NCBI GenBank assembly: GCA_947458265.1
Contig: CANGYF010000006.1
Coordinates: 163,605 to 227,604 of the forward strand
Source: Betaproteobacteria bacterium
Lineage (GTDB): Bacteria > Pseudomonadota > Gammaproteobacteria > Burkholderiales > CAIKXV01
Direction: 5' to 3'
DNA: 64,000 bases
Numbering within the stretch: position 1 is the first letter of the stretch; each line of letters begins with the position of its first letter. A program made the position numbers and the translations under genes. The notes under the pieces are model-generated. The model did no database searches. It was not told the origin of the DNA and saw only the letters and a list, made by a program, of their open reading frames with translations. This document shows, one piece after another, positions 1 through 64,000 of the stretch.

Positions 1-658
1 CGGCCTCGCGCTGTCGATCTTCGGCGCCGGCCTCTCGGCCTTCGTCGGCATCGGCTATGTCGGAAAGAAGCTGGAAGGACCGGCCGCACCGCTCGCCGGT
101 TCGATCGGACACTGGCTGGGCGAACTGCCGCTGGTCGGGCCGCTGCTGTTCAGGCAGCACCCGGTCGTGTGGCTCTCGCTGGCGCTGACGCTGCTGGTGG
201 CATGGCTGCTCTACCGCACGCGCGCCGGCCTGGTGCTGCGTGCGGTCGGCGAATCGCCGGAGTCCGCGCACGCGCTCGGTTATCCGGTGCGCACCATCCG
301 CTTCGCGGCCGTGGTCACCGGCGGTGCGTTGTGCGGCGTCGCCGGCGCCTGCCTGTCGGTGGTGTACGCGCCCATGTGGGTCGAAGGGCTGGTGGCCGGG
401 CGCGGCTGGATCGCGCTGGCACTCACGACCTTCGCCACCTGGCGCCCCGGCCGCGTGCTGGTGGGCGCATGGCTGTTCGGCGGCGTCACCCTGCTGCAGT
501 TCCACCTGCAGGCGCAGGGCGTGGCGATCGCCAGCCAGCTGCTGGCGATGCTGCCCTACCTTGCGACCATCGTCGTGCTTGCACTGATCAGCCGCAACCC
601 GGCCTGGATCCGCGCCAACATGCCCGCTTCGCTGGGCAGGCCGTTCCATGCCGGCTGA
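1..658 (+). CDS. ABC transporter permease (BMP/simple sugar or nucleoside type), 5' truncated by window edge
   Basis: Frame 2 is open from base 2 to the stop at 658; hydrophobic protein (GLALSIFGAGLSAFVGIGYVGKKLEG...) followed by a BMP-family binding protein. Confidence 0.85.
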   Translation, partial: GLALSIFGAGLSAFVGIGYVGKKLEGPAAPLAGSIGHWLGELPLVGPLLFRQHPVVWLSLALTLLVAWLLYRTRAGLVLRAVGESPESAHALGYPVRTIRFAAVVTGGALCGVAGACLSVVYAPMWVEGLVAGRGWIALALTTFATWRPGRVLVGAWLFGGVTLLQFHLQAQGVAIASQLLAMLPYLATIVVLALISRNPAWIRANMPASLGRPFHAG

Positions 659-752
659 TTCCAGCAGCCTGAAGACCGGCCCGGTACTTGCGCGGACCGG
701 CGATCTGTCGTTACCTTGTCCACCTCACATAAAAATCAGGGAGACCCGTTTC

Positions 753-1901
753 ATGACCGACCGTTCACGACGCCAACTCGTCAGGCTGGCAGGCAGCCTG
801 TCCGCCCTCGCCGCTGCAGGCCTGCTCGCCGCCTGCGGAAAGCAGGAGCCCGCAGCGCCCAAGGCGGAGGCAAAGGCAGAACCGAAGCAGGCCGATCCGC
901 TGAAGGCCGCGTGGATCTACGTCGGCCCGGTCGGCGATGCCGGCTGGTCGTATGCACACGACCTCGGCCGCAAGGCAGTCGAGGCGAAGTTCGGCAGCGC
1001 AGTCAGCACCAGCTTCGTCGAGAAGGTGCCCGAGGGCGCCGATGCCGAGCGGGTAATCCGCGACCTGGCGCAGCAGGGCAACAAGATCATCTTCGCGACC
1101 TCGTTCGGCTACATGGAACCGATGCTGAAGGTGGCTGGCGATTTTCCGGACGTGAAATTCGAGCATGCGACCGGCTACAAGAGCGCACCGAACATGCGCA
1201 TCTACGACGCCAGCCTGTACCAGGATGCCTACCTCGCCGGCGTGATCGCGGGCCGCATGACGAAGACCGGCACGCTCGGCTTCGTCGGCTCGTTCCCGAT
1301 CCCGGAGGTGCTGCGCAACATCAACGCCTACACGCTGGGCGCGCGCAGCGTGAACCCGAAGGTGCGCACCCGCGTGGTCTGGGTGAACACCTGGTTCGAC
1401 CCGGCGCGCGAGAGCGAGGCGGCGCAGACGCTGATCAACCAGGGCGCGGACGTCCTGCTGCAGAACACCGATTCGACGGCGGTGCTGCAGACGGCCGAGA
1501 AGAACGGCAAGTTCGCGTTCGGCTGGGACAGCGACATGAGCGCATTCGGCCCGAAGGCCCACCTGGCCTCGGCGATCATCAACTGGGGCCCTTACTACAT
1601 CAAGGCGATCGACGACGTGCTGAAAGGATCCTGGCAGACCGGTCGCACGATCTGGGGCGTGAAGGAAGACCTGAACGACCTCGTGAAGATCGCCGACGTG
1701 GTGCCGGACGAGACGAAGGACCTGGTGGCGAAGATCAAGGCCGGCATGAAGGACGACAGCTTCGAGGTATTCAGCGGGCCGATCGTCGACAACGCCGGCA
1801 AGGAACGGCTGCCGAAGGACCAGAAAGCCGACCGCGCATGGAAGGACAAGGTCGACTTCTTCGTCGCCGGTGTCGAGGGCAAGGTGCCGTCGGGCAGCTG
1901 A
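753..1901 (+). CDS. BMP family ABC transporter substrate-binding lipoprotein
   Basis: MTDRSRRQLVRLAGSLSALAAAGLLAACGKQ lipobox; GDAGWSYAHDLGRKAVE typical of the BMP family; start chosen at ATG 753. Confidence 0.9.
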   Translation: MTDRSRRQLVRLAGSLSALAAAGLLAACGKQEPAAPKAEAKAEPKQADPLKAAWIYVGPVGDAGWSYAHDLGRKAVEAKFGSAVSTSFVEKVPEGADAERVIRDLAQQGNKIIFATSFGYMEPMLKVAGDFPDVKFEHATGYKSAPNMRIYDASLYQDAYLAGVIAGRMTKTGTLGFVGSFPIPEVLRNINAYTLGARSVNPKVRTRVVWVNTWFDPARESEAAQTLINQGADVLLQNTDSTAVLQTAEKNGKFAFGWDSDMSAFGPKAHLASAIINWGPYYIKAIDDVLKGSWQTGRTIWGVKEDLNDLVKIADVVPDETKDLVAKIKAGMKDDSFEVFSGPIVDNAGKERLPKDQKADRAWKDKVDFFVAGVEGKVPSGS

Positions 1902-1991
1902 TCGGGCGCCGGTTCGCGGGACGTCAGCACGGGACGTGCTGCACGGCACGTCCGTGCGGTACGTCCGTGCAGCGCGTCCCGCGTCGGTCCG

Positions 1992-2642
1992 TCAACGCGG
2001 CCGGGGAGCGTCCTGCTGCTTGAGCGGATGCGCCCGTGCGAACGCCTCCAGTTCGAGGCAATGGTCGACGATGCGGTTGCAGGCGTGGAACTGCGACGTG
2101 TCGAACCCGGTCAGCCGCGCGCCGACCATCTGCGTGACGAGGCAGATGTCGGCGATCGTCGGCGAAGGACCGGCGCAGAACGGACCTGCCGAAGTGGCGA
2201 GCTGCTGCTCGAAAGCGCCCAGAGCGGCCCTGCTCCAGTGCGTTATCCAGGCCATCCGCGCCGGCTCGTCCAGGCCGACCACGTCCGACAGGTAGTTGCG
2301 GACCCTGGGCACGGTCAGCGGATGCGCATCGGACACCAGGAGCATCGCCATGGCCCGGACGTGCGCGCGGGCGCGCGGCGACGCCGGCAGGAGCGGCGGA
2401 TCCGGGTAGACCTCTTCCAGGTATTCCATGATCGCCATCGACTGCGTGAGCGGCGGCTGGCCAGGCTCGACCAGCGCCGGTACTGCGGTCATCGGGTTGA
2501 TCGCACGGAACGACGCCTCGTGCTGCTCGCCCTTGAACAGGTCGATCGGATGCTCTCGGTAGTCGAGCCCCTTCAGGTTGAGCGCAATGCGCACGCGGAA
2601 GGTGGCGAGCGAGCGCCAGAAGCCGTACAGGTCCATCGTCAT
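1992..2642 (-). CDS. glutathione S-transferase, zeta class / maleylacetoacetate isomerase-like
   Basis: MDLYGFWRSLATFRVRIALNLKGLDYREHPIDL...NPMTAVPALVEPG...TQSMAIMEYLEEVYPDPPLLP. Confidence 0.9.
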   Translation of the reverse strand: MTMDLYGFWRSLATFRVRIALNLKGLDYREHPIDLFKGEQHEASFRAINPMTAVPALVEPGQPPLTQSMAIMEYLEEVYPDPPLLPASPRARAHVRAMAMLLVSDAHPLTVPRVRNYLSDVVGLDEPARMAWITHWSRAALGAFEQQLATSAGPFCAGPSPTIADICLVTQMVGARLTGFDTSQFHACNRIVDHCLELEAFARAHPLKQQDAPRPR

Positions 2643-2664
2643 CGTGTGTCTCCGCAGAAGGTAC

Positions 2665-4425
2665 TCATTCGATCACCGGCAGCAGCAGCCATGATTCATG
2701 GCCGGGACCGGCATGCAGCGTGGTGCGCCCGGCGAACACCGATCGTGGCCGGTCGCGTGGATCATCATGCAGGAACGGGCCACAGCCCTTCAGCTCGTTC
2801 TTGAAGTTCGACAGCCGTGCCCCGGTCGAGGCCTGCCATTCGTAGTCGCGGCCACGCACGGTCAGGGCGAGGCGATGCCCGGCCGGCACCACGATCGAGG
2901 TCGGCCACAGCTCGATGTCGAGCGCGACCGGCGTGTCAGGCACCAGCGGCTCGGGGCGGTCGTGGCGGTGATACGGCCGCCATTCGGTCGACAGCGCCGG
3001 ATCCAGCGCCCGGTGCGAGGCGCGCAGCCAGCCCTGGGCGACCGGGGTGTGCGGGTCGATCGCGCCCATGAAAACCACCTCGCGCAGGTCCGGCGTGAAC
3101 ACCCGGAACACCGCGAACAGGTCGGCATCGGTGGTCGTCGAGGACACCACGATGCGCAGCGCAAGCGGCCCGGTGATCTCGGTCTCCCGCGCACAGGGCG
3201 GCGCCAGGAAGGTGATGCCATCGCCCATCGCGTCGAAGGCATGGCTGGCAGCCACCGACGGCGGGCGGGCCTCCAGCGTGCCAGCGGACGGATCGAGGTG
3301 CAGCTTCGTCCAGCGCGTGCGCGGGATCGGCCACGCCTGCTCGGTGCGCTCGACGAAGCGGTCGACATGGCGCACCTGCAGCAGCACCGGCGGCGCGTCG
3401 TCCTGCCCGTTGTCGATGCCCTTCAGGAAGTGGTCGAAGAAACGCAGCTGCAGGCGCCGGCCATAGTCGGTGTAGAAGTGCGTCCAGTGTTCCAGGCCGT
3501 GCGCCTCGAGCCACTTCTGCTTCGAGGCCGCGCGCAGGAAACCCTCGAAGTTGCCGCGCGGGTGCAGGCCCTGCCCGCCCCAGTTCGCGGCCGACAGGAA
3601 GGGCACGGTGACCTTGTCCCACCGTGGCGAGCGGGCGCGGTGCCAGTCGTCGTCCAGCGGATGGGCGAGGATCTCATCGCCGAAGTTGCAGCGGTTGGCC
3701 GCGAGCTGCGCATCGGACAGCGTCTCGTCGCCGCACACCAGCTCCCCGGTGACCCGGCTGCGCGCACCGCGCTCGCCCAGCCCGTACTGGACGGTCTTCA
3801 CCTGCATGTCGTACCAGTTGGCCCAGAAGGTCGACAGGATGCCGCCGTGGTGGGTCATGTCTCGGTACCAGTCGGCCGCGCCCTCCCAGATGCACATCGC
3901 GGCCAGGTGCGGCGGCTGCAGGGACGCCACATGCCACTGGTTGATGCCGAAGTAGGACACGCCGTTCAGCCCGACCTTGCCGTTCGACCACGGCTGCACG
4001 CCCGCCCACTCGATGCAGTCGTGGAAGTCGCGTGTCTCCCGCGGCGAGAACGGATCGATGAAACCGGGCGAGCGGCCGGCGCCGCGGGAATCCACCCTCA
4101 CGCAGGCATAGCCCTCGGGCACCCATTTCTCCGGGTCGACCACTTCCCAGTTCTGGTAGCGGTTGCTGGACCCGGATGCGACATCCGGATGCTCGGCGAC
4201 CATGCGCTGCCAGGCGCTCGGATAGCCTTCCTGGAACGCGAGCCCCTTCGCATAGGGACCATAGGTGAGCAGCACCGGCCACGGCCCGGGTCCGGGCGGG
4301 CGGAAGACGTCCGCGCGCAGCACCACGCCGTCGTCCATCGGGATCGCGACGTCGAACTCGCAGTGCATGCCGTCGCGTACGACGCCCCCGGCTGCCGCGG
4401 GTGCAGCCCCTTCATTCGTTGCCAT
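2665..4425 (-). CDS. CocE/NonD family hydrolase (X-Pro dipeptidyl-peptidase-like)
   Basis: DVAIPMDDGVVLRADVFRPPGPGPWPVLLTYGPYAKG and GLNGVSYFGINQW motifs; start chosen at MATNEG (4425). Confidence 0.88.
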   Translation of the reverse strand: MATNEGAAPAAAGGVVRDGMHCEFDVAIPMDDGVVLRADVFRPPGPGPWPVLLTYGPYAKGLAFQEGYPSAWQRMVAEHPDVASGSSNRYQNWEVVDPEKWVPEGYACVRVDSRGAGRSPGFIDPFSPRETRDFHDCIEWAGVQPWSNGKVGLNGVSYFGINQWHVASLQPPHLAAMCIWEGAADWYRDMTHHGGILSTFWANWYDMQVKTVQYGLGERGARSRVTGELVCGDETLSDAQLAANRCNFGDEILAHPLDDDWHRARSPRWDKVTVPFLSAANWGGQGLHPRGNFEGFLRAASKQKWLEAHGLEHWTHFYTDYGRRLQLRFFDHFLKGIDNGQDDAPPVLLQVRHVDRFVERTEQAWPIPRTRWTKLHLDPSAGTLEARPPSVAASHAFDAMGDGITFLAPPCARETEITGPLALRIVVSSTTTDADLFAVFRVFTPDLREVVFMGAIDPHTPVAQGWLRASHRALDPALSTEWRPYHRHDRPEPLVPDTPVALDIELWPTSIVVPAGHRLALTVRGRDYEWQASTGARLSNFKNELKGCGPFLHDDPRDRPRSVFAGRTTLHAGPGHESWLLLPVIE

Positions 4426-4611
4426 CGGATCCTCCTGGCGGACGCCGCCGCCTGCTCGGCCGCGTGTTGCTCGACTGCGGCTGGATCGCGGCCGGATCGC
4501 GGCCGGATCGCGGCCAGCCTGCCGCCTGAGCGCCCGCGTGTTTGCGTCTAAATTGACGGCGGGCGCCAGCGGTGTCAAGTTCATGCTCTTTCAACTCCGG
4601 AGGCACCCTCC

Positions 4612-5508
4612 TTGAAGATCGGAATCCTGGGTATCGGCCGCATGGGCGCGGCGATCGCAACCCGACTGCTCGGCCTCGGCCATGAAGTGTTCGTGTGGAA
4701 CCGCTCGCCGGACAAGGCGCAGGCCCTGGCCGCCGCCGGCGCGAAACCCTGCGCCACCCCGCGCGCGCTGGCTGAGGCGAGCGATACCATCCTGAGCATC
4801 GTGGCAGACGCGAAGGCAGTCGAGGCGACCTATTTCGGCGCCTCGGGCGCCGCCACCGGCAGCCTCGCCGGCAAACTGGTGATCGAGATGAGCACGCTGC
4901 GCCCGGAAACCCAGCGCAGCCTGGCCGCCCGGCTCAAGGCGCTCGGCGCGGCCGTGATCGAATGCCCGGTGGGCGGCACCACCGGCCCGGCACGCGACGG
5001 CAAGCTGCTGGGCTTCGCCGGCGGCAGCGCGGAGGACTTCGCGCTCGCCCGGCCGCTGCTCGAACTGCTCTGCCGCCGGGTCGAGCATATCGGTCCGGCC
5101 GGCGCCGGAGCGAGCATGAAGCTCGCGATCAACCTGCCGCTTCTGGTCTACTGGCAGGCACTGGGCGAGGCGCTCACGCTGATCAAGCCGCTGGGCCTGG
5201 AGCCCGCCCGCATCATGGACATCCTCGCCGACACCTCCGGCGGCCCGAACGTGCTGAAAGTCCGCGGGGCGACCATCGCGCGGGCGATGGAAGGTGGCGA
5301 CACCGGGCCCGTGACCTTCGACGTCGACCTGATCCGCAAGGACCTGCAGACCATGATCGACGAGGCCGGATCGCTCGGCGCGACGCTGCCGGTGACGCAG
5401 CGGGCGCTCGACATGTTCGACGAGGCCTCGAAGGAAGGCATGGGCGGCGCCGACGCGGTGGCACTGCCGGTGCGCTGGATGAAGCGCAATGCGCAGGGAG
5501 GAGCGTGA
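4612..5508 (+). CDS. NAD(P)-dependent 3-hydroxyisobutyrate dehydrogenase-like oxidoreductase
   Basis: MKIGILGIGRMGAAIATRLLGLGHEVFVWNRSPDKA Rossmann motif; TTG start preceded by GGAGG. Confidence 0.9.
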   Translation: MKIGILGIGRMGAAIATRLLGLGHEVFVWNRSPDKAQALAAAGAKPCATPRALAEASDTILSIVADAKAVEATYFGASGAATGSLAGKLVIEMSTLRPETQRSLAARLKALGAAVIECPVGGTTGPARDGKLLGFAGGSAEDFALARPLLELLCRRVEHIGPAGAGASMKLAINLPLLVYWQALGEALTLIKPLGLEPARIMDILADTSGGPNVLKVRGATIARAMEGGDTGPVTFDVDLIRKDLQTMIDEAGSLGATLPVTQRALDMFDEASKEGMGGADAVALPVRWMKRNAQGGA

Positions 5509-5510
5509 CG

Positions 5511-6344
5511 ATGATGATCGTCGATTCGCAGGTACACATCTGGGGGGCGGACACGCCAGAACGTCCATGGCCGAAGCGCGCCGAAGCGCAGCGGCCGATC
5601 CCGCTCGACCACACCGACCTGCTGCGCGAGATGGACGAGGCTGGCGTCGACCGGGTGGTGATCGTGCCCCCGTCCTGGGAGGGCGACCGCAACGACCTCG
5701 CCATTGCGGCCCACCTCGCACATCCGACGCGTTTCGCGACCATGGGGCGCATCGATCCGCAGGATCCGGCCGCGCGCGGCACCCTGGCCGCCTGGCGCAG
5801 CCAGCCGGGCATGCTCGGCCTGCGCTTCACCTTCCACCTGCCGATGCTGGAGACCCTGCTCACCGAAGGCCACATGGACTGGGTATGGGGCGAGGCCGAG
5901 AAGGCAGGCGTACCGATCTACGTGCTGGTGCCGCACCGGCTGGTGCCCGAGATCGGCAAGGTCGCCGAGCGCTACCCGGGACTCAGGCTGGTGATGGACC
6001 ACTTCGGGCTGAACAGCAAGCAGCGCGATGCCGAGGCCTTCGCCGACTTCGACAAGCTGCTGGCGATCGCGAAACAGCCCAACGTCGCCGCGAAGGCGAG
6101 CGCGCTGCCCTGCTACACGAACGACAGCTATCCATACCGATCGGTGCACGGCTACCTGCAGCGGGCCTACGATGCGTTCGGACCGAAGCGCCTGTTCTGG
6201 GGGACCGACCTGTCGCGCTCGCCGATCCCGTACCGCCAGCATGTCACGATGTTCACCGATGAGATCCCCTGGCTGAGCGAATCGGACAAGGAATGGATCA
6301 TGGGCCGCGGCGTCTGCGAATGGATCGGCTGGCCGATCGCCTGA
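5511..6344 (+). CDS. amidohydrolase family (TIM-barrel metal-dependent) hydrolase
   Basis: MMIVDSQVHIWGADTPERPWPK; RLVMDHFGLNSK; FWGTDLSRSPIPYRQ. Confidence 0.9.
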   Translation: MMIVDSQVHIWGADTPERPWPKRAEAQRPIPLDHTDLLREMDEAGVDRVVIVPPSWEGDRNDLAIAAHLAHPTRFATMGRIDPQDPAARGTLAAWRSQPGMLGLRFTFHLPMLETLLTEGHMDWVWGEAEKAGVPIYVLVPHRLVPEIGKVAERYPGLRLVMDHFGLNSKQRDAEAFADFDKLLAIAKQPNVAAKASALPCYTNDSYPYRSVHGYLQRAYDAFGPKRLFWGTDLSRSPIPYRQHVTMFTDEIPWLSESDKEWIMGRGVCEWIGWPIA

Positions 6345-6396
6345 GTGGTCAGGGGCACCGGCCGCCAGCCTTCGTGCGGAAGTGCGTCCCGGAACG

Positions 6397-6426
6397 AAAA
6401 AAGCCCCGCAACCGCGGGGCTTTTTT
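6397..6426. terminator. bidirectional Rho-independent terminator
   Basis: AAAAAAGCCCCGC AACC GCGGGGCTTTTTT: perfect stem with A/T tracts, between convergent genes. Confidence 0.9.
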
Positions 6427-6446
6427 CTTCGGCAGACGCAGGAAGT

Positions 6447-7127
6447 TCAGGCGTTCGGCTTGGGCCGGCGCGAGATGCTGGCCATCCCCAGCAGGCCGGC
6501 ACCGAACAGCCAGGCCGCTGCCGGGATGGATACCACCGAGGTGGTGCGTTCATCGAAACCGACGGTGAACCCGAAGTAATTCTCGCGGACCGGATTGGTC
6601 CAGGAAATCGACTGGAAGGTGCCGTAGAAGATCACCGAGCCGTTGCGCTCGCCGGTGCTGCCGGTCAGGTTACCGACCACGTTGCCGCTGACGCCGATCG
6701 GGCTGCCGCGGTACTCCAGCGACGGGCCACCATCCACGAAGGTCGGCACCTGGTCGAACGTGAAGTTGGCGCTGTTTCTGGGCTGGCCGAGGCTCCAGAT
6801 GGCGAACACCGGGTTGAGCACCGCCTGCGTGAAGGTGATCGTGTTCCGGTTGGTGTTGCCGCCGGTCAGTGTCCGGATCGCCGAGCCGGCGACCGGTGCG
6901 TTTTCGATCACCACGCCATCGGCCCAGGTCGTCACCGGCTGCCAGTTGCGCGGGTCGAGATCGAGTCTGCCGGACTGTCCCGTGAACGAGATGCCGACTG
7001 CCCCGGCGTTGGCAGACGAGGCCGTGGTCCAGCTCGCCCAGCTGACGATCGCAGCCATCGCGGGCGATGTGGACAGCGCGAAGACTGCTGAAATCGAGGC
7101 AACTTTGAGAAGTGACGATGCGTGCAT
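6447..7127 (-). CDS. PEP-CTERM-like sorting domain protein
   Basis: Signal peptide (MHASSLLKVASISAVFALSTSPAMA) and C-terminal SIPAAAWLFGAGLLGMASISRRPKPNA (Pro motif, TM helix, Arg cluster). Confidence 0.85.
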   Translation of the reverse strand: MHASSLLKVASISAVFALSTSPAMAAIVSWASWTTASSANAGAVGISFTGQSGRLDLDPRNWQPVTTWADGVVIENAPVAGSAIRTLTGGNTNRNTITFTQAVLNPVFAIWSLGQPRNSANFTFDQVPTFVDGGPSLEYRGSPIGVSGNVVGNLTGSTGERNGSVIFYGTFQSISWTNPVRENYFGFTVGFDERTTSVVSIPAAAWLFGAGLLGMASISRRPKPNA

Positions 7128-7292
7128 GGCGCTCTCTGATCGGTCGGCCGTTCGCGGCAAGGAATCGTGCTCCACGGCGCCGGTGAATTACAGCATTGTG
7201 CCAAAGTATGGCCGGTTCGTGTCGCGCAGTCGGTGATTCATGCCCCGCGGCAACAGTTCAGTAACGCACGCCGGCACCGCTGCGCGCGCCGT

Positions 7293-8642
7293 TCACGGCC
7301 TGCTGTCGAGGAAGCGGTACCAGTGAAACAGCGCACGCTGCGGGATGCGCATCAGCCGGTGCAGCGGGAACGGACGCACCGGATCGCAGGCGGCCTCGAT
7401 CTGCGCGTCGGCGGGATCCCCCGAGATGCGCGCCGCAATCAGCCGCCCGGCATACAGGGACAGCGAGACACCGCTGCCCTGGTAGCCCACCGCATAGTGC
7501 ACCGTCGGGTCGTCCGACGCGCGCCGTATGCGCGGCAGGAAGTCCCGGGTGAATGCCACCCAGCCGTGCCAGTCGTGCTCGATGGAGATTCCGTCCAGCG
7601 ACGGGTACTTCGCGATGAGTTCGCGGTACAGGTAGTCGCGATGGTGTGCATTGCGTCCCGGCGTGTCGGCGATCAGCCCGCGGCCGCCGAACAGGATGCG
7701 CCGGTCGGGCAGCCGCCGCCAGTAGAACATCAGCTTGCGCGCGTCGGTGAGCACATGGCCGGTGACGAAATTCGAGCTCACCACCTCGGCATCGGTCATC
7801 GGCCGGGTGACGATGATGTGCGACAGGATCGGCATCATCGCCGCCCGCAGGTCGCGGTGCAGGCCGGGCGGGGTATAGCCGTTGGTGCCGATCACCACCT
7901 GCGCCGCGCGTACCGTGCCCTGCGGCGTCGACAGCACATGGGTGGCGCCTTCCTTGCGCCAGCCGGTGACCGGACTCGACGAGTGCACGACCGCGCCGGC
8001 GGCCCGTGCCATGCGCAGCACGCCGGCGGCCAGCTTGAGCGGATGCAGCGCGATCGCATCCGGTATGCGCAGCGCACCGAACGACTGCGCACCACCGAGG
8101 TGGTCGCGCTGCAGGGTGTGCGCATCGATGAACTCGGCCGGATAGTCGAGTTCGCGCTGCATCAACCGGGCCTCGGCCTCCAGGGCCGCCGCGCGGCCGG
8201 GCTTCGGTGCAACCTTCAGGTAACCGGCTTCCGAAGCATCGCAGTCAATGCCACCGTCGCGGATCATCTGCCGCACGTTGTCGAGCGAAGCCCTGGTGTG
8301 GCCGAACAGCACCTTCGCCCCGTCCAGCCCGAAGCGCGACACCATGTCGCTGAAGGACAGGCGACCGAATGCCATCCGCGCGAAGCCGCCGTTGCGGCCG
8401 CTGCAGCCCCAGCCCGGGCGGTTCGCCTCGAGCACGGTGACCCGATGCCCCCGGCGCGCCAGGTGCAGCGCCGTGGACAGGCCGGTATAGCCGCCGCCGA
8501 TCACCGCCACTTCGGTGTCGAGCACCAGCGGCGCCGGACCGTCGTCGGGCGGCAGCGGGCCGGCGGTATCGAGCCAGTAGGACGGCGGATGGGCGAGACC
8601 GGTGCCCGGGCCGGCCGCGAAGATCGGATCGTATGGGGTCAT
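7293..8642 (-). CDS. FAD-dependent oxidoreductase (DAO family, PuuB-like)
   Basis: EVAVIGGGYTGLSTALHLARRGHRVTVLEANRPGWGCSGRNGG. Confidence 0.9.
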   Translation of the reverse strand: MTPYDPIFAAGPGTGLAHPPSYWLDTAGPLPPDDGPAPLVLDTEVAVIGGGYTGLSTALHLARRGHRVTVLEANRPGWGCSGRNGGFARMAFGRLSFSDMVSRFGLDGAKVLFGHTRASLDNVRQMIRDGGIDCDASEAGYLKVAPKPGRAAALEAEARLMQRELDYPAEFIDAHTLQRDHLGGAQSFGALRIPDAIALHPLKLAAGVLRMARAAGAVVHSSSPVTGWRKEGATHVLSTPQGTVRAAQVVIGTNGYTPPGLHRDLRAAMMPILSHIIVTRPMTDAEVVSSNFVTGHVLTDARKLMFYWRRLPDRRILFGGRGLIADTPGRNAHHRDYLYRELIAKYPSLDGISIEHDWHGWVAFTRDFLPRIRRASDDPTVHYAVGYQGSGVSLSLYAGRLIAARISGDPADAQIEAACDPVRPFPLHRLMRIPQRALFHWYRFLDSRP

Positions 8643-8694
8643 CGCTACCGACCCGGACAGGGCCTGCGGCTGCCGGCCTGGGCCCGCACGACGG

Positions 8695-9630
8695 TCAGGG
8701 CAGCCGGCCGGCGGCGCGGCGGGCCTCGTAGGTCCTGCAGTGGGTGCAGGCGATCACGTGCAGCGTGTCGTCGAGTCCGTAGGCCCGGCAGCGCTCGAGC
8801 ATGAAGCCGAGGATATGCTCGGACTCGATCGGCCCGCCACGCTCGATGTCGCGCGCCATCGAGGCACTGTAGGCGGTGTCGCGGTTGGCGAACAGCGCGC
8901 GGAACTCGTCGATGAAGGCCTGCCTGGGCGCACAGCCCGCTCGCGTCGCGATCTCGATGTTGCGGTCGAAGAAGGCATTGAGCAGGCGCGTACCGTCCGG
9001 CGTACGTGCGATCTCGCCGACACTGCCGCGCATCAGGCAGGTCATGCCGGCCACTGTCGACAGGTGGACCAGCTTGATCCAGAGGTCGTGGCGGATGTCG
9101 GACGAGGCCGTGGCCACGACCGAGGTGCGGTCGAACAGTTCCTTCAGCCGGGCGACGCGCTCGGACATGCGCCCGTCGAGCTCGCCGAAGGTGATGAAGC
9201 GCCAGTCGTTCAGGTGCTTGACCACGCCATCGGCGGTGAGCGTCGCCTGGATCTTGGCCAGGCCGCCGATCACGCGCGCCTCGCCGAACTCGGCCACCAG
9301 ACGGTCGACGTGTGCATAGCCGTTCAACAGCGGCAGGATCGCCGTCTGCGGCCCGATGGCCGGACGCACCGCCTCGATCGCGCCGTCGAGGTCGTAGGCC
9401 TTGCTGGTGAGCAGCACCAGGTCGTACGACTGCGAGGGATCGACCCGGGTGACCGCGTTGACCGCGAGCTTTGCGTCGCCAAAGGCAGGGCTCTCGATCA
9501 CCAGCCCGTCGCGCGCGATCTGCGCCAGCCGGCGCTCGCGCACCAGGAAGGTGACATCGGCGCCGGCCTGGACCAGCCGTCCGCCGTAATAGCCGCCGAT
9601 CGCACCGGCACCCAACACGAATATCTTCAC
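8695..9630 (-). CDS. 2-dehydropantoate 2-reductase family protein
   Basis: VKIFVLGAGAIGGYYGGRLVQAGADVTFLVRERRLAQIARDGL; GTG start at 9630 (upstream ATG 9651 also possible). Confidence 0.9.
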   Translation of the reverse strand: MKIFVLGAGAIGGYYGGRLVQAGADVTFLVRERRLAQIARDGLVIESPAFGDAKLAVNAVTRVDPSQSYDLVLLTSKAYDLDGAIEAVRPAIGPQTAILPLLNGYAHVDRLVAEFGEARVIGGLAKIQATLTADGVVKHLNDWRFITFGELDGRMSERVARLKELFDRTSVVATASSDIRHDLWIKLVHLSTVAGMTCLMRGSVGEIARTPDGTRLLNAFFDRNIEIATRAGCAPRQAFIDEFRALFANRDTAYSASMARDIERGGPIESEHILGFMLERCRAYGLDDTLHVIACTHCRTYEARRAAGRLP

Positions 9631-9746
9631 GCCTGCTCGCTCCGTCGTCACGCTGCTGGCGGCACTTGGCGCGGCTGCCTGCAGCCGCGCCCGCCCGGAG
9701 CCCCGATCTTACGGGCTCCGGCATTCGAAGTCAGGCAGACCGGCGC

Positions 9747-10409
9747 TCAGGCGAGCTTGCCAGCCCCGACCCGCTCGGCCTTGCGCGCAGCCCAGTACTC
9801 GGGCGAGGACTTCGACTGCGCCAGCGCATCGGCGCTCTCGAAGCCGGGCGCCATCGAGCCGTCGGTACCGGAGAGGTACTGGTGGTGCTCGATGTTGAGC
9901 AGGCGCAGCCAGCTCTGCTGGCCGTAGGTGAGGCCGATCGCGCAGCCGAGCTCGACCAGTTCCGCCTCGTTGAAGCTGGCATGCATCCGCTGCCAGAACG
10001 CGTCGTCGGTATCGAGCCGCCAGACGATCGCCTCCGCGTAAGCCAGTGCCGCCTTCTGCCGCTCGTCGTACTTCGTCGACTTCTCGAAGTTGATCAGGTC
10101 GTCGTACTTGGCTTCGGTGAGGCCCTCGGAGGCGCCCTTGATCGAACGCTGGTTGCCGCAGAACTCGCAGATCACCGAACGCGATACATAGACCCGGCAC
10201 AGTTCCTTGATCGCATGCTCGACGACGCCGTTGCGGAAGATCTTCTCCCACGAGTCGGCGAAGAACCAGAAGCAGTCCGGAACGTGGGCGCGCACCGCGG
10301 AACTCTCCGGGCGGGGCGTACCGTCGCGCGCGCAGCGCTCGAGCTCGGCACGCATGCGCGGGTCTTCGATGGTTTCGAACGGCACGTAGCTGATGCGCTG
10401 GGTCTTCAT
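9747..10409 (-). CDS. carboxymuconolactone decarboxylase / AhpD-like family protein
   Basis: CEFCGNQRSIKG cysteine motif, AALAYAEAIVWRLDTDD. Confidence 0.75.
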   Translation of the reverse strand: MKTQRISYVPFETIEDPRMRAELERCARDGTPRPESSAVRAHVPDCFWFFADSWEKIFRNGVVEHAIKELCRVYVSRSVICEFCGNQRSIKGASEGLTEAKYDDLINFEKSTKYDERQKAALAYAEAIVWRLDTDDAFWQRMHASFNEAELVELGCAIGLTYGQQSWLRLLNIEHHQYLSGTDGSMAPGFESADALAQSKSSPEYWAARKAERVGAGKLA

Positions 10410-10483
10410 CGGTGGCCTCCTGGGGCAGTGTCCACCGGCGCGTACAATCGCGCCGCGGAAACGCGCACCGTATTACCGGGTTA

Positions 10484-10499
10484 TCTTAATGTCAAGACA
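10484..10499. promoter_or_regulatory. candidate MarR-type operator overlapping the marR start codon
   Basis: TCTTAATGTCAAGA imperfect palindrome in the 79-bp divergent intergenic region/start codon. Confidence 0.4.
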
Positions 10500-11046
10500 T
10501 CGAGCGGATGATGCCGTAGGACAGTTCGTCGCCCAGTGGCGCGCGAGCCGGCTCGACCTCGACCCGGCGCCGACCGAGGTGATCGGGCGCATCACCCGGC
10601 TGGCGCGGATCTTCCAGCGGCGCGCCGACGGCTGGCTCGCCGAGTTCGACCTGACCTGGGAGACCTTCGCGGTGCTCGGTGCATTGCTGCGCCAGGGCCC
10701 GCCTTACCGGCTCACCCCGACCGCGCTCTATCGGCAGGCATTGCTCACCTCCGGTGCGATCACCAACCGCATCGCACGCGCCGAGGCGATGGGCTGGGTC
10801 ATGCGCGAGCCCGATCCGCTCGATGCGCGGTCGAGCGCGGTGCGGCTCACCCCGAAGGGCCTGAAGCTGGCCAACCAGGTGATCGAGCGCCACTTCGCCG
10901 AACAGGCGAAGCTGCTCGAGGTGCTGGACGAGTCCGAGCGCAACACGCTCGCGCGCCTGCTGTCCCGGCTGGCAGCCGAGCATGAGCAGCCGCGCGACGC
11001 GACCGGCGCGGATGGCGCAGGCCGGAAGAAAGCGGCACACGAATGA
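10489..11046 (+). CDS. MarR family transcriptional regulator
   Basis: winged-helix signature RQALLTSGAITNRIARAEAMGWVMREPDPLDARSSAVRLTPKGL. Confidence 0.92.
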   Translation: MSRHRADDAVGQFVAQWRASRLDLDPAPTEVIGRITRLARIFQRRADGWLAEFDLTWETFAVLGALLRQGPPYRLTPTALYRQALLTSGAITNRIARAEAMGWVMREPDPLDARSSAVRLTPKGLKLANQVIERHFAEQAKLLEVLDESERNTLARLLSRLAAEHEQPRDATGADGAGRKKAAHE

Positions 11047-11164
11047 CGCCGGCACTGAGCATGCAGCCGCCGCTGCGGCTCACATGGCTCGTGCCACAGG
11101 CCGCGCAGGCGTAACCCCAGGCCGTGGGCCGCATGGAGCAGGCGGCGGGCCTGGCCGGGGCGGT

Positions 11165-11932
11165 TCAGCCGGCGTCGACCACGAGTTCGCGCCGCACGCC
11201 ACGCACGTCCATCTCGTACTCGAGGTCCACCACCGGCGGACGGACCCAGTGCCAGGTGAGGCCGGCACGCATCGCGCCGCGGCGTGCGAGTTCCGCGGCC
11301 AGGAACGGATGCGGGTCGTGGATCGTGTAGAGCTGTGCGCCGGTGATGTCCGGCCAGGCGAAACCGAGCGAAGCCATGCGCCGCTCCATCTCGTCCAGCA
11401 CCCAGCGCGCCTTCTCCGCGATCGCATCGGGCGAAGTCTCGCCGCGGCGGACGATGTGGCTTTCGTAGTGGCCCTTGCCTTCCGGGGCTTCGGCACTGCC
11501 GGCGACGACGAAGGTCGGCGGCGCATCGGCCGAGGGAACCGTGTACGAGAACGCGAACAGGCTCGGCACCGGCGGTTTGTCGAGTTCGGGACAGACGTTG
11601 CTGCGGGCCACCGGGTTCACGCCATCGCGGATCAGTCCCCAGCGCTCGAGCGTGCCGACATAGTCACGGTTGAACGAGACGAAGCCTTCCTCGGTGAACG
11701 GGGCCGGCGAGCGCAGCTCGCACTGGCAGAACGCGGCCGTCGGACGGCCGATCGAAGCCAGGTGGCGCTCGATCGCGGCGAACCCCTCGGACAGCGCCAC
11801 CGGACGCAGGAAGCGCGCTCGCACGATCTCGAAGCCCGGCTCGGCGGCGACGCCGGCCGAGTACTGAAACGGGCCGGGGACGAATCGATAGCCCCCGGGG
11901 GCGAACTGCGGTAGGGACGCTGGCACCGGCAC
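11165..11932 (-). CDS. uncharacterized protein
   Basis: 255-aa ORF with good codon usage; no family recognised with certainty. Confidence 0.7.
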   Translation of the reverse strand: MPVPASLPQFAPGGYRFVPGPFQYSAGVAAEPGFEIVRARFLRPVALSEGFAAIERHLASIGRPTAAFCQCELRSPAPFTEEGFVSFNRDYVGTLERWGLIRDGVNPVARSNVCPELDKPPVPSLFAFSYTVPSADAPPTFVVAGSAEAPEGKGHYESHIVRRGETSPDAIAEKARWVLDEMERRMASLGFAWPDITGAQLYTIHDPHPFLAAELARRGAMRAGLTWHWVRPPVVDLEYEMDVRGVRRELVVDAG

Positions 11933-11995
11933 TCTCCTTCACAGACGAAAAGCCGATGTTAGCCGGAGCGAAAGGCCGACGACCGATACGCTACC

Positions 11996-12895
11996 TCAGC
12001 CCGCCCTGCGCCGGATGGTGAACAGCAGGTAGCGCTTCTCGCGCCGGAACACGTCCGGGTCGAGCGTGTCGAGCCGCACGCCGTCGAGCTTCGCCTTCAG
12101 CGTGTCGCCGAACAGGTAGCCGAGCAGCCGCTGCTTCAGGAACAGTTTGTCCGAGCCGAAGCGTGCCATCGGCAGCGCGAAGCGGGTCGCCAGCAACCGG
12201 CCGTAGGCGAGGCTGGGCACACAGTTCTCGGTGACATCCACCCGCTCGGTGATCTCCAGACCATGGCGCGCGAGCGCAGCCTCGAAGTCGGACAGCACAT
12301 GGCCCGACCGGTTCTTCGTGCCAGGCTGCAGCCGGTAGTAGTCGATGACGATCCAGCGCCCGCCCGGTGCCAGCAGCGCCTCCACCTTCGCCAGCCCCTG
12401 ATCGAGGTCGATGTACTGGAACGACTCGGCGTTGATCACCGCATCGAACTTCGGATCGATCGAGCCGGCATCGACCTGCTCGAACGGACTCTCGATCAGC
12501 GGGATGTGCGGCCAGCCGGCGCGGATGTGCTGTGCATGCGCGCGGTTCGGCGTGACACCGGTCGGCTTCGCGCCGGCACGGTCGAGCCGGTTCAACAGCC
12601 CGCCCATGCCGCAACCGACGTCCAGCACCCGCTCGCCCGGCTTCACCCGCTCGACCAGCAGCGACGCATAGTCGTCCATCGCACGGCTGACGTCGGCCAG
12701 GCTGATCTCGTCTGCCGAGGCCGGGATCTCGCGGAAGTAGCCGTAGTGCAGGAAGTTGTTGCCGAAGATCGCGCCGTACAGCTGAAGCTCGAGGTCTTCG
12801 GCCGGATCCCAGACCGACCGGTCGGCCCGGTGCTCGCGCAGGTAGCGCAGCAGGGCCGGCAGGTTCAGCAGCCGGCCGAGGATGCGCCCGATCAT
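11996..12895 (-). CDS. SAM-dependent methyltransferase (cyclopropane-fatty-acyl-phospholipid synthase-like)
   Basis: ERVLDVGCGMGGLLNRLDRAGAKPTGVTPNRAHA. Confidence 0.88.
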   Translation of the reverse strand: MIGRILGRLLNLPALLRYLREHRADRSVWDPAEDLELQLYGAIFGNNFLHYGYFREIPASADEISLADVSRAMDDYASLLVERVKPGERVLDVGCGMGGLLNRLDRAGAKPTGVTPNRAHAQHIRAGWPHIPLIESPFEQVDAGSIDPKFDAVINAESFQYIDLDQGLAKVEALLAPGGRWIVIDYYRLQPGTKNRSGHVLSDFEAALARHGLEITERVDVTENCVPSLAYGRLLATRFALPMARFGSDKLFLKQRLLGYLFGDTLKAKLDGVRLDTLDPDVFRREKRYLLFTIRRRAG

Positions 12896-12947
12896 CGCGC
12901 GCCCCTGCGCAGGGGCGCGCGCCCGGGCACCGGCTGCCGCGCCGGCA

Positions 12948-15107
12948 TCAGACCAGTGCCTTCGCGATCTGGTCCTTCGTCAGCGGCAGGTCGCGCACGC
13001 GCACGCCGATCGCATGCGCGAGCGCATTGGCGATCGCCGCCCCGGTCGGACCCTGGGCCGCCTCGCCGGCACCGAGCGACTTCTGGTCGGGCCGGTCGAT
13101 CAGCACCACGTCGACCTCCGGCACCTCGTCGAAGCGCAGGATCGGGTAGTCGTCCCAGGTCATGCAGCGCACGCCGGACGGATCGAACGGCACCGCCTCC
13201 TTCAGCGTCCACGACACCGCCTGGATCACGCCGCCCTCGGTCTGGTTGATGATGCCGTCCGGGTTGATCGCAAGCCCGGCCTCGACTGCCGCCACGCAAC
13301 GGGTGACGCGCAGGTCTTCCTCGAGCGACACCTCGGCCACCACCGCGCAGTAGCTCTGCTTGTTCTTGTACTGGGCGAACGCAATGCCCATGCCGGTCGT
13401 GCCGTCGGACGCCTTGCGCGACTTCCAGCCGGCCCGGTCGGCCGCGGCCTCGATCACCGCGCGCGCGCGCGGATCCTTCATGTGGCGCAGCCGGTACTCG
13501 ACCGGGTCGACGCCGGCCGCCTCGGCCAGTTCGTCCATGAAGGTCTCGATCGCGAACACGTTGGCGAACGCGCCGAGCGAGCGCAGCGCCGACACCCGCA
13601 CCGGCATCTCGGTGATGAAGTGGTGGATCACCTTCGAGTTCGGCAGGTCGTACAGCGGCACCGCATTGCGGTCGCTGCCGCCGCCACCGGCCAGCGGGAT
13701 CATCCGCGGCGGCGGCTTGGGCAGCGGGTCGGCCAGGTGCCAGCCGGCCATCAGCCAGGTGCCTTCCGGCTGCCGGCCGGGACGGGTGCTCTGGGTGTTG
13801 CTCCAGAGTTCATGCGTCCAGTCGACGATGTTGCCTGCCGCATCGAGCGAGGCGCTGACCTCGACGCTCATCGCCGGACCGAAGGGCTCCCACTGGAACT
13901 CGTCTTCGCGGGACCACTGCAGCTTGACCGGACGGCCGGGCACCGCGCGCGCGACCAGCGCGGCATCGAGGGCGGCATCGTCCGCGCCATTGTGGCCGTA
14001 GCAACCGGCACCTTCCGCATGGTGCACGGTGATGTCCGCCTCGGGCATGCGCAGCGACTTGGACAGGTCGACGCGCAGCGGGAAGATGCCCTGGCTGTGC
14101 GACCAGATCTCGGGCTTGCCGTCATTCCAGACCGCCACCGCGCAGGACGGCCCGATCGAGGCATGCGCGATGTACGGCTTGGTGAACGCAGCCTTCATCG
14201 TCTTCGCGGCCTTTGCCTTCGCCGCGTCATCGGTCTTCTCGTGCACCACGTGCACGGTCTTGGGCAGCGTCTTCAGGTGGTCGTACACCGCGCCCTGGGC
14301 GGGGAGGTTCGTACGGTCGTCCCATTTCGCGCGGTTGCGCAGCGCGCGTGCCGCGCGGATCGCCTGCTCTTCCTTCGCGCAGACCACCGCGAGGAAGCTG
14401 CCGTCGCGCACCACCTCGACCAGTCCGGGCATCGCACGCAGGCCGGCCTCGTCGTCGATAGACAGCAGCCGTGCGTCATAGCTCGGCGGACGCACCACGC
14501 GACCGTGCAGCATGCCGGGCAGCACCATGTCGTGCACGTAGCTGGGCTTGCCGGTCACCTTCGCCGGGATGTCCAGCCGCGGCACGTCGGTGCCGATCAG
14601 CCTGAAATCTTCCACGGCCTTCGGCCGGAACTGGGCAGTGGCCTCGCGCTGGAACAGGCCGGGTTCGAGCAGGTCCCAGTAGGTGACGCTGGCGCCGCCG
14701 CCGGCGACGCTTATCGTGCCGTCCTCGACCACCAGGCGCTCGGCGCTGACGCCCAGTTTCTGCGCGGCCTTCTGCAGCAGGGTGCCGCGGATCTCGGCAC
14801 AGACGAAGCGGATGGCAATGCCGCTGTGTTCGATCGACAGGCTGCTCGAGGTCATCTCCTCGTTCGGCGAGGTGTCCGTGCCGGCCGGGCGCATGACGAT
14901 GCGCGACAGCGAGACATCGAGTTCATCGGCGGCGATCTGCGCCAGCGCGGTGGAGATGCCCTGGCCGATGTCGACCTTGCCGGGCGACACGGTGACCGAA
15001 TGGGATGCGGGGCCGGTGCCGCCGGGCACCAGGCGCACCCACTTGTCCAGGATGGGGTTGACCGAAAGGCTGCCAGGCAGCGGGGAGGAATCGTTGGTAC
15101 GCGACAT
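12948..15107 (-). CDS. xanthine dehydrogenase family molybdopterin-binding subunit (isoquinoline 1-oxidoreductase beta-like)
   Basis: DIGQGISTALAQIAADELDV; ETFMDELAEAAGVDPVEYRLRHMKDPRARAV; GAGEAAQGPTGAAIANA. Confidence 0.92.
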   Translation of the reverse strand: MSRTNDSSPLPGSLSVNPILDKWVRLVPGGTGPASHSVTVSPGKVDIGQGISTALAQIAADELDVSLSRIVMRPAGTDTSPNEEMTSSSLSIEHSGIAIRFVCAEIRGTLLQKAAQKLGVSAERLVVEDGTISVAGGGASVTYWDLLEPGLFQREATAQFRPKAVEDFRLIGTDVPRLDIPAKVTGKPSYVHDMVLPGMLHGRVVRPPSYDARLLSIDDEAGLRAMPGLVEVVRDGSFLAVVCAKEEQAIRAARALRNRAKWDDRTNLPAQGAVYDHLKTLPKTVHVVHEKTDDAAKAKAAKTMKAAFTKPYIAHASIGPSCAVAVWNDGKPEIWSHSQGIFPLRVDLSKSLRMPEADITVHHAEGAGCYGHNGADDAALDAALVARAVPGRPVKLQWSREDEFQWEPFGPAMSVEVSASLDAAGNIVDWTHELWSNTQSTRPGRQPEGTWLMAGWHLADPLPKPPPRMIPLAGGGGSDRNAVPLYDLPNSKVIHHFITEMPVRVSALRSLGAFANVFAIETFMDELAEAAGVDPVEYRLRHMKDPRARAVIEAAADRAGWKSRKASDGTTGMGIAFAQYKNKQSYCAVVAEVSLEEDLRVTRCVAAVEAGLAINPDGIINQTEGGVIQAVSWTLKEAVPFDPSGVRCMTWDDYPILRFDEVPEVDVVLIDRPDQKSLGAGEAAQGPTGAAIANALAHAIGVRVRDLPLTKDQIAKALV

Positions 15108-15139
15108 CGTTCGTGACCTCTTGGGCTGTTCGGGCAGGA

Positions 15140-15613
15140 TCAGGCGGCCATCGCCGCGGCGGCGCGCTCGACGGCACGGATGATCCGGGCATGGGTCCCG
15201 CAGCGGCACAGGTTGTCGCGCAGCGCGGCGGTGATCTCGGCCCGGGTGGGCTTCGGGTTGGCGTCGAGCAATGCCTTGGCGCTCATCACGATGCCGGTGA
15301 CGCAGTAGCCGCACTGCGCCGCCTGCTCGTCTATGAAGGCCTGCTGCAGCGGGTGCGGCGCCTCGGCCGTGCCCAGCCCTTCGATCGTGGTGACCGACTT
15401 GCCGGCGAAATCGGACACCGGGACGTTGCAGGACTGCACGGCCTTGCCGTCGACCAGCACCGTGCAGGCGCCGCACTGCCCCTGCCCGCAGCCATAGCGG
15501 GCCCCCTTCAGCGACAGGTCGTTGCGCAGGATGTAGAGCAGCGGGGTTTCAGGGTCGCACTGCACCGTGTGCGTGCCGCCGTTGACGGTAAGCGTCAGCG
15601 TCTTGTCGGTCAT
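15140..15613 (-). CDS. (2Fe-2S)-binding subunit (isoquinoline 1-oxidoreductase alpha-like)
   Basis: YGCGQGQCGACTVLVDG and CGYCVTGIVMSAKALL ... CRCGTHARI. Confidence 0.95.
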   Translation of the reverse strand: MTDKTLTLTVNGGTHTVQCDPETPLLYILRNDLSLKGARYGCGQGQCGACTVLVDGKAVQSCNVPVSDFAGKSVTTIEGLGTAEAPHPLQQAFIDEQAAQCGYCVTGIVMSAKALLDANPKPTRAEITAALRDNLCRCGTHARIIRAVERAAAAMAA

Positions 15614-15671
15614 GTCGTTTCCATCGGTAGGTAAAGCGGTCTTGGAGCGGCAATGCAGGGACCCGATGTCC

Positions 15672-16676
15672 CTAGGCGCGGCCAGCCAGTTGCTGCAATT
15701 GTCGGTAAAGCGGGTCGGGGATGTCGACCCCCTCGTCTGCTGCCCGGGCACGGGCCGCATGGCGACGGTCACCCGGCAGGCGAACGCCGGGATCGGCGAG
15801 CATCGCCGCGATCAGCGCCTCGACGCGTTCGAAGTACACCGCACTGCCGGCGGTCGAGCCGGGATCGATGGCGATGATCGTGTGTCCGATGCGCGGCTTG
15901 TTGCCGGGCTCGAAGTACGAGTCGTTCTCGAAAGCGAGTGCCGCGCCGGTCAGGCCGCAGCAGAGCAGTTCGACCATCATCGCGAGCATGGCGCCCTTGG
16001 CGCCGCCGATCGCGAACAGGCTTCCGGTCAGGGCCGCCTTCGCATCGGTGGTCGGGTTGCCGTCCTTGTCGACTGCCCAGCCTTCGGGGATCGGACGCCC
16101 CTCCTTGGCCGCGATCATGATCTTGCCGCGCGTCACCTCCGTCAGCGACAGGTCGATGAGAACCGGCGGCTTGTCCGCGCGCGGGAAGGCCGCCGCGATC
16201 GGATTGGTGCCGAACACCGGACGGCGGCCGCCCCAGGCGTTGATGGCACCCGGCGAGTTGGTCAGGGCGAGGCCGATCATGCCGGCCGCCGCGATCGGCT
16301 CGAGGTGGTAGACGGCAGCGCCGTAGTGGTGGCTGTTGGTGAGCGCGACCAGCGAGATGCCGTGGCTGCGTGCGCGGGCGATCGCCTCGCCGACGGCCAT
16401 TTCACAGGCTTCGTAGGCGAGGCCGCCATGCACGTCGATCAGGCAGCTCCCGCCGCGCTGGTTGACGATCGCCGGCAGGGCCTTGCCATCGACGCGGGCG
16501 GTAGCCAGGTGGTCGACATACAAGGGAATGCGCGACACGCCATGGGTGGCGAGGTCGTCGCGGTCGGCCGCGACCAGCGCGCGCGCCGTGGCTGCCGCCT
16601 GCGCCGGGGCCGCACCTGCCTGCACCAGCGTGGCGGCGGCCAGTTCGGCCAGTTGATCGAGGGCAACGCGAGGCAT
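15672..16676 (-). CDS. Ldh family oxidoreductase (malate/L-lactate dehydrogenase superfamily)
   Basis: DDLATHGVSRIPLYVDHL; NSHHYGAAVYHLEPIAAAGMIGLALTNSPG. Confidence 0.92.
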   Translation of the reverse strand: MPRVALDQLAELAAATLVQAGAAPAQAAATARALVAADRDDLATHGVSRIPLYVDHLATARVDGKALPAIVNQRGGSCLIDVHGGLAYEACEMAVGEAIARARSHGISLVALTNSHHYGAAVYHLEPIAAAGMIGLALTNSPGAINAWGGRRPVFGTNPIAAAFPRADKPPVLIDLSLTEVTRGKIMIAAKEGRPIPEGWAVDKDGNPTTDAKAALTGSLFAIGGAKGAMLAMMVELLCCGLTGAALAFENDSYFEPGNKPRIGHTIIAIDPGSTAGSAVYFERVEALIAAMLADPGVRLPGDRRHAARARAADEGVDIPDPLYRQLQQLAGRA

Positions 16677-16876
16677 CGGCTTTCCACCTGTTTACTCAAA
16701 CCGCCTAGTGTAATGGCTGGGAAAGGGAATTGCAGTGTGCCCGTGCTAGACTTGCGGGTTTTTGTCGGCGCTAACAGCGTCGAATCAGGAGTCGTGCGGC
16801 GCCCATGCCGCAGACCCGTCCGATGCCGCCACGAGCGGTGCGGATTCCCTCGCCTACCGAACGGACGCCACCCCAC

Positions 16877-18709
16877 ATGTCCCGCGCACTCAGAAACATC
16901 GCGATCATCGCCCACGTCGACCATGGCAAGACCACGCTGGTCGACAAAATGCTCCGCCAGTCTGGCACCTTCGCCGCCCACGAGAAAGTGACCGAACGGG
17001 TCATGGACTCGAACGATCTCGAGAAGGAGCGCGGCATCACCATTCTGGCGAAGAACTGCGCGCTCGACTTCGAAGGCGTCCACATCAACATCGTCGACAC
17101 TCCTGGCCACGCCGACTTCGGCGGCGAAGTGGAACGCGTGCTGGGCATGGTCGACGGCGTGCTGCTGCTGGTCGATGCGGTGGAAGGCCCGATGCCGCAG
17201 ACGCGCTTCGTGACCAAGAAGGCGCTGGCGCTCGGCCTGAAGCCGATCGTCGTGGTGAACAAGGTCGACCGCGACGGCGCACGCCCCGACTGGGTGGTCG
17301 ACCACACCTTCGACCTGTTCGACAAGCTTGGCGCCACCGAGGAACAGCTCGACTTCCCGGTCGTGTACGCCTCGGCGCTGCAGGGCTGGGCGACGCTCGA
17401 CTGGAAGCAACCCGGCAGCGACCTGCGGCCGCTGCTGCAGACCGTGCTCGATCGCGTGCCCGCGCCGCCGATGGAAGACACCGAAGGCCCGCTGCAGCTC
17501 CAGATCACCGCGCTCGACTATTCGAGCTATGTCGGCCGCATCGGTGTCGGCCGCATCAAGCGCGGCAAGCTGCGCCCGGCGATGGATGTCGCAGTGCTGT
17601 ACGGCGACACCGCCCAGCGCAAGGCGCGCATCAACCAGGTGCTCGGCTTCCAGGGCCTGGAGCGGGTAGCGATGACCGAGGCGATGGCCGGCGACATCGT
17701 GCTGGTCTCGGGCATCGAGGAGCTCGCGATCGGCACCACGCTGACCGATGTCGATCATCCGGAAGCGCTCGTCCCGCTGAAGGTCGATGAACCGACACTG
17801 ACCATGAACTTCATGGTGAATACGTCACCGCTCGCAGGGACCGAAGGCAAGTTCGTCACCAGCCGGCAGATCCGCGAGCGGCTGACGAAGGAACTGCTGA
17901 CGAACATGGCGCTGCGCGTGGAAGAGACCGGCGACACCGACGTGTTCGCGGTGTCCGGGCGCGGCGAACTGCACCTGACCATCCTGATCGAGAACATGCG
18001 TCGGGAAGGCTATGAGCTCGCGGTCGGGCGTCCGCGCGTGATCACCCGCACGGTCGACGGCGTCACCTGCGAACCGTACGAGATGCTGACCGTCGACGTC
18101 GAAGACGCCCACCAGGGTGGCGTGATGGAAGCCCTCGGCCAGCGCCGTGCCGACCTGCAGGACATGGTGCCGGACGGCCGTGGCCGGGTGCGCCTCGAGT
18201 ACCGGGTACCGGCGCGCGGCCTGATCGGCTTCCAGGGCGAGTTCATGAACCTGACCCGCGGCACCGGGCTGATGAGCCATGTGTTCGACGACTATGCGCC
18301 GACCAAGGGCGAGATGGCCGGCCGCCGCAACGGCGTGCTGATCTCGCAGGACACCGGCGACTCGGTCGCGTTCGCGCTCTGGAACCTGCAGGACCGCGGC
18401 CGCATGTTCGTGAGCCCCGGCGAGAAGCTGTACGAAGGCATGATCATCGGTATCCATTCGCGCGACAACGACCTGGTCGTCAACCCGCTGAAGGGCAAGA
18501 AGCTCACCAACGTGCGCGCATCGGGTACCGACGAGGCGATCGTGCTGGTGCCGCCGATCAAGCTCACGCTCGAGTACGCGGTCGAGTTCATCGAGGACGA
18601 CGAACTGGTCGAGGTCACGCCGAAGTCGATCCGGGTGCGCAAGCGCCACCTGCTCGAGCACGAGCGCAAGCGCGCGAAGTCGAAGTCAGGGGCAGAAGTC
18701 GCCGCCTGA
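16877..18709 (+). CDS. typA: translational GTPase TypA/BipA
   Basis: [42 protein letters not shown]-terminal [18 protein letters not shown]. Confidence 0.98.
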
Positions 18710-18738
18710 CGCTTCACCCCAGCGGGAACGCAATGCCG

Positions 18739-18770
18739 GGCCGCGGACATATGTCCGCGGCCTTTGTCTT
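18739..18770 (+). terminator. Rho-independent terminator downstream of typA
   Basis: perfect palindrome GGCCGCGGACAT/ATGTCCGCGGCC followed by T-rich CTTTGTCTTTT. Confidence 0.8.
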
Positions 18771-18878
18771 TTGTGAGACGCCACTGGAGTCATTGGACGG
18801 ACGCAGGGGAACCATCCTGCAACACGTCGTGTCTACCTCGTGAGAGGCATACGCCTCGATACGTGGAGGACCCACCTC

Positions 18879-19370
18879 ATGAGCCCCGCTGGCACGCCTT
18901 TCAATGTCACACCGCAGACCTCCGGTGAACCTGCCGCACTCGATCCCCGCGTCTTCCTGGGCACCGCTGCAGTACTCGCCTGGTTCGTGGCACTGACCAT
19001 GACCGACTTCGCGCATGACGCGCTGGGCATCGCCAGTGCAGACCCGTCCACGCACCCGGCGTCCTCCATCAGCTACGAGCTCGCCTCGGGCTATGTACTG
19101 GGCGTCGTCGCAGCCGTGGCCCTCGCGCTGCTTGGCGGGATGCTGCGCACGCGCGATGCCGACGGCACGGCAACCGTGCACCCGCTCCTGCGCCAGCTGG
19201 CAGGCGCAGCCCTGTTCGTCGTGGCGCTCGCATGCATCACCGGTGCGGCCGTGCACAACGCGGATGGCATCACGCTGCTCTACGACATCGCGTTCGCGAT
19301 CGGGCTGATCGCTGTGTTCGTCGGTGTCGTGCCTTTGCACCAGCACCTGCAGGGCATGCATCGCGACTGA
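18879..19370 (+). CDS. hypothetical multi-pass membrane protein
   Basis: four hydrophobic segments (VFLGTAAVLAWFVALTM..., LGVVAAVALALLGGML..., AGAALFVVALACITGAA..., IAFAIGLIAVFVGVVP). Confidence 0.7.
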   Translation: MSPAGTPFNVTPQTSGEPAALDPRVFLGTAAVLAWFVALTMTDFAHDALGIASADPSTHPASSISYELASGYVLGVVAAVALALLGGMLRTRDADGTATVHPLLRQLAGAALFVVALACITGAAVHNADGITLLYDIAFAIGLIAVFVGVVPLHQHLQGMHRD

Positions 19371-19415
19371 GGCTGGCGCGAGTCGCCACCGGTCCGTCGC
19401 CGCCAGACGGCCGGA

Positions 19416-19967
19416 TCAGAAGCGGTAGGTGAACTCCAGCATGTGGAAATCCGCACCAATGGTGTGGGATCCGTAGGCGCCTGCGTCCGAATAATGCTGG
19501 AAGCGGTAGCCGATCCCGGTTCGCCGGTACAGGGGCACGGCGACGCCGAACGTCAACGCAGCCTGGAGGGCGCCGCCGAAGTCCTGGTTCGCGAAGCGGT
19601 GCTCGCTGATCAGCGCGAGCCCGGCGCCAAGATCGAGCGTGAAGCGGCCATCCTGGCTGCCGAACGTGACGACCGGTATCGCGGACACGACCAGCGCGGT
19701 CTTTCCGACGCCCTGCATGACGCCGGCGCTCGTGATCAGACGGGTACCTGTGCCCCAGCCGGACGGATGATGGCGCTGCCAGGGCAGGCGAAAGGTTGCC
19801 ACCAGGTCATAAGCGTCGAAGGACTCGGGCGCCACCTGTCCAAGCACCCTCTTCTCGCCGACACGGGCCCTGACGCCGACGCTCAGCGGGTCCAGCCCTG
19901 CCGTGGCAGCGGGTGTCGATAGCGTCAGTGAACACACGAAGATGATCGTGATGCCGGAGCGATACAT
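19416..19967 (-). CDS. acyloxyacyl hydrolase / lipid A 3-O-deacylase PagL-like outer-membrane protein
   Basis: signal peptide; GIGYRFQHYSDAG His-x-Ser motif; terminal LEFTYRF beta-signal. Confidence 0.75.
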   Translation of the reverse strand: MYRSGITIIFVCSLTLSTPAATAGLDPLSVGVRARVGEKRVLGQVAPESFDAYDLVATFRLPWQRHHPSGWGTGTRLITSAGVMQGVGKTALVVSAIPVVTFGSQDGRFTLDLGAGLALISEHRFANQDFGGALQAALTFGVAVPLYRRTGIGYRFQHYSDAGAYGSHTIGADFHMLEFTYRF

Positions 19968-20070
19968 GGGTGCGCCCTCTGCCGCGCACGGCAAACGATC
20001 ATGCCGTGCATCAAGCCGGAACAGACAATCCCTGCGATCGAAAGTTCCGCACCCGCCTTGCCGATCCGCC

Positions 20071-20823
20071 TTACCGCCCGACCGCTCCGAACACCCGGCG
20101 CGCGACATCCGTCGCGGCCCCGACCGGGTTGGCTCGGATCTTCTTCTCTTCCTCGCCGATCATCAGGTACAGGCCGTCGAGCGCCTTGTTCGTGACGTAG
20201 GGCTCGAGCTTCGCCTGCTTCGCATCGACCACGCCAAGCGACGCACCACGCTCGGCGATCTGGTTGTACTGCTGCGCCAGCCCGACCTTCTCGGTCGCCT
20301 TCGTCACCACCGGCAGGAAACGGTTGAACAGCTCGCCGCTGGTGGCCTTGCGGAAGTAGTCGGTAGCGGCCGTCTGCCCGCCGGTGAGGATGCCCTGCGC
20401 ATCCTGCACGCTCATCGACTTGATCGCCGACTGCAGCAGCGAGATCGACTGTGGCACCGCCGCTTCGGCGGCCTTATTGATCGACTGGTGCAGTTCATCG
20501 AACTGTCCGCCCATGCCGAGCAGGCGCGCCGGGCTGCGCAACCGTTCGAGCGTGTCGGGCAGCGGGATCTTCACCTGCGGGTTGTTCCAGAAGCCGTTTG
20601 CGGTGCCGAGCAGCGATACCGCCGAGGACGCCCCCTGACTCAGGGCTGCACGCAGCGCACTGACCTGGTCGGCACCTGAGATGCTGGCAAGCCCCTGCGC
20701 ACGCAGCGACGCCGGCAGGCAGAGCAGCCCTGCCGTGGCCAACAACAGCCCAGCCACGTCCCTGCGCATCGGCGAAGCGCCGGCTTCCGGTCCACCGACG
20801 ATCGAATCCATGTGTTCACGCAT
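20071..20823 (-). CDS. DUF4197 domain-containing exported protein
   Basis: [36 protein letters not shown]...[21 protein letters not shown]. Confidence 0.85.
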
Positions 20824-21853
20824 GTGCCCCTCCGCCTTCTGCCTGGTTTGCCCCGGATGGCGCGCCGGAGCCGTCTCTGGTTGACATCTGCCCGACGCCG
20901 GCATCGTGCGCCTGCTGGTCGGCGTGGTAGCTCGAACGCACCATCGGCCCGCAGGCCGCATGGGCGAAACCCATCTTCATCGCTTCTGCTTCGAACATGG
21001 CGAAGGTGTCCGGATGCACGAACCGGGTGACCGGCAGGTGGTGCCCGGACGGCTGCAGGTACTGGCCGACGGTGAGCATGTCGACATCGTGCGCCCGCAT
21101 CTCGCGCATCACCTCGAGGATCTCCTCGTCGGTCTCGCCCAGGCCGACCATCAGCCCCGACTTGGTCGGCACCTTCGGGTGCTTCGCCTTGAACTCCTTC
21201 AGCAGCAGCAGCGAGTTCGCGAAGTCTGCACCCGGTCGGGCCGCCTTGTAGAGACGCGGCACAGTCTCGAGGTTGTGGTTCATCACGTCCGGCGGACCGG
21301 CATCGAGGATCGCCAGGGCGCGCTCGCGCCGGCCGCGGAAATCGGGCACCAGCACCTCGATGGTGGTGGCCGGCGACAGCTCGCGCACCGAGCGGATGCA
21401 GTCGACGAAATGCTGCGCGCCACCGTCGCGCAGGTCATCGCGGTCGACGCTGGTGATCACCACGTAGCGAAGGCCCAGCGCGGCGATGGTCTGGCCGAGG
21501 TGGCGCGGCTCGTCCGGATCCGGCGGCAGCGGACGGCCGTGGCCGACATCGCAGAACGGGCAGCGCCGGGTGCACAGGTCGCCCAGGATCATGAAGGTCG
21601 CCGTGCCCTTGCCGAAGCACTCGCCGATGTTCGGGCAGGACGCTTCTTCGCACACGGTGTGCAGCTTCTGCTCGCGCAGGATCTTCTTGATCTCGTGGAA
21701 GCGGGAATCGGGCAGCGGTGCCTTCACACGGATCCAGTCGGGCTTCTTCAGCGCGACGCCGACCGGCACGATCGGGATCGGGTTGCGCGAGGTCTTGGCC
21801 TGCGCCTTCTGTTTCTCGCCGGCGGCAGGCGGTGGAACCGGGACTGGACTCAT
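20816..21853 (-). CDS. lipA: lipoyl synthase
   Basis: radical [26 protein letters not shown]; overlaps downstream DUF4197 start. Confidence 0.98.
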
Positions 21854-22545
21854 GCTGGGAGGATCGGGAAGTTGGCTTGCAGGCTGTCGATGAACAGGTC
21901 GGCGAGGCGGTCGGCGATCTCGGCGGTGGAACGCTCGATGCCCAGCGCGCGCGCCTGCGTGACCGCCAGGCCGGGATAACCGCAGGGGTCGATGGCGGCG
22001 AACGGGGCAAGGTCCATGTCGACGTTGAACGCGAGGCCATGGTAGCTGGCGCTGCGCCGGACCTTCAACCCGAGGGCTGCGATCTTCGCCGCGCCGACGT
22101 ACACCCCAGGTGCGTCCACCCTGCCGTGCGCCTCGATGCCCGACTCGCCGAGGCAGTCTATCACGGCCTGTTCCAGCATCCGGACCAGTTGCCGCACGCC
22201 GAGGCGCCTGCGCCTCAGGTCGAGCAGCACATACATCACCACCTGCCCGGGGCCGTGATAGGTCACCTGGCCACCGCGGTCGGTGCGCACGACCTCGATC
22301 GGGCCATCGGTTGCCGTCGGATGCAGATGATCGGTGCGACCAGCCAGCCCGAGCGTGTATACCGGCGGATGCTCGGTCAGCCACAGCTCGTCGCAGGTGG
22401 CGGCATCGCGGGCGTCGGTGAACGCCTGCATGGCGCGCCAGGTGTCCAGGTAGGCGGTGCGGCCGAGCCGGCGCACCCATGGCACGGCGGCAACGGCAGG
22501 GGCAATCGGGGCGCCGCGGCGGTCATCGGCATTCTGCAGGTCCAT
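21850..22545 (-). CDS. lipB: octanoyltransferase
   Basis: [54 protein letters not shown]. Confidence 0.97.
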
Positions 22546-22594
22546 GCCCCGATTGTAGGCGTGCAGCGCGACTTCGCTAGGCGGGCACGTCCAC

Positions 22595-23050
22595 TTGCGT
22601 CACACTGCGTCGATGTCCTGCAAACCCTTGCGCCCTCGGGCACTGATGGTCGCGCTGGCCGCGATCCTGCTGTGCGCCGGGCCAGTCCGATCGGCCAGCA
22701 TGCTGCCCACCTGCCCTGACAGCCCCAACTGCGTATCCTCCCTCGCCGAGCGGCCGTCGCAGCGCGTCGCACCGTTCGCGTTCACCGGGTCGGCCGAGGC
22801 TGCGCATGGCCGCCTCATGCGCCTCCTCGAGCAGGATCGAAGCGCAACCGTCGTCGATGCGCGCAAGGGCTGGATCGCAGCCGAATACCGTTCCCGTCTG
22901 TTCGGCTTCGTCGACGACCTGCGCTTCGAGCTGGACGCGGCGGCCGGCGTGTTCCATGTGCACTCGGCCTCGCGCACCGGCTACTGGGACCTCGGCGTCA
23001 ACCGCCGCCGCGTCGAGGCCCTGCGCGCGAAGTTCGCCGCCGGCGGCTGA
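22595..23050 (+). CDS. DUF1499 domain-containing protein
   Basis: CPDSPNCVSSLA; FRLFGFVDDLRFEL-like; HSASRTGYWDLGVNRRRVEALRAKF. Confidence 0.9.
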   Translation: MRHTASMSCKPLRPRALMVALAAILLCAGPVRSASMLPTCPDSPNCVSSLAERPSQRVAPFAFTGSAEAAHGRLMRLLEQDRSATVVDARKGWIAAEYRSRLFGFVDDLRFELDAAAGVFHVHSASRTGYWDLGVNRRRVEALRAKFAAGG

Positions 23051-23065
23051 CCAGCGGCCAGCCGA

Positions 23066-23758
23066 TCAGCGCTTCTTGCCGAGCAGCGTGCCGCGGCAGT
23101 TCTTCGATCCGCAGCGGCAACTCCAGCGGCGCTTCTCGGCCGGGGTGTGTGGCGTCTCGAGCGTGATGTTGTAGTCGTAGAACAGCTCTTCGCCCGCCTT
23201 GATGTTGCGGATCGACTCGATCCAGATGCGGCCGTCGACGATGTCCGACTCGCAGTTAGGGTTGCACGAGTGGTTGATCCAGCGGGCGCTGTTCGCATCC
23301 TTGTTGCCGTCGAGCACGTACTTGTCGTCGAGCGTGAACAGGAAGGTGTGCGACGGCTTGCTCTCGTCGTCGGCGTACCAGCGGTCGGCCTGCGCCCAGG
23401 TGATCTTGCGCGCCTTGTACTCGATGACCCGCTCGCCCTTGGGGATGTCGACCTTGGCGAACACGCCCCGGCCATGGATCGGCGAACGGCGCACGAAGGT
23501 ACGCAGCGGCGGATTGGTCGGCTTCGGGTCGGCCTGCTTCGCGACGACCTTCTTCGCAGCCTTCTTCGCCACTTTCTTCGTGGCTTTGTCCGCCACTTTC
23601 TTCGTGGCCTTCTTTGCGGCCTTCTCCGGCCCGGCCTTGCGCACCGGCTTCTTCACCGCCGTCTTCTTCGGTACAGCCTTCTTCGGTACAGCCTTCTTCG
23701 CAACCTTCTTCGCGACTTTCTTCGAAGCTTTCTTCGTCGCTTTCTTTGCCTTGGCCAT
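23066..23758 (-). CDS. SET domain protein-lysine N-methyltransferase with histone-H1-like Lys/Ala-rich N-terminal tail
   Basis: tail MAKAKKATKKASKKVAKKVAKKAVPKK...; SET core RSPIHGRGVFAKVDIPKGERVIEYKA, ARWINHSCNPNCESD, GEELFYDYNI; post-SET CRCGSKNCRGTLL. Confidence 0.95.
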   Translation of the reverse strand: MAKAKKATKKASKKVAKKVAKKAVPKKAVPKKTAVKKPVRKAGPEKAAKKATKKVADKATKKVAKKAAKKVVAKQADPKPTNPPLRTFVRRSPIHGRGVFAKVDIPKGERVIEYKARKITWAQADRWYADDESKPSHTFLFTLDDKYVLDGNKDANSARWINHSCNPNCESDIVDGRIWIESIRNIKAGEELFYDYNITLETPHTPAEKRRWSCRCGSKNCRGTLLGKKR

Positions 23759-23806
23759 GCAGGAGTCCTGTCGTAAACGCGGGAAACGGGAGATGCGGGA
23801 CGGCGT

Positions 23807-24142
23807 CTAGAGGACCATCACCACCATCGGGTGGTCGCAGAGGTCGCGATAGAGTGCATCGAGCTGCTCGCGCGAGGTGGCGACCACGGTGGCGGTCAGG
23901 CTCGTGTACTTGCCTTCGCGGCTGCTGCGGGTCTCGATCGTCGCCGGATCGAAATCGGGGGCGTGGCGCTGGACGACCGCCACCACAGCCGGCACGAAGC
24001 CCGGCGCCGCCGGGCCCATCACCTTGATCGGGAACGGCGACGGATAGACGATCAGTGTGTCCGCCGTGGCCGCGGAGGCATCCTGGCCTCCGGGAACCGG
24101 CGCGGCGGGCTTGCCGCCATCGGATGCGCCGTTCATTGCCAT
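23807..24142 (-). CDS. DUF493 family protein (YbeD-like)
   Basis: YPSPFPIKVMGPAAPGF...SREGKYTSLTATVVATSREQLDALYRDLCDHPMVVMVL. Confidence 0.92.
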   Translation of the reverse strand: MAMNGASDGGKPAAPVPGGQDASAATADTLIVYPSPFPIKVMGPAAPGFVPAVVAVVQRHAPDFDPATIETRSSREGKYTSLTATVVATSREQLDALYRDLCDHPMVVMVL

Positions 24143-24182
24143 GGAAGCTCCCTTCCCGTGCCGGCAGCCGAGGCGCAGTGCA

Positions 24183-25031
24183 TCAGCAACCGGTCACCTC
24201 GCGCTTGAACACCTGGTAGTGCGCATGCATCTGCTGCCAGACCGGGCCCGGCTTGCCGGTACCGACCGGCTTGCCGTCGAGGGTGGTGATCGCGAGCACT
24301 TCCTTCGTGGCCGAGGTGACCCAGATCTCGTCGGCATCGCGCAGCTCGGCCTCGGTGATCGGGCGCAGCTGGTGCGGCATGCCGTGCTTCTGCGCCAGCT
24401 CGATGGTGACGTCGAAGGTGGTGCCGGGCAACAGCAGGTTGCTCTTCGGCGGCGAGAAGATGGTGCCGCCCTTGACGATCAGCACGTTGCTCGACGAGGC
24501 CTCGGTGAGCATGCCGTCGCGGATCAGGATGGTCTCGACCGCGCCGACCTCGGCCGACTTCTGGCGCGCCAGCACGTTGCCCAGCAGCGCGGTCGACTTG
24601 ATGTCGTTGTTGTGCCAGCGGTCATCGTTCGCGGTGATGGCGGCCGCGCCGTCGGTGTACCACTCGGCCGGCGCCTTGCGCATCAGGTTGCTCATCATGA
24701 ACACGGTGGGCGTCGTGTCCTTGGGGAAGGCATGGTCGCGCGGCGCGACGCCACGGGTGACCTGGATGTACAGGCCCTGGTCGGGATGTGGCGAGCGCTC
24801 GATCATCTCGTTGCACAGCGCTTCCCAGCGCTCGATCGAGTGCGGGTTCTGCAGCCCGATCTTGTCCATGCTCCGCTGCATCCGCTGCAGGTGTTCCATC
24901 ATCCTGAATGGCTTCTTCGAGTAGACGGGGATCACCTCGTAGACGCCATCACCGAAGATGAAGCCGCGGTCGAGTGGCGAGATCTTCGCTTCTTCGATCG
25001 GAAGGAACTCGCCATTCAGGTGAACGATCAT
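24183..25031 (-). CDS. dat: D-amino acid aminotransferase (class IV)
   Basis: VHLNGEFLPIEEAKISPLDRGFIFGDGVYEVIPVY; EASSSNVLIVKGG. Confidence 0.93.
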   Translation of the reverse strand: MIVHLNGEFLPIEEAKISPLDRGFIFGDGVYEVIPVYSKKPFRMMEHLQRMQRSMDKIGLQNPHSIERWEALCNEMIERSPHPDQGLYIQVTRGVAPRDHAFPKDTTPTVFMMSNLMRKAPAEWYTDGAAAITANDDRWHNNDIKSTALLGNVLARQKSAEVGAVETILIRDGMLTEASSSNVLIVKGGTIFSPPKSNLLLPGTTFDVTIELAQKHGMPHQLRPITEAELRDADEIWVTSATKEVLAITTLDGKPVGTGKPGPVWQQMHAHYQVFKREVTGC

Positions 25032-25044
25032 CGCCGTGTCCTCG

Positions 25045-26226
25045 TCATTGCTTGATCATGAGCCGCAGGCTGTCCCAGGTGCGCCTGAAGATGTTCGCGG
25101 TCTGCACCTCCTGCAGCGCCACTACTGGATATTCTGCCAGCGGACGGCCGTCCAGCGTTAGCTTGAGCGTGCCCACGCGCTGCCCGGCGGCGATCGGCGC
25201 TACCAGCGGCTGCACGCTCTCCAGATCAGCCTTGACGCGCGGCCCGCTGCCGGCCGGCAGGGTGGCAACCAGGTCGGACTCGAAGCCGGCCTCGACCGTG
25301 CGCGAGGATCCTTTCCACACCGCCAGCGAGGCCACCGGCTGTCGCGCCGCGTACAGGCGGAAGTTGTCGAAGAACTGGAAGCCGTAGTTGATCAGCTTCT
25401 GGCTCTCGCTGATGCGCGCGCTCTCCGACGGTGCGCCCAGCACCACCGCGATCAGCCGGCGCTCCCCGCGCTTCGCGGAGGTTACCAGGCAGAAGCCGGC
25501 TGCCTCGGTGAAGCCGGTCTTCATGCCGTCGACCGACGGATCGAGCCAGAGCAGCCGGTTGCGGTTGGGCTGCTTGATCTTGTTGTAGGTGAAATCGCGC
25601 TGCGAGTAGAGCGAATAGAACTCGGGAAAGTCGCGGATGATCGACTGCGCGAGCCGCGCGAGATCCGACGCGGTGCTGTAGTGCTTCGGATCAGGTAGGC
25701 CGGTCGAGTTGCGGAACGAGGTGTTCTTCATGCCCAGCCGCTGCGCCTCGCGGGTCATCGCATCGGCGAACGCATCCTCGCCGCCGGCGACCGCCTCGGC
25801 CAGCGCGATGCTGGCATCGTTGCCCGACTGGATGATCATGCCGCGTACCAGCTCTTCAACCGTCACCGGGATGCGCTGCTCGATGAACATGCGCGATCCC
25901 TCGGCCTTGCGCGCACGATCGGACACCGGCACTACCAGGGTCGGCATCAACCGCTTCTGGCGGATCGAATTGAACGTGAGGTAGGCGGTCATCAGCTTGG
26001 TCAGCGATGCCGGCTCGAACCGGTCGTCCGCGGCCTGCGAGGCCAGCACCTGCCCGGTCGCGAAGTCGACCAGCAGGTATGCGCGCGCATTGATCGACGG
26101 CGGCACCGGGACCGGCAACGCGCCGGGCTGGGCGTGTGCCAGCGGGGCCGCGGCGCTGCAGAAGAGGAACGCCAGCACGCACATGACGCGCCCGGCGGGA
26201 CGGTTCAGCAACCTCTGGATCAGCAT
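25045..26226 (-). CDS. dacC: D-alanyl-D-alanine carboxypeptidase (penicillin-binding protein 5/6 family)
   Basis: PASLTKLMTAYLTF (SxxK), SGNDASIALAEAVAGGE (SxN), DGMKTGFTEAAGFC (KTG). Confidence 0.95.
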   Translation of the reverse strand: MLIQRLLNRPAGRVMCVLAFLFCSAAAPLAHAQPGALPVPVPPSINARAYLLVDFATGQVLASQAADDRFEPASLTKLMTAYLTFNSIRQKRLMPTLVVPVSDRARKAEGSRMFIEQRIPVTVEELVRGMIIQSGNDASIALAEAVAGGEDAFADAMTREAQRLGMKNTSFRNSTGLPDPKHYSTASDLARLAQSIIRDFPEFYSLYSQRDFTYNKIKQPNRNRLLWLDPSVDGMKTGFTEAAGFCLVTSAKRGERRLIAVVLGAPSESARISESQKLINYGFQFFDNFRLYAARQPVASLAVWKGSSRTVEAGFESDLVATLPAGSGPRVKADLESVQPLVAPIAAGQRVGTLKLTLDGRPLAEYPVVALQEVQTANIFRRTWDSLRLMIKQ

Positions 26227-26302
26227 CTTCAAGCCTTCCGGGAAACGATCGAGTATAGCCGACCGCCCTCGCTCCCCCGCCCATGACAGCCCCCCTCGGA
26301 CC

Positions 26303-26330
26303 CTTGAAAAAGCCGGTGCGGTGCACATCT
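26303..26330 (+). promoter_or_regulatory. candidate sigma-32 (RpoH) heat-shock promoter for hsp20
   Basis: CTTGAAA (26303-26309), 13-nt spacer, GCACATCT (26323-26330) versus the known CTTGAAA-N13-15-CCCCATNT. Confidence 0.65.
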
Positions 26331-26432
26331 ACCGTAGGCGGGCGTCGTGCCGTCGGAAGCTGCAGACACCGCCCGACCACCGGCATCGACGCCGGGTGCG
26401 ACATCCTTCCTATCCATCTGATGGAGGCATCC

Positions 26433-26867
26433 ATGGCACAGCTGATCCGCAACGAATCGATCGACGACATGTTCAACAACCTGTTCCAGGGCTTCCTGGT
26501 ACGCCCGGTCGGTGCGACCGGCACCGCCCCCACCGGTGCCGCGCGTCCGTTCAGCGTCGAGGTGACGGAGGACGAGAAGGCCTACGCCGTGCATGCCGAG
26601 TTGCCCGGCGTCTCGCGCGACGACATCCATGTGACGATCGACGGCAACGATGTCGCGATCAGCGCGGAGGTGCGCAACCAGCGCGAGGCGAACAAGGACG
26701 GCCGCGTGCTGCGCAGCGAGCGCTACTACGGCAAGCTGTACCGTGCGTTCCAGCTCGCCGACGCGATCGACGAGGATGCGGCCGAAGCGAAGTACAACGA
26801 CGGCGTGCTCGAGCTGCGCCTGCCGAAGAAGGCGGTCGCCTCGGCGAAGCGGCTCGAGATCCGCTGA
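26433..26867 (+). CDS. Hsp20/alpha-crystallin family small heat shock protein
   Basis: YAVHAELPGVSRDDIHVTIDGNDVAISAEV...YGKLYRAFQLADAID...GVLELRLPKK. Confidence 0.95.
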   Translation: MAQLIRNESIDDMFNNLFQGFLVRPVGATGTAPTGAARPFSVEVTEDEKAYAVHAELPGVSRDDIHVTIDGNDVAISAEVRNQREANKDGRVLRSERYYGKLYRAFQLADAIDEDAAEAKYNDGVLELRLPKKAVASAKRLEIR

Positions 26868-27974
<1,107 letters not shown>

Positions 27975-27987
27975 GGGGCTGCACCTG

Positions 27988-28650
27988 ATGGCCCGGGCCG
28001 GCACCTGGGTCTTCGACCTCGACAACACGCTGCACTACTGCACGCCGCACATCTTCCCGCACATGAACCGGTCGATGACCGAGTACGTGATGCGGCACCT
28101 CGGGCTTGCCGAGGCCGAGGCGAGCGCGCTGCGCCGCCGCTACTGGTTGCAGTACGGCGCGACGCTGCTCGGGCTGATGAAGCACCACGACACCGACCCG
28201 GACCACTTCCTGCACGAGACCCACCAGTTCCCGGAACTCGACCGGATGGTGATCCACGATATGGGCCTGCGCGGCATGCTGCACCGGCTGCCCGGCCGCA
28301 AGGTGGTGTTCTCCAATTCGCCGGAACGCTACTGCCGGGCGGTGCTGGACGTGCTCGGGATCACCGACCTGTTCGACGGTGTGTTCACCATCGAGCACAC
28401 CGGCTACCGGCCCAAGCCGGATGTGCGCGGCTTCCGGGAGCTGTTCCGCCGGCACCGGATCGACCCGCGGCGCAGCATCATGGTCGAGGATTCGCTGGAG
28501 AACCTCGCCACCGCGCGCAGGCTCGGCATGCGCACGGTCTACATCGTGCGCCGCAAGCCGGGATTGCTGCGGGTGCGACGGCCGGGCCATGTCGACCTGA
28601 TGGTGACCGACCTGCGCGAGATGACGCGCTGCGTCGCACAGCTGCGCTGA
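27988..28650 (+). CDS. HAD family pyrimidine 5'-nucleotidase
   Basis: WVFDLDNTLHYCTPHIFPHMNRSMTEYV; KPDVRGFRELFRRHRIDPRRSIMVEDSLENL. Confidence 0.92.
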   Translation: MARAGTWVFDLDNTLHYCTPHIFPHMNRSMTEYVMRHLGLAEAEASALRRRYWLQYGATLLGLMKHHDTDPDHFLHETHQFPELDRMVIHDMGLRGMLHRLPGRKVVFSNSPERYCRAVLDVLGITDLFDGVFTIEHTGYRPKPDVRGFRELFRRHRIDPRRSIMVEDSLENLATARRLGMRTVYIVRRKPGLLRVRRPGHVDLMVTDLREMTRCVAQLR

Positions 28651-28862
28651 CTGCCCGGAGCGCCGGTGCGGCTCGCCTCCGCAGGGCCGCGAAGAATGCA
28701 CTGTGTCACTCTGCATTTTTCCCTCACGCCTGCAGCACTTTCTGCATAGAATTGGGCTTCTGAACGAAGCGTGTACTCACAACTCGCGTCGCCGGGGTTC
28801 CCGGCCACCGGGTCGTTGCGGCTCCGGCTACAAGGCTGGAAGCCTTCCGAGGAGGATGCAAC

Positions 28863-29441
28863 ATGCCGCCCCGCACCGGCGAACGCAGGCTGCAGATCCT
28901 GCAGACACTCGCTGAAATGCTCGAAGTACCGAGCCCGGAGAAGATCACCACCGCATCGCTCGCGGCTCGCCTCGACGTATCCGAGGCTGCGCTGTACCGC
29001 CATTTCGCGAGCAAGGCCCAGATGTTCGAGGGTCTGATCGAATTCATCGAGCAGACGGTGTTCAGCCTGGTGAACAGGATCGCCAGCGATGAGCCGGTCG
29101 GCCTGAAGCAGGTCGATTCGATGGTCGCGGTACTACTGGCGTTCGCCAAGAAGAACCCGGGCATGAGCCGCGTACTGATTGGCGAGGCGCTGGTGCACGA
29201 GAACGTCCGCCTGCAGGCGCGGATCAACCAGATGCACGACCGGATCGAGGCCACCCTGAAGCAGGCACTGCGACTGTCGCAGACCCAGGGCGAACTGCCG
29301 GCAGATGCAGACGTGGCAGCCCAGGCCAATGCGATCATGGCCTTCGTGGTCGGCCGCTGGCACCAGTTCGCCAAGAGTGGCTTCGCCCGCGATCCGTCCC
29401 AGTTCTGGGCCGAGCAGCGGAAGATCCTGCTGTCGACCTGA
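28863..29441 (+). CDS. slmA: nucleoid occlusion factor SlmA (TetR family)
   Basis: ITTASLAARLDVSEAALYRHFASKAQMFEGLIEFIEQTVFSLVNRI; argB-HAD-slmA context. Confidence 0.94.
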   Translation: MPPRTGERRLQILQTLAEMLEVPSPEKITTASLAARLDVSEAALYRHFASKAQMFEGLIEFIEQTVFSLVNRIASDEPVGLKQVDSMVAVLLAFAKKNPGMSRVLIGEALVHENVRLQARINQMHDRIEATLKQALRLSQTQGELPADADVAAQANAIMAFVVGRWHQFAKSGFARDPSQFWAEQRKILLST

Positions 29442-29462
29442 CCCCATTTTCCGACCGCGCCC

Positions 29463-30227
29463 TCAGCCGTTGCCGCGCACCGCGCAGACTGCGCATGCCG
29501 GATCGCGCTTCACCCGCACCTCGCGCCACTCCGCCTCGCGCGCACTGAACAGCAGCAGCCGCCCGGAGAGCGAGCGACCGGTGCCGACGACCAGCCTGAG
29601 CACCTCGCCGGCCTGCATCGCGCCGACCACGCCGACCAGCGGCGCGAACACGCCCATCACCGCGCAACGCTCCTCCGCATCGGCCATGCCTGGCTCCTGC
29701 GGGAACAGGCAGTGGTAACAGGGGCCGTCGTCGCTGCGCAGGTCGAACACCGACAACTGGCCATCGAAGCGGATCGCGGCCCCGGAGACCAGCGGCTTGC
29801 GCAAGCGCACGCAGGCCGCGTTCAGCGCATAGCGGGTCGCGAAGTTGTCGCTGGCGTCGACGACCACGTCGGCCTCGGCGACCCGCTGCAGCAGCGCGTC
29901 GCCTTCCAGCCGCTGCGCCAACGCGACCACCCGCGTGGCCGGGTTGATCGCATGCATCGCACGGCGGATCGACTCGACCTTCAGCTGGCCGATAGTGTCG
30001 GTGGTATGCGCGACCTGCCGCTGCAGGTTGGTCAGGTCGACGCGATCGGCGTCGCAGACCACCAGCTCGCCAATGCCGGCGCTGGCCAGGTACAGCGCGA
30101 CGGGTGACCCGAGCCCGCCCGCCCCGACGAGAAGCACCCGGCTGTCGAGCAGGCGCTGCTGGCCGTCGATCCCGATCTCGTCGAGCAGGATGTGGCGGCT
30201 GTAGCGGGTGAGCTGGTCGTCATCCAT
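29463..30227 (-). CDS. moeB: molybdopterin-synthase adenylyltransferase MoeB / ThiF-HesA family
   Basis: RYSRHILLDEIGIDGQQRLLDSRVLLVGAGGLGSPVALYLASAGIG; DASDNFATRYALN. Confidence 0.93.
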   Translation of the reverse strand: MDDDQLTRYSRHILLDEIGIDGQQRLLDSRVLLVGAGGLGSPVALYLASAGIGELVVCDADRVDLTNLQRQVAHTTDTIGQLKVESIRRAMHAINPATRVVALAQRLEGDALLQRVAEADVVVDASDNFATRYALNAACVRLRKPLVSGAAIRFDGQLSVFDLRSDDGPCYHCLFPQEPGMADAEERCAVMGVFAPLVGVVGAMQAGEVLRLVVGTGRSLSGRLLLFSAREAEWREVRVKRDPACAVCAVRGNG

Positions 30228-30284
30228 CTCGGTGGTGCGCAGTGGCGTCGGCCCCCGTCAGGGGACCGGCGCCAGGCCTTGCGA

Positions 30285-31748
30285 TCAGCGTGCGGCAGCA
30301 GCCACCGGCGCCGCCGTGGCGGCCACCGGCAGTTCGCGCAGCACCGGCTGGCCCTTCAGGTGGTTCAGGGCCTGCATCAGCTGGAAGTCTTCCCGCGAGA
30401 ACACCTGGCCGGGCTCGAGCTTGATCGGCTCGACACGCGGACGGGCCGGTTCTTCCTTCTTCGCATCGGGACGCGGCCGCGGCGACGCCTTCGACTCGCC
30501 GCCCTTGCCATCGCTCAGGTGGCGGTTCAGGTCGGCTTCGCGGATGCGCTGGCCGTCGCTCGGGTTGCTCGGGTCCTCGACCACGATGTCTGGCGTGATG
30601 CCCTTGGCCTGGATCGAGCGGCCGTTCGGCGTGAAGTAGCGCGCAGTGGTGAGCTTGATTGCCGTGTTGTTGGTCAGCGGCAGGATGGTCTGCACCGATC
30701 CCTTGCCGAAGCTCTGCGTGCCGATGATCGTGGCGCGCTTGTGGTCCTGCAGCGCGCCGGCGACGATCTCCGAGGCCGATGCCGAGCCGCCGTTGATCAG
30801 CACCACCAGCGGCACCGACTTCACTTCCTTGGGCAGACCGCGCAGGTAGTCGCCCTGCGACGCGCCGCGCAGGTAGAACTCGGGGCTGGCGTTGAGCTTC
30901 ATCCGGGAATCGGGCGCACGGCCGTCGGTGTAGGTAACCAGCGCGTTCTGCGGCAGGAAGGCGGCGGACACGGCGACCGCCCCGTTGAGCAGGCCGCCCG
31001 GATCGTTGCGCAGGTCGAGCACCAGCCCGCGCATGTTGCCGTTGTTCTCCTTCCACACGCGCTCGATGGCGCGCGCCAGGCTCTCGCCGGTGTGCTCCTG
31101 GAACTGGGTCAGCCGGATGTAACCGTAGCCAGGCTCCATCACCGCCGAGCGTACGCTCTGGATCTTGATCACCGCGCGGGTCAGCGTGACCACGATCGGC
31201 TTCTCTTCGCCGCGGCGCGAAATGGTGAGCGTGATGTTGGTGTTCGGCTTGCCGCGCATCCGGCGTACTGCGTCGTTAAGGGTCATGCCCTTCACCGGCG
31301 TCTCGTCGAGGCGGATGATCAGGTCGCCCGGACGCAGGCCGGCGCGCGAGGCCGGCGTGTCGTCGATCGGCGAGACCACGCGAACCAGGCCATCTTCCAT
31401 GCCGACCTCGATGCCGAGGCCGCCGAACTCGCCCTGCGTGCCGACCTGCAGTTCCTTGAACGCATCCTGGTCGAGGTAGGCGGAGTGCGGATCGAGGCCC
31501 GACAGCATGCCGTTGATCGCCTCGGTGAACAGCTTGCGGTCTTCCACCGTCTCGACGTAGTCGCTCTTGATCCGGGCGAACACCTCGGTGAACACCCGCA
31601 GGTCCTCGATCGGCAGCGGGCTCGGCGCCTCGCGCTGGGCGACCGCGGAGAAGTTCAGGCTGACCAGCACGCCGAGCACGACGCCGACGCAGATCAGCCC
31701 GATCTGGCTTGCCTTGTTGCGCATGAGTGAACCCAACGGCCGGGACAT
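30285..31748 (-). CDS. ctpA: S41 family carboxyl-terminal processing peptidase
   Basis: PDZ-containing; LRNDPGGLLNGAV; LINGGSASASEIVAGALQDHKRATIIGTQSFGKGSVQTI. Confidence 0.95.
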   Translation of the reverse strand: MSRPLGSLMRNKASQIGLICVGVVLGVLVSLNFSAVAQREAPSPLPIEDLRVFTEVFARIKSDYVETVEDRKLFTEAINGMLSGLDPHSAYLDQDAFKELQVGTQGEFGGLGIEVGMEDGLVRVVSPIDDTPASRAGLRPGDLIIRLDETPVKGMTLNDAVRRMRGKPNTNITLTISRRGEEKPIVVTLTRAVIKIQSVRSAVMEPGYGYIRLTQFQEHTGESLARAIERVWKENNGNMRGLVLDLRNDPGGLLNGAVAVSAAFLPQNALVTYTDGRAPDSRMKLNASPEFYLRGASQGDYLRGLPKEVKSVPLVVLINGGSASASEIVAGALQDHKRATIIGTQSFGKGSVQTILPLTNNTAIKLTTARYFTPNGRSIQAKGITPDIVVEDPSNPSDGQRIREADLNRHLSDGKGGESKASPRPRPDAKKEEPARPRVEPIKLEPGQVFSREDFQLMQALNHLKGQPVLRELPVAATAAPVAAAAR

Positions 31749-31916
31749 GTAGAAGCGGTGACCTCTGGAAAGTTGACGCCGGACCGGGACGGTCAGCGAA
31801 GGTAAAGCAATGGGAGGGCAGCGGGACGCACTGGTACAGCAGGCATGTTAGCAGCTTGTCCAATGCCTTCGTGAGCTGGAAGTTACGTCAACACTGCCTT
31901 GCTGGTAACGCTTCGT

Positions 31917-33389
31917 TCAGCGCGTGGCCGACCAACCGAGCGGGTCGATCGGCCTGCCCTGGTGGCGCAGTTCGAAGTACAGGCCGGCCTGCCCGGAGCC
32001 GCCGCTGGACCCGACGGTGGCCACCGGGTCGCCGCCACGCACCGGGTCGCCGACCCGGCGCAGCAGCGACTCGTTGTTGCCGTAGAGCGTCATGTAACCG
32101 TCGCCATGGTCGACGATCAGCAGGTTGCCGAAGCCGCGCAGCCAGTCGGCGAAGACCACCCGGCCGGGCGCGACCGAGCGCACTTCCTGCCCCGGGCGGG
32201 CGATGATCGTGATGCCGCGCCACTGCAGGCCGCCGTCGGCGCGCGGCTGCCCGAACCGGTTGGCGATGTCGCCGGCCACCGGCAGCGCCAGGCGTCCCTT
32301 CAGCGTCGCGAACACGCCGGCCGGCACGCCCGGTTCGGGGATCCGCTCGTTGCGCGCAACGCGTCCGCCGGTGCCTTCGTCACTCCGAGGCGCAGCACCA
32401 GTGTGTCCGGGCGCCTGCGCCTCGGCCACGCGGCCGGACGGACGCTCCGGCGCCGGCGGCTGCTCGCCCGTCGGGCGGCCGCTGCGCTCGGCTGCCTTCG
32501 CATCGCGCTGGGCCTTGGTCGCCTCGCGCGCCGCCTTCGCCTTTGCCTGCGCCTCGCGCGCGGCAGCCTCCCGCGCGCGGGCGCGCTCGCGCTCGGCCAG
32601 CATGCGGGCGATCTGCTCGACCAGGCGCGTCAGGCGGTCCTCGTCCCGGCGCAGCGTCGCCATCTGGCGCCGGCTCGCCTCGATGTCCCGGGACGCGCGC
32701 GCCAGCACCGCCTGGTGGCGGCCGCGCTCGGCCTCCAGCCGGCCGCGTTCGCGCCCTGCCTCGGCCTCGAGCGCGGCCAGTTCGGCGCCCTTCTTCTTCC
32801 GTTCGCCGGACAGGGTGGCCAGCCGCCCCAGTTCGCTGCGCAGCGCCTCGATCTGCTCGAGGTAGCCGCGATGCAGGTAGCCATAGTAGTGCAGCAGGCG
32901 CGCCGCCTCGGCCGGGTTCTCGCCGGACAGCGCGAGCTGGAGCGGATCCGGGTCGCCCGCCACGTACCGGCGCTGCAGCAGGCGCCCGAGGCGTTCCTGC
33001 TGGGCCCGTACCCGCGCCTCGACGGTGCCCGATTCGCCCGACAGCCGGGCGATCTCATCGTTCACCGCCTTCTTCTCGCTGGCGATCTCGAACAGCCGGC
33101 GGTTGGCGTCGCTGATCGCCCGCTCGGACTCGCGCAGTGCGTCGGCCGCCTCGGACTTCAGCTCTTCCGCGCCGGCCACCTTCTTCTGCAGCGCCTCGAT
33201 GCGCTGACGCAGTTCCTGCAGTTCGCCGCGCGCGCTGTCGGCCGCCTTCGGGGAGACCGCGGCCGGCCGGGCATCGGATGCCCGTGCACTCGGCACCCCG
33301 GCCGGGGCAGCCACCATCGTCAGGATGCAGAGCACGGCCAGCGCCGCGACCGGACGCTGCGGCGGCGGGCGCCGAATGCCCACCGGCAC
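31917..33389 (-). CDS. envC: murein hydrolase activator EnvC-like (coiled coil plus M23 domain)
   Basis: LALPVAGDIANRFGQ...GLQWRGITIIARPGQEVRSVAPGRVVFADWLRGFGNLLIVDHGDGYMTLYGNNESLL; start uncertain (GTG 33389 or 33383). Confidence 0.9.
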   Translation of the reverse strand: MPVGIRRPPPQRPVAALAVLCILTMVAAPAGVPSARASDARPAAVSPKAADSARGELQELRQRIEALQKKVAGAEELKSEAADALRESERAISDANRRLFEIASEKKAVNDEIARLSGESGTVEARVRAQQERLGRLLQRRYVAGDPDPLQLALSGENPAEAARLLHYYGYLHRGYLEQIEALRSELGRLATLSGERKKKGAELAALEAEAGRERGRLEAERGRHQAVLARASRDIEASRRQMATLRRDEDRLTRLVEQIARMLAERERARAREAAAREAQAKAKAAREATKAQRDAKAAERSGRPTGEQPPAPERPSGRVAEAQAPGHTGAAPRSDEGTGGRVARNERIPEPGVPAGVFATLKGRLALPVAGDIANRFGQPRADGGLQWRGITIIARPGQEVRSVAPGRVVFADWLRGFGNLLIVDHGDGYMTLYGNNESLLRRVGDPVRGGDPVATVGSSGGSGQAGLYFELRHQGRPIDPLGWSATR

Positions 33390-33439
33390 CTGCCGGGCAG
33401 CCCCCGGCGCCGGGGCGGGTGGAAGTCGCGGCTTGACGA

Positions 33440-35065
33440 TCAGTCGAACGAGACCAGCGGGCGGCCGGTCATCTCCGGCGGTTGCGGAACGCCCATCATG
33501 CGCAGCAGCGTCGGCGCGATGTCCTGCAGCGCACCACCGTCGGCGATCTTCGCCAGCCGGCCGACATGCACCAGCGGCACGACGTTCAGCGTATGCGCGG
33601 TGTGGGCCTGTTTCGATTCCGGGTCGAGCATCATCTCTGCATTGCCGTGGTCGGCGGTGATCAGCACCTCGCCGCCGGCGGCGCGCATGGCGGCCACCAC
33701 CCGTCCGACACAGGTGTCGATCGCCTCCACCGCCTGCCGAGCCGCCTCGAAGTTGCCGGTGTGGCCGACCATGTCGCAGTTTGCGTAGTTGCAGATGATT
33801 GCGTCGTAGCTGCGGCTGGCGATCGCGGCCTCGAGCTGGGCGGTGACCTCGAACGCGCTCATCTCGGGCTTGAGGTCGTAGGTGGCGACCTTCGGCGAGG
33901 GCACCAGCACGCGCGACTCGCCGGCGTAGGGATCCTCGACGCCACCGTTGAAGAAGTAGGTGACATGCGCATACTTCTCGGTCTCGGCGATGCGCAGCTG
34001 CGTCAGCCCGCGCGACGCCAGGTACTCGCCGAAGCCGTTGCGGATGGAGTCGGGCGGGAACGCCGCCGGCAGCGCGTCGAACTCGTCGCCGTAGCGGGTC
34101 AGCGTGACGAAGGTCGACAGCTTCGGCTGCGCTTCGCGCACGAAGCCGTCGAAGGCCGGGTCGGTGATCGCGCGGGTGATCTCGCGCGCCCGGTCGGCAC
34201 GGAAGTTCATGAACACCACCGCATCGCCGTCGCGCATCGTCGCCGGCGAGGTGCCCGGCGGCACGATCGTGGTCGCCTGCACGAACTCGTCGGACTCGCC
34301 ACGTGCATACGCTGCCGCCAGGCCCTCGAGCGGGTTGCTGGCGGTGAAGCCGGCCCGACCGAGGGTCATCAGGTCGAAGGCGACCTGCACCCGCTCCCAG
34401 CGCTTGTCGCGATCCATCGCGAAGTAGCGGCCAACGATCGACGCGATGCGTGCGTCGGCCGGCGACCCGGCTTTCGCCAGCACCTTCTCCAGCATCACCA
34501 GCGTCGGCTCGGCGCTCTTCGGCGGCGTGTCGCGCCCGTCGAGGAAGGCATGCACGTAGACCCGCTGCAGCCCGTTGGCGAAGGCCAGCTCGACCATCGC
34601 CGCCAGGTGCGACTCGTGGCAGTGCACGCCGCCGGGCGAGGCGAGACCGAGCACATGCAGCGCACCGCCGGAGGCCTTCGCGGCCGCGATCGCGCCGAGC
34701 AGGGTGGCGTTGGTGGCGAAGGTGCCGGTCTCGATGGCGTGGTCGATCTTCGTCAGTTCCTGGTACACCACGCGGCCGGCACCGATGTTCAGGTGACCGA
34801 CCTCGGAATTGCCCATCTGGCCACCCGGCAGGCCGACATGGCGCTCGGAGGCATCGATGGTGGTGTGCGCGCAGTCGCGCCACAGACCGTCCCACACCGG
34901 TTTGCGGGCGTGGAATACCGCGTTGTCGTCGCCGCCCTCTCGATAGCCGAAGCCATCGAGGATCAGCAGCAGCACCGGGGTGATGCCGGCCGGGCGGGCC
35001 GGCGCAGGCGCGGGGGAGGACGTCTCGGAAGGCGGCTGGGCAGTCATGGGCGCAGGAGTGAGCAT
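33440..35065 (-). CDS. gpmI: 2,3-bisphosphoglycerate-independent phosphoglycerate mutase
   Basis: LLLILDGFGYREGGDDNA; PGGQMGNSEVGHLNIGAGRVVYQ; start 35065 or 35047. Confidence 0.97.
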   Translation of the reverse strand: MLTPAPMTAQPPSETSSPAPAPARPAGITPVLLLILDGFGYREGGDDNAVFHARKPVWDGLWRDCAHTTIDASERHVGLPGGQMGNSEVGHLNIGAGRVVYQELTKIDHAIETGTFATNATLLGAIAAAKASGGALHVLGLASPGGVHCHESHLAAMVELAFANGLQRVYVHAFLDGRDTPPKSAEPTLVMLEKVLAKAGSPADARIASIVGRYFAMDRDKRWERVQVAFDLMTLGRAGFTASNPLEGLAAAYARGESDEFVQATTIVPPGTSPATMRDGDAVVFMNFRADRAREITRAITDPAFDGFVREAQPKLSTFVTLTRYGDEFDALPAAFPPDSIRNGFGEYLASRGLTQLRIAETEKYAHVTYFFNGGVEDPYAGESRVLVPSPKVATYDLKPEMSAFEVTAQLEAAIASRSYDAIICNYANCDMVGHTGNFEAARQAVEAIDTCVGRVVAAMRAAGGEVLITADHGNAEMMLDPESKQAHTAHTLNVVPLVHVGRLAKIADGGALQDIAPTLLRMMGVPQPPEMTGRPLVSFD

Positions 35066-35149
35066 GGACGATGATCCTACTTCATAATACGCGCCCGTCG
35101 TATCCGGGCCGGTGGCATTTGTCACTGGCCAACCGCTGGAGCGCACCGA

Positions 35150-35581
35150 GTGAGTGTCTGGGAATTCCTGCAACAGAACATCCTGCTGGTGACGGTGGCC
35201 GTGGTCAGCGGCTCGCTGCTCGCGTGGCCGCTGCTGATGAGCCTGGTCAACGGCACCAACGAGATCGGCGTGACCGACGCCGTCAACCTGATCAACCGCA
35301 AGGACGCGCTGCTGATCGACGTGCGCGACCCGACCGAGTTCGAGGCCGGGCACATCCCGCACGCGCGCAACGTGCCTGCCGCCGAGGTGGGCACGCGCCT
35401 GAAGGAATTCGAGAAGCACAAGGCGAAGCCGATCATCGTCCACTGCCGCAACGGCCAACGCTCGGGGGCGGCCACCAACGCCTTCCGCAAGGCCGGCTTC
35501 ACCGAGGCGGTCAAACTGCGCGACGGGTTGACCGCCTGGGAGCAGGCGAACCTTCCGATCCAGAAGGGCGCCAAGGGCTGA
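35150..35581 (+). CDS. membrane-anchored rhodanese-like domain protein
   Basis: ALLIDVRDPTEFEAGHIPHARNVPA; IIVHCRNGQRSGAATNAFRKAGF. Confidence 0.93.
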   Translation: MSVWEFLQQNILLVTVAVVSGSLLAWPLLMSLVNGTNEIGVTDAVNLINRKDALLIDVRDPTEFEAGHIPHARNVPAAEVGTRLKEFEKHKAKPIIVHCRNGQRSGAATNAFRKAGFTEAVKLRDGLTAWEQANLPIQKGAKG

Positions 35582-35645
35582 GCGCACCGCCCCGATCGAG
35601 CGACAGCGAAACGAAGCAGAGCGAACACGAACAGGAGCCGCAGCG

Positions 35646-35906
35646 ATGCCGAAGATCACGATGTATGCGACCGCCGTCTGTCCGTACTGCCAGATGGCCG
35701 AGCGGCTGCTGCGCGCGAAGGGCGTCACCGAGATCGAGAAGATCCGCATCGACGCCGACCCCGCGATCCGCGACCGGATGATCGAACTCACCGGCCGGCG
35801 CACCGTGCCGCAGATCTACATCGGCGAGCGCCATATCGGCGGCTTCGACGACCTGTCCGCGCTCGACCGTGCCGGCGGGCTCGACCCGCTGCTCGCCGGT
35901 GCCTGA
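35646..35906 (+). CDS. grxC: glutaredoxin 3
   Basis: MYATAVCPYCQMAERLL; TVPQIYIGERHIGGFDDL. Confidence 0.96.
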   Translation: MPKITMYATAVCPYCQMAERLLRAKGVTEIEKIRIDADPAIRDRMIELTGRRTVPQIYIGERHIGGFDDLSALDRAGGLDPLLAGA

Positions 35907-36026
35907 ACGTCGCAGGGCCGCGCCGTGAACCGTTGCAACAAGCCGGACGCATGGCTCCGGTAACATGCCGGCAACACTGGATTCATATACCCGCCGCATG
36001 CGCGGCAAGACACCACCGGACCGACC

Positions 36027-36503
36027 ATGACTGAAACCGTACCCGCAGCAGGCGCGACGCAACCGCAGTTCGCGATCGAGAAGCTCTACATCAAGGACCT
36101 CTCGCTCGAGGTGCCCAACGCCCCGATGATCTTCATGGAACAGGGGCAGCCGGCCGTCGACCTGAACCTGCACACCGACGGCAAGCATGTGCGAGACGAC
36201 GCCTACCACGTGACGCTGACGGTCACCGTCACCGCGAAGATGGGCGACAAGACGCTGTTCCTGATCGAAGTCGTCCAGGGCGGCATCTTCCGCATCTCCG
36301 GCGTGCTGCCCGACATGCTGCCGCAGGTGCTGGGCATCACCTGCCCGAACCTGCTGTACCCGTACGCGCGCGAGGTGGTGTCCGACGTGTCGGTGCGTGC
36401 CGGCTTCATGCCGATCGTGCTGCAACCGATCAACTTCGAGATGCTGTACGAGCAGCAGGCGCAGGCTGCCGGGGCGCAGGCTGCAGACGGCCAGGCACAC
36501 TGA
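36027..36503 (+). CDS. secB: protein-export chaperone SecB
   Basis: FAIEKLYIKDLSLEVPNAPMIF; CPNLLYPYAREVVSDVSVRAGFMPIVLQPINFE. Confidence 0.98.
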   Translation: MTETVPAAGATQPQFAIEKLYIKDLSLEVPNAPMIFMEQGQPAVDLNLHTDGKHVRDDAYHVTLTVTVTAKMGDKTLFLIEVVQGGIFRISGVLPDMLPQVLGITCPNLLYPYAREVVSDVSVRAGFMPIVLQPINFEMLYEQQAQAAGAQAADGQAH

Positions 36504-36537
36504 CCGGCCGCGGCACCGCGACGACGTGTCGGGCAGC

Positions 36538-37050
36538 ATGATGCCGACCTTCCGCCGTCCGGACCGCCACCGGGCTACCACGCCGACCGGCCCTGCCCGC
36601 GCCGGCGTGGCTGCCGCACTCGGGTTGCTTTCGGCGCTGCTGGCGCTGATCGCGCTGCCAGCCGCCGCGCAGGACTTCCGCTCGATCGGCGAGCCTGCGG
36701 CGGTCCTCTACGACGCCCCCTCGACCAAGGCGAAACGCATGTGGGTGGTCGGGCGCGGCTACCCGCTGCAGGTGGCGAGCGTGATCGAAGGCTGGGCACG
36801 GGTACGCGATGCAACCGGCGACACCTCGTGGGTCGAGACACGGTCACTGTCCACCGCGCGCACGGTGCTCGTGCGCGCGACCATGGCCACGCTGCGCGAC
36901 AGCCCGTCCGAACGCGGAGCGGTCGTGCTGCGCGTCGGCCGCGACGTGGTGCTGGACATGGTCGAGGCCCCGGTCGGAGACTGGGTGCGGGTGCGCCATC
37001 GCGACGGTGCGAACGGCTTCATCCACGTGAACCAGGTGTTCGGCCTGTGA
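36538..37050 (+). CDS. exported SH3 domain-containing protein
   Basis: signal peptide; FRSIGEPAAVLYDAPSTKAKRMWVVGRGYPLQVASVIEGWARVRDATGDTSWV; stop overlaps gpsA GTG. Confidence 0.85.
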   Translation: MMPTFRRPDRHRATTPTGPARAGVAAALGLLSALLALIALPAAAQDFRSIGEPAAVLYDAPSTKAKRMWVVGRGYPLQVASVIEGWARVRDATGDTSWVETRSLSTARTVLVRATMATLRDSPSERGAVVLRVGRDVVLDMVEAPVGDWVRVRHRDGANGFIHVNQVFGL

Positions 37051-38042
37051 ACATCACCGTGCTCGGCGCCGGCGCATGGGGCACGGCGCTGGCGACGGCA
37101 TTCGCAGACCGGCATGCCGTCGCGCTATGGACGCGCGACCCGGCGCAGGCCGCAGACCTTCAGGCCAGCCGCGAGAACCTGCGCTACCTGCCCGGGCACC
37201 GTTTGCCGGCGTCTATCGTGGTCGACGCGGACCTGAGCCGCTGCCTGGCCGATGCCGCGCTGATCCTCGCCGTCGTGCCGACCGGGGCGCTTGCGGCGAC
37301 GCTGGCACGCGTCGAGGCGATCCCGGGCGCCAGCGAACGGCCGCTGGTCTGGGCCTGCAAGGGCTTCGACGCCGCCACTGGCGAACTGCCGCACCGGATC
37401 ATCGCGCGCATGCGCACCGGCGCTGCCGCGAGCGGCGTGCTGTCCGGCCCCAGTTTCGCCGCCGAGATCGCGCGCGGCCTGCCGGCGGCGCTGACGCTTG
37501 CCTCTACCGACGCCGCGTTCGCGCGCGCCACCGCGCATGCGCTGCACGGCAGCCGCCTGCGCGTGTACTCGTCCACCGACGTGATCGGCGTGGAGATCGG
37601 CGGCGCCGCGAAGAACGTGATGGCGATCGCCGCCGGCATCTGCGACGGCCTGGCACTCGGGCTCAATGCCCGCGCCGCGCTGATCACCCGCGGCCTGGCC
37701 GAACTGACCCGCCTCGGGCTGAAGCTCGGCGGACGCCCGGACACCTTGATGGGCCTGAGCGGCGCCGGCGACCTGATCCTCACCTGCACCGGCGACCTGT
37801 CGCGCAACCGGCAGGTCGGATTGCGGCTGGCGCAGGGCGTGCCCTTGACCGAGATCCTGGGCACGCTCGGCCACGTGGCCGAGGGCGTGTCCAGCGCCCG
37901 GTCGCTGGCCGCGCTCGCTCGGGACAGCGGCGTCGAGATGCCGATCACCGAGGCGGTCTGCCAGGTGCTCGAGGGCAGGATGAAGCCCGCTGAAGCGGTC
38001 GAAGGGCTGATGCGGCGGGATCCGCGCGCAGAGGCGGAGTAG
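37047..38042 (+). CDS. gpsA: NAD(P)H-dependent glycerol-3-phosphate dehydrogenase
   Basis: MNITVLGAGAWGTALATAFADRHAVALWTRD; GVEIGGAAKNVMAIAAGICDGL. Confidence 0.97.
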   Translation: MNITVLGAGAWGTALATAFADRHAVALWTRDPAQAADLQASRENLRYLPGHRLPASIVVDADLSRCLADAALILAVVPTGALAATLARVEAIPGASERPLVWACKGFDAATGELPHRIIARMRTGAAASGVLSGPSFAAEIARGLPAALTLASTDAAFARATAHALHGSRLRVYSSTDVIGVEIGGAAKNVMAIAAGICDGLALGLNARAALITRGLAELTRLGLKLGGRPDTLMGLSGAGDLILTCTGDLSRNRQVGLRLAQGVPLTEILGTLGHVAEGVSSARSLAALARDSGVEMPITEAVCQVLEGRMKPAEAVEGLMRRDPRAEAE

Positions 38043-38268
38043 GCAGCAGGACCTTCGCGGCCAGGGGCACCTCAGCCCCTGGCAACCACGCCCCGTCCGC
38101 AGGCACTGCGGCGATACCAGTCGTCGATTCGCTGACGGGAAAACAGTGAGGGCCAATGCGGATGAGGATCGCACAGGCCCTTGCGCTGGCAGGCAGGCAG
38201 TTGACAGGACGACCGCGACGGAGAATTCTCCGGTGCTGATCCACCTGCCGGTCAACGCCGTCTGCCCG

Positions 38269-39600
38269 ATGCCAACCTCCGCCCGCCGCCCGCTGCGCCA
38301 GCGCTCCCTCCTCCCTCTGGCCGCCCTCGCCCTGCTCGCTGGCTGCGCCACGACGCCCGCGTTCCCGCCCGAAGCCCCGCCCCGCGCCGAGGTCTGCCCG
38401 GCCGGCGTGCCCGAAGGCGCCCGCTGCCTGCGCGGCCAGGACTCCGCCGATTCCCACTACCTGATCGTGATGCCGGCGAAGTGGAGCGGCGTGCTGGTGG
38501 TGCATGCGCACGGCGGACCCTCGCTGGGACCGCCGCAGCGCTCGCGCGCCGACGAGGATATCGCACGCTGGGCGATCACGGTGCGCGAGGGCCATGCATG
38601 GGCCGGCTCGGTGTTCCGCCAGGGCGGCTTCGCGGTCACTACCGCCGCCGAAGACACCGAGCGGGTACGGCGCATCTTCATCGAGCACGTCGCCACGCCG
38701 CGCCGTACGCTGCTGCACGGCCAGTCGTGGGGCGCCATGGTCGCCACGCGTGCGGCGGAACTGTACCCGCGCTCGTGGGAGGGCATCCTGCTCACCAGCG
38801 GCGTGGTCGCCGGCCCGGCCACCTACGATTTCCGGCTCGACCTGCGCGCGATCTACCAGCACCTGTGCAACAACCATCCGCGGCCGGACGAGGTGCAGTA
38901 CTCGCTGGCCATCGGCCTGCCCGCGGGCGCGAAGATGACCGGCGGCGAGCTCGCGAAGCGTGCGGACGAGTGCCTCGGCACCGGCCGCCCGGCGGCGAAG
39001 CGAACGCCCGAGCAGGCGGCCAGGCTTCGCACCATCGTCGACGTGCTGAAGATCCCGGAGTCGTCGGTGGTCGGGCACCTGAACTGGGGCACGTTCACGC
39101 TGCGCGACGTGGTCGAGAAGAACGGCGGCCTCAGCCCGTTCGGCAACGACACGGTGCGCTATGCGGGCTCCACCGACGATGCGGCGCTCAACGCCGGCGT
39201 GTCGCGCTTCCGTGCCGACCCGGCAGCGCGGGCACGCTTCGCCGCGGACGTCGACCACGCAGGGCGCTTCCGGGTGCCAGTGGTCAACGCGCACGGCATC
39301 GACGACGCCACCGTGTTCGTCGAAGGCACCGATACCCTGCGCCAGCGCATGGTCGCAGCCGGCAACGGCGACCGGCTGGTGCAGGTGTTCATCGATTCGA
39401 GCGAGCATAGCTACTGGGGCGATGCGTTCTACCCGCCGCTGTTCGAGGCCGTGCTCGACTGGGTCGAGAAGGGTCGCAAGCCGACACCGGCGGGGATCAC
39501 GGCACGCTGCCGCGAGTTGCGCGGCGCACAGGCGGCAGAGTGCCGCTTCCTGCCGGATTACAAGGCTCGGCCACTGGCATCAAGGGTGTATCCGAGGTAG
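38269..39600 (+). CDS. alpha/beta-hydrolase-like putative lipoprotein
   Basis: LPLAALALLAGCATT lipobox; LLHGQSWGAMVATRAAELYP (GxSxG); NAHGIDDATV...SEHSYWGDAFYPPLFEAVLDWV. Confidence 0.8.
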   Translation: MPTSARRPLRQRSLLPLAALALLAGCATTPAFPPEAPPRAEVCPAGVPEGARCLRGQDSADSHYLIVMPAKWSGVLVVHAHGGPSLGPPQRSRADEDIARWAITVREGHAWAGSVFRQGGFAVTTAAEDTERVRRIFIEHVATPRRTLLHGQSWGAMVATRAAELYPRSWEGILLTSGVVAGPATYDFRLDLRAIYQHLCNNHPRPDEVQYSLAIGLPAGAKMTGGELAKRADECLGTGRPAAKRTPEQAARLRTIVDVLKIPESSVVGHLNWGTFTLRDVVEKNGGLSPFGNDTVRYAGSTDDAALNAGVSRFRADPAARARFAADVDHAGRFRVPVVNAHGIDDATVFVEGTDTLRQRMVAAGNGDRLVQVFIDSSEHSYWGDAFYPPLFEAVLDWVEKGRKPTPAGITARCRELRGAQAAECRFLPDYKARPLASRVYPR

Positions 39601-39742
39601 GGCTTCGCTGGCGGCGCGGATGGCAGCGAAGTCCAGCCAGGCGCTCTCAGGCGTCAAGGTCCTGAAGTTCCCGGGGACTGCAGTGGCATGACGCCCGACA
39701 GCAGGGCCTTGTCAGGCCAGTGCTGTCGAAGTAGACGCCCGT

Positions 39743-40207
39743 TCACACCCCGCCCGCGAACCCGTTCTGCCGCCACGCCTCGAACACCACCGCGCTCACC
39801 GAATTGCCCAGATTCAGGCTGCGCGAGCCCGGTCGCATCGGCAGCCGCAGCCTGCAGCCCGGTTCGAAGGTCTCCAGCACGTCGGACGGCAGGCCACTGC
39901 TTTCCGCCCCGAACACGAACGCATCACCGGGCCGGAACGCGAGGTCGCCATGGCGGACGCTGCCGCGGGTGGTGAGTGCGAAGCGGCGTGCGCCGCCCAG
40001 TGCCGCAACGCATGCCGCCCAGTCGGGGTGGCGCTGCACCGTCGCATGCTCGTGGTAGTCCAGCCCCGCCCGCTTCAGCCCCTTGTCGGTCATCACGAAG
40101 CCCATCGGCTCGACCAGGTGCAGCCGGCAGCCGGTATTGGCCGCAAGCCGGATCACGTTGCCGGTATTCGGGGCGATTTCGGGGTGGACCAGGACGATTT
40201 CGAACAT
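39743..40207 (-). CDS. trmL: tRNA (cytidine(34)-2'-O)-methyltransferase
   Basis: MFEIVLVHPEIAPNTGNVIRLAANTGCRLHLVEPMGF; PMRPGSRSLNLGNSVSAVVFEAWRQ. Confidence 0.96.
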   Translation of the reverse strand: MFEIVLVHPEIAPNTGNVIRLAANTGCRLHLVEPMGFVMTDKGLKRAGLDYHEHATVQRHPDWAACVAALGGARRFALTTRGSVRHGDLAFRPGDAFVFGAESSGLPSDVLETFEPGCRLRLPMRPGSRSLNLGNSVSAVVFEAWRQNGFAGGV

Positions 40208-40239
40208 CGACCAATGGTACCGGTACCTGCGGGCAACGA

Positions 40240-40398
40240 ATGCGGCGCGAGGTCGAGTACGAGCTGAAGACCCCGGGCTCGCGGATCGAACCGATCCTGA
40301 TCGTCGCGCTCGGTGCGTTGGTGCTGATCCTGGCCCTGGGCATTTTCCTGCCGAACTGGGACCTCGGACGCGCGGCGCTGGGCAAGGGCGGCAGCTGA
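40240..40398 (+). pseudogene. 52-aa C-terminal remnant resembling type II secretion/MSHA GspF (MshG) family inner-membrane protein
   Basis: EYELKTPGSRIEPILIVALGALVLILALGIFLPNWDLGRAAL resembles the extreme C-terminus (IEPxLI...LALxxFLPxWDL) of GspF/MshG proteins; rest of gene absent. Confidence 0.5.
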
Positions 40399-40587
40399 GG
40401 CAGGCCGGCGCAACGCAGGCCTGCAGGGGCAACGCCATCGTCGTCGCAGCTGCAACGGCTTTCCGATGAAGCCTGCCACAGCGCGATTGACGGCAAGGCG
40501 CGCTAAAGTCCGGAGCGCGGGCAGCCGTTGTGCCGGCACCCGAGTGGTGTTCCGTCCCCCATCCCCTTTTTTGCACCAGAGTCTGCA

Positions 40588-41049
40588 ATGCGTTCCAATC
40601 AGGGCGGTTTCACGCGGGTCGAGCTGATGGTCGTGATCGTCATCCTCGGCATTCTCGCCGCCACGGCCTTTCCGCGCTTCATCAACCTGAGCTCCGACGC
40701 GCGTTCGGCCTCCGCCGCTGGCCTGGCAGGCGGCCTGCGCTCGGCAGTGACGCTGGTGCAGGCGCGCTACCAGGCCACGGGTAACTTCACCGCCACCACG
40801 GTAACCATGGCCGACAACGTCACCGTCGCCGTCAGCACGGGTGCGACTGGCGGCTTCCCGACGGCTGCGCTCGCCGGCATCGGCAACGCGATGCGCTGCG
40901 AATCGGGCGCCGCCTGCAATGGCTTTTCGTGGGCAATCGCCGGCGGCCTCGCCAGGTTTATCCAGGTCGGAGCACCAGCGGCATGTAACGTGACGTACGA
41001 TCCGGTCACCGGCACGGTAACCAACAACGCCACGACGGCGAACTGCTGA
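40588..41049 (+). CDS. type IV pilin-like / MSHA-type pilin with prepilin signal
   Basis: NQGG/FTRVELMVVIVILGILAATAFPRFINLSSDARSASAAGLAGGLRSAVTLV. Confidence 0.88.
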   Translation: MRSNQGGFTRVELMVVIVILGILAATAFPRFINLSSDARSASAAGLAGGLRSAVTLVQARYQATGNFTATTVTMADNVTVAVSTGATGGFPTAALAGIGNAMRCESGAACNGFSWAIAGGLARFIQVGAPAACNVTYDPVTGTVTNNATTANC

Positions 41050-41113
41050 CCGGATCGACCGCGAGAATGTACAGGGCGTGCATCGGCATGAATCATCCAG
41101 CAGACCCGAACCG

Positions 41114-42355
41114 TCACCACGCCGCGTCGATCACCTCGCACAGCAGGTCAACCTCGTGCTGGAACTCGCGCTTCGGATCAGCGTTGAAGTTCTTCAGCGA
41201 GTCCTGCACGATCAGCGGCAGGCTCTCGCGAGGCACCTGCACCGGCAGCTGCGACAGGCGCACCGGAAGGCCGAGCGCGCGCGCGCGGGCATCGAAGGCG
41301 TCGGCGGCCAGGTGGTGCGCCTGCGCCACCTCGCCCGCACAGGCATCCGCAGCCAGCGCGCCGAGGGCAACCGCCATGTTGCGCGTGGCCCGCGGATCGC
41401 GCGGACCCAGCGCGCGCATCACGGTCGAGGTGACCGCGGCATTGGCCTGTCCCTGCGACACCTGCGGGAAACGGATGAACAGCGCGGTGGCGAACGCATA
41501 GGCCACGCGCTGCACCCAGTGTTTGTCGAACATCGTGCCGCCATCGTCGGAGTCACGGTTCTGCAGCCAGGCGGCCGCGCACAGCTCAAGGCGCGGCACC
41601 GGATCGTCGGGCGCCGCGAGCAGCCGCGGCAGCGCGCGGTCGGCGAGCGCGAACGCCTGCCGGCGGTTGCCTTCCACGAGTGGGTTCTGGCGCTCGGTAC
41701 CGAGGTTCACCAGCGCACGGCAGAAGATCGAGAAGCCACTCTCCAGCGCCAGCGACACCGGTGCCGTCTGCAGCGCCCGGTGGTCCCAGAACACCGCCTG
41801 CGGCCGGGTCTTGGGATCGAAGAACTCCATCCGGTGGTCGAGGTCCTCGTTGCGGATCGCCGACCCGCCGCGATGAGTGGCCGAGGTGCCGACGGTGCAG
41901 ACAGCGATGATCGGCAGCTTGGGCGCCATCAGCTTCGGGCTGATCGCCGGGCCCTGCGCCGGGTACTGCGTGATCATCTTCATCGGGTCACCCTGCTCGG
42001 CGAGCAGGATCGCCACCACCCGAGTGGCCTGCATCACGCTGCCGCCACCGATGGCCAGCAGCAAGTCCGCGCCAGCCTCGCGCGCCGCATCGCGCGCCGC
42101 GAGCACGTCGGGCCAGGGCGAGTCCTTGCGCATGCGGTCGAACTGACCGGCATACGCGTGGCCGAGGCGGTCCCTGACCAGCGCCACCAGGCCGGTGCGG
42201 GTGGCGACCGAGCGACCGCAGACGATGAAGGCGCGCTTCGACTTCAGCCGTGCCACCTCGGCAGCGAGCGAATCGAGCGCAAGCTCCCCACTGTACAGGC
42301 GTACCGCCGGCGTCACCGATCGGAAGTCAGTGACGATTGCTGAACCGCGATCCAT
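41114..42355 (-). CDS. iron-containing alcohol dehydrogenase
   Basis: LLLAIGGGSVMQATRVVAIL; IAVCTVGTSATHRGGSAIRN. Confidence 0.88.
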   Translation of the reverse strand: MDRGSAIVTDFRSVTPAVRLYSGELALDSLAAEVARLKSKRAFIVCGRSVATRTGLVALVRDRLGHAYAGQFDRMRKDSPWPDVLAARDAAREAGADLLLAIGGGSVMQATRVVAILLAEQGDPMKMITQYPAQGPAISPKLMAPKLPIIAVCTVGTSATHRGGSAIRNEDLDHRMEFFDPKTRPQAVFWDHRALQTAPVSLALESGFSIFCRALVNLGTERQNPLVEGNRRQAFALADRALPRLLAAPDDPVPRLELCAAAWLQNRDSDDGGTMFDKHWVQRVAYAFATALFIRFPQVSQGQANAAVTSTVMRALGPRDPRATRNMAVALGALAADACAGEVAQAHHLAADAFDARARALGLPVRLSQLPVQVPRESLPLIVQDSLKNFNADPKREFQHEVDLLCEVIDAAW

Positions 42356-42429
42356 GCTTCCATCTCCCCGGTGTGGGTACCAGTATAGGTAAACTCCCGC
42401 CTTTACGTCGTCCGCCCTCCGGAGTTTCC

Positions 42430-43248
42430 ATGGCCAGCACGCTCGCCGAACAGCCCGCCGTCACCGATTGCACGCTCGCGATCGACGGCCGGGTCGCCAC
42501 CCTCACCTTCAACCGCGACGACATCCGCAATGCGCTGTCGGGCTCGATGATCGGCAACGAGCTGGTCAGTGTCGTGAACTGGGCGAGCGCCTGCCCGGAC
42601 ATCTCGGTGCTGGTGCTCACCGGTGCCGGCTCGGCGTTCTCCGCAGGCGGCAACGTCAAGAACATGAAGCAGCGCACCGATGTGCCGGTGCACGAGGTGC
42701 AGCAGAACTACAAGTCGGGCATCCAGCGCATCCCGATGGCGCTGCACGAGTGCGAACTGCCGGTGATCGCCGCGGTGAACGGCCCGGCAATCGGCGCCGG
42801 CTTCGACCTGACCCAGATGTGCGACATCCGGATCGCATCGACCGAGGCGCAGTTCGGCGAGACCTTCGTCAACCTGGGCATCATCCCGGGCGATGGTGGC
42901 TCCTGGTTCCTCACCCGCGCGGTCGGCTACCAGCGCGCAGCGGAGCTCACCTTCTCCGGCCGGCTGATCAAGGCCGACGAAGCACTCGCCCTGGGCCTGG
43001 TGCTGGAAGTGGTGAAGCCGGAGGAACTGCTGGCGCGCGCGCAGGACATGGCGCGTCGCATCTCGTACAAGCCGCCGCAGGCCCTGCGCTATTCCAAGCG
43101 CCTGCTCAAGCTGTCGCAACGCATGCCGCTGCCCGAGTACCTCGACATCTGCTCGAGCTACCAGGCGCTGTGCCACAAGACCGAAGACCATGCCGAGGCG
43201 CTGCAGGCGTTCTTCGAGAAGCGCCGCGGCGAGTTCAAGGGACGCTGA
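42430..43248 (+). CDS. enoyl-CoA hydratase/isomerase family protein
   Basis: VLTGAGSAFSAGGNVKNM; VIAAVNGPAIGAGFDLTQMCDIRIAS. Confidence 0.95.
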   Translation: MASTLAEQPAVTDCTLAIDGRVATLTFNRDDIRNALSGSMIGNELVSVVNWASACPDISVLVLTGAGSAFSAGGNVKNMKQRTDVPVHEVQQNYKSGIQRIPMALHECELPVIAAVNGPAIGAGFDLTQMCDIRIASTEAQFGETFVNLGIIPGDGGSWFLTRAVGYQRAAELTFSGRLIKADEALALGLVLEVVKPEELLARAQDMARRISYKPPQALRYSKRLLKLSQRMPLPEYLDICSSYQALCHKTEDHAEALQAFFEKRRGEFKGR

Positions 43249-43251
43249 GCG

Positions 43252-43968
43252 ATGCGTACATCAGCGGCCCTCTGCATGGCGGCAGCCCTGGCCCTTGCCA
43301 CGGCCCTGCAGGCACTGCCGGCATCGGCCCAGGAGGCGCCACTGCCTCCGGTCGACGCCGGTGCCAAGGACCCGTCGTGGGTGCAGTTCCAGAAACGGCT
43401 GGCGACCGCCGTCGAGCAGCGCGACGTGAAGTTCCTGCTGTCGATCCTCGACCCGAAGGTGCGCAACAGCTTCGAGAAGCCGGACGGCGTGAAGGCCTTC
43501 GTCGAGCAGTGGGACCTCGACACCGCAGCCAAGGCGAAGGACTCGCCGCTGTGGACCGAACTGCGCTCGATGCTGCGCTTCGGTGCAGCGCCGGTCGAAG
43601 CGGCCACCGGCGAGCGGCTGCTCTGCCTGCCCTATGTCGCCGTGACCTTCCCGCCGACGATCGATCCCTTCCTGTTCGCGGCGGTGGTCATCGCCGATGC
43701 GCCGGTGTTCTCGAAGCCGTCGACCCAGGCGCCGATCGTCGCCAACCTGTCGCACCAGATCGTCGGCGTCGAGGACTGGGACCTTGACGACGAGTCGAAG
43801 TCGCCGCAGCGCTGGGTGAAGGTGGTGCTGAAGAACGGTGGCGGCTACATGGCCTCGGAACACATCCGAAGCGCGATCGAGGCACGGGCCTGCTTCACCC
43901 GGAGCCGGGGCAAGGTCCCGAATGCCGGGCCGTGGCGGATGATCTCGCTCACCGTCGGCGGCGGTTGA
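43252..43968 (+). CDS. exported uncharacterized protein with SH3-like C-terminal region
   Basis: signal peptide MRTSAALCMAAALALATALQALPASAQ; ADAPVFSKPSTQAPIVANLSHQIV...WVKVVLKNGGGYMASEHI. Confidence 0.75.
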   Translation: MRTSAALCMAAALALATALQALPASAQEAPLPPVDAGAKDPSWVQFQKRLATAVEQRDVKFLLSILDPKVRNSFEKPDGVKAFVEQWDLDTAAKAKDSPLWTELRSMLRFGAAPVEAATGERLLCLPYVAVTFPPTIDPFLFAAVVIADAPVFSKPSTQAPIVANLSHQIVGVEDWDLDDESKSPQRWVKVVLKNGGGYMASEHIRSAIEARACFTRSRGKVPNAGPWRMISLTVGGG

Positions 43969-43970
43969 GC

Positions 43971-44489
43971 ATGGCCGCCACGCCGGCCGGCTTCGTGGTG
44001 AACCGCGCCGGGCCCGAGGACGCCCCAGCGATCACCGAACTCTGGTTCCGGCACCTGGCCGAGACCAGCAGCGGCGTCGATACCAGCTTCACGCCGGCTC
44101 TCACGCCGCAGAAGACCACCGCACGCCTGAAGCGGGCGCTGGCGGCGGGCACGCTGCTCGGCTGGATCGCCCGGGCCGAGGGCCAGTCGCGGCTGCAGCT
44201 CGCCGGCTACCTCACCGCCAGGGTACAGCTCGAGGATCCGCTGTTCGGCGACACCTTCGAGTACGAGCCGGTGATGTACGTCGTCGATGTCGATGTCGAG
44301 GAAACGTTCCGCCGCCGGGGGGTGAGCAGCCTGCTGATGGCGCATGCGGAAGAGCATGCACGCCGGCAGCGCATCGGCACGCTGGAACTGGCGGTCGTCG
44401 TACGCGATGACCGGGCCGTGGCGGCCTGGAAGAAGCAGGGCTTCGAACCCAGGGTGGCGGTGATGCGCAAGGCGGTGGCGAAGCGCTGA
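43971..44489 (+). CDS. GNAT family N-acetyltransferase
   Basis: MYVVDVDVEETFRRRGVSSLLMAHAEEHARRQRIGTLELAVVVRDDRAVAAWKKQGF. Confidence 0.88.
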   Translation: MAATPAGFVVNRAGPEDAPAITELWFRHLAETSSGVDTSFTPALTPQKTTARLKRALAAGTLLGWIARAEGQSRLQLAGYLTARVQLEDPLFGDTFEYEPVMYVVDVDVEETFRRRGVSSLLMAHAEEHARRQRIGTLELAVVVRDDRAVAAWKKQGFEPRVAVMRKAVAKR

Positions 44490-44571
44490 GAGGGCAGGCA
44501 GGCAAGCCAGCACCCTCGCCCGCGCGTACGGGCGCATGCTGTGCACCTGACGTCGCCCACTGGAGGCCCGC

Positions 44572-44982
44572 ATGACCAGCCGGAACTGGTATTCCCGCTT
44601 CGCCAAGGCCGCATCCCATTTCTGCGGCCGTCCCAGGGTGTTCGCGCTCGCGGTCGCGATCATCCTGGCCTGGGTAGCCACAGGCCCGCTGTTCGACTAC
44701 AGCGACACCTGGCAACTGGTGATCAACACCAGCACCACGATCATCACCTTCCTGATGGTGTTCCTGATCCAGAACACGCAGAACCGCGACACCGAGGCGA
44801 TCCAGGTGAAGCTCGACGAGCTGATCCGTGCGACGCGGGGCGCACACAACGCGTTGCTCGATCTGGAGGAACTGGAAGAGGAGAGCCTGGACGCCTTCCG
44901 ACGCAAGTACCAGGCACTGGCGAGAACGGCCCGCACGGCGCTAGAAGGCGGCGTGGCCGACACCGGCACGCCGGAAGCGTGA
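44572..44982 (+). CDS. low affinity iron permease family protein
   Basis: TWQLVINTSTTIITFLMVFLIQNTQNRDTEAIQVKLDELIRA. Confidence 0.92.
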   Translation: MTSRNWYSRFAKAASHFCGRPRVFALAVAIILAWVATGPLFDYSDTWQLVINTSTTIITFLMVFLIQNTQNRDTEAIQVKLDELIRATRGAHNALLDLEELEEESLDAFRRKYQALARTARTALEGGVADTGTPEA

Positions 44983-45035
44983 GCGGGCCCGCCAGGACAG
45001 TGCATTGAACGACAGACGATCCTGCGACCGGCGCT

Positions 45036-45446
45036 TCAGTACGTCATGCACGCCGCATTGAGCAGCCCGGCCGCCAGCGACATCGACCCGAGGAACACCC
45101 CGTGGGCGACCTTTCCCTCAGGGATACCGGTGACGATGCCCGGCACCGTGGCGCGCACGCCCAGGTAGACCAGCAACTGCACCACGAAGGCGACTGCGCC
45201 CCAGGACAGCATGTCGACCAGGTTCGCGCTCTGCGCGACCGAATGCGCGAGCGGCACCACGAAGCCGAACAGTGCGCCGGACAGGCTGGCGGCAGCGGCG
45301 ACGTTGCCCTCGCGGATGAGCATCAGTTCAGGGTACGGCGTGATCCGGATGTAGATGGAGATGAACAGCACGACCATCGCGAGCGTCGCGGCGAAATAGG
45401 TCAGGAAGGCCGGTACGCCCAGCATCGATTCGAACAGCACGCCCAT
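45036..45446 (-). CDS. DUF350 domain-containing membrane protein (YjfL-like)
   Basis: YFAATLAMVVLFISIYIRITPYPELMLIREGNVAAAASLSGALFGFVVPLAHSV. Confidence 0.87.
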   Translation of the reverse strand: MGVLFESMLGVPAFLTYFAATLAMVVLFISIYIRITPYPELMLIREGNVAAAASLSGALFGFVVPLAHSVAQSANLVDMLSWGAVAFVVQLLVYLGVRATVPGIVTGIPEGKVAHGVFLGSMSLAAGLLNAACMTY

Positions 45447-45499
45447 CGGTATTCCTCGCTCGTTGGATGTTCGGGTAGCGGATCCGCGCTCGCGCCGGT

Positions 45500-46693
45500 T
45501 CAGTCGAACCAGTGCGGAATGAAGCGGCTGCTGTTGCGCGTGATCGGTGAGGCGTCCTCGCGGATGCCCATGCCGGCGGCGCGGTCGCCGACGATCCAGG
45601 AACCGATCACCGGGTAACGGCCATCGAAGCGCGGCAGCGGCGCATAGGCCTGGTAGATGTAGCCCTCGGCACCGTAGCTGCCACCGGCCTGATGGTCGCC
45701 ATCGTCCGAGCGGATCGACACGTTCGCACCCTCGCGCGAATAGAGCGGCTTCTTCACATGGCTGGAAGCCCAGCCGCCGCCGTCGCCGGGCAGGCCGCCG
45801 GCTTCGAAGCTTGCCGGCAGCAGGTTCGGATGACCAGGGAACAGCTCCCACAGCACCGGCAGGATCGCCTTGTTCGACAGCAGCATCTTCCACGGCGGCT
45901 CGATGAAGGCGGTGCCACAGCCCGGGATGAGCGGGCCGAAGGCCTCGCGCAGCATCCACTCCCAGGGATAGAGCTTGAACAGGGCCTCGATCGGACGACC
46001 GTCGAGGTCGACGAAACGGCCAGCGGTGCCATGCGCCGGAGCGCGCACGTTGCCGGAGGCGTCGATGCCGCCCGGCGCCGGAGCCTGCCAGCCGATGGCC
46101 TCGACATCGATCACCCGTGCATCGAGTCCGGCCTGCAGCGCGGTGTCGAGCAGGTACTGCAGGTTGTCCGCGTCCTCGTCGTTCTGCATCGTGCATGCGA
46201 GGGTGACGCCATGCGGCAGGTGCATCGCGCGCCAGCGCTCGACCAGCTTTTCGTGCAGCGAGTTGAACTGGTCACGGTCCGGGTGCGTATCCTGCAGCCA
46301 GTACCACTGCACCACCGCCGCCTCGACCAGCGAGGTCGGCGTGTCGGCGTTGTACTCGAGCATCTTCGGGTCGCCGATGCCGTCCCAGGAGAAGTCGAAC
46401 CGGCCGAACAGGCTGGGTTCGGCACGCCGCCAGGAATCGGCGACCAGCCCGACGGCATGATCGGGGATGCGGAAGCGTTCGAAGTCGCCAGCCGACACCA
46501 CGCGGTCGACGGCTTCCAGGCAGCGCTCATGCAGCTCCTCGGTCGCGGCCTCGAGCACGTCCACCTCGTCGGCGCTGAATACATAGCAGGCCGATTCGTC
46601 CCAGTAGGCACCGTCCTCGCTGTGGAAGGTGAAGCCAACCGCCTCGCATTTCGCCTGCCAGTCCGGGCGCGGCGTGCAGCGTTCGCGGCGCAC
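45500..46693 (-). CDS. glutathionylspermidine synthase-like ATP-grasp ligase (YgiC/YjfC family)
   Basis: GRFDFSWDGIGDPKMLEYNADTPTSLVEAAVVQWYWL; VKKPLYSREGANV. Confidence 0.93.
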   Translation of the reverse strand: MRRERCTPRPDWQAKCEAVGFTFHSEDGAYWDESACYVFSADEVDVLEAATEELHERCLEAVDRVVSAGDFERFRIPDHAVGLVADSWRRAEPSLFGRFDFSWDGIGDPKMLEYNADTPTSLVEAAVVQWYWLQDTHPDRDQFNSLHEKLVERWRAMHLPHGVTLACTMQNDEDADNLQYLLDTALQAGLDARVIDVEAIGWQAPAPGGIDASGNVRAPAHGTAGRFVDLDGRPIEALFKLYPWEWMLREAFGPLIPGCGTAFIEPPWKMLLSNKAILPVLWELFPGHPNLLPASFEAGGLPGDGGGWASSHVKKPLYSREGANVSIRSDDGDHQAGGSYGAEGYIYQAYAPLPRFDGRYPVIGSWIVGDRAAGMGIREDASPITRNSSRFIPHWFD

Positions 46694-46696
46694 CGT

Positions 46697-47110
46697 TCAG
46701 CCGCCGCTGCTGCTGAGTGCGGACGACCCGAAGCCGCTGCGCGAGGTGCTGCCGTCGCCCCCAGCCTGGCTGCCATCCTGCGCCGCCGAGGCGCGCGCGT
46801 TCCAGTTCTGGCGCAGCGCGCTGCCACGGCCATACTCGATGTTGCCGTTGCGGGTGTCGATCACGCCGAACCGGTTGTCGCGGCCGCCGGTATCGCGGCT
46901 GCCGTAGCGGTAGATCGGCCCGTACCAGCCATGACCGCCGCCGGGCATCGAGGTCTGCTCACAGCGACCGTTGTCGCCCCAGTCGGCCTTGCAGTCGGTG
47001 TCGCGTGCATAGAGGTCGCGCAGGGGAACCGGCGCCTGTTCGCAGCCGGCGAGCAACGAGCCGGCCAGCAGCAGGGGGACGCAGGCAGAACGACGCAACG
47101 CCTTGCTCAT
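46697..47110 (-). CDS. DUF1190 family lipoprotein (YgiB/YjfM-like)
   Basis: LLAGSLLAGCEQ lipobox; DC/C pair, Gly/Ser-rich SRSGFGSSALSSSGG tail; immediately upstream of the ATP-grasp gene. Confidence 0.72.
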   Translation of the reverse strand: MSKALRRSACVPLLLAGSLLAGCEQAPVPLRDLYARDTDCKADWGDNGRCEQTSMPGGGHGWYGPIYRYGSRDTGGRDNRFGVIDTRNGNIEYGRGSALRQNWNARASAAQDGSQAGGDGSTSRSGFGSSALSSSGG

Positions 47111-47184
47111 TCCGGGACGGGCTCCACGGCGGATTGGATCCCGAGTGTACGAGACACCCGGTACTGCATTCAACGCCGCCCTGT

Positions 47185-47721
47185 TCAGGGCCGGGCGGCG
47201 GCGCGGTCAGCTGCCGCGTCTGCACGCGCCGTGCCGGCAGATACGTTCGCGCGTTCCGGGCCCGGGTCCAGGCCCGGGCCTGCCCCCGGAACGGCAGCGC
47301 CGCGGGCAACCGCGACCTCGCTCCGCCGTTCGGCCGGTGCCCTCACCCGCCCGGACATGGCGCTGGCCAGCGCAGCGGGACTGAAGCGTGCGCCGATCGA
47401 CCCGTTGACCAGCGCATTGGCGATCGACGGCACCTGCAGCATCAGCATCGCGGACACGCCCGACAGCAGGAAGGCCGCGACGAAGTAGTAGAAGTTGAAC
47501 GTGCCGGACTCGCCATCGAAAGCGCTGCCCATGCCTTCCATGACCGGCTCATGCATGCGCGACACCAGCGTGACGACGATGATGCCGACCACCTGGTAGA
47601 GCGCGGCCACCAGCGTGAAGCGCAGCCAGCCGTCGAACAGGAAGCTCGCCGGCCGCAGCAGCAGCCACGGCAGGAACACCGGCCCGAGCGCGAAGGCGAT
47701 CGACAGCAGGTTCATCGACAT
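47185..47721 (-). pseudogene. C-terminal fragment of VirB6/TrbL-like type IV secretion membrane protein (N-terminal part missing)
   Basis: LVAALYQVVGIIVVTLVSRMHEPVMEGMG...LLSGVSAMLMLQVPSIANALVNGSIGARFSPAALASAM; no other T4SS gene in window. Confidence 0.55.
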
Positions 47722-47741
47722 CAGGTAGATGCAGCCGCAGA

Positions 47742-47766
47742 GCAGCAGCAGCAGCAGCAGCAGCAG
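47742..47766. repeat. (CAG)n / (CTG)n microsatellite
   Basis: AGCAGCAGCAGCAGCAGCAGCAGCAG read directly. Confidence 0.95.
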
Positions 47767-47778
47767 GGCGACCGCAAT

Positions 47779-47880
47779 CGACGAACTGATCCGTGCGACG
47801 CGGGGCGCACGCAACGCGCTGCTCGACCTCAAAGAACTGGAGGAAGAAGCGCTCGACAGTTTCCGCCGCCGCTACCAGGC
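47779..47880 (+). pseudogene. partial second copy of the 3' part of the low affinity iron permease gene
   Basis: IDELIRATRGARNALLDLKELEEEALDSFRRRYQA aligns without gaps to 44814-44915 (LDELIRATRGAHNALLDLEELEEESLDAFRRKYQA). Confidence 0.85.
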
Positions 47881-47897
47881 GGGCGCCGGCGGTTCGC

Positions 47898-48167
47898 TTA
47901 GCTTTTCCTCCGCTCCATCCACGTCACCGGAAAGGCGCCTTGGGTAAACGGGGCCGCCGCCATCATCTGTCCGCCAGGCTTCCCACGCATGGGGTTCCAC
48001 CGCCACCAGCCATGTTGCGGCTCGACCCAGCCGCCATCGACCGTCATGGTAATGGCGCGCACCTCGCGTTCGACCTCGGCGGGATCATAATGGCCCTTCG
48101 TATACGCCAGTTCCAGCGTGGCGGTCGCGTGAAAGGCAATCTTGAGCGGGTATTCGCGGGTCGGCAT
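47898..48167 (-). CDS. hypothetical small protein
   Basis: MPTREYPLKIAFHATATLELAYTKGHYDPAEVEREVRAITMTVDGGWVEPQHGWWRWNPM; coherent ORF, family unknown. Confidence 0.55.
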   Translation of the reverse strand: MPTREYPLKIAFHATATLELAYTKGHYDPAEVEREVRAITMTVDGGWVEPQHGWWRWNPMRGKPGGQMMAAAPFTQGAFPVTWMERRKS

Positions 48168-48658
48168 AGCTGCATTGTAGGAAACTTGCGACCGTTGTTT
48201 CCAGCATGGCACGGCCGTAAATAGGGGACTGGTGAGGTTAGTCGCGAGACCTAGTTGGCTCGTCCTATCGATTAGTGGGGGGGGGGCGCGAAAGCTTCAC
48301 GCCTGAAGTCCATGGTGCATTAGCGACCCGCGCCCGCGAAGCCACGTTCATGGCCGGCCAACCGGCGCTGGCCCCGTGCACTTCAGCGCACGGAATTTCC
48401 GCGGCCAGCCCTGAGAGCCACAGCAGGCCTAATACGACGGCGGCGCCACGCTTACGCTCTCGCACCACGACCACTAATGCGGCAACCGCGTCGGCGCGCG
48501 CTTCTAGTTTGCCGGCCAGCACATGGGACTGGTCGGTCCGCCGTCGTGCGAGTAACCGGTGCGAGTAGCCGCCGCCTGTGCAGGCTGCGGTATGCTCCGT
48601 TCATCACGAGGTCGTCCACGACCCGGCAAGGCCCCACCGAACGAGGAGCGATCGCATC

Positions 48659-49357
48659 ATGAGCGTCACCCCCGGCAACCCGAAGAACGCGCCTGGCGTT
48701 CCCGATGTGCTCACCGAGGCCCTGGAACTCGGCCCCGATACGCTGTCCCCGCGCGACTTCTACCTGCTGCTGACCGCCCTCGTGGTGCCGCGCCCGATCG
48801 GCTGGATCTCCACCATCTCCGCCGCCGGCGTGCGTAACGTCGCGCCCTACTCCTACTTCAACCTGATGGGGTCGGAACCGTTCTACTGCGCGTTCGGCTC
48901 CACCGGCGAGAAGGACAGCGTGAAGAACATCCGCGAGGTACCGCAGTTCGTCGCCAACATCGTGACCATGGACCTGCTCGAGAAGATGAGCTTCACCTCG
49001 GGCGACTGGCCGCGTGACCAGGACGAGTTCGAGTGGGCCGGGCTGACCGCGGTGCCGTCGAAGACGGTCAAGCCGTACCGCGTCGGCGAGGCCAAGGCGC
49101 ACCTGGAGTGCGAGGTCAAGCACATCTTCCAGGATGGTCGCACCCATATCGTGATCGCGAAGATCGAGCATGTGCATGTGTCGCCGTCGGTGTGGAAGAA
49201 CGGCCGCGTCGATCCGAAGCTGCTCGACCCGGTCGGACGCCTGTCCGGCTCGCTGTATGCACCGCTCGGCGACATCTTCAGCGTCGCCCGTCCGGACATG
49301 TCGAAGGTCGGAGACACCCCGTCGCTCGACGGGATGCCGAAGGCCACCCGCAGGTAG
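48659..49357 (+). CDS. flavin reductase family protein
   Basis: ALVVPRPIGWISTISAAGVRNVAPYSYFNLMGSEPF. Confidence 0.93.
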   Translation: MSVTPGNPKNAPGVPDVLTEALELGPDTLSPRDFYLLLTALVVPRPIGWISTISAAGVRNVAPYSYFNLMGSEPFYCAFGSTGEKDSVKNIREVPQFVANIVTMDLLEKMSFTSGDWPRDQDEFEWAGLTAVPSKTVKPYRVGEAKAHLECEVKHIFQDGRTHIVIAKIEHVHVSPSVWKNGRVDPKLLDPVGRLSGSLYAPLGDIFSVARPDMSKVGDTPSLDGMPKATRR

Positions 49358-49445
49358 CCCGCACGCAGAGCAACGACCGGCCGCTGCACGCCCCGGCACA
49401 GGGGCGGCAGCCGGGACATACCGGTCGCACGAGGGAGGAGTACCG

Positions 49446-50438
49446 ATGAACGCAACACAGCGCCTGCGCCTGCCCGCGCACGCAGTCCTCGCCACGATCG
49501 CCGCCGCCGGCGTACTGTCGGTACCCGGCGCCTTCGCCCAGTCGTGGCCGGCAAAGCCGATCCGCCTGATCGTGCCGTTCGCCCCCGGTGGCGGCAACGA
49601 CATCGTGGCACGCACGATGAACATCCGGCTGCCCGCGCTGCTCGGCCAGCCGGTGGTGATCGAGAACCGCCCGGGCGCCGGCGGCAACCTCGGCGCCGAG
49701 ATGGCCGCGCGCGCGGCGCCCGACGGCTACACCCTGCTGATCGCCAACAACTCGCTGACCGCCAACCTCAGCCTGTATCGCAAGCTGCCCTACGATCCGT
49801 TCCGCGACTTCGCGCCGATCTCGATGGGCGCCACCTCGCCGAACATGATCCTGACCCACCCGGCGCTGCCGGCGAAGACGGTGAAGGATCTGATCGCGCT
49901 GGCGCGCGCGCGGCCGGGCGCGATCACTTTCGGCTCGCCCGGCGCCGGCACCCCGTCGCACCTGGCTGGAGAGTTGTTCATGTCGCGCGCGAAGGTGAAC
50001 CTGATCCACGTTCCGTACAAGGGCGCCGGGCCGCTGGTGGTCGACCAGATGGCCGGCCATGTGACGATCTCGTTCACCGCACCGATCGTCTCCAAGCCGT
50101 TCATCGACGCCGGCAAGATGCGCCCGATCGCGGTCACCAGCGAGAAGCGCTGGGCCGGCGGACCGAGCATCCCGACCGTGGCAGAAAGCGGCTTCCCCGG
50201 CTTCGACGTCATCGCCTGGTTCGCCTACTTCGCGCCGGCGGCCACGCCGCGCGAGATCATCGACCGCGTCGCAACCGACATCGGCCGCGCCGCGAACAGC
50301 CCGGAGGTGAAGGAACGCTTCACCCTGCAGGGCATCGAGGTGTCGCCCGGCACGCCGGAGGAACTGGCCGCCTTCATCAAGCGCGACTTCCAGTCGATGG
50401 ATGCGCTGATCAAGGAACTGAAGATCGTGCTCGACTGA
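49446..50438 (+). CDS. Bug family tripartite tricarboxylate transporter substrate-binding protein
   Basis: WPAKPIRLIVPFAPGGGNDIVARTMNIRLPALLGQPVVIENRPGAGGNLGAEMAARAAPDGYTLL. Confidence 0.96.
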   Translation: MNATQRLRLPAHAVLATIAAAGVLSVPGAFAQSWPAKPIRLIVPFAPGGGNDIVARTMNIRLPALLGQPVVIENRPGAGGNLGAEMAARAAPDGYTLLIANNSLTANLSLYRKLPYDPFRDFAPISMGATSPNMILTHPALPAKTVKDLIALARARPGAITFGSPGAGTPSHLAGELFMSRAKVNLIHVPYKGAGPLVVDQMAGHVTISFTAPIVSKPFIDAGKMRPIAVTSEKRWAGGPSIPTVAESGFPGFDVIAWFAYFAPAATPREIIDRVATDIGRAANSPEVKERFTLQGIEVSPGTPEELAAFIKRDFQSMDALIKELKIVLD

Positions 50439-50739
50439 GGATCGGCGGTCGATGCGCCGCGCGCGACCCGCGAACGGTTGCGCGGGTAGCGCTGGTTCGG
50501 CGCCGGGGACACGCGCGGCTTCTCTCATCGCAGCCGGATGCAGCAGGTGGGCATCCGGCGCGAAGCGGTGATGCTCGACCCGACCACCCTGTTCTACTGC
50601 AACCTCATGGTCGCACCTGCCATGACGTGCTGCGCGTCAGGGAGATCACCCTCAGGACTGGATACAATCGCGGCACGCCGGACACGGGTCCGCGGCACCC
50701 CGCCGCAGCCCCGGCATGCAATGGAAAGCCTCCGAACCG

Positions 50740-51645
50740 ATGATCCTCTTCCAGGACGTCATCACGCGTCTCAACGAATACTGGGCGAAGCAGGGATGCC
50801 CCCTGCTGCAGCCGCTCGACATGGAAGTCGGCGCCGGCACCTCGCATACGCATACCTTCCTGCGCGCGCTCGGGCCGGAACCCTGGCGCGCAGCCTACGT
50901 GCAGCCGTCGCGCCGCCCGAAGGACGGCCGCTATGGCGAGAACCCGAACCGCATGCAGCACTACTACCAGTACCAGGTGGTGCTCAAGCCGGCGCCGGAA
51001 GACATCCTCGAGCTCTACCTCGGTTCGCTCGCGGCGATCGGCCTCGACCTCAAGGCGAACGACGTGCGCTTCGTCGAGGACGACTGGGAGAACCCGACGC
51101 TCGGCGCCTGGGGCCTTGGCTGGGAGGTCTGGCTCAATGGCATGGAAGTGACCCAGTTCACCTACTTCCAGCAGGTCGGCGGCCTCGACTGCAAGCCGAT
51201 CACCGGCGAGATCACCTACGGCATCGAGCGGCTGTCGATGTACCTGCAGGGCGTCGAGAACGTGTTCGACCTGACCTGGACCACCTGGATGGAGAACGGC
51301 GTCGAACGCAAGCTGACCTACGGCGACGTCTACCACCAGAACGAGGTCGAGCAGTCGACCTTCAACTTCGAACGATCGAACGTGGAACTGCTGCTGCACC
51401 TGTTCGGGCAGCATGAATCCGAAGCGAAGAAGCTGATCGAAGGCGGCCTGGCATTGCCTGCCTACGACCAGGTGCTCAAGTGCGCGCACACCTTCAACCT
51501 GCTCGATGCGCGCGGCGCGATCTCGGTCACCGAGCGGGCGGCGTACATCGGTCGCATCCGTAACCTGGCGCGCGCTGTCGCCCAGGCCTACTACGAAAGC
51601 CGCGAACGCCTGGGCTTCCCGATGCTCGCGGGAGCTGCACGATGA
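50740..51645 (+). CDS. glyQ: glycine--tRNA ligase alpha subunit
   Basis: [49 protein letters not shown]. Confidence 0.98.
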
Positions 51646-53747
51646 GCGCGACGCTGCTGGTCGAACTGTTCACCGAAGAGTTGCCGCCGAAGGCGCTGCG
51701 GCGCCTGGGCGATGCCTTTGCGTCCGGCATGACCGCGGCCCTCTCGGCCAGCGGGCTGCTCGAGCCGGCCTCGGCCACCACCGGCTATGCCTCGCCACGC
51801 CGGCTCGCGGTGTCGATCACCCATGTGCTGGCCCGCGCGCCGGACAAGGCCTTCCGCCAGAAGCTGCTGCCGGTCAGCGTCGCCTTCGACGCGGCCGGTG
51901 CGCCGACCCCGGCCCTGCAGAAGAAGCTCGCCGCGCTCGGGCTGGCGGCCGATGCCTGGCAGACGCTAGAACGCGCACCGGACGGCAAGGCGGAAGCACT
52001 GTTCCACAACGGCACCCAGGCCGGCGCCGCGCTGGCAGAAGGATTGCAGAAGGCGCTCGACGACACGCTGGCCAGGCTGCCGATCCCGAAACTGATGCGC
52101 TACCAGCGCCCCGACGGCACCGACGTGCAGTTCGTGCGCCCGGCGCATCGCCTGCTCGCGCTGCACGGTGGCACCGTAGTGCCGGTACGGGCGCTCGGCC
52201 TGGACGCCGGCTTCCATACCGTCGGGCACCGGCAGATGAGCTCGGGCACGATCTCCATCGCCACCGCGTTCGAGTACCCGCACCGGCTGATGGTGCTGGG
52301 CAAGGTCGTCGCATCGTTCGCCGAGCGGCGCCTGCGGATCGAGGACGCGCTGCGCGCGAAGGCCGGCGGCGACACCCTGATCGCCCCCGACACACTGCTC
52401 GACGAGGTGACCGGGCTGGTCGAATGGCCGATCGTGCTCGAGGGCCGATTCGACGAGGCCTTCCTCGACGTGCCGCAGGAATGCCTGATCCTGACCATGC
52501 AGCAGAACCAGAAGTACTTCGCGCTGGCCGATGCCGAGGGCCGGCTGCGCAACCGCTTCCTGCTGGTGAGCAACCTGGAGACCGTCGATCCGACGGCCAT
52601 CGTGTCGGGCAACGAACGCGTGCTGCGGGCGCGACTGTCCGACGCCAAGTTCTTCTTCGACCAGGACCGCAAGACCCCGCTCGGCGACCGCGTGCAGCGG
52701 CTGGCCAGCGTCGTGCACCATAACAAGCTGGGCAGCCAGCTCGACCGGGTACAACGCATCTGCAAGCTCGCCGCGCAACTGGCACGCATGCTGTCTTCCG
52801 CGGCGCCCGCGCTGCAGGTCGACCCGGCGCTGGCGGAGCGCGCTGCCTGGCTGTCGAAGGCAGACCTGGTAACCGACATGGTCGGCGAGTTCCCCGAACT
52901 GCAGGGCGTGATCGGTGAGTACTACGCCCGGCACGACGGCGAGCCCGAGGCAGTGGCTGCGGCGATCGAACAGCACTACCACCCGCGCTTCGCCAACGAC
53001 ACCCTGCCGCAGGCCCCCCTGTCGCTGGTGGTCGCGCTGGCGGACAAGCTCGACACGCTGGTCGGCCTGTGGGCCGCCGCCGGCGCGCCGACCGGCGACA
53101 AGGATCCGTTTGGCCTGCGCCGGCAGGCGCTCGGCGTGCTGCGCATGCTCGCCGAGCATCCGCTGCCGCTCGACCTGCGAGAGCTGGTCGACCTGGCGAT
53201 CGCCCAGTTCCCGCCCGCGGTGATGAAGGCCGGGATCGCGCCCGACCTGCATCGGTTCTTCCTAGACCGGCTGTCGAACTACCTGCGCGAGCGCGGTCAC
53301 GAGGCTCGTGGCATCGATGCCGTGCTGGCACTGGACCCCTCGCGCATCGACCAGGTGCCCTCGAAACTCGATGCGGTCGCCGCGTTCGGCCGGCTGCCCG
53401 AGTCGGAAGCACTGGCAGCGGCGAACAAGCGGGTACGCAACATCCTGAAGAAGGAAGGCGCATCGGCACGACCGGCCGACCCGTCGCTGATGGTCGAAGC
53501 CGCCGAGAAGGCACTGCATGCGGCCCTGGCCACCCTGGAACCGGAAGTCGTCGCCTGCACCGCGCGCGAGGACTATGCCGGCGCGCTGACCCGGCTTGCC
53601 TCGGTGCGGGCCGCGGTCGACCGCTTCTTCGACGAGGTGATGGTGATGACCGACGACGTGGCGGTGCGCGCGAACCGGATCGCGCTGCTGCAGTCGCTGG
53701 AGCGTGCGCTCAACCAGGTCGCCGACATCTCCAGGCTGGCGGCGTGA
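51642..53747 (+). CDS. glyS: glycine--tRNA ligase beta subunit
   Basis: [26 protein letters not shown] overlap with glyQ. Confidence 0.98.
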
Positions 53748-53769
53748 AGATCCCTGCAGGCCGTGCGGC

Positions 53770-54303
53770 ATGAAGCTGGTGATCCTCGATCGCGACGGGG
53801 TGATCAACCACGACAGCGACCAGTTCATCAAGTCGCCGGACGAGTGGAAGCCGATCCCGGGCAGCCTGGAGGCGATCGCGCGCCTGAACCAGACCGGCTT
53901 CCAGGTGGTCGTCGCCACCAACCAGTCCGGCGTAGGACGTGGACTGCTCGACATGGCCACGCTGAACGCGATCCACGACAAGATGCATCGCCGGCTGGCG
54001 CAGGCCGGCGGGCACGTGGCGGCGGTGTTCTACTGCCCGCATGCCGCCGATGCAAACTGCGGCTGCCGCAAGCCGCGCGCCGGGCTGTTCGAGGAGATCG
54101 GACGCCGTTTCGGTCTGCCGCTGGCCGACGTGCCCTCGGTCGGCGATTCGCTGCGCGACCTGCAGGCGGCAGCGACCGTGGGTGCCCGGCCGATGCTGGT
54201 GCTCACCGGCAAGGGCCAGAACACCCGCCGCGCCGGTGGCCTGCCGGAGGGCACCGCCATCTTCGCGAACCTCGCCGACGCGGTGACGGCGATCTGCGAA
54301 TGA
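53770..54303 (+). CDS. gmhB: D-glycero-beta-D-manno-heptose 1,7-bisphosphate 7-phosphatase
   Basis: LVILDRDGVINHDSDQFIKSPDEW; CPHAADANCGCRKPRAGLFEEI. Confidence 0.95.
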   Translation: MKLVILDRDGVINHDSDQFIKSPDEWKPIPGSLEAIARLNQTGFQVVVATNQSGVGRGLLDMATLNAIHDKMHRRLAQAGGHVAAVFYCPHAADANCGCRKPRAGLFEEIGRRFGLPLADVPSVGDSLRDLQAAATVGARPMLVLTGKGQNTRRAGGLPEGTAIFANLADAVTAICE

Positions 54304-54331
54304 CGTTGCCGCGCAAAAAGGGTATCGCCGG

Positions 54332-55057
54332 GTGCTGAACCTGCTGCGCTCGATCGTGTTCGCGCTGGCCGCGGCGCTGATCACACCACCCTATGCGTTG
54401 CTTGCGGTGGCGCTCTTCTTCCTGCCACCGATGACGCGCTACCGGATCATCTCGACCTGGTCGGTGGCGATCGTCTGGCTGGCCCGCATCATCTGCGGCG
54501 TGCGCTGGACGGTCACCGGGCTCGATCGATTGCCCGCCGCACCTTCCATCATCCTGGCCAAGCACCAGTCGGCCTGGGAGACGCTCGCTTTCCAGGCCAT
54601 CTTCCCGCCACAGGTCTGGGTGCTCAAGCGCTCGCTGCTCTGGGTGCCCTTCGTCGGCTGGGGCATCGGCATGCTTTCACCGATCGCGATCGACCGCAGC
54701 CAGCGCATCCGCGCGCTCAAGCAGACGCTCGAGCAGGGCCGCGCGCGCCTGGCGAAAGGATTCTGGGTGGTCGTGTTCCCCGAGGGCAGCCGGGTCGATC
54801 CGGGCACGCGCGGCACCTGGCAGATCGGCGGTGCATGGCTCGCCGCGCACGCCGGCGTACCGGTGGTTCCGGTCGCGGTGAACTCGGGCGAACTGTGGCC
54901 GCGCAATGGCTTCATCAAGCATCCCGGGACGATCGAGGTAGTCATACTGGATCCGATCGATCCGACCGGCATGAAGGCCGAGGCATTGAGCAAACTGGTC
55001 GAGCAGCGCGTCGAGGACGCGATGCTGCAATTGAACGGAAAGGCAAGAAGCCGTTGA
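54332..55057 (+). CDS. plsC: 1-acyl-sn-glycerol-3-phosphate acyltransferase
   Basis: ILAKHQSAWETLAF (HxxxxD-like), VVVFPEGSRVDPGTRG. Confidence 0.92.
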   Translation: MLNLLRSIVFALAAALITPPYALLAVALFFLPPMTRYRIISTWSVAIVWLARIICGVRWTVTGLDRLPAAPSIILAKHQSAWETLAFQAIFPPQVWVLKRSLLWVPFVGWGIGMLSPIAIDRSQRIRALKQTLEQGRARLAKGFWVVVFPEGSRVDPGTRGTWQIGGAWLAAHAGVPVVPVAVNSGELWPRNGFIKHPGTIEVVILDPIDPTGMKAEALSKLVEQRVEDAMLQLNGKARSR

Positions 55058-55884
55058 GCATCCCGCAGCAAGCAGTAGTACCCCTTCCCGCCCCGCACCC
55101 CGCGCAGGAAGCTGTCCCAGGCAAGACCCCGGCCACGGCGCGCGCACTCGCAGCGCGCGGCACGCACCTCGACACCGACCAGGTCGGGGTGATCGAGCTC
55201 GACGGCCAGGCGGTGGAATACACGATGCGCAGAAGCGTGCGCCGCAAGCGGGCGATGCTGAGCCTCTCCGACCGTGGACTGATCCTCGCATTGCCATTGC
55301 GGATGTCCGCGCGTTCCATCGAGACCTTCCTGCAGCACAGCCATCCCTGGCTGCGCCGGCACCTTCCACGCTGGCAGGCGAACGCCCATCCGCACCTGGA
55401 CCTGGCCGCGCTGCAGCGCGTGCTCTGGCTGGGCGAGTCTCTGGCGCTCGACGTGCATGCAGGCACCATGCCGACGGTCGAGCAGGCAGACGCACGCTTC
55501 AGGGTGTCCCAGCCCGATCCGACAGACCTGGGCGCGGTGCGCCAGTCGCTGCGCAGCTGGATCCAGGCACGTGCGCTGCCGCACTTCGAAGCGCGCGCAC
55601 GCCACTTCGCGCCGGTGGTGGGCGTGGACGTGCCTCCGATCAAGCTGACCAGCGCACGTACCCTCTGGGGCAGTTGCACCCCGGCCGGACTGGTGCGGGT
55701 GAACTGGCGCCTGATGCAGGCACCGGTCCACCTGATCGACTACGTGGTGGTGCATGAACTCGCGCACCTGGTCGAAGCCAACCATTCCGGACGCTTCTGG
55801 GACGTGGTCGAGCGGGGCTACCGAGACCATCGGCAGGCCCGGCGTGAACTGAGCGAGTGGCAGCGCCGGCTGGCCCTGCTTTGA
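55054..55884 (+). CDS. YgjP/SprT-like metal-dependent hydrolase
   Basis: LWGSCTPAGLVRVNWRLMQAPVHLIDYVVVHELAHLVEANHSGRFW; TTG start overlapping plsC stop. Confidence 0.9.
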   Translation: MSIPQQAVVPLPAPHPAQEAVPGKTPATARALAARGTHLDTDQVGVIELDGQAVEYTMRRSVRRKRAMLSLSDRGLILALPLRMSARSIETFLQHSHPWLRRHLPRWQANAHPHLDLAALQRVLWLGESLALDVHAGTMPTVEQADARFRVSQPDPTDLGAVRQSLRSWIQARALPHFEARARHFAPVVGVDVPPIKLTSARTLWGSCTPAGLVRVNWRLMQAPVHLIDYVVVHELAHLVEANHSGRFWDVVERGYRDHRQARRELSEWQRRLALL

Positions 55885-56091
55885 GTCATGGTCTTGCACC
55901 CGGCGCCCGGCACCCGGTGTGCGCAAGCCGCGCCGCCGCTTCAGGCGAGGCCGGCAGGCCTGCGTGCTAACATCTTTTCCATGATCAACACGCCCCCTGC
56001 CGCCTCGTGCGCGGCGCCGGTAGGCAGGCCCGCAGGGTACGTGGCAGATACCGTCCCTGCCACTGTCCCACGGCGCCGTTCGAGATCCGGC

Positions 56092-56220
56092 ATGCGTACG
56101 CTGGCAGCGGGTGCGATCGTGGTACTGGTGGCCTTCGTAACCGTGCAGGCAGGCGGATGCGGGTTCAAGACCCCGCTGCAATTGCCCAAGAAGGCCGCGC
56201 CGGCGAAGCCGGCTTCCTGA
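56092..56220 (+). CDS. lptM: LptM/YifL-like small lipoprotein
   Basis: MRTLAAGAIVVLVAFVTVQAGGCGFKTPLQLPKKAAPAKPAS; directly upstream of lysA; lipobox is GGC. Confidence 0.75.
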   Translation: MRTLAAGAIVVLVAFVTVQAGGCGFKTPLQLPKKAAPAKPAS

Positions 56221-56246
56221 ACTGCCACGCTGACCGGAGCAACACG

Positions 56247-57530
56247 ATGGATGCGATGTTCCACCTTCGCGGCGGCTCGCTGCAGGTAGAAGATGTACCC
56301 CTGCAGGCGGTCGCCGAGCGTTTCGGTACGCCGACCTACGTCTATTCGCGCGCAGCCCTGGCGGGCGCGTACCGCGCGTTCGAATCCGCGTTCGCAGACG
56401 CACTGGCTCGCGTGCCCTCGCGCGCGACGGACGCGCCCGCGCCGCTCGTCTGCTACGCGGTGAAGGCGAATCCGAACCTCGCGATCCTCGGCCTGTTCGC
56501 ACGAATGGGCAGCGGCTTCGACATCGTGTCGGCCGGCGAGCTTGCTCGGGTGGTAGCGGCTGGCGGCGACCCGTCGAAGGTGGTGTTCTCCGGCGTCGGC
56601 AAGAGCGCGGACGAACTGAAGGTCGCGCTCGAGGCCGGCATCCTCTGCTTCAACATCGAGTCGATACCGGAACTGCACCGCCTGGAGGGCGTGGCCGCCG
56701 CGCTCGGACGGGTGGCCCCGGTGAGCATCCGGGTGAACCCGGACGTGAACCCGAACACCCATCCGTACATCACCACCGGGTTGAACGAGAACAAGTTCGG
56801 CGTGAACCACACTGACGCGCTGGGCCTCTACCGTGCGGCACGAGGCTGTCGCCACCTGCGCATCACCGGTATCGACTGCCACATCGGCTCACAGATCACC
56901 GAGATCGCGCCCTATGCGGATGCGCTCGAGCGCATCCTGGAACTGGTCGACCAGCTCGCTGCAGAGGGCATCGTGCTCGAGCATGTGGACCTCGGCGGCG
57001 GGCTGGGCATCCGCTACAGCGAGGAATGCCCGCCATCGGTCGCCGACTATGCGACAACCATTACCCGGGTGTTCGGTAACCGCCCGCAGCGCCTGGTGTT
57101 CGAACCGGGACGCCTGCTCGTGGGCAACGCGGGCCTGCTGCTCACCCGCGTCGAGTACCTGAAGCCCGGGCCGGTGAAGAACTTCGCGATCGTCGACGCT
57201 GCAATGAACGACCTGATGCGCCCGGCGCTCTACGAGGCTTACCACGAGGTGCTGCCCGTGGTGCCGCGCATGGGCGATGCGCAGTGCTACGACGTGGTGG
57301 GCCCGGTCTGCGAAAGTGGCGACTGGCTGGCACGCAACCGGTCCCTCTCGATCGCAGAAGGTGACCTGCTCGCCATCGCATCGGCCGGCGCCTACGGCAT
57401 GAGCATGAGCTCGAACTACAACACGCGGCCACGCGCTGCAGAGGTAGTCATCGATGGTTCACGCATGCACGAGGTACGCGCGCGCGAACGCATCGAGCAA
57501 CTGTTCGAAGGCGAATCACTGCTGCCATGA
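56247..57530 (+). CDS. lysA: diaminopimelate decarboxylase
   Basis: YAVKANPNLAILGLFARMGSGFDIVSAGEL; HIGSQITEI; MNDLMRPALYEAYHE. Confidence 0.98.
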   Translation: MDAMFHLRGGSLQVEDVPLQAVAERFGTPTYVYSRAALAGAYRAFESAFADALARVPSRATDAPAPLVCYAVKANPNLAILGLFARMGSGFDIVSAGELARVVAAGGDPSKVVFSGVGKSADELKVALEAGILCFNIESIPELHRLEGVAAALGRVAPVSIRVNPDVNPNTHPYITTGLNENKFGVNHTDALGLYRAARGCRHLRITGIDCHIGSQITEIAPYADALERILELVDQLAAEGIVLEHVDLGGGLGIRYSEECPPSVADYATTITRVFGNRPQRLVFEPGRLLVGNAGLLLTRVEYLKPGPVKNFAIVDAAMNDLMRPALYEAYHEVLPVVPRMGDAQCYDVVGPVCESGDWLARNRSLSIAEGDLLAIASAGAYGMSMSSNYNTRPRAAEVVIDGSRMHEVRARERIEQLFEGESLLP

Positions 57531-57649
57531 AGCACATGCTGATGCTGCTCGATGCATCGTGCATTCGACGATGGAGCATCGCATTCGTTCCCATGTGTCG
57601 CGAGCGCATCGAAGTCCATGACAGGACGTGAAGTTTCGCTTCGTTACTG

Positions 57650-57679
57650 TTGTGTTTTATTTTGGATGTGGCATAGAAT
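57650..57679 (+). promoter_or_regulatory. candidate sigma-70 promoter for the H1-like gene
   Basis: TTGTGT - 18 nt - TAGAAT, upstream of a ~215-nt leader in an AT-richer segment. Confidence 0.4.
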
Positions 57680-57894
57680 CGCGACACCAAGCATCCGCGC
57701 GCTTGTCAATAGCCAGAGTCAAGAGTGAGCAGTTGAAGCACGAGGACCCGGGCAGGCAAGCAGGTAAGACCGAAAGTGGCGACTGAGCGAACGCATTGGG
57801 AGTGCAGCTCCGTTCATGTCTTCCTGCTCCACGAGCGCGAACGATAAGTGCTCTGCACGATTGGTCGTGAAAAACTCAATCAAGGAGAAACACG

Positions 57895-58083
57895 ATGGCT
57901 GCCAAGAAGCCCGCGAAGAAAGCTGCAAAGAAAGTTGCAAAGGCGCCCGCGAAGAAAGCTGCAAAGAAAGTTGCAAAGGCGCCCGCGAAGAAAGCTGCAA
58001 AGAAAGTCGCAAAGAAAGTTGCAAAGGCGCCGGCGAAGAAAGCTGCAAAGAAAGTCGCAAAGAAAGCCGCCAAGAAAGTCTAG
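57895..58083 (+). CDS. histone H1-like Lys/Ala/Pro-rich DNA-binding protein (62 aa)
   Basis: MAAKKPAKKAAKKVAKAPAKKAAKKVAKAPAKKAAKKVAKKVAKAPAKKAAKKVAKKAAKKV; preceded by AAGGAGAAACACG ribosome-binding site. Confidence 0.9.
   Translation: MAAKKPAKKAAKKVAKAPAKKAAKKVAKAPAKKAAKKVAKKVAKAPAKKAAKKVAKKAAKKV
57910..58080 (+). repeat. 36-bp tandem repeat array in the H1-like gene
   Basis: CCCGCGAAGAAAGCTGCAAAGAAAGTTGCAAAGGCG at 57910-57945 and identically 57946-57981; third unit 57982-58029 is 48 bp; fourth diverged. Confidence 0.95.
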
Positions 58084-58193
58084 TTTTCCAGGACCGAGCT
58101 GAGTCGACTACAGACGAAGCCCAAGACAGCCGGTCCAGCCAGAAAGAGGGAACAGTTCGTATCGGTTACCACTGTTTCTTCCGGCCGGAAGCA

Positions 58194-58232
58194 AAACCAC
58201 CCCCGCAGACGAAAGTCTCCGGGGGTTTTTTT
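58194..58232 (+). terminator. Rho-independent terminator downstream of the H1-like gene
   Basis: ACCCCCGCAGAC GAAA GTCTCCGGGGGTTTTTTT. Confidence 0.85.
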
Positions 58233-58288
58233 GTGTCGCCCAGACGGCGCAGCGGCACGTGCCGGGCCGGGTGCACCGCCTGGATACG

Positions 58289-59119
58289 TCAGGCCTTCGC
58301 GATCGGGCGAGCCGGGGTCCGCCTCCATGCGAGGCGCATGCCAAGCAGCAGCGCTAGTATTACGCCGTAGAAAACAGGCTCTCGCACGTCGGCCTTCACC
58401 AGCCACCAGTAGTGCAGCACGCCGATCGCGGTTGCCAGGTAGGCAAGCCGATGCAAAGCGAGCCAGCGCCGCCCGCCGAGCCGGCGCACCATGGCATCGG
58501 TCGACGTGATCGCCAGGGGCACCAGCAGCACGAAGGCAGTGAAGCCCGCCGTGATGAACGGCCGCTTCACGATGTCCTTCAGTATGGCGGCCATGTCGAA
58601 GAACTGGTCCAGCCACAGGTAGGTCACCAGGTGCAGGCAACCGTAGAAGAATGCGGTCAGCCCGAACATGCGGCGCAAGCGCAGCAGCCAGTTCATGCCG
58701 GTCAGCCGGCGCAGCGGCGTGATCGTCAGCGTCACCAGCAGCAGGATCAGTGTCCATTCACCCGTCGAGCGGGTGATGAACTCGATCGGGTTGGCACCGA
58801 GACCGCCGGTGAATGCGCCAGCCGCCAGCCGGGCCAGGGGCACCAGCGCGAGGATGAGGGCGAGGCGCCGGATCCAGGCGATCGCGGAAGCGGAGGGCTG
58901 GCGCAGGCGGGCAAGAACCCTCGCAGTACTGGTGCTGCCGGGTGTACGTCCGCCAGGCGCGCCGCGCGAGGAGGCGACTGCGCCCACCCCGTCCGGAAGC
59001 AGGCGGCCCGGGCCTGCAGCCCGGGGCACGCCTGAAGGTGGCGTGCGTGCGGACTGCGGCGGATCCTGGTCAGGCGGCAGCGCGATCTCGCTCGTCGGCG
59101 GGCAGGCTCGCAGCGACAC
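58289..59119 (-). CDS. msrQ: MsrQ-like heme-binding membrane subunit (ferric reductase-like transmembrane domain)
   Basis: [93 protein letters not shown]; 5' end uncertain, longest form overlaps galU. Confidence 0.88.
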
Positions 59120-59978
59120 CGCGAAGGTGCGCGATGAACTCTTCGCTCACATCGGGGTGGCTCATCGCGAAGGCGATGGTCGCCTTCAGGTAGCCGATCT
59201 TGGAACCGCAGTCGTAGCGTGTGCCCTGGAACTCGTAGGCCAGCACCTGCTCCTGCGTGAGCAGCGATGCGATCGCATCGGTCAGCTGGATCTCGCCGCC
59301 CTTGCCAGGGAGTACGTTCGCCAGGTGTTCGAAGATGCGCGGCGACAGGATGTAGCGGCCGACAACACCCAGCGTCGAAGGCGCTTCCGCAGGCTTGGGC
59401 TTCTCGACGATGCCGTCGATCTGGTGCACGTCGTTCAGCGTCGAGCCGCAGCGCACGATGCCGTACTGGTCGGTATCCTCGCGCTCGACGTTCTGCACGC
59501 CGATCACCGAGCGGCGGTAGTAGCTGTAGCGCTCGACCATCTGCGTCATCACCGAAGGCCTGGCATCGATCAGGTCGTCGGCAAGGATGACGGCGAACGG
59601 CTCGTCGCCCACCAGCGGACGTGCGCAGAGCACGGCATGGCCGAGGCCGAGAGTCTCTGGCTGGCGGATGAACACGCAGTGCACTCCGGGCGGCAGGATG
59701 CCGCGCACCATCGCCAGCAGCTTCTGGTTGCCACGCTCTTCCAGCGCTGCCTCGAGCTCCGCGGCCTTGTCGAAGTGGTCTTCGATCGCACGCTTGTTGC
59801 GGCCGGTGACGAAGATCATCTCGGTCATGCCGGCTGCCACCGCTTCTTCGACCGCGTACTGGATCAGCGGCTTGTCGACGACCGGCAGCATCTCCTTCGG
59901 ACTGGCCTTGGTGGCGGGCAGGAACCGGCTGCCCATGCCTGCGACCGGGAATACGGCCTTCGTGATTTCGCGCTTCAT
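59070..59978 (-). CDS. galU: UTP--glucose-1-phosphate uridylyltransferase
   Basis: [44 protein letters not shown]. Confidence 0.97.
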
Positions 59979-60021
59979 TCGGAATCTCCTTGGTTCAATG
60001 CACCGTACGGCCGCATCGTAC

Positions 60022-61440
60022 TCAGCTGCGATTGTAAGTGTCTTCGAAGCGGACGATGTCGTCCTCGCCCAGGTAGGTGCCCGACTGGACCTCGATCAGT
60101 TCGAGCGGGATGCGACCGGGATTTTCCAGGCGGTGCTTCACGCCCAGCGGAATGAAGGTCGACTCGTTCTCGGTAAGCATCACGACATCTTCACCGCGGG
60201 TGACGCGCGCAGTACCGCGCACGACGATCCAGTGCTCCGCTCGGTGGTGGTGCATCTGCATCGAAAGCTTCGCGCCGGGATTGACGGTGATGCGCTTGAC
60301 CTGGAACCGGTCGCCGGTATCGACCGACTCGTAGGTGCCCCACGGACGGTGCACCCTGCGGTGGATCACGCCCTCGGTGCGCTTCTGGCTCTTCAGCTTG
60401 TCGACGATCTTGCGCACGCCCTGCACGCTCTCGCGATGCGAAACGAGGATGGCATCAGGCGTCTCGACCACGACGATGCCATCGACGCCGATCGCGGTGA
60501 CCAGCCGGCTCTCCGAGTAGAAGTAGCTGTTGCTGACATCCTCGAGTACCGTCTGGCCTTCGGTGACGTTGCCATCGGCATCCTTGACGCCGACGTCCCA
60601 CAGCGCCTTCCAGGAACCGAGGTCGGACCAGTCGTAGTCGACCGGTCGCACGGCGGCGAGCGAGGTGTGCTCCAGCACTGCATAGTCGACCGAGTTCGAC
60701 GGGCAGCGCTCGAGCGCCGCCTGCGACAGGCGGGTGAAGTCGAGGTCACGCTGGCCTTCCGACAGGGCCTCGCGACAGGCGGCCAGCATCGCTGGCTGCA
60801 GCCGCTCGAGTTCAGACAGGAACACCTTGGCCGGGAACAGGAACATGCCGCTGTTCCAGAAGTAGCTGCCTTCGGCGACAAAGCGCTCGGCACGGGCCAG
60901 GTCGGGCTTCTCTATGAATTTCGCCACGGCGCTGCAGGCATCGTCGCCTGCCAGCGGCGTGCCGCAGGCGATGTATCCGTAGCCAGTCTCGGCCCAGCGC
61001 GGACGGATGCCGAAGGTCACGAGATGGCCGGCGCGCGCCGCGGGTACCGCCGCCATTACTTCTGCGCGGAACGCCGCAGCATCAGCGATCAGGTGGTCGG
61101 ACGGCAGTACAAGCATAAGGCCGGCGGGATCCTGCGCGACGATGCTGAGCGCTGCGACCGCGATCGCCGGGGCGGTATTGCGGCCCACTGGCTCGAGGAT
61201 GATGTCGCGCGCCTGGACATCGATCTCCTGCAGTTGCTGGGCGATCAGGAAACGGTGGTCATTGTTTGCGAGGATCGTCGGCGCGCAGGAATCCGCAAGC
61301 CCGACGGTGCGCAGGACCGTCGCCTGCAGCAGGCTGTGGTCGCCATGGAACTTGAGGAACTGCTTCGGCAGCGCCTCCCGCGACAGCGGCCATAGACGGG
61401 TGCCCGAACCACCGGACAGGACCACCGGATGAATGCTCAT
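60022..61440 (-). CDS. manC: mannose-1-phosphate guanylyltransferase/mannose-6-phosphate isomerase
   Basis: [71 protein letters not shown]. Confidence 0.96.
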
Positions 61441-61805
61441 GTACAAACCTCGGCTGGTTAGGAATCCTGCATGTCTGCAACTGCCGCCCGATCGCTGGCG
61501 CGGCCAGCCTGCCGGCGTACGGCTGCAGGCATCGACACAGGGGTGCAGAGTCTACGGCGCGGCACGTGCACGTGTACGTGGATGATCGCACTGCACCGAA
61601 GTCCGGTGCACGAGTACGCATCATGCACGGCCGACCCGGACGGGTTGTCCATCTTGCCTTTGACTCGTGTTGAATGACGCCGGAACCATACCAACCTTTC
61701 GCGACTGCACGACTACACGAACGCACGACTGCACGATGGCGTCGTGCGAAGCCGGCACGACGTGCAACGGCAACCACAATCAAGGAACATGCCTGGAGGA
61801 TTGAC

Positions 61806-61832
61806 GGAAAAAAATCGCCCCTGCGGGGCGAT
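61806..61832 (-). terminator. Rho-independent terminator for the PEP-CTERM gene
   Basis: minus strand reads ATCGCCCC GCA GGGGCGAT TTTTTT. Confidence 0.85.
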
Positions 61833-61915
61833 CCTGATGATGCAGTCGCAGCGCGCGGATAGCGCGCCCCTTGGGCAGGGTCGGGCAGATGCCGGTACCG
61901 TGCGTGCGCCTGTGG

Positions 61916-62686
61916 TCAGGCGTTGCGACGACGACGAGCCGTCCAGAGCCCGACAAGCAGACCGGTGCCCAGCAGCGCGGCACTCGGCGGCACCGGGACG
62001 ACGGTGATGAAGTCCTGACTGCCCAAGGCCGGGTTCCCCCGGACGCTGGTCAGCGCGACCAGCTGCGCGGCGGTGCCGGTCGAGGTGAACGAGAGGTAGG
62101 TCGCGGCAAACCCGTCCGTGCCATCAATCTCGTCGGATACATTGGTGTTCAACCGGAAGCCGCCCGCCGACAGCGAATAGGCATTGCCGGGCAACTCGTG
62201 TACCACTTCCCAGATCGCCAGCTGCATCGCGACGGTCTTCGCGGTGCTGGTGAAGCTGTCGGCAAAGCGGCCATCGCCCAGCATCCTGGTCAGGTCATTC
62301 GCCTTGCCGATACCCATGCCGATGCCGCCGTTGATGCTGTTCGGCGCAGATGCGACGACAACCTTGCTGTAGTTGCTGTACTGCGTGCCGAAGGCGAAGG
62401 TCTGGGCCAGTTCGATGCAATAGGAGAGGAACGGGTTGCTCGACAGGTTCGCCTGCTCGGGGCTGTAGAAACCGCTGAAGCCCCCTGCGTTGACGTTCTG
62501 CACCACGTTGTCGGGGCGGGTGACCTGTACCGCCAATGAACTGTTCGCGAAGCTGAACTGCCTGAGGTAGTCGGCATGTGTCGGTGCGCTCGCCACCAGC
62601 CCACCCAGACCGATGACGACACCTGAGGCAGCGGTTGCAAGGCGGCTTCGAAGGCCGGGCGTACCGTGTTCGAGTTTGTCGGGCAT
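61916..62686 (-). CDS. PEP-CTERM sorting domain protein with putative Cys-Gln thioester motifs
   Basis: signal peptide; SYCIELAQTF (Cys90) and VAMQLAIWEVVHE (Gln155); C-terminal VPVPPSAALLGTGLLVGLWTARRRRNA. Confidence 0.88.
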   Translation of the reverse strand: MPDKLEHGTPGLRSRLATAASGVVIGLGGLVASAPTHADYLRQFSFANSSLAVQVTRPDNVVQNVNAGGFSGFYSPEQANLSSNPFLSYCIELAQTFAFGTQYSNYSKVVVASAPNSINGGIGMGIGKANDLTRMLGDGRFADSFTSTAKTVAMQLAIWEVVHELPGNAYSLSAGGFRLNTNVSDEIDGTDGFAATYLSFTSTGTAAQLVALTSVRGNPALGSQDFITVVPVPPSAALLGTGLLVGLWTARRRRNA

Positions 62687-62744
62687 CAGTAACTCCAGAT
62701 GGGTTGGCGCAGCGAAGGGACGAACGAACAGAATTTCCACATGC

Positions 62745-63617
62745 TTACCGACGACGACCGTTCGAGGAACCAAGGATGCGCAGCGCGATCGCCTTGCCGA
62801 CGGCCTGTGCGCGATTGTTGGCACCGAGCTTGCGCAGGATGCGCTGCACGTGGTTCTTCACGGTCAAGGGGCTGATCACGAGTTCAGCAGCGATCTCGAC
62901 GTTGTTCTTGCCATGCTGCACCAGCTCGAGGATGCTCACCTCGCGATCCGAGAGCAGGCCAGGTCCCGCCGCCTCGCCGCCTTCCTGGTCGCTGGCCGAA
63001 ACCCGGATCAGCGCGGTATGGAGGTAGGGCACCAGCAGTTCCAGCAAGTACGCGATATGGGTTGGTCGGTCCGTCGGTACGCCGAAGAAGTAGAACTGGC
63101 TGCCGGGGGCCTTGTTGTGGTCCAGCACACCGTGAACCGCACAGGCGCGCAGCCCGAGGCGCATGAGTTCCGAGTTGAACGGCACGTAGCGTTCGCTGCT
63201 CGGGACCAGGACGAGCGGCCGTGCACCACTGCGTAACCAGGTTTCGCCGAGATCCGAGATCAACCCCTTGCCTTCGGCACAGATCTCCTGCAGTACCTCG
63301 TTCGGGATAGGCGAACTGCTGAAGTGATCGATCAGTAGCGCGTTACCTCCGCCATCGATCAGCGTGCACACCAGTAGCCGATGCGGCAACACCGTCTGGA
63401 ACTCGCCTTCCAGCCAGCGGAACATCTGGTTGCGCCGTCGCACATCGACGGCCGACGCGATCGCGCGCAGGAACCGCAGCTGTTCGATCTGGTTCAAGGA
63501 AGGGAGTTCAGGGCTGCGATAACCAGACCCTGGCCGGTAATCGCGCCCGTTTCCGATCGATTTCGGCGCTCCGGCTTCAAGCCATCGAGGGGTTTGCTCG
63601 TACACGGTCGTGCGCAT
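62745..63617 (-). CDS. epsA: LuxR family regulator, EpsA-like (exosortase/exopolysaccharide-associated)
   Basis: C-terminal LLSDREVSILELVQHGKNNVEIAAELVISPLTVKNHVQRILRKLGANNRAQAVGKAI; N-terminal domain resembles EpsA. Confidence 0.8.
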   Translation of the reverse strand: MRTTVYEQTPRWLEAGAPKSIGNGRDYRPGSGYRSPELPSLNQIEQLRFLRAIASAVDVRRRNQMFRWLEGEFQTVLPHRLLVCTLIDGGGNALLIDHFSSSPIPNEVLQEICAEGKGLISDLGETWLRSGARPLVLVPSSERYVPFNSELMRLGLRACAVHGVLDHNKAPGSQFYFFGVPTDRPTHIAYLLELLVPYLHTALIRVSASDQEGGEAAGPGLLSDREVSILELVQHGKNNVEIAAELVISPLTVKNHVQRILRKLGANNRAQAVGKAIALRILGSSNGRRR

Positions 63618-63818
63618 GCTCCATTGGGCAGGTTGCACAGGAAAAGTCGCTACAACCGTGCGCAAACGCCATGCCCGCCATATGGAATCATGTGTTGACG
63701 CGACAATGAAGGAACCGGCACACGTTCGCAGTGTGCAAATTGTCCGTGCAACCCCGCGTTGGGAAGCGAACGTAGCTGTCGCTGCGGCGCGACACCACGT
63801 CAGGCGACACCAGAAACG

Positions 63819-63850
63819 AAAACGCCCCGATCGGGAGACCGGGGCGTTGT
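63819..63850 (-). terminator. rRNA operon terminator
   Basis: ACGCCCCGATCGGGAGACCGGGGCGT hairpin just 3' of 5S on the minus strand, followed by T-rich tract. Confidence 0.75.
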
Positions 63851-63887
63851 GGTCAGGGGCCTGGATGAGGCGCCTGAGGAGGGGAGT

Positions 63888-64000
63888 CTGACGATGACCT
63901 ACTTTCACGCGAAAAAGATCGCACTATCATCGGCGCTGGAGCGTTTCACGGTCCTGTTCGGGATGGGAAGGGGTGGTTCCACTCCGCTATGGTCGTCAGA
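63888..64000 (-). rRNA. rrf: 5S ribosomal RNA, at window edge
   Basis: minus strand TCTGACGACCATAGCGGAGTGGAACCACCCCTTCCCATCCCGAACAGGACCGTGAAACGCTCCAGCGCCGATGATAGTGC...GTGAAAGTAGGTCATCGTCAGA. Confidence 0.95.

Follow-up and report, generated by a model that had tools for sequence, protein, structure and literature searches.

The window, by which we mean the whole stretch of 64,000 nucleotides analysed here, carries on its reverse strand an open reading frame (62686-61916) for a protein of 256 aa, with GGAG at a normal distance ahead of the start ATG. The gene lies directly downstream of epsA, on the same strand and across a gap of ~58 bp, and is followed by two genes of nucleotide-sugar synthesis. 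The features of the locus are as follows:

62745..63908 (-): EpsA, LuxR-type regulator of exopolysaccharide/PEP-CTERM systems (TIGR03020, 194 bits, cut-off 170)
61916..62686 (-): TED/PEP-CTERM gene, 256 aa, with signal peptide, a single thioester domain (TED) and PEP-CTERM (ORF, translation, homologues of the same architecture)
62573..62686 (-): putative Sec signal peptide, residues 1-38, with basic n-region, hydrophobic core and ...APTHA end (by sequence)
62000..62572 (-): thioester-type domain, residues 39-229 (AF2 model, Foldseek, Pfam TED in 26/26 relatives)
62417..62419 (-): codon of Cys90, the predicted thioester cysteine, in a [YFW]C-Φ-[DE] motif (conservation; aligned to the SaTIE-TED Cys)
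62222..62224 (-): codon of Gln155 in MQLAIW, equivalent of the supporting TQxxΦW helix Gln (SaTIE-TED alignment with TQMLIW; helix 148-163)
62210..62212 (-): codon of Trp159 of the TQxxΦW motif (invariant, 45/45)
62015..62017 (-): codon of Gln224 (SQ224DFI), the predicted thioester glutamine, in Q-[DN]-Φ-Φ at the final strand (conservation, model, published TED rule)
61925..61999 (-): PEP-CTERM sorting signal, VPVPPS, hydrophobic helix, RRRR (TIGR02595)
61810..61835 (-): intrinsic-terminator-like hairpin, GATCGCCCC-GCA-GGGGCGATTTTTTT, past the TED gene (MFE -17.8 kcal/mol, z -2.3)
60022..61446 (-): ManC-type mannose-1-phosphate guanylyltransferase/mannose-6-phosphate isomerase (TIGR01479, 694 bits; neighbour kept in relatives)
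59070..59978 (-): GalU, UTP--glucose-1-phosphate uridylyltransferase (TIGR01099, 378 bits; neighbour kept in relatives)

The first-pass annotation had called this product a PEP-CTERM protein, and the call holds: the C-terminal signal scores 17.2 bits with TIGR02595 (cut-off 16), the highest score of any protein in the genome. A signal peptide at one end, a PEP-CTERM signal at the other and an exosortase in the genome are together the attributes of an exosortase substrate, and the 256-aa protein possesses neither the LPXTG anchor nor the stalk repeats of TIE-type adhesins. The two motifs reported for it, YC90IE and MQ155LAIW, are read from the translation at exactly the Cys90 and Gln155 codons listed above. 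In the model of the full-length protein the signal peptide region is of low confidence and mostly unstructured. The terminator-like hairpin is absent from the listing of a pattern-based terminator scan.

The gene order EpsA-TED-ManC-GalU recurs in three congeneric relatives, and in one of these there are two TED genes in tandem. At greater distance the arrangement is looser: in 9 of 18 distant loci the TED gene has an EpsA-like gene no more than 3 kb away (all four such genes that were checked score above the TIGR03020 cut-off), and half of the distant relatives have a TED gene without an adjacent EpsA gene. Genes for a PEP-CTERM-system ATPase or PrsT-like protein occur on the opposite side of the TED gene in several distant loci; the neighbours at the other distant loci checked, where no EpsA stands beside the TED gene, are mostly unrelated. 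Several distant loci likewise carry TED genes in tandem. Tandem TED-PEP-CTERM duplicates beside EpsA-like regulators were seen at L002/L006 (G010:C64), L016, L019, L021, L025 and L026, and such copies suggest a diversification of specificity.

The only exosortase detected in the genome is of the XrtD type (539 bits); it is fused to an EpsI domain and adjoins a glycosyltransferase-like gene (L080, G000:C1:341597-342301). The name of the EpsA regulator family refers to XrtB systems, whereas this genome has the XrtD type. A PEP-CTERM ATPase-like gene is found ~17 kb off on the same contig (283 bits, under the family's strict cut-off of 324.5). Elsewhere in the window, 6447-7175 (-) encodes another exported protein of short length, whose C-terminus, SIPAAAWLFGAGLLGMASISRRPK, resembles a sorting signal (19.8 bits with VPLPA-CTERM, under the cut-off) and in which the TED motifs are absent, and 57895-58083 (+) encodes a short Lys/Ala repeat protein (AAKKPAKKAAKKVAK...) that resembles histone H1/AlgP by eye.

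TED is the best Pfam match of the full protein (E=0.078, under the curated cut-off) and matches the isolated domain at E=0.039; the protein reaches 13.9-14.8 bits against a cut-off of 22 bits, which is a detection threshold and not a structural feature. The same profile (PF08341) matches all 26 aligned relatives at E≤1, and the curated cut-off is passed by two of the ten relatives scanned separately (L013, 26.1 bits; L018, 22.2 bits). The HMM search that had been proposed as a check thus left the single protein below threshold, while its aligned relatives all matched. Against all PDB sequences, a profile of the family returned only two matches at E≤10, the better being SaTIE-TED (6fx6) at a weak E=0.29; in this alignment the cysteine falls onto the Cys of an FC motif and MQLAIW onto TQMLIW. 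Profile-profile alignment to the Class II TEDs of Bacillus plasmids (pLS20) aligned the Cys motif alone. Sequence similarity is weak even among accepted TEDs, since phmmer searches of PDB with the pLS20 TED and with the TED of a large Pseudomonadota protein (L063, described below) gave no matches.

An AF2 model of the domain alone, made with a deeper alignment, attained a pLDDT of 92.6 and a pTM of 0.91, and when it was compared by Foldseek with 350,542 PDB chains, ranks 1-7 were all Gram-positive TEDs (E from 2.4e-4 to 0.13), namely SfbI 5a0l (E=2.4e-4), CpTIE 5a0g (3.8e-4), four chains of 5a0d, and 5a0n; the first non-TED match followed at E=0.73. TM-scores to these TEDs are moderate (0.40-0.50) at a sequence identity of ~13%, and the domain, as modelled, is therefore a distant TED relative. 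A first full-length model (pLDDT 79.9) had no TED among the 50 PDB matches listed, the best of which were peroxiredoxins at E>0.2; we place more weight on the domain-alone model than on this lower-confidence one. The hallmarks of TEDs can be recognised one after another: a β-barrel with a three-helix bundle in the domain model, as in its seven top-ranked matches; [YFL]C-Φ-ζ in the form of YC90IE; TQxxΦW in the form of MQ155LAIW159, with M/F/L/V replacing T and the motif lying within helix 148-163; and the last-strand glutamine of the weak ΦQζΦΦ motif in the form of SQ224DFI, where the residue preceding Q is non-hydrophobic and the bonding role is predicted. Fold, profile and conservation bear out the proposal that an exosortase-type (PEP-CTERM) protein here carries a thioester domain, and, judged from its model and its sequence, the window protein does.

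Residue conservation was assessed in a set of 45 proteins, gathered by HMM searches and pattern searches. Part of the set was found with a whole-domain HMM that makes no motif requirement; relatives found by pattern were seeded on one of the Cys and Gln155 motifs, so that in these the other motif alone counts as free evidence, and Gln224 was part of no search pattern. Aligned relatives are 18-69% identical to the query. Cys90, Gln155, Trp159 and Gln224 are each invariant (45/45), and the residue ahead of the cysteine is Y, W or F. Cys90 is the only cysteine of the 256-aa protein, and in 40 of the 45 proteins the mature domain contains one Cys only.

Among the genomes sampled, 6 of 399 from across the phylum and 21 of 300 from within the order carry the domain of this family, which is patchy even inside the genus (5 of 11 genomes). 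Its members come from Burkholderiales, Dechloromonas, Thiorhodococcus, Marinimicrobium, one Acetobacteraceae genome and one Phycisphaeraceae genome; the viral contigs and plasmids searched contained no relatives. Matches to Pfam TED above the cut-off occur in only 2 of the 399 Pseudomonadota genomes, each time in a large protein. One, from the same class (L063, G430:C1:2038596-2038919), is an open frame of 2052 aa in which a strong TED match (56.6 bits) near the N-terminus is followed by long repeat-rich sequence, and is a Gram-negative counterpart of the large TED adhesins. The other (L064, G139:C2:623091-623420) is a C-terminal TED in a 944-aa open frame with SdrD-like repeats. In one relative (L005, G009:C368) the TED gene is split over two frames, by frameshift or assembly error.

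Which glutamine would pair with Cys90 can be approached through the solved TEDs. In these, the Gln of TQxxΦW sits on the central helix, hydrogen-bonds to the backbone of the cysteine and is dispensable for the bond, and the bond-forming Gln lies in the weak ΦQζΦΦ motif of the last strand (PMC4450167, PMC6194298). In domain numbering (to which 38 is added for protein numbering), the model has strands at 2-8, 13-18, 24-29, 32-37, 48-52, 69-72, 171-175 and 188-191 and helices at 88-97, 102-108, 110-125 and 152-163; Cys90 (residue 52) closes strand 48-52, Gln155 and Trp159 are held by helix 110-125, and Gln224 (residue 186) comes just ahead of the last strand. This order, A-B-C(Cys)-D-helices-P-Q(Gln), agrees with the published TED topology (PMC6194298), and the spacing of 134 residues between Cys90 and Gln224 compares with 129 for the bonding pair Cys138-Gln267 of CpTIE-TED (PMC4450167). 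Because the bonding Gln of solved TEDs is on the last strand and that of TQxxΦW is supporting, the predicted thioester is Cys90-Gln224, the partner being assigned by homology and modelled topology. The first-pass annotation had instead taken Gln155 of the QxAIW motif as the acyl partner. Both residues of that pair are indeed invariant; however, Gln155 stands within a helix in the domain model, and the TQMLIW to which its motif aligns is 54 residues past the SaTIE cysteine, whereas the bonding pair of SaTIE-TED, Cys296-Gln467, is 171 residues apart (PMC6194298). The published rule and this alignment make Gln155 the supporting helix glutamine and lead us to reject a Cys90-Gln155 bond, to which we attach hardly any credence; it follows that the distance between these two residues, put forward as the refuting measurement, concerns the wrong pair.

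We consider it likely that the protein serves covalent coupling to matrix or surfaces, as a PEP-CTERM-sorted TED with a Cys90-Gln224 thioester. The product would be small and exported, with a single Class I-like TED and a PEP-CTERM sorting signal as its parts. On folding, the internal thioester would form between Cys90, where strand C ends, and Gln224, where the last strand starts, with two residues of the central helix, Gln155 and Trp159, lending support. The exosortase, presumptively XrtD as the sole one found in the genome, would process the C-terminal signal, and the domain would be displayed with the exopolysaccharide layer, where the thioester could acylate an amine or hydroxyl nucleophile on a polymer of the matrix, on an adjacent cell or on a surface and so establish a covalent link. 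Bond formation, Gln224 as partner, surface export and covalent matrix capture are what we infer from the features above; a covalent adhesin or an exopolysaccharide cross-linker is plausible as the function, and the neighbouring genes point rather to a role in exopolysaccharide or matrix. Several points speak against the coupling model: the products of ManC and GalU, GDP-mannose and UDP-glucose, by themselves place no amine in the polymer; the protein lacks a stalk domain that would project the TED; EpsA is missing beside the gene in half of the distant relatives; and the likeness to known TEDs is limited, as seen in the moderate TM-scores, the low identity, the first full-length model and the pLS20 alignment.

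The small, stalkless build and the genomic context would also suit a TED fold kept as a matrix module that binds carbohydrate or protein non-covalently, in which the thioester is absent, is hydrolysed early or is an element of folding or stability. We regard this as unlikely: the invariance of Cys90 and Gln224 in all 45 proteins, down to ~18-30% identity, would be difficult to account for if the two residues had no chemical role, and the twelve TEDs expressed in a 2015 study were all ~17 Da light (PMC4450167). A different employment of Cys90, in an intermolecular disulfide, a metal site or lipid attachment, could be imagined for a lone extracytoplasmic cysteine able to dimerise, and is very improbable, given that the sole Cys of the protein makes an intramolecular disulfide impossible (a single mature-domain Cys being the rule in 40 of 45 proteins), that a lipobox is lacking, and that a disulfide or metal site would leave the invariant Gln224 and the TED fold unexplained. 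As to an ordinary PEP-CTERM protein with chance motifs, the weak single-sequence Pfam score and the diversity and fast evolution of PEP-CTERM proteins could be brought forward for it; the invariance of Cys90, Gln155 and Trp159 across 45 proteins shows that the motifs are no chance, and with Pfam TED matching 26 of 26 relatives and TEDs alone among the top structural matches, this reading is refuted, barring a gross error in the AF2 model, and its probability is close to nil.

The PEP-CTERM system was reportedly predicted in 2006, and the role of PEP-CTERM proteins is said to have been open since. The predicted Cys-Gln thioester would provide at least one branch of them with a precise chemistry, covalent coupling to matrix or surface nucleophiles, and hints at proteins sorted by exosortase that may attach themselves through covalent bonds to the matrix or to surfaces nearby. 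A survey of 2015 placed TEDs exclusively in Gram-positive bacteria (PMC4450167), an adhesin survey of 2021 named TED for Firmicutes and Actinobacteria, and one of 2022 added TED clusters with PEP-CTERM and Proteobacteria unmentioned. Our literature search, which covered few subscription papers, found no paper that brings together 'PEP-CTERM' and 'thioester domain', and no published statement on Gram-negative PEP-CTERM TEDs; automated annotation may list some TED-PEP-CTERM members, as some pass the Pfam threshold. The present family would thus extend thioester adhesins beyond Gram-positives, to Burkholderiales, other Pseudomonadota and one Phycisphaeraceae genome, and to a different anchoring system. 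More tentatively, stalkless thioester proteins sorted by exosortase might form an entire class in Gram-negatives, one that links proteins covalently with the exopolysaccharide matrix or with neighbouring cells, and part of the PEP-CTERM/exosortase system might then be a device for covalent matrix assembly, analogous to the sortase-anchored TED adhesins. The likely setting is that of floc- and biofilm-forming environmental bacteria, which gives the matter a practical side in sludge flocculation and biofilm cohesion.

With the Class I Gram-positive TEDs (SfbI 5a0l, CpTIE 5a0g/5a0d, PnTIE 5a0n; PF08341) the window family shares the fold, the [YF]C-Φ-[DE] motif on the strand ahead of the helices, the xQxxΦW helix motif and C-terminal Q-ζ-Φ-Φ at the last strand, an N-terminal placement behind the signal peptide and a Cys-Gln spacing near that of CpTIE. 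It differs from them in its Gram-negative hosts, in a PEP-CTERM/exosortase signal in place of LPXTG/sortase, in consisting of one minimal domain without an isopeptide or ester stalk, in its exopolysaccharide neighbourhood, in MQ or FQ replacing TQ and, for the window protein, in a single-sequence Pfam score under the cut-off. The Class II TEDs (SaTIE 6fx6, BaTIE 6fwv, EfmTIE86, TIEpLS20) have the Cys and TQxxΦW motifs in common with it, and SaTIE-TED is the top PDB match of its sequence profile, whereas the window domain, of only ~190 residues, has neither their 75-residue β-sandwich insert nor the slipknot. Complement C3 and alpha-2-macroglobulin likewise employ a Cys-Gln thioester for covalent capture; this is an analogy only, as their fold and sequence are unrelated to the window TED, and complement-type thioesters require proteolytic activation (PMC6194298). 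The floc protein PepA (NF033554) shares the PEP-CTERM signal and the link to exopolysaccharide and exosortase; its mature domain is unrelated and lacks the conserved Cys, QxxxW and terminal Gln. PepA was considered as a hidden TED relative owing to NF033554 matches with E down to 4e-11, and was rejected because PepA proteins are without the conserved Cys and Gln; the matches of TED proteins to NF033554 are due mainly to the shared sorting signal, and the window protein scores 22.2 bits over its C-terminal 98 residues only, against the at least 80 bits that define the PepA family. When PepA of Aquincola is overexpressed, soluble EPS goes down and cell-bound EPS goes up (PMC9850573), and PepA may therefore be seen as a precedent for the fixing of polysaccharide to cells, by analogy of job and not of chemistry.
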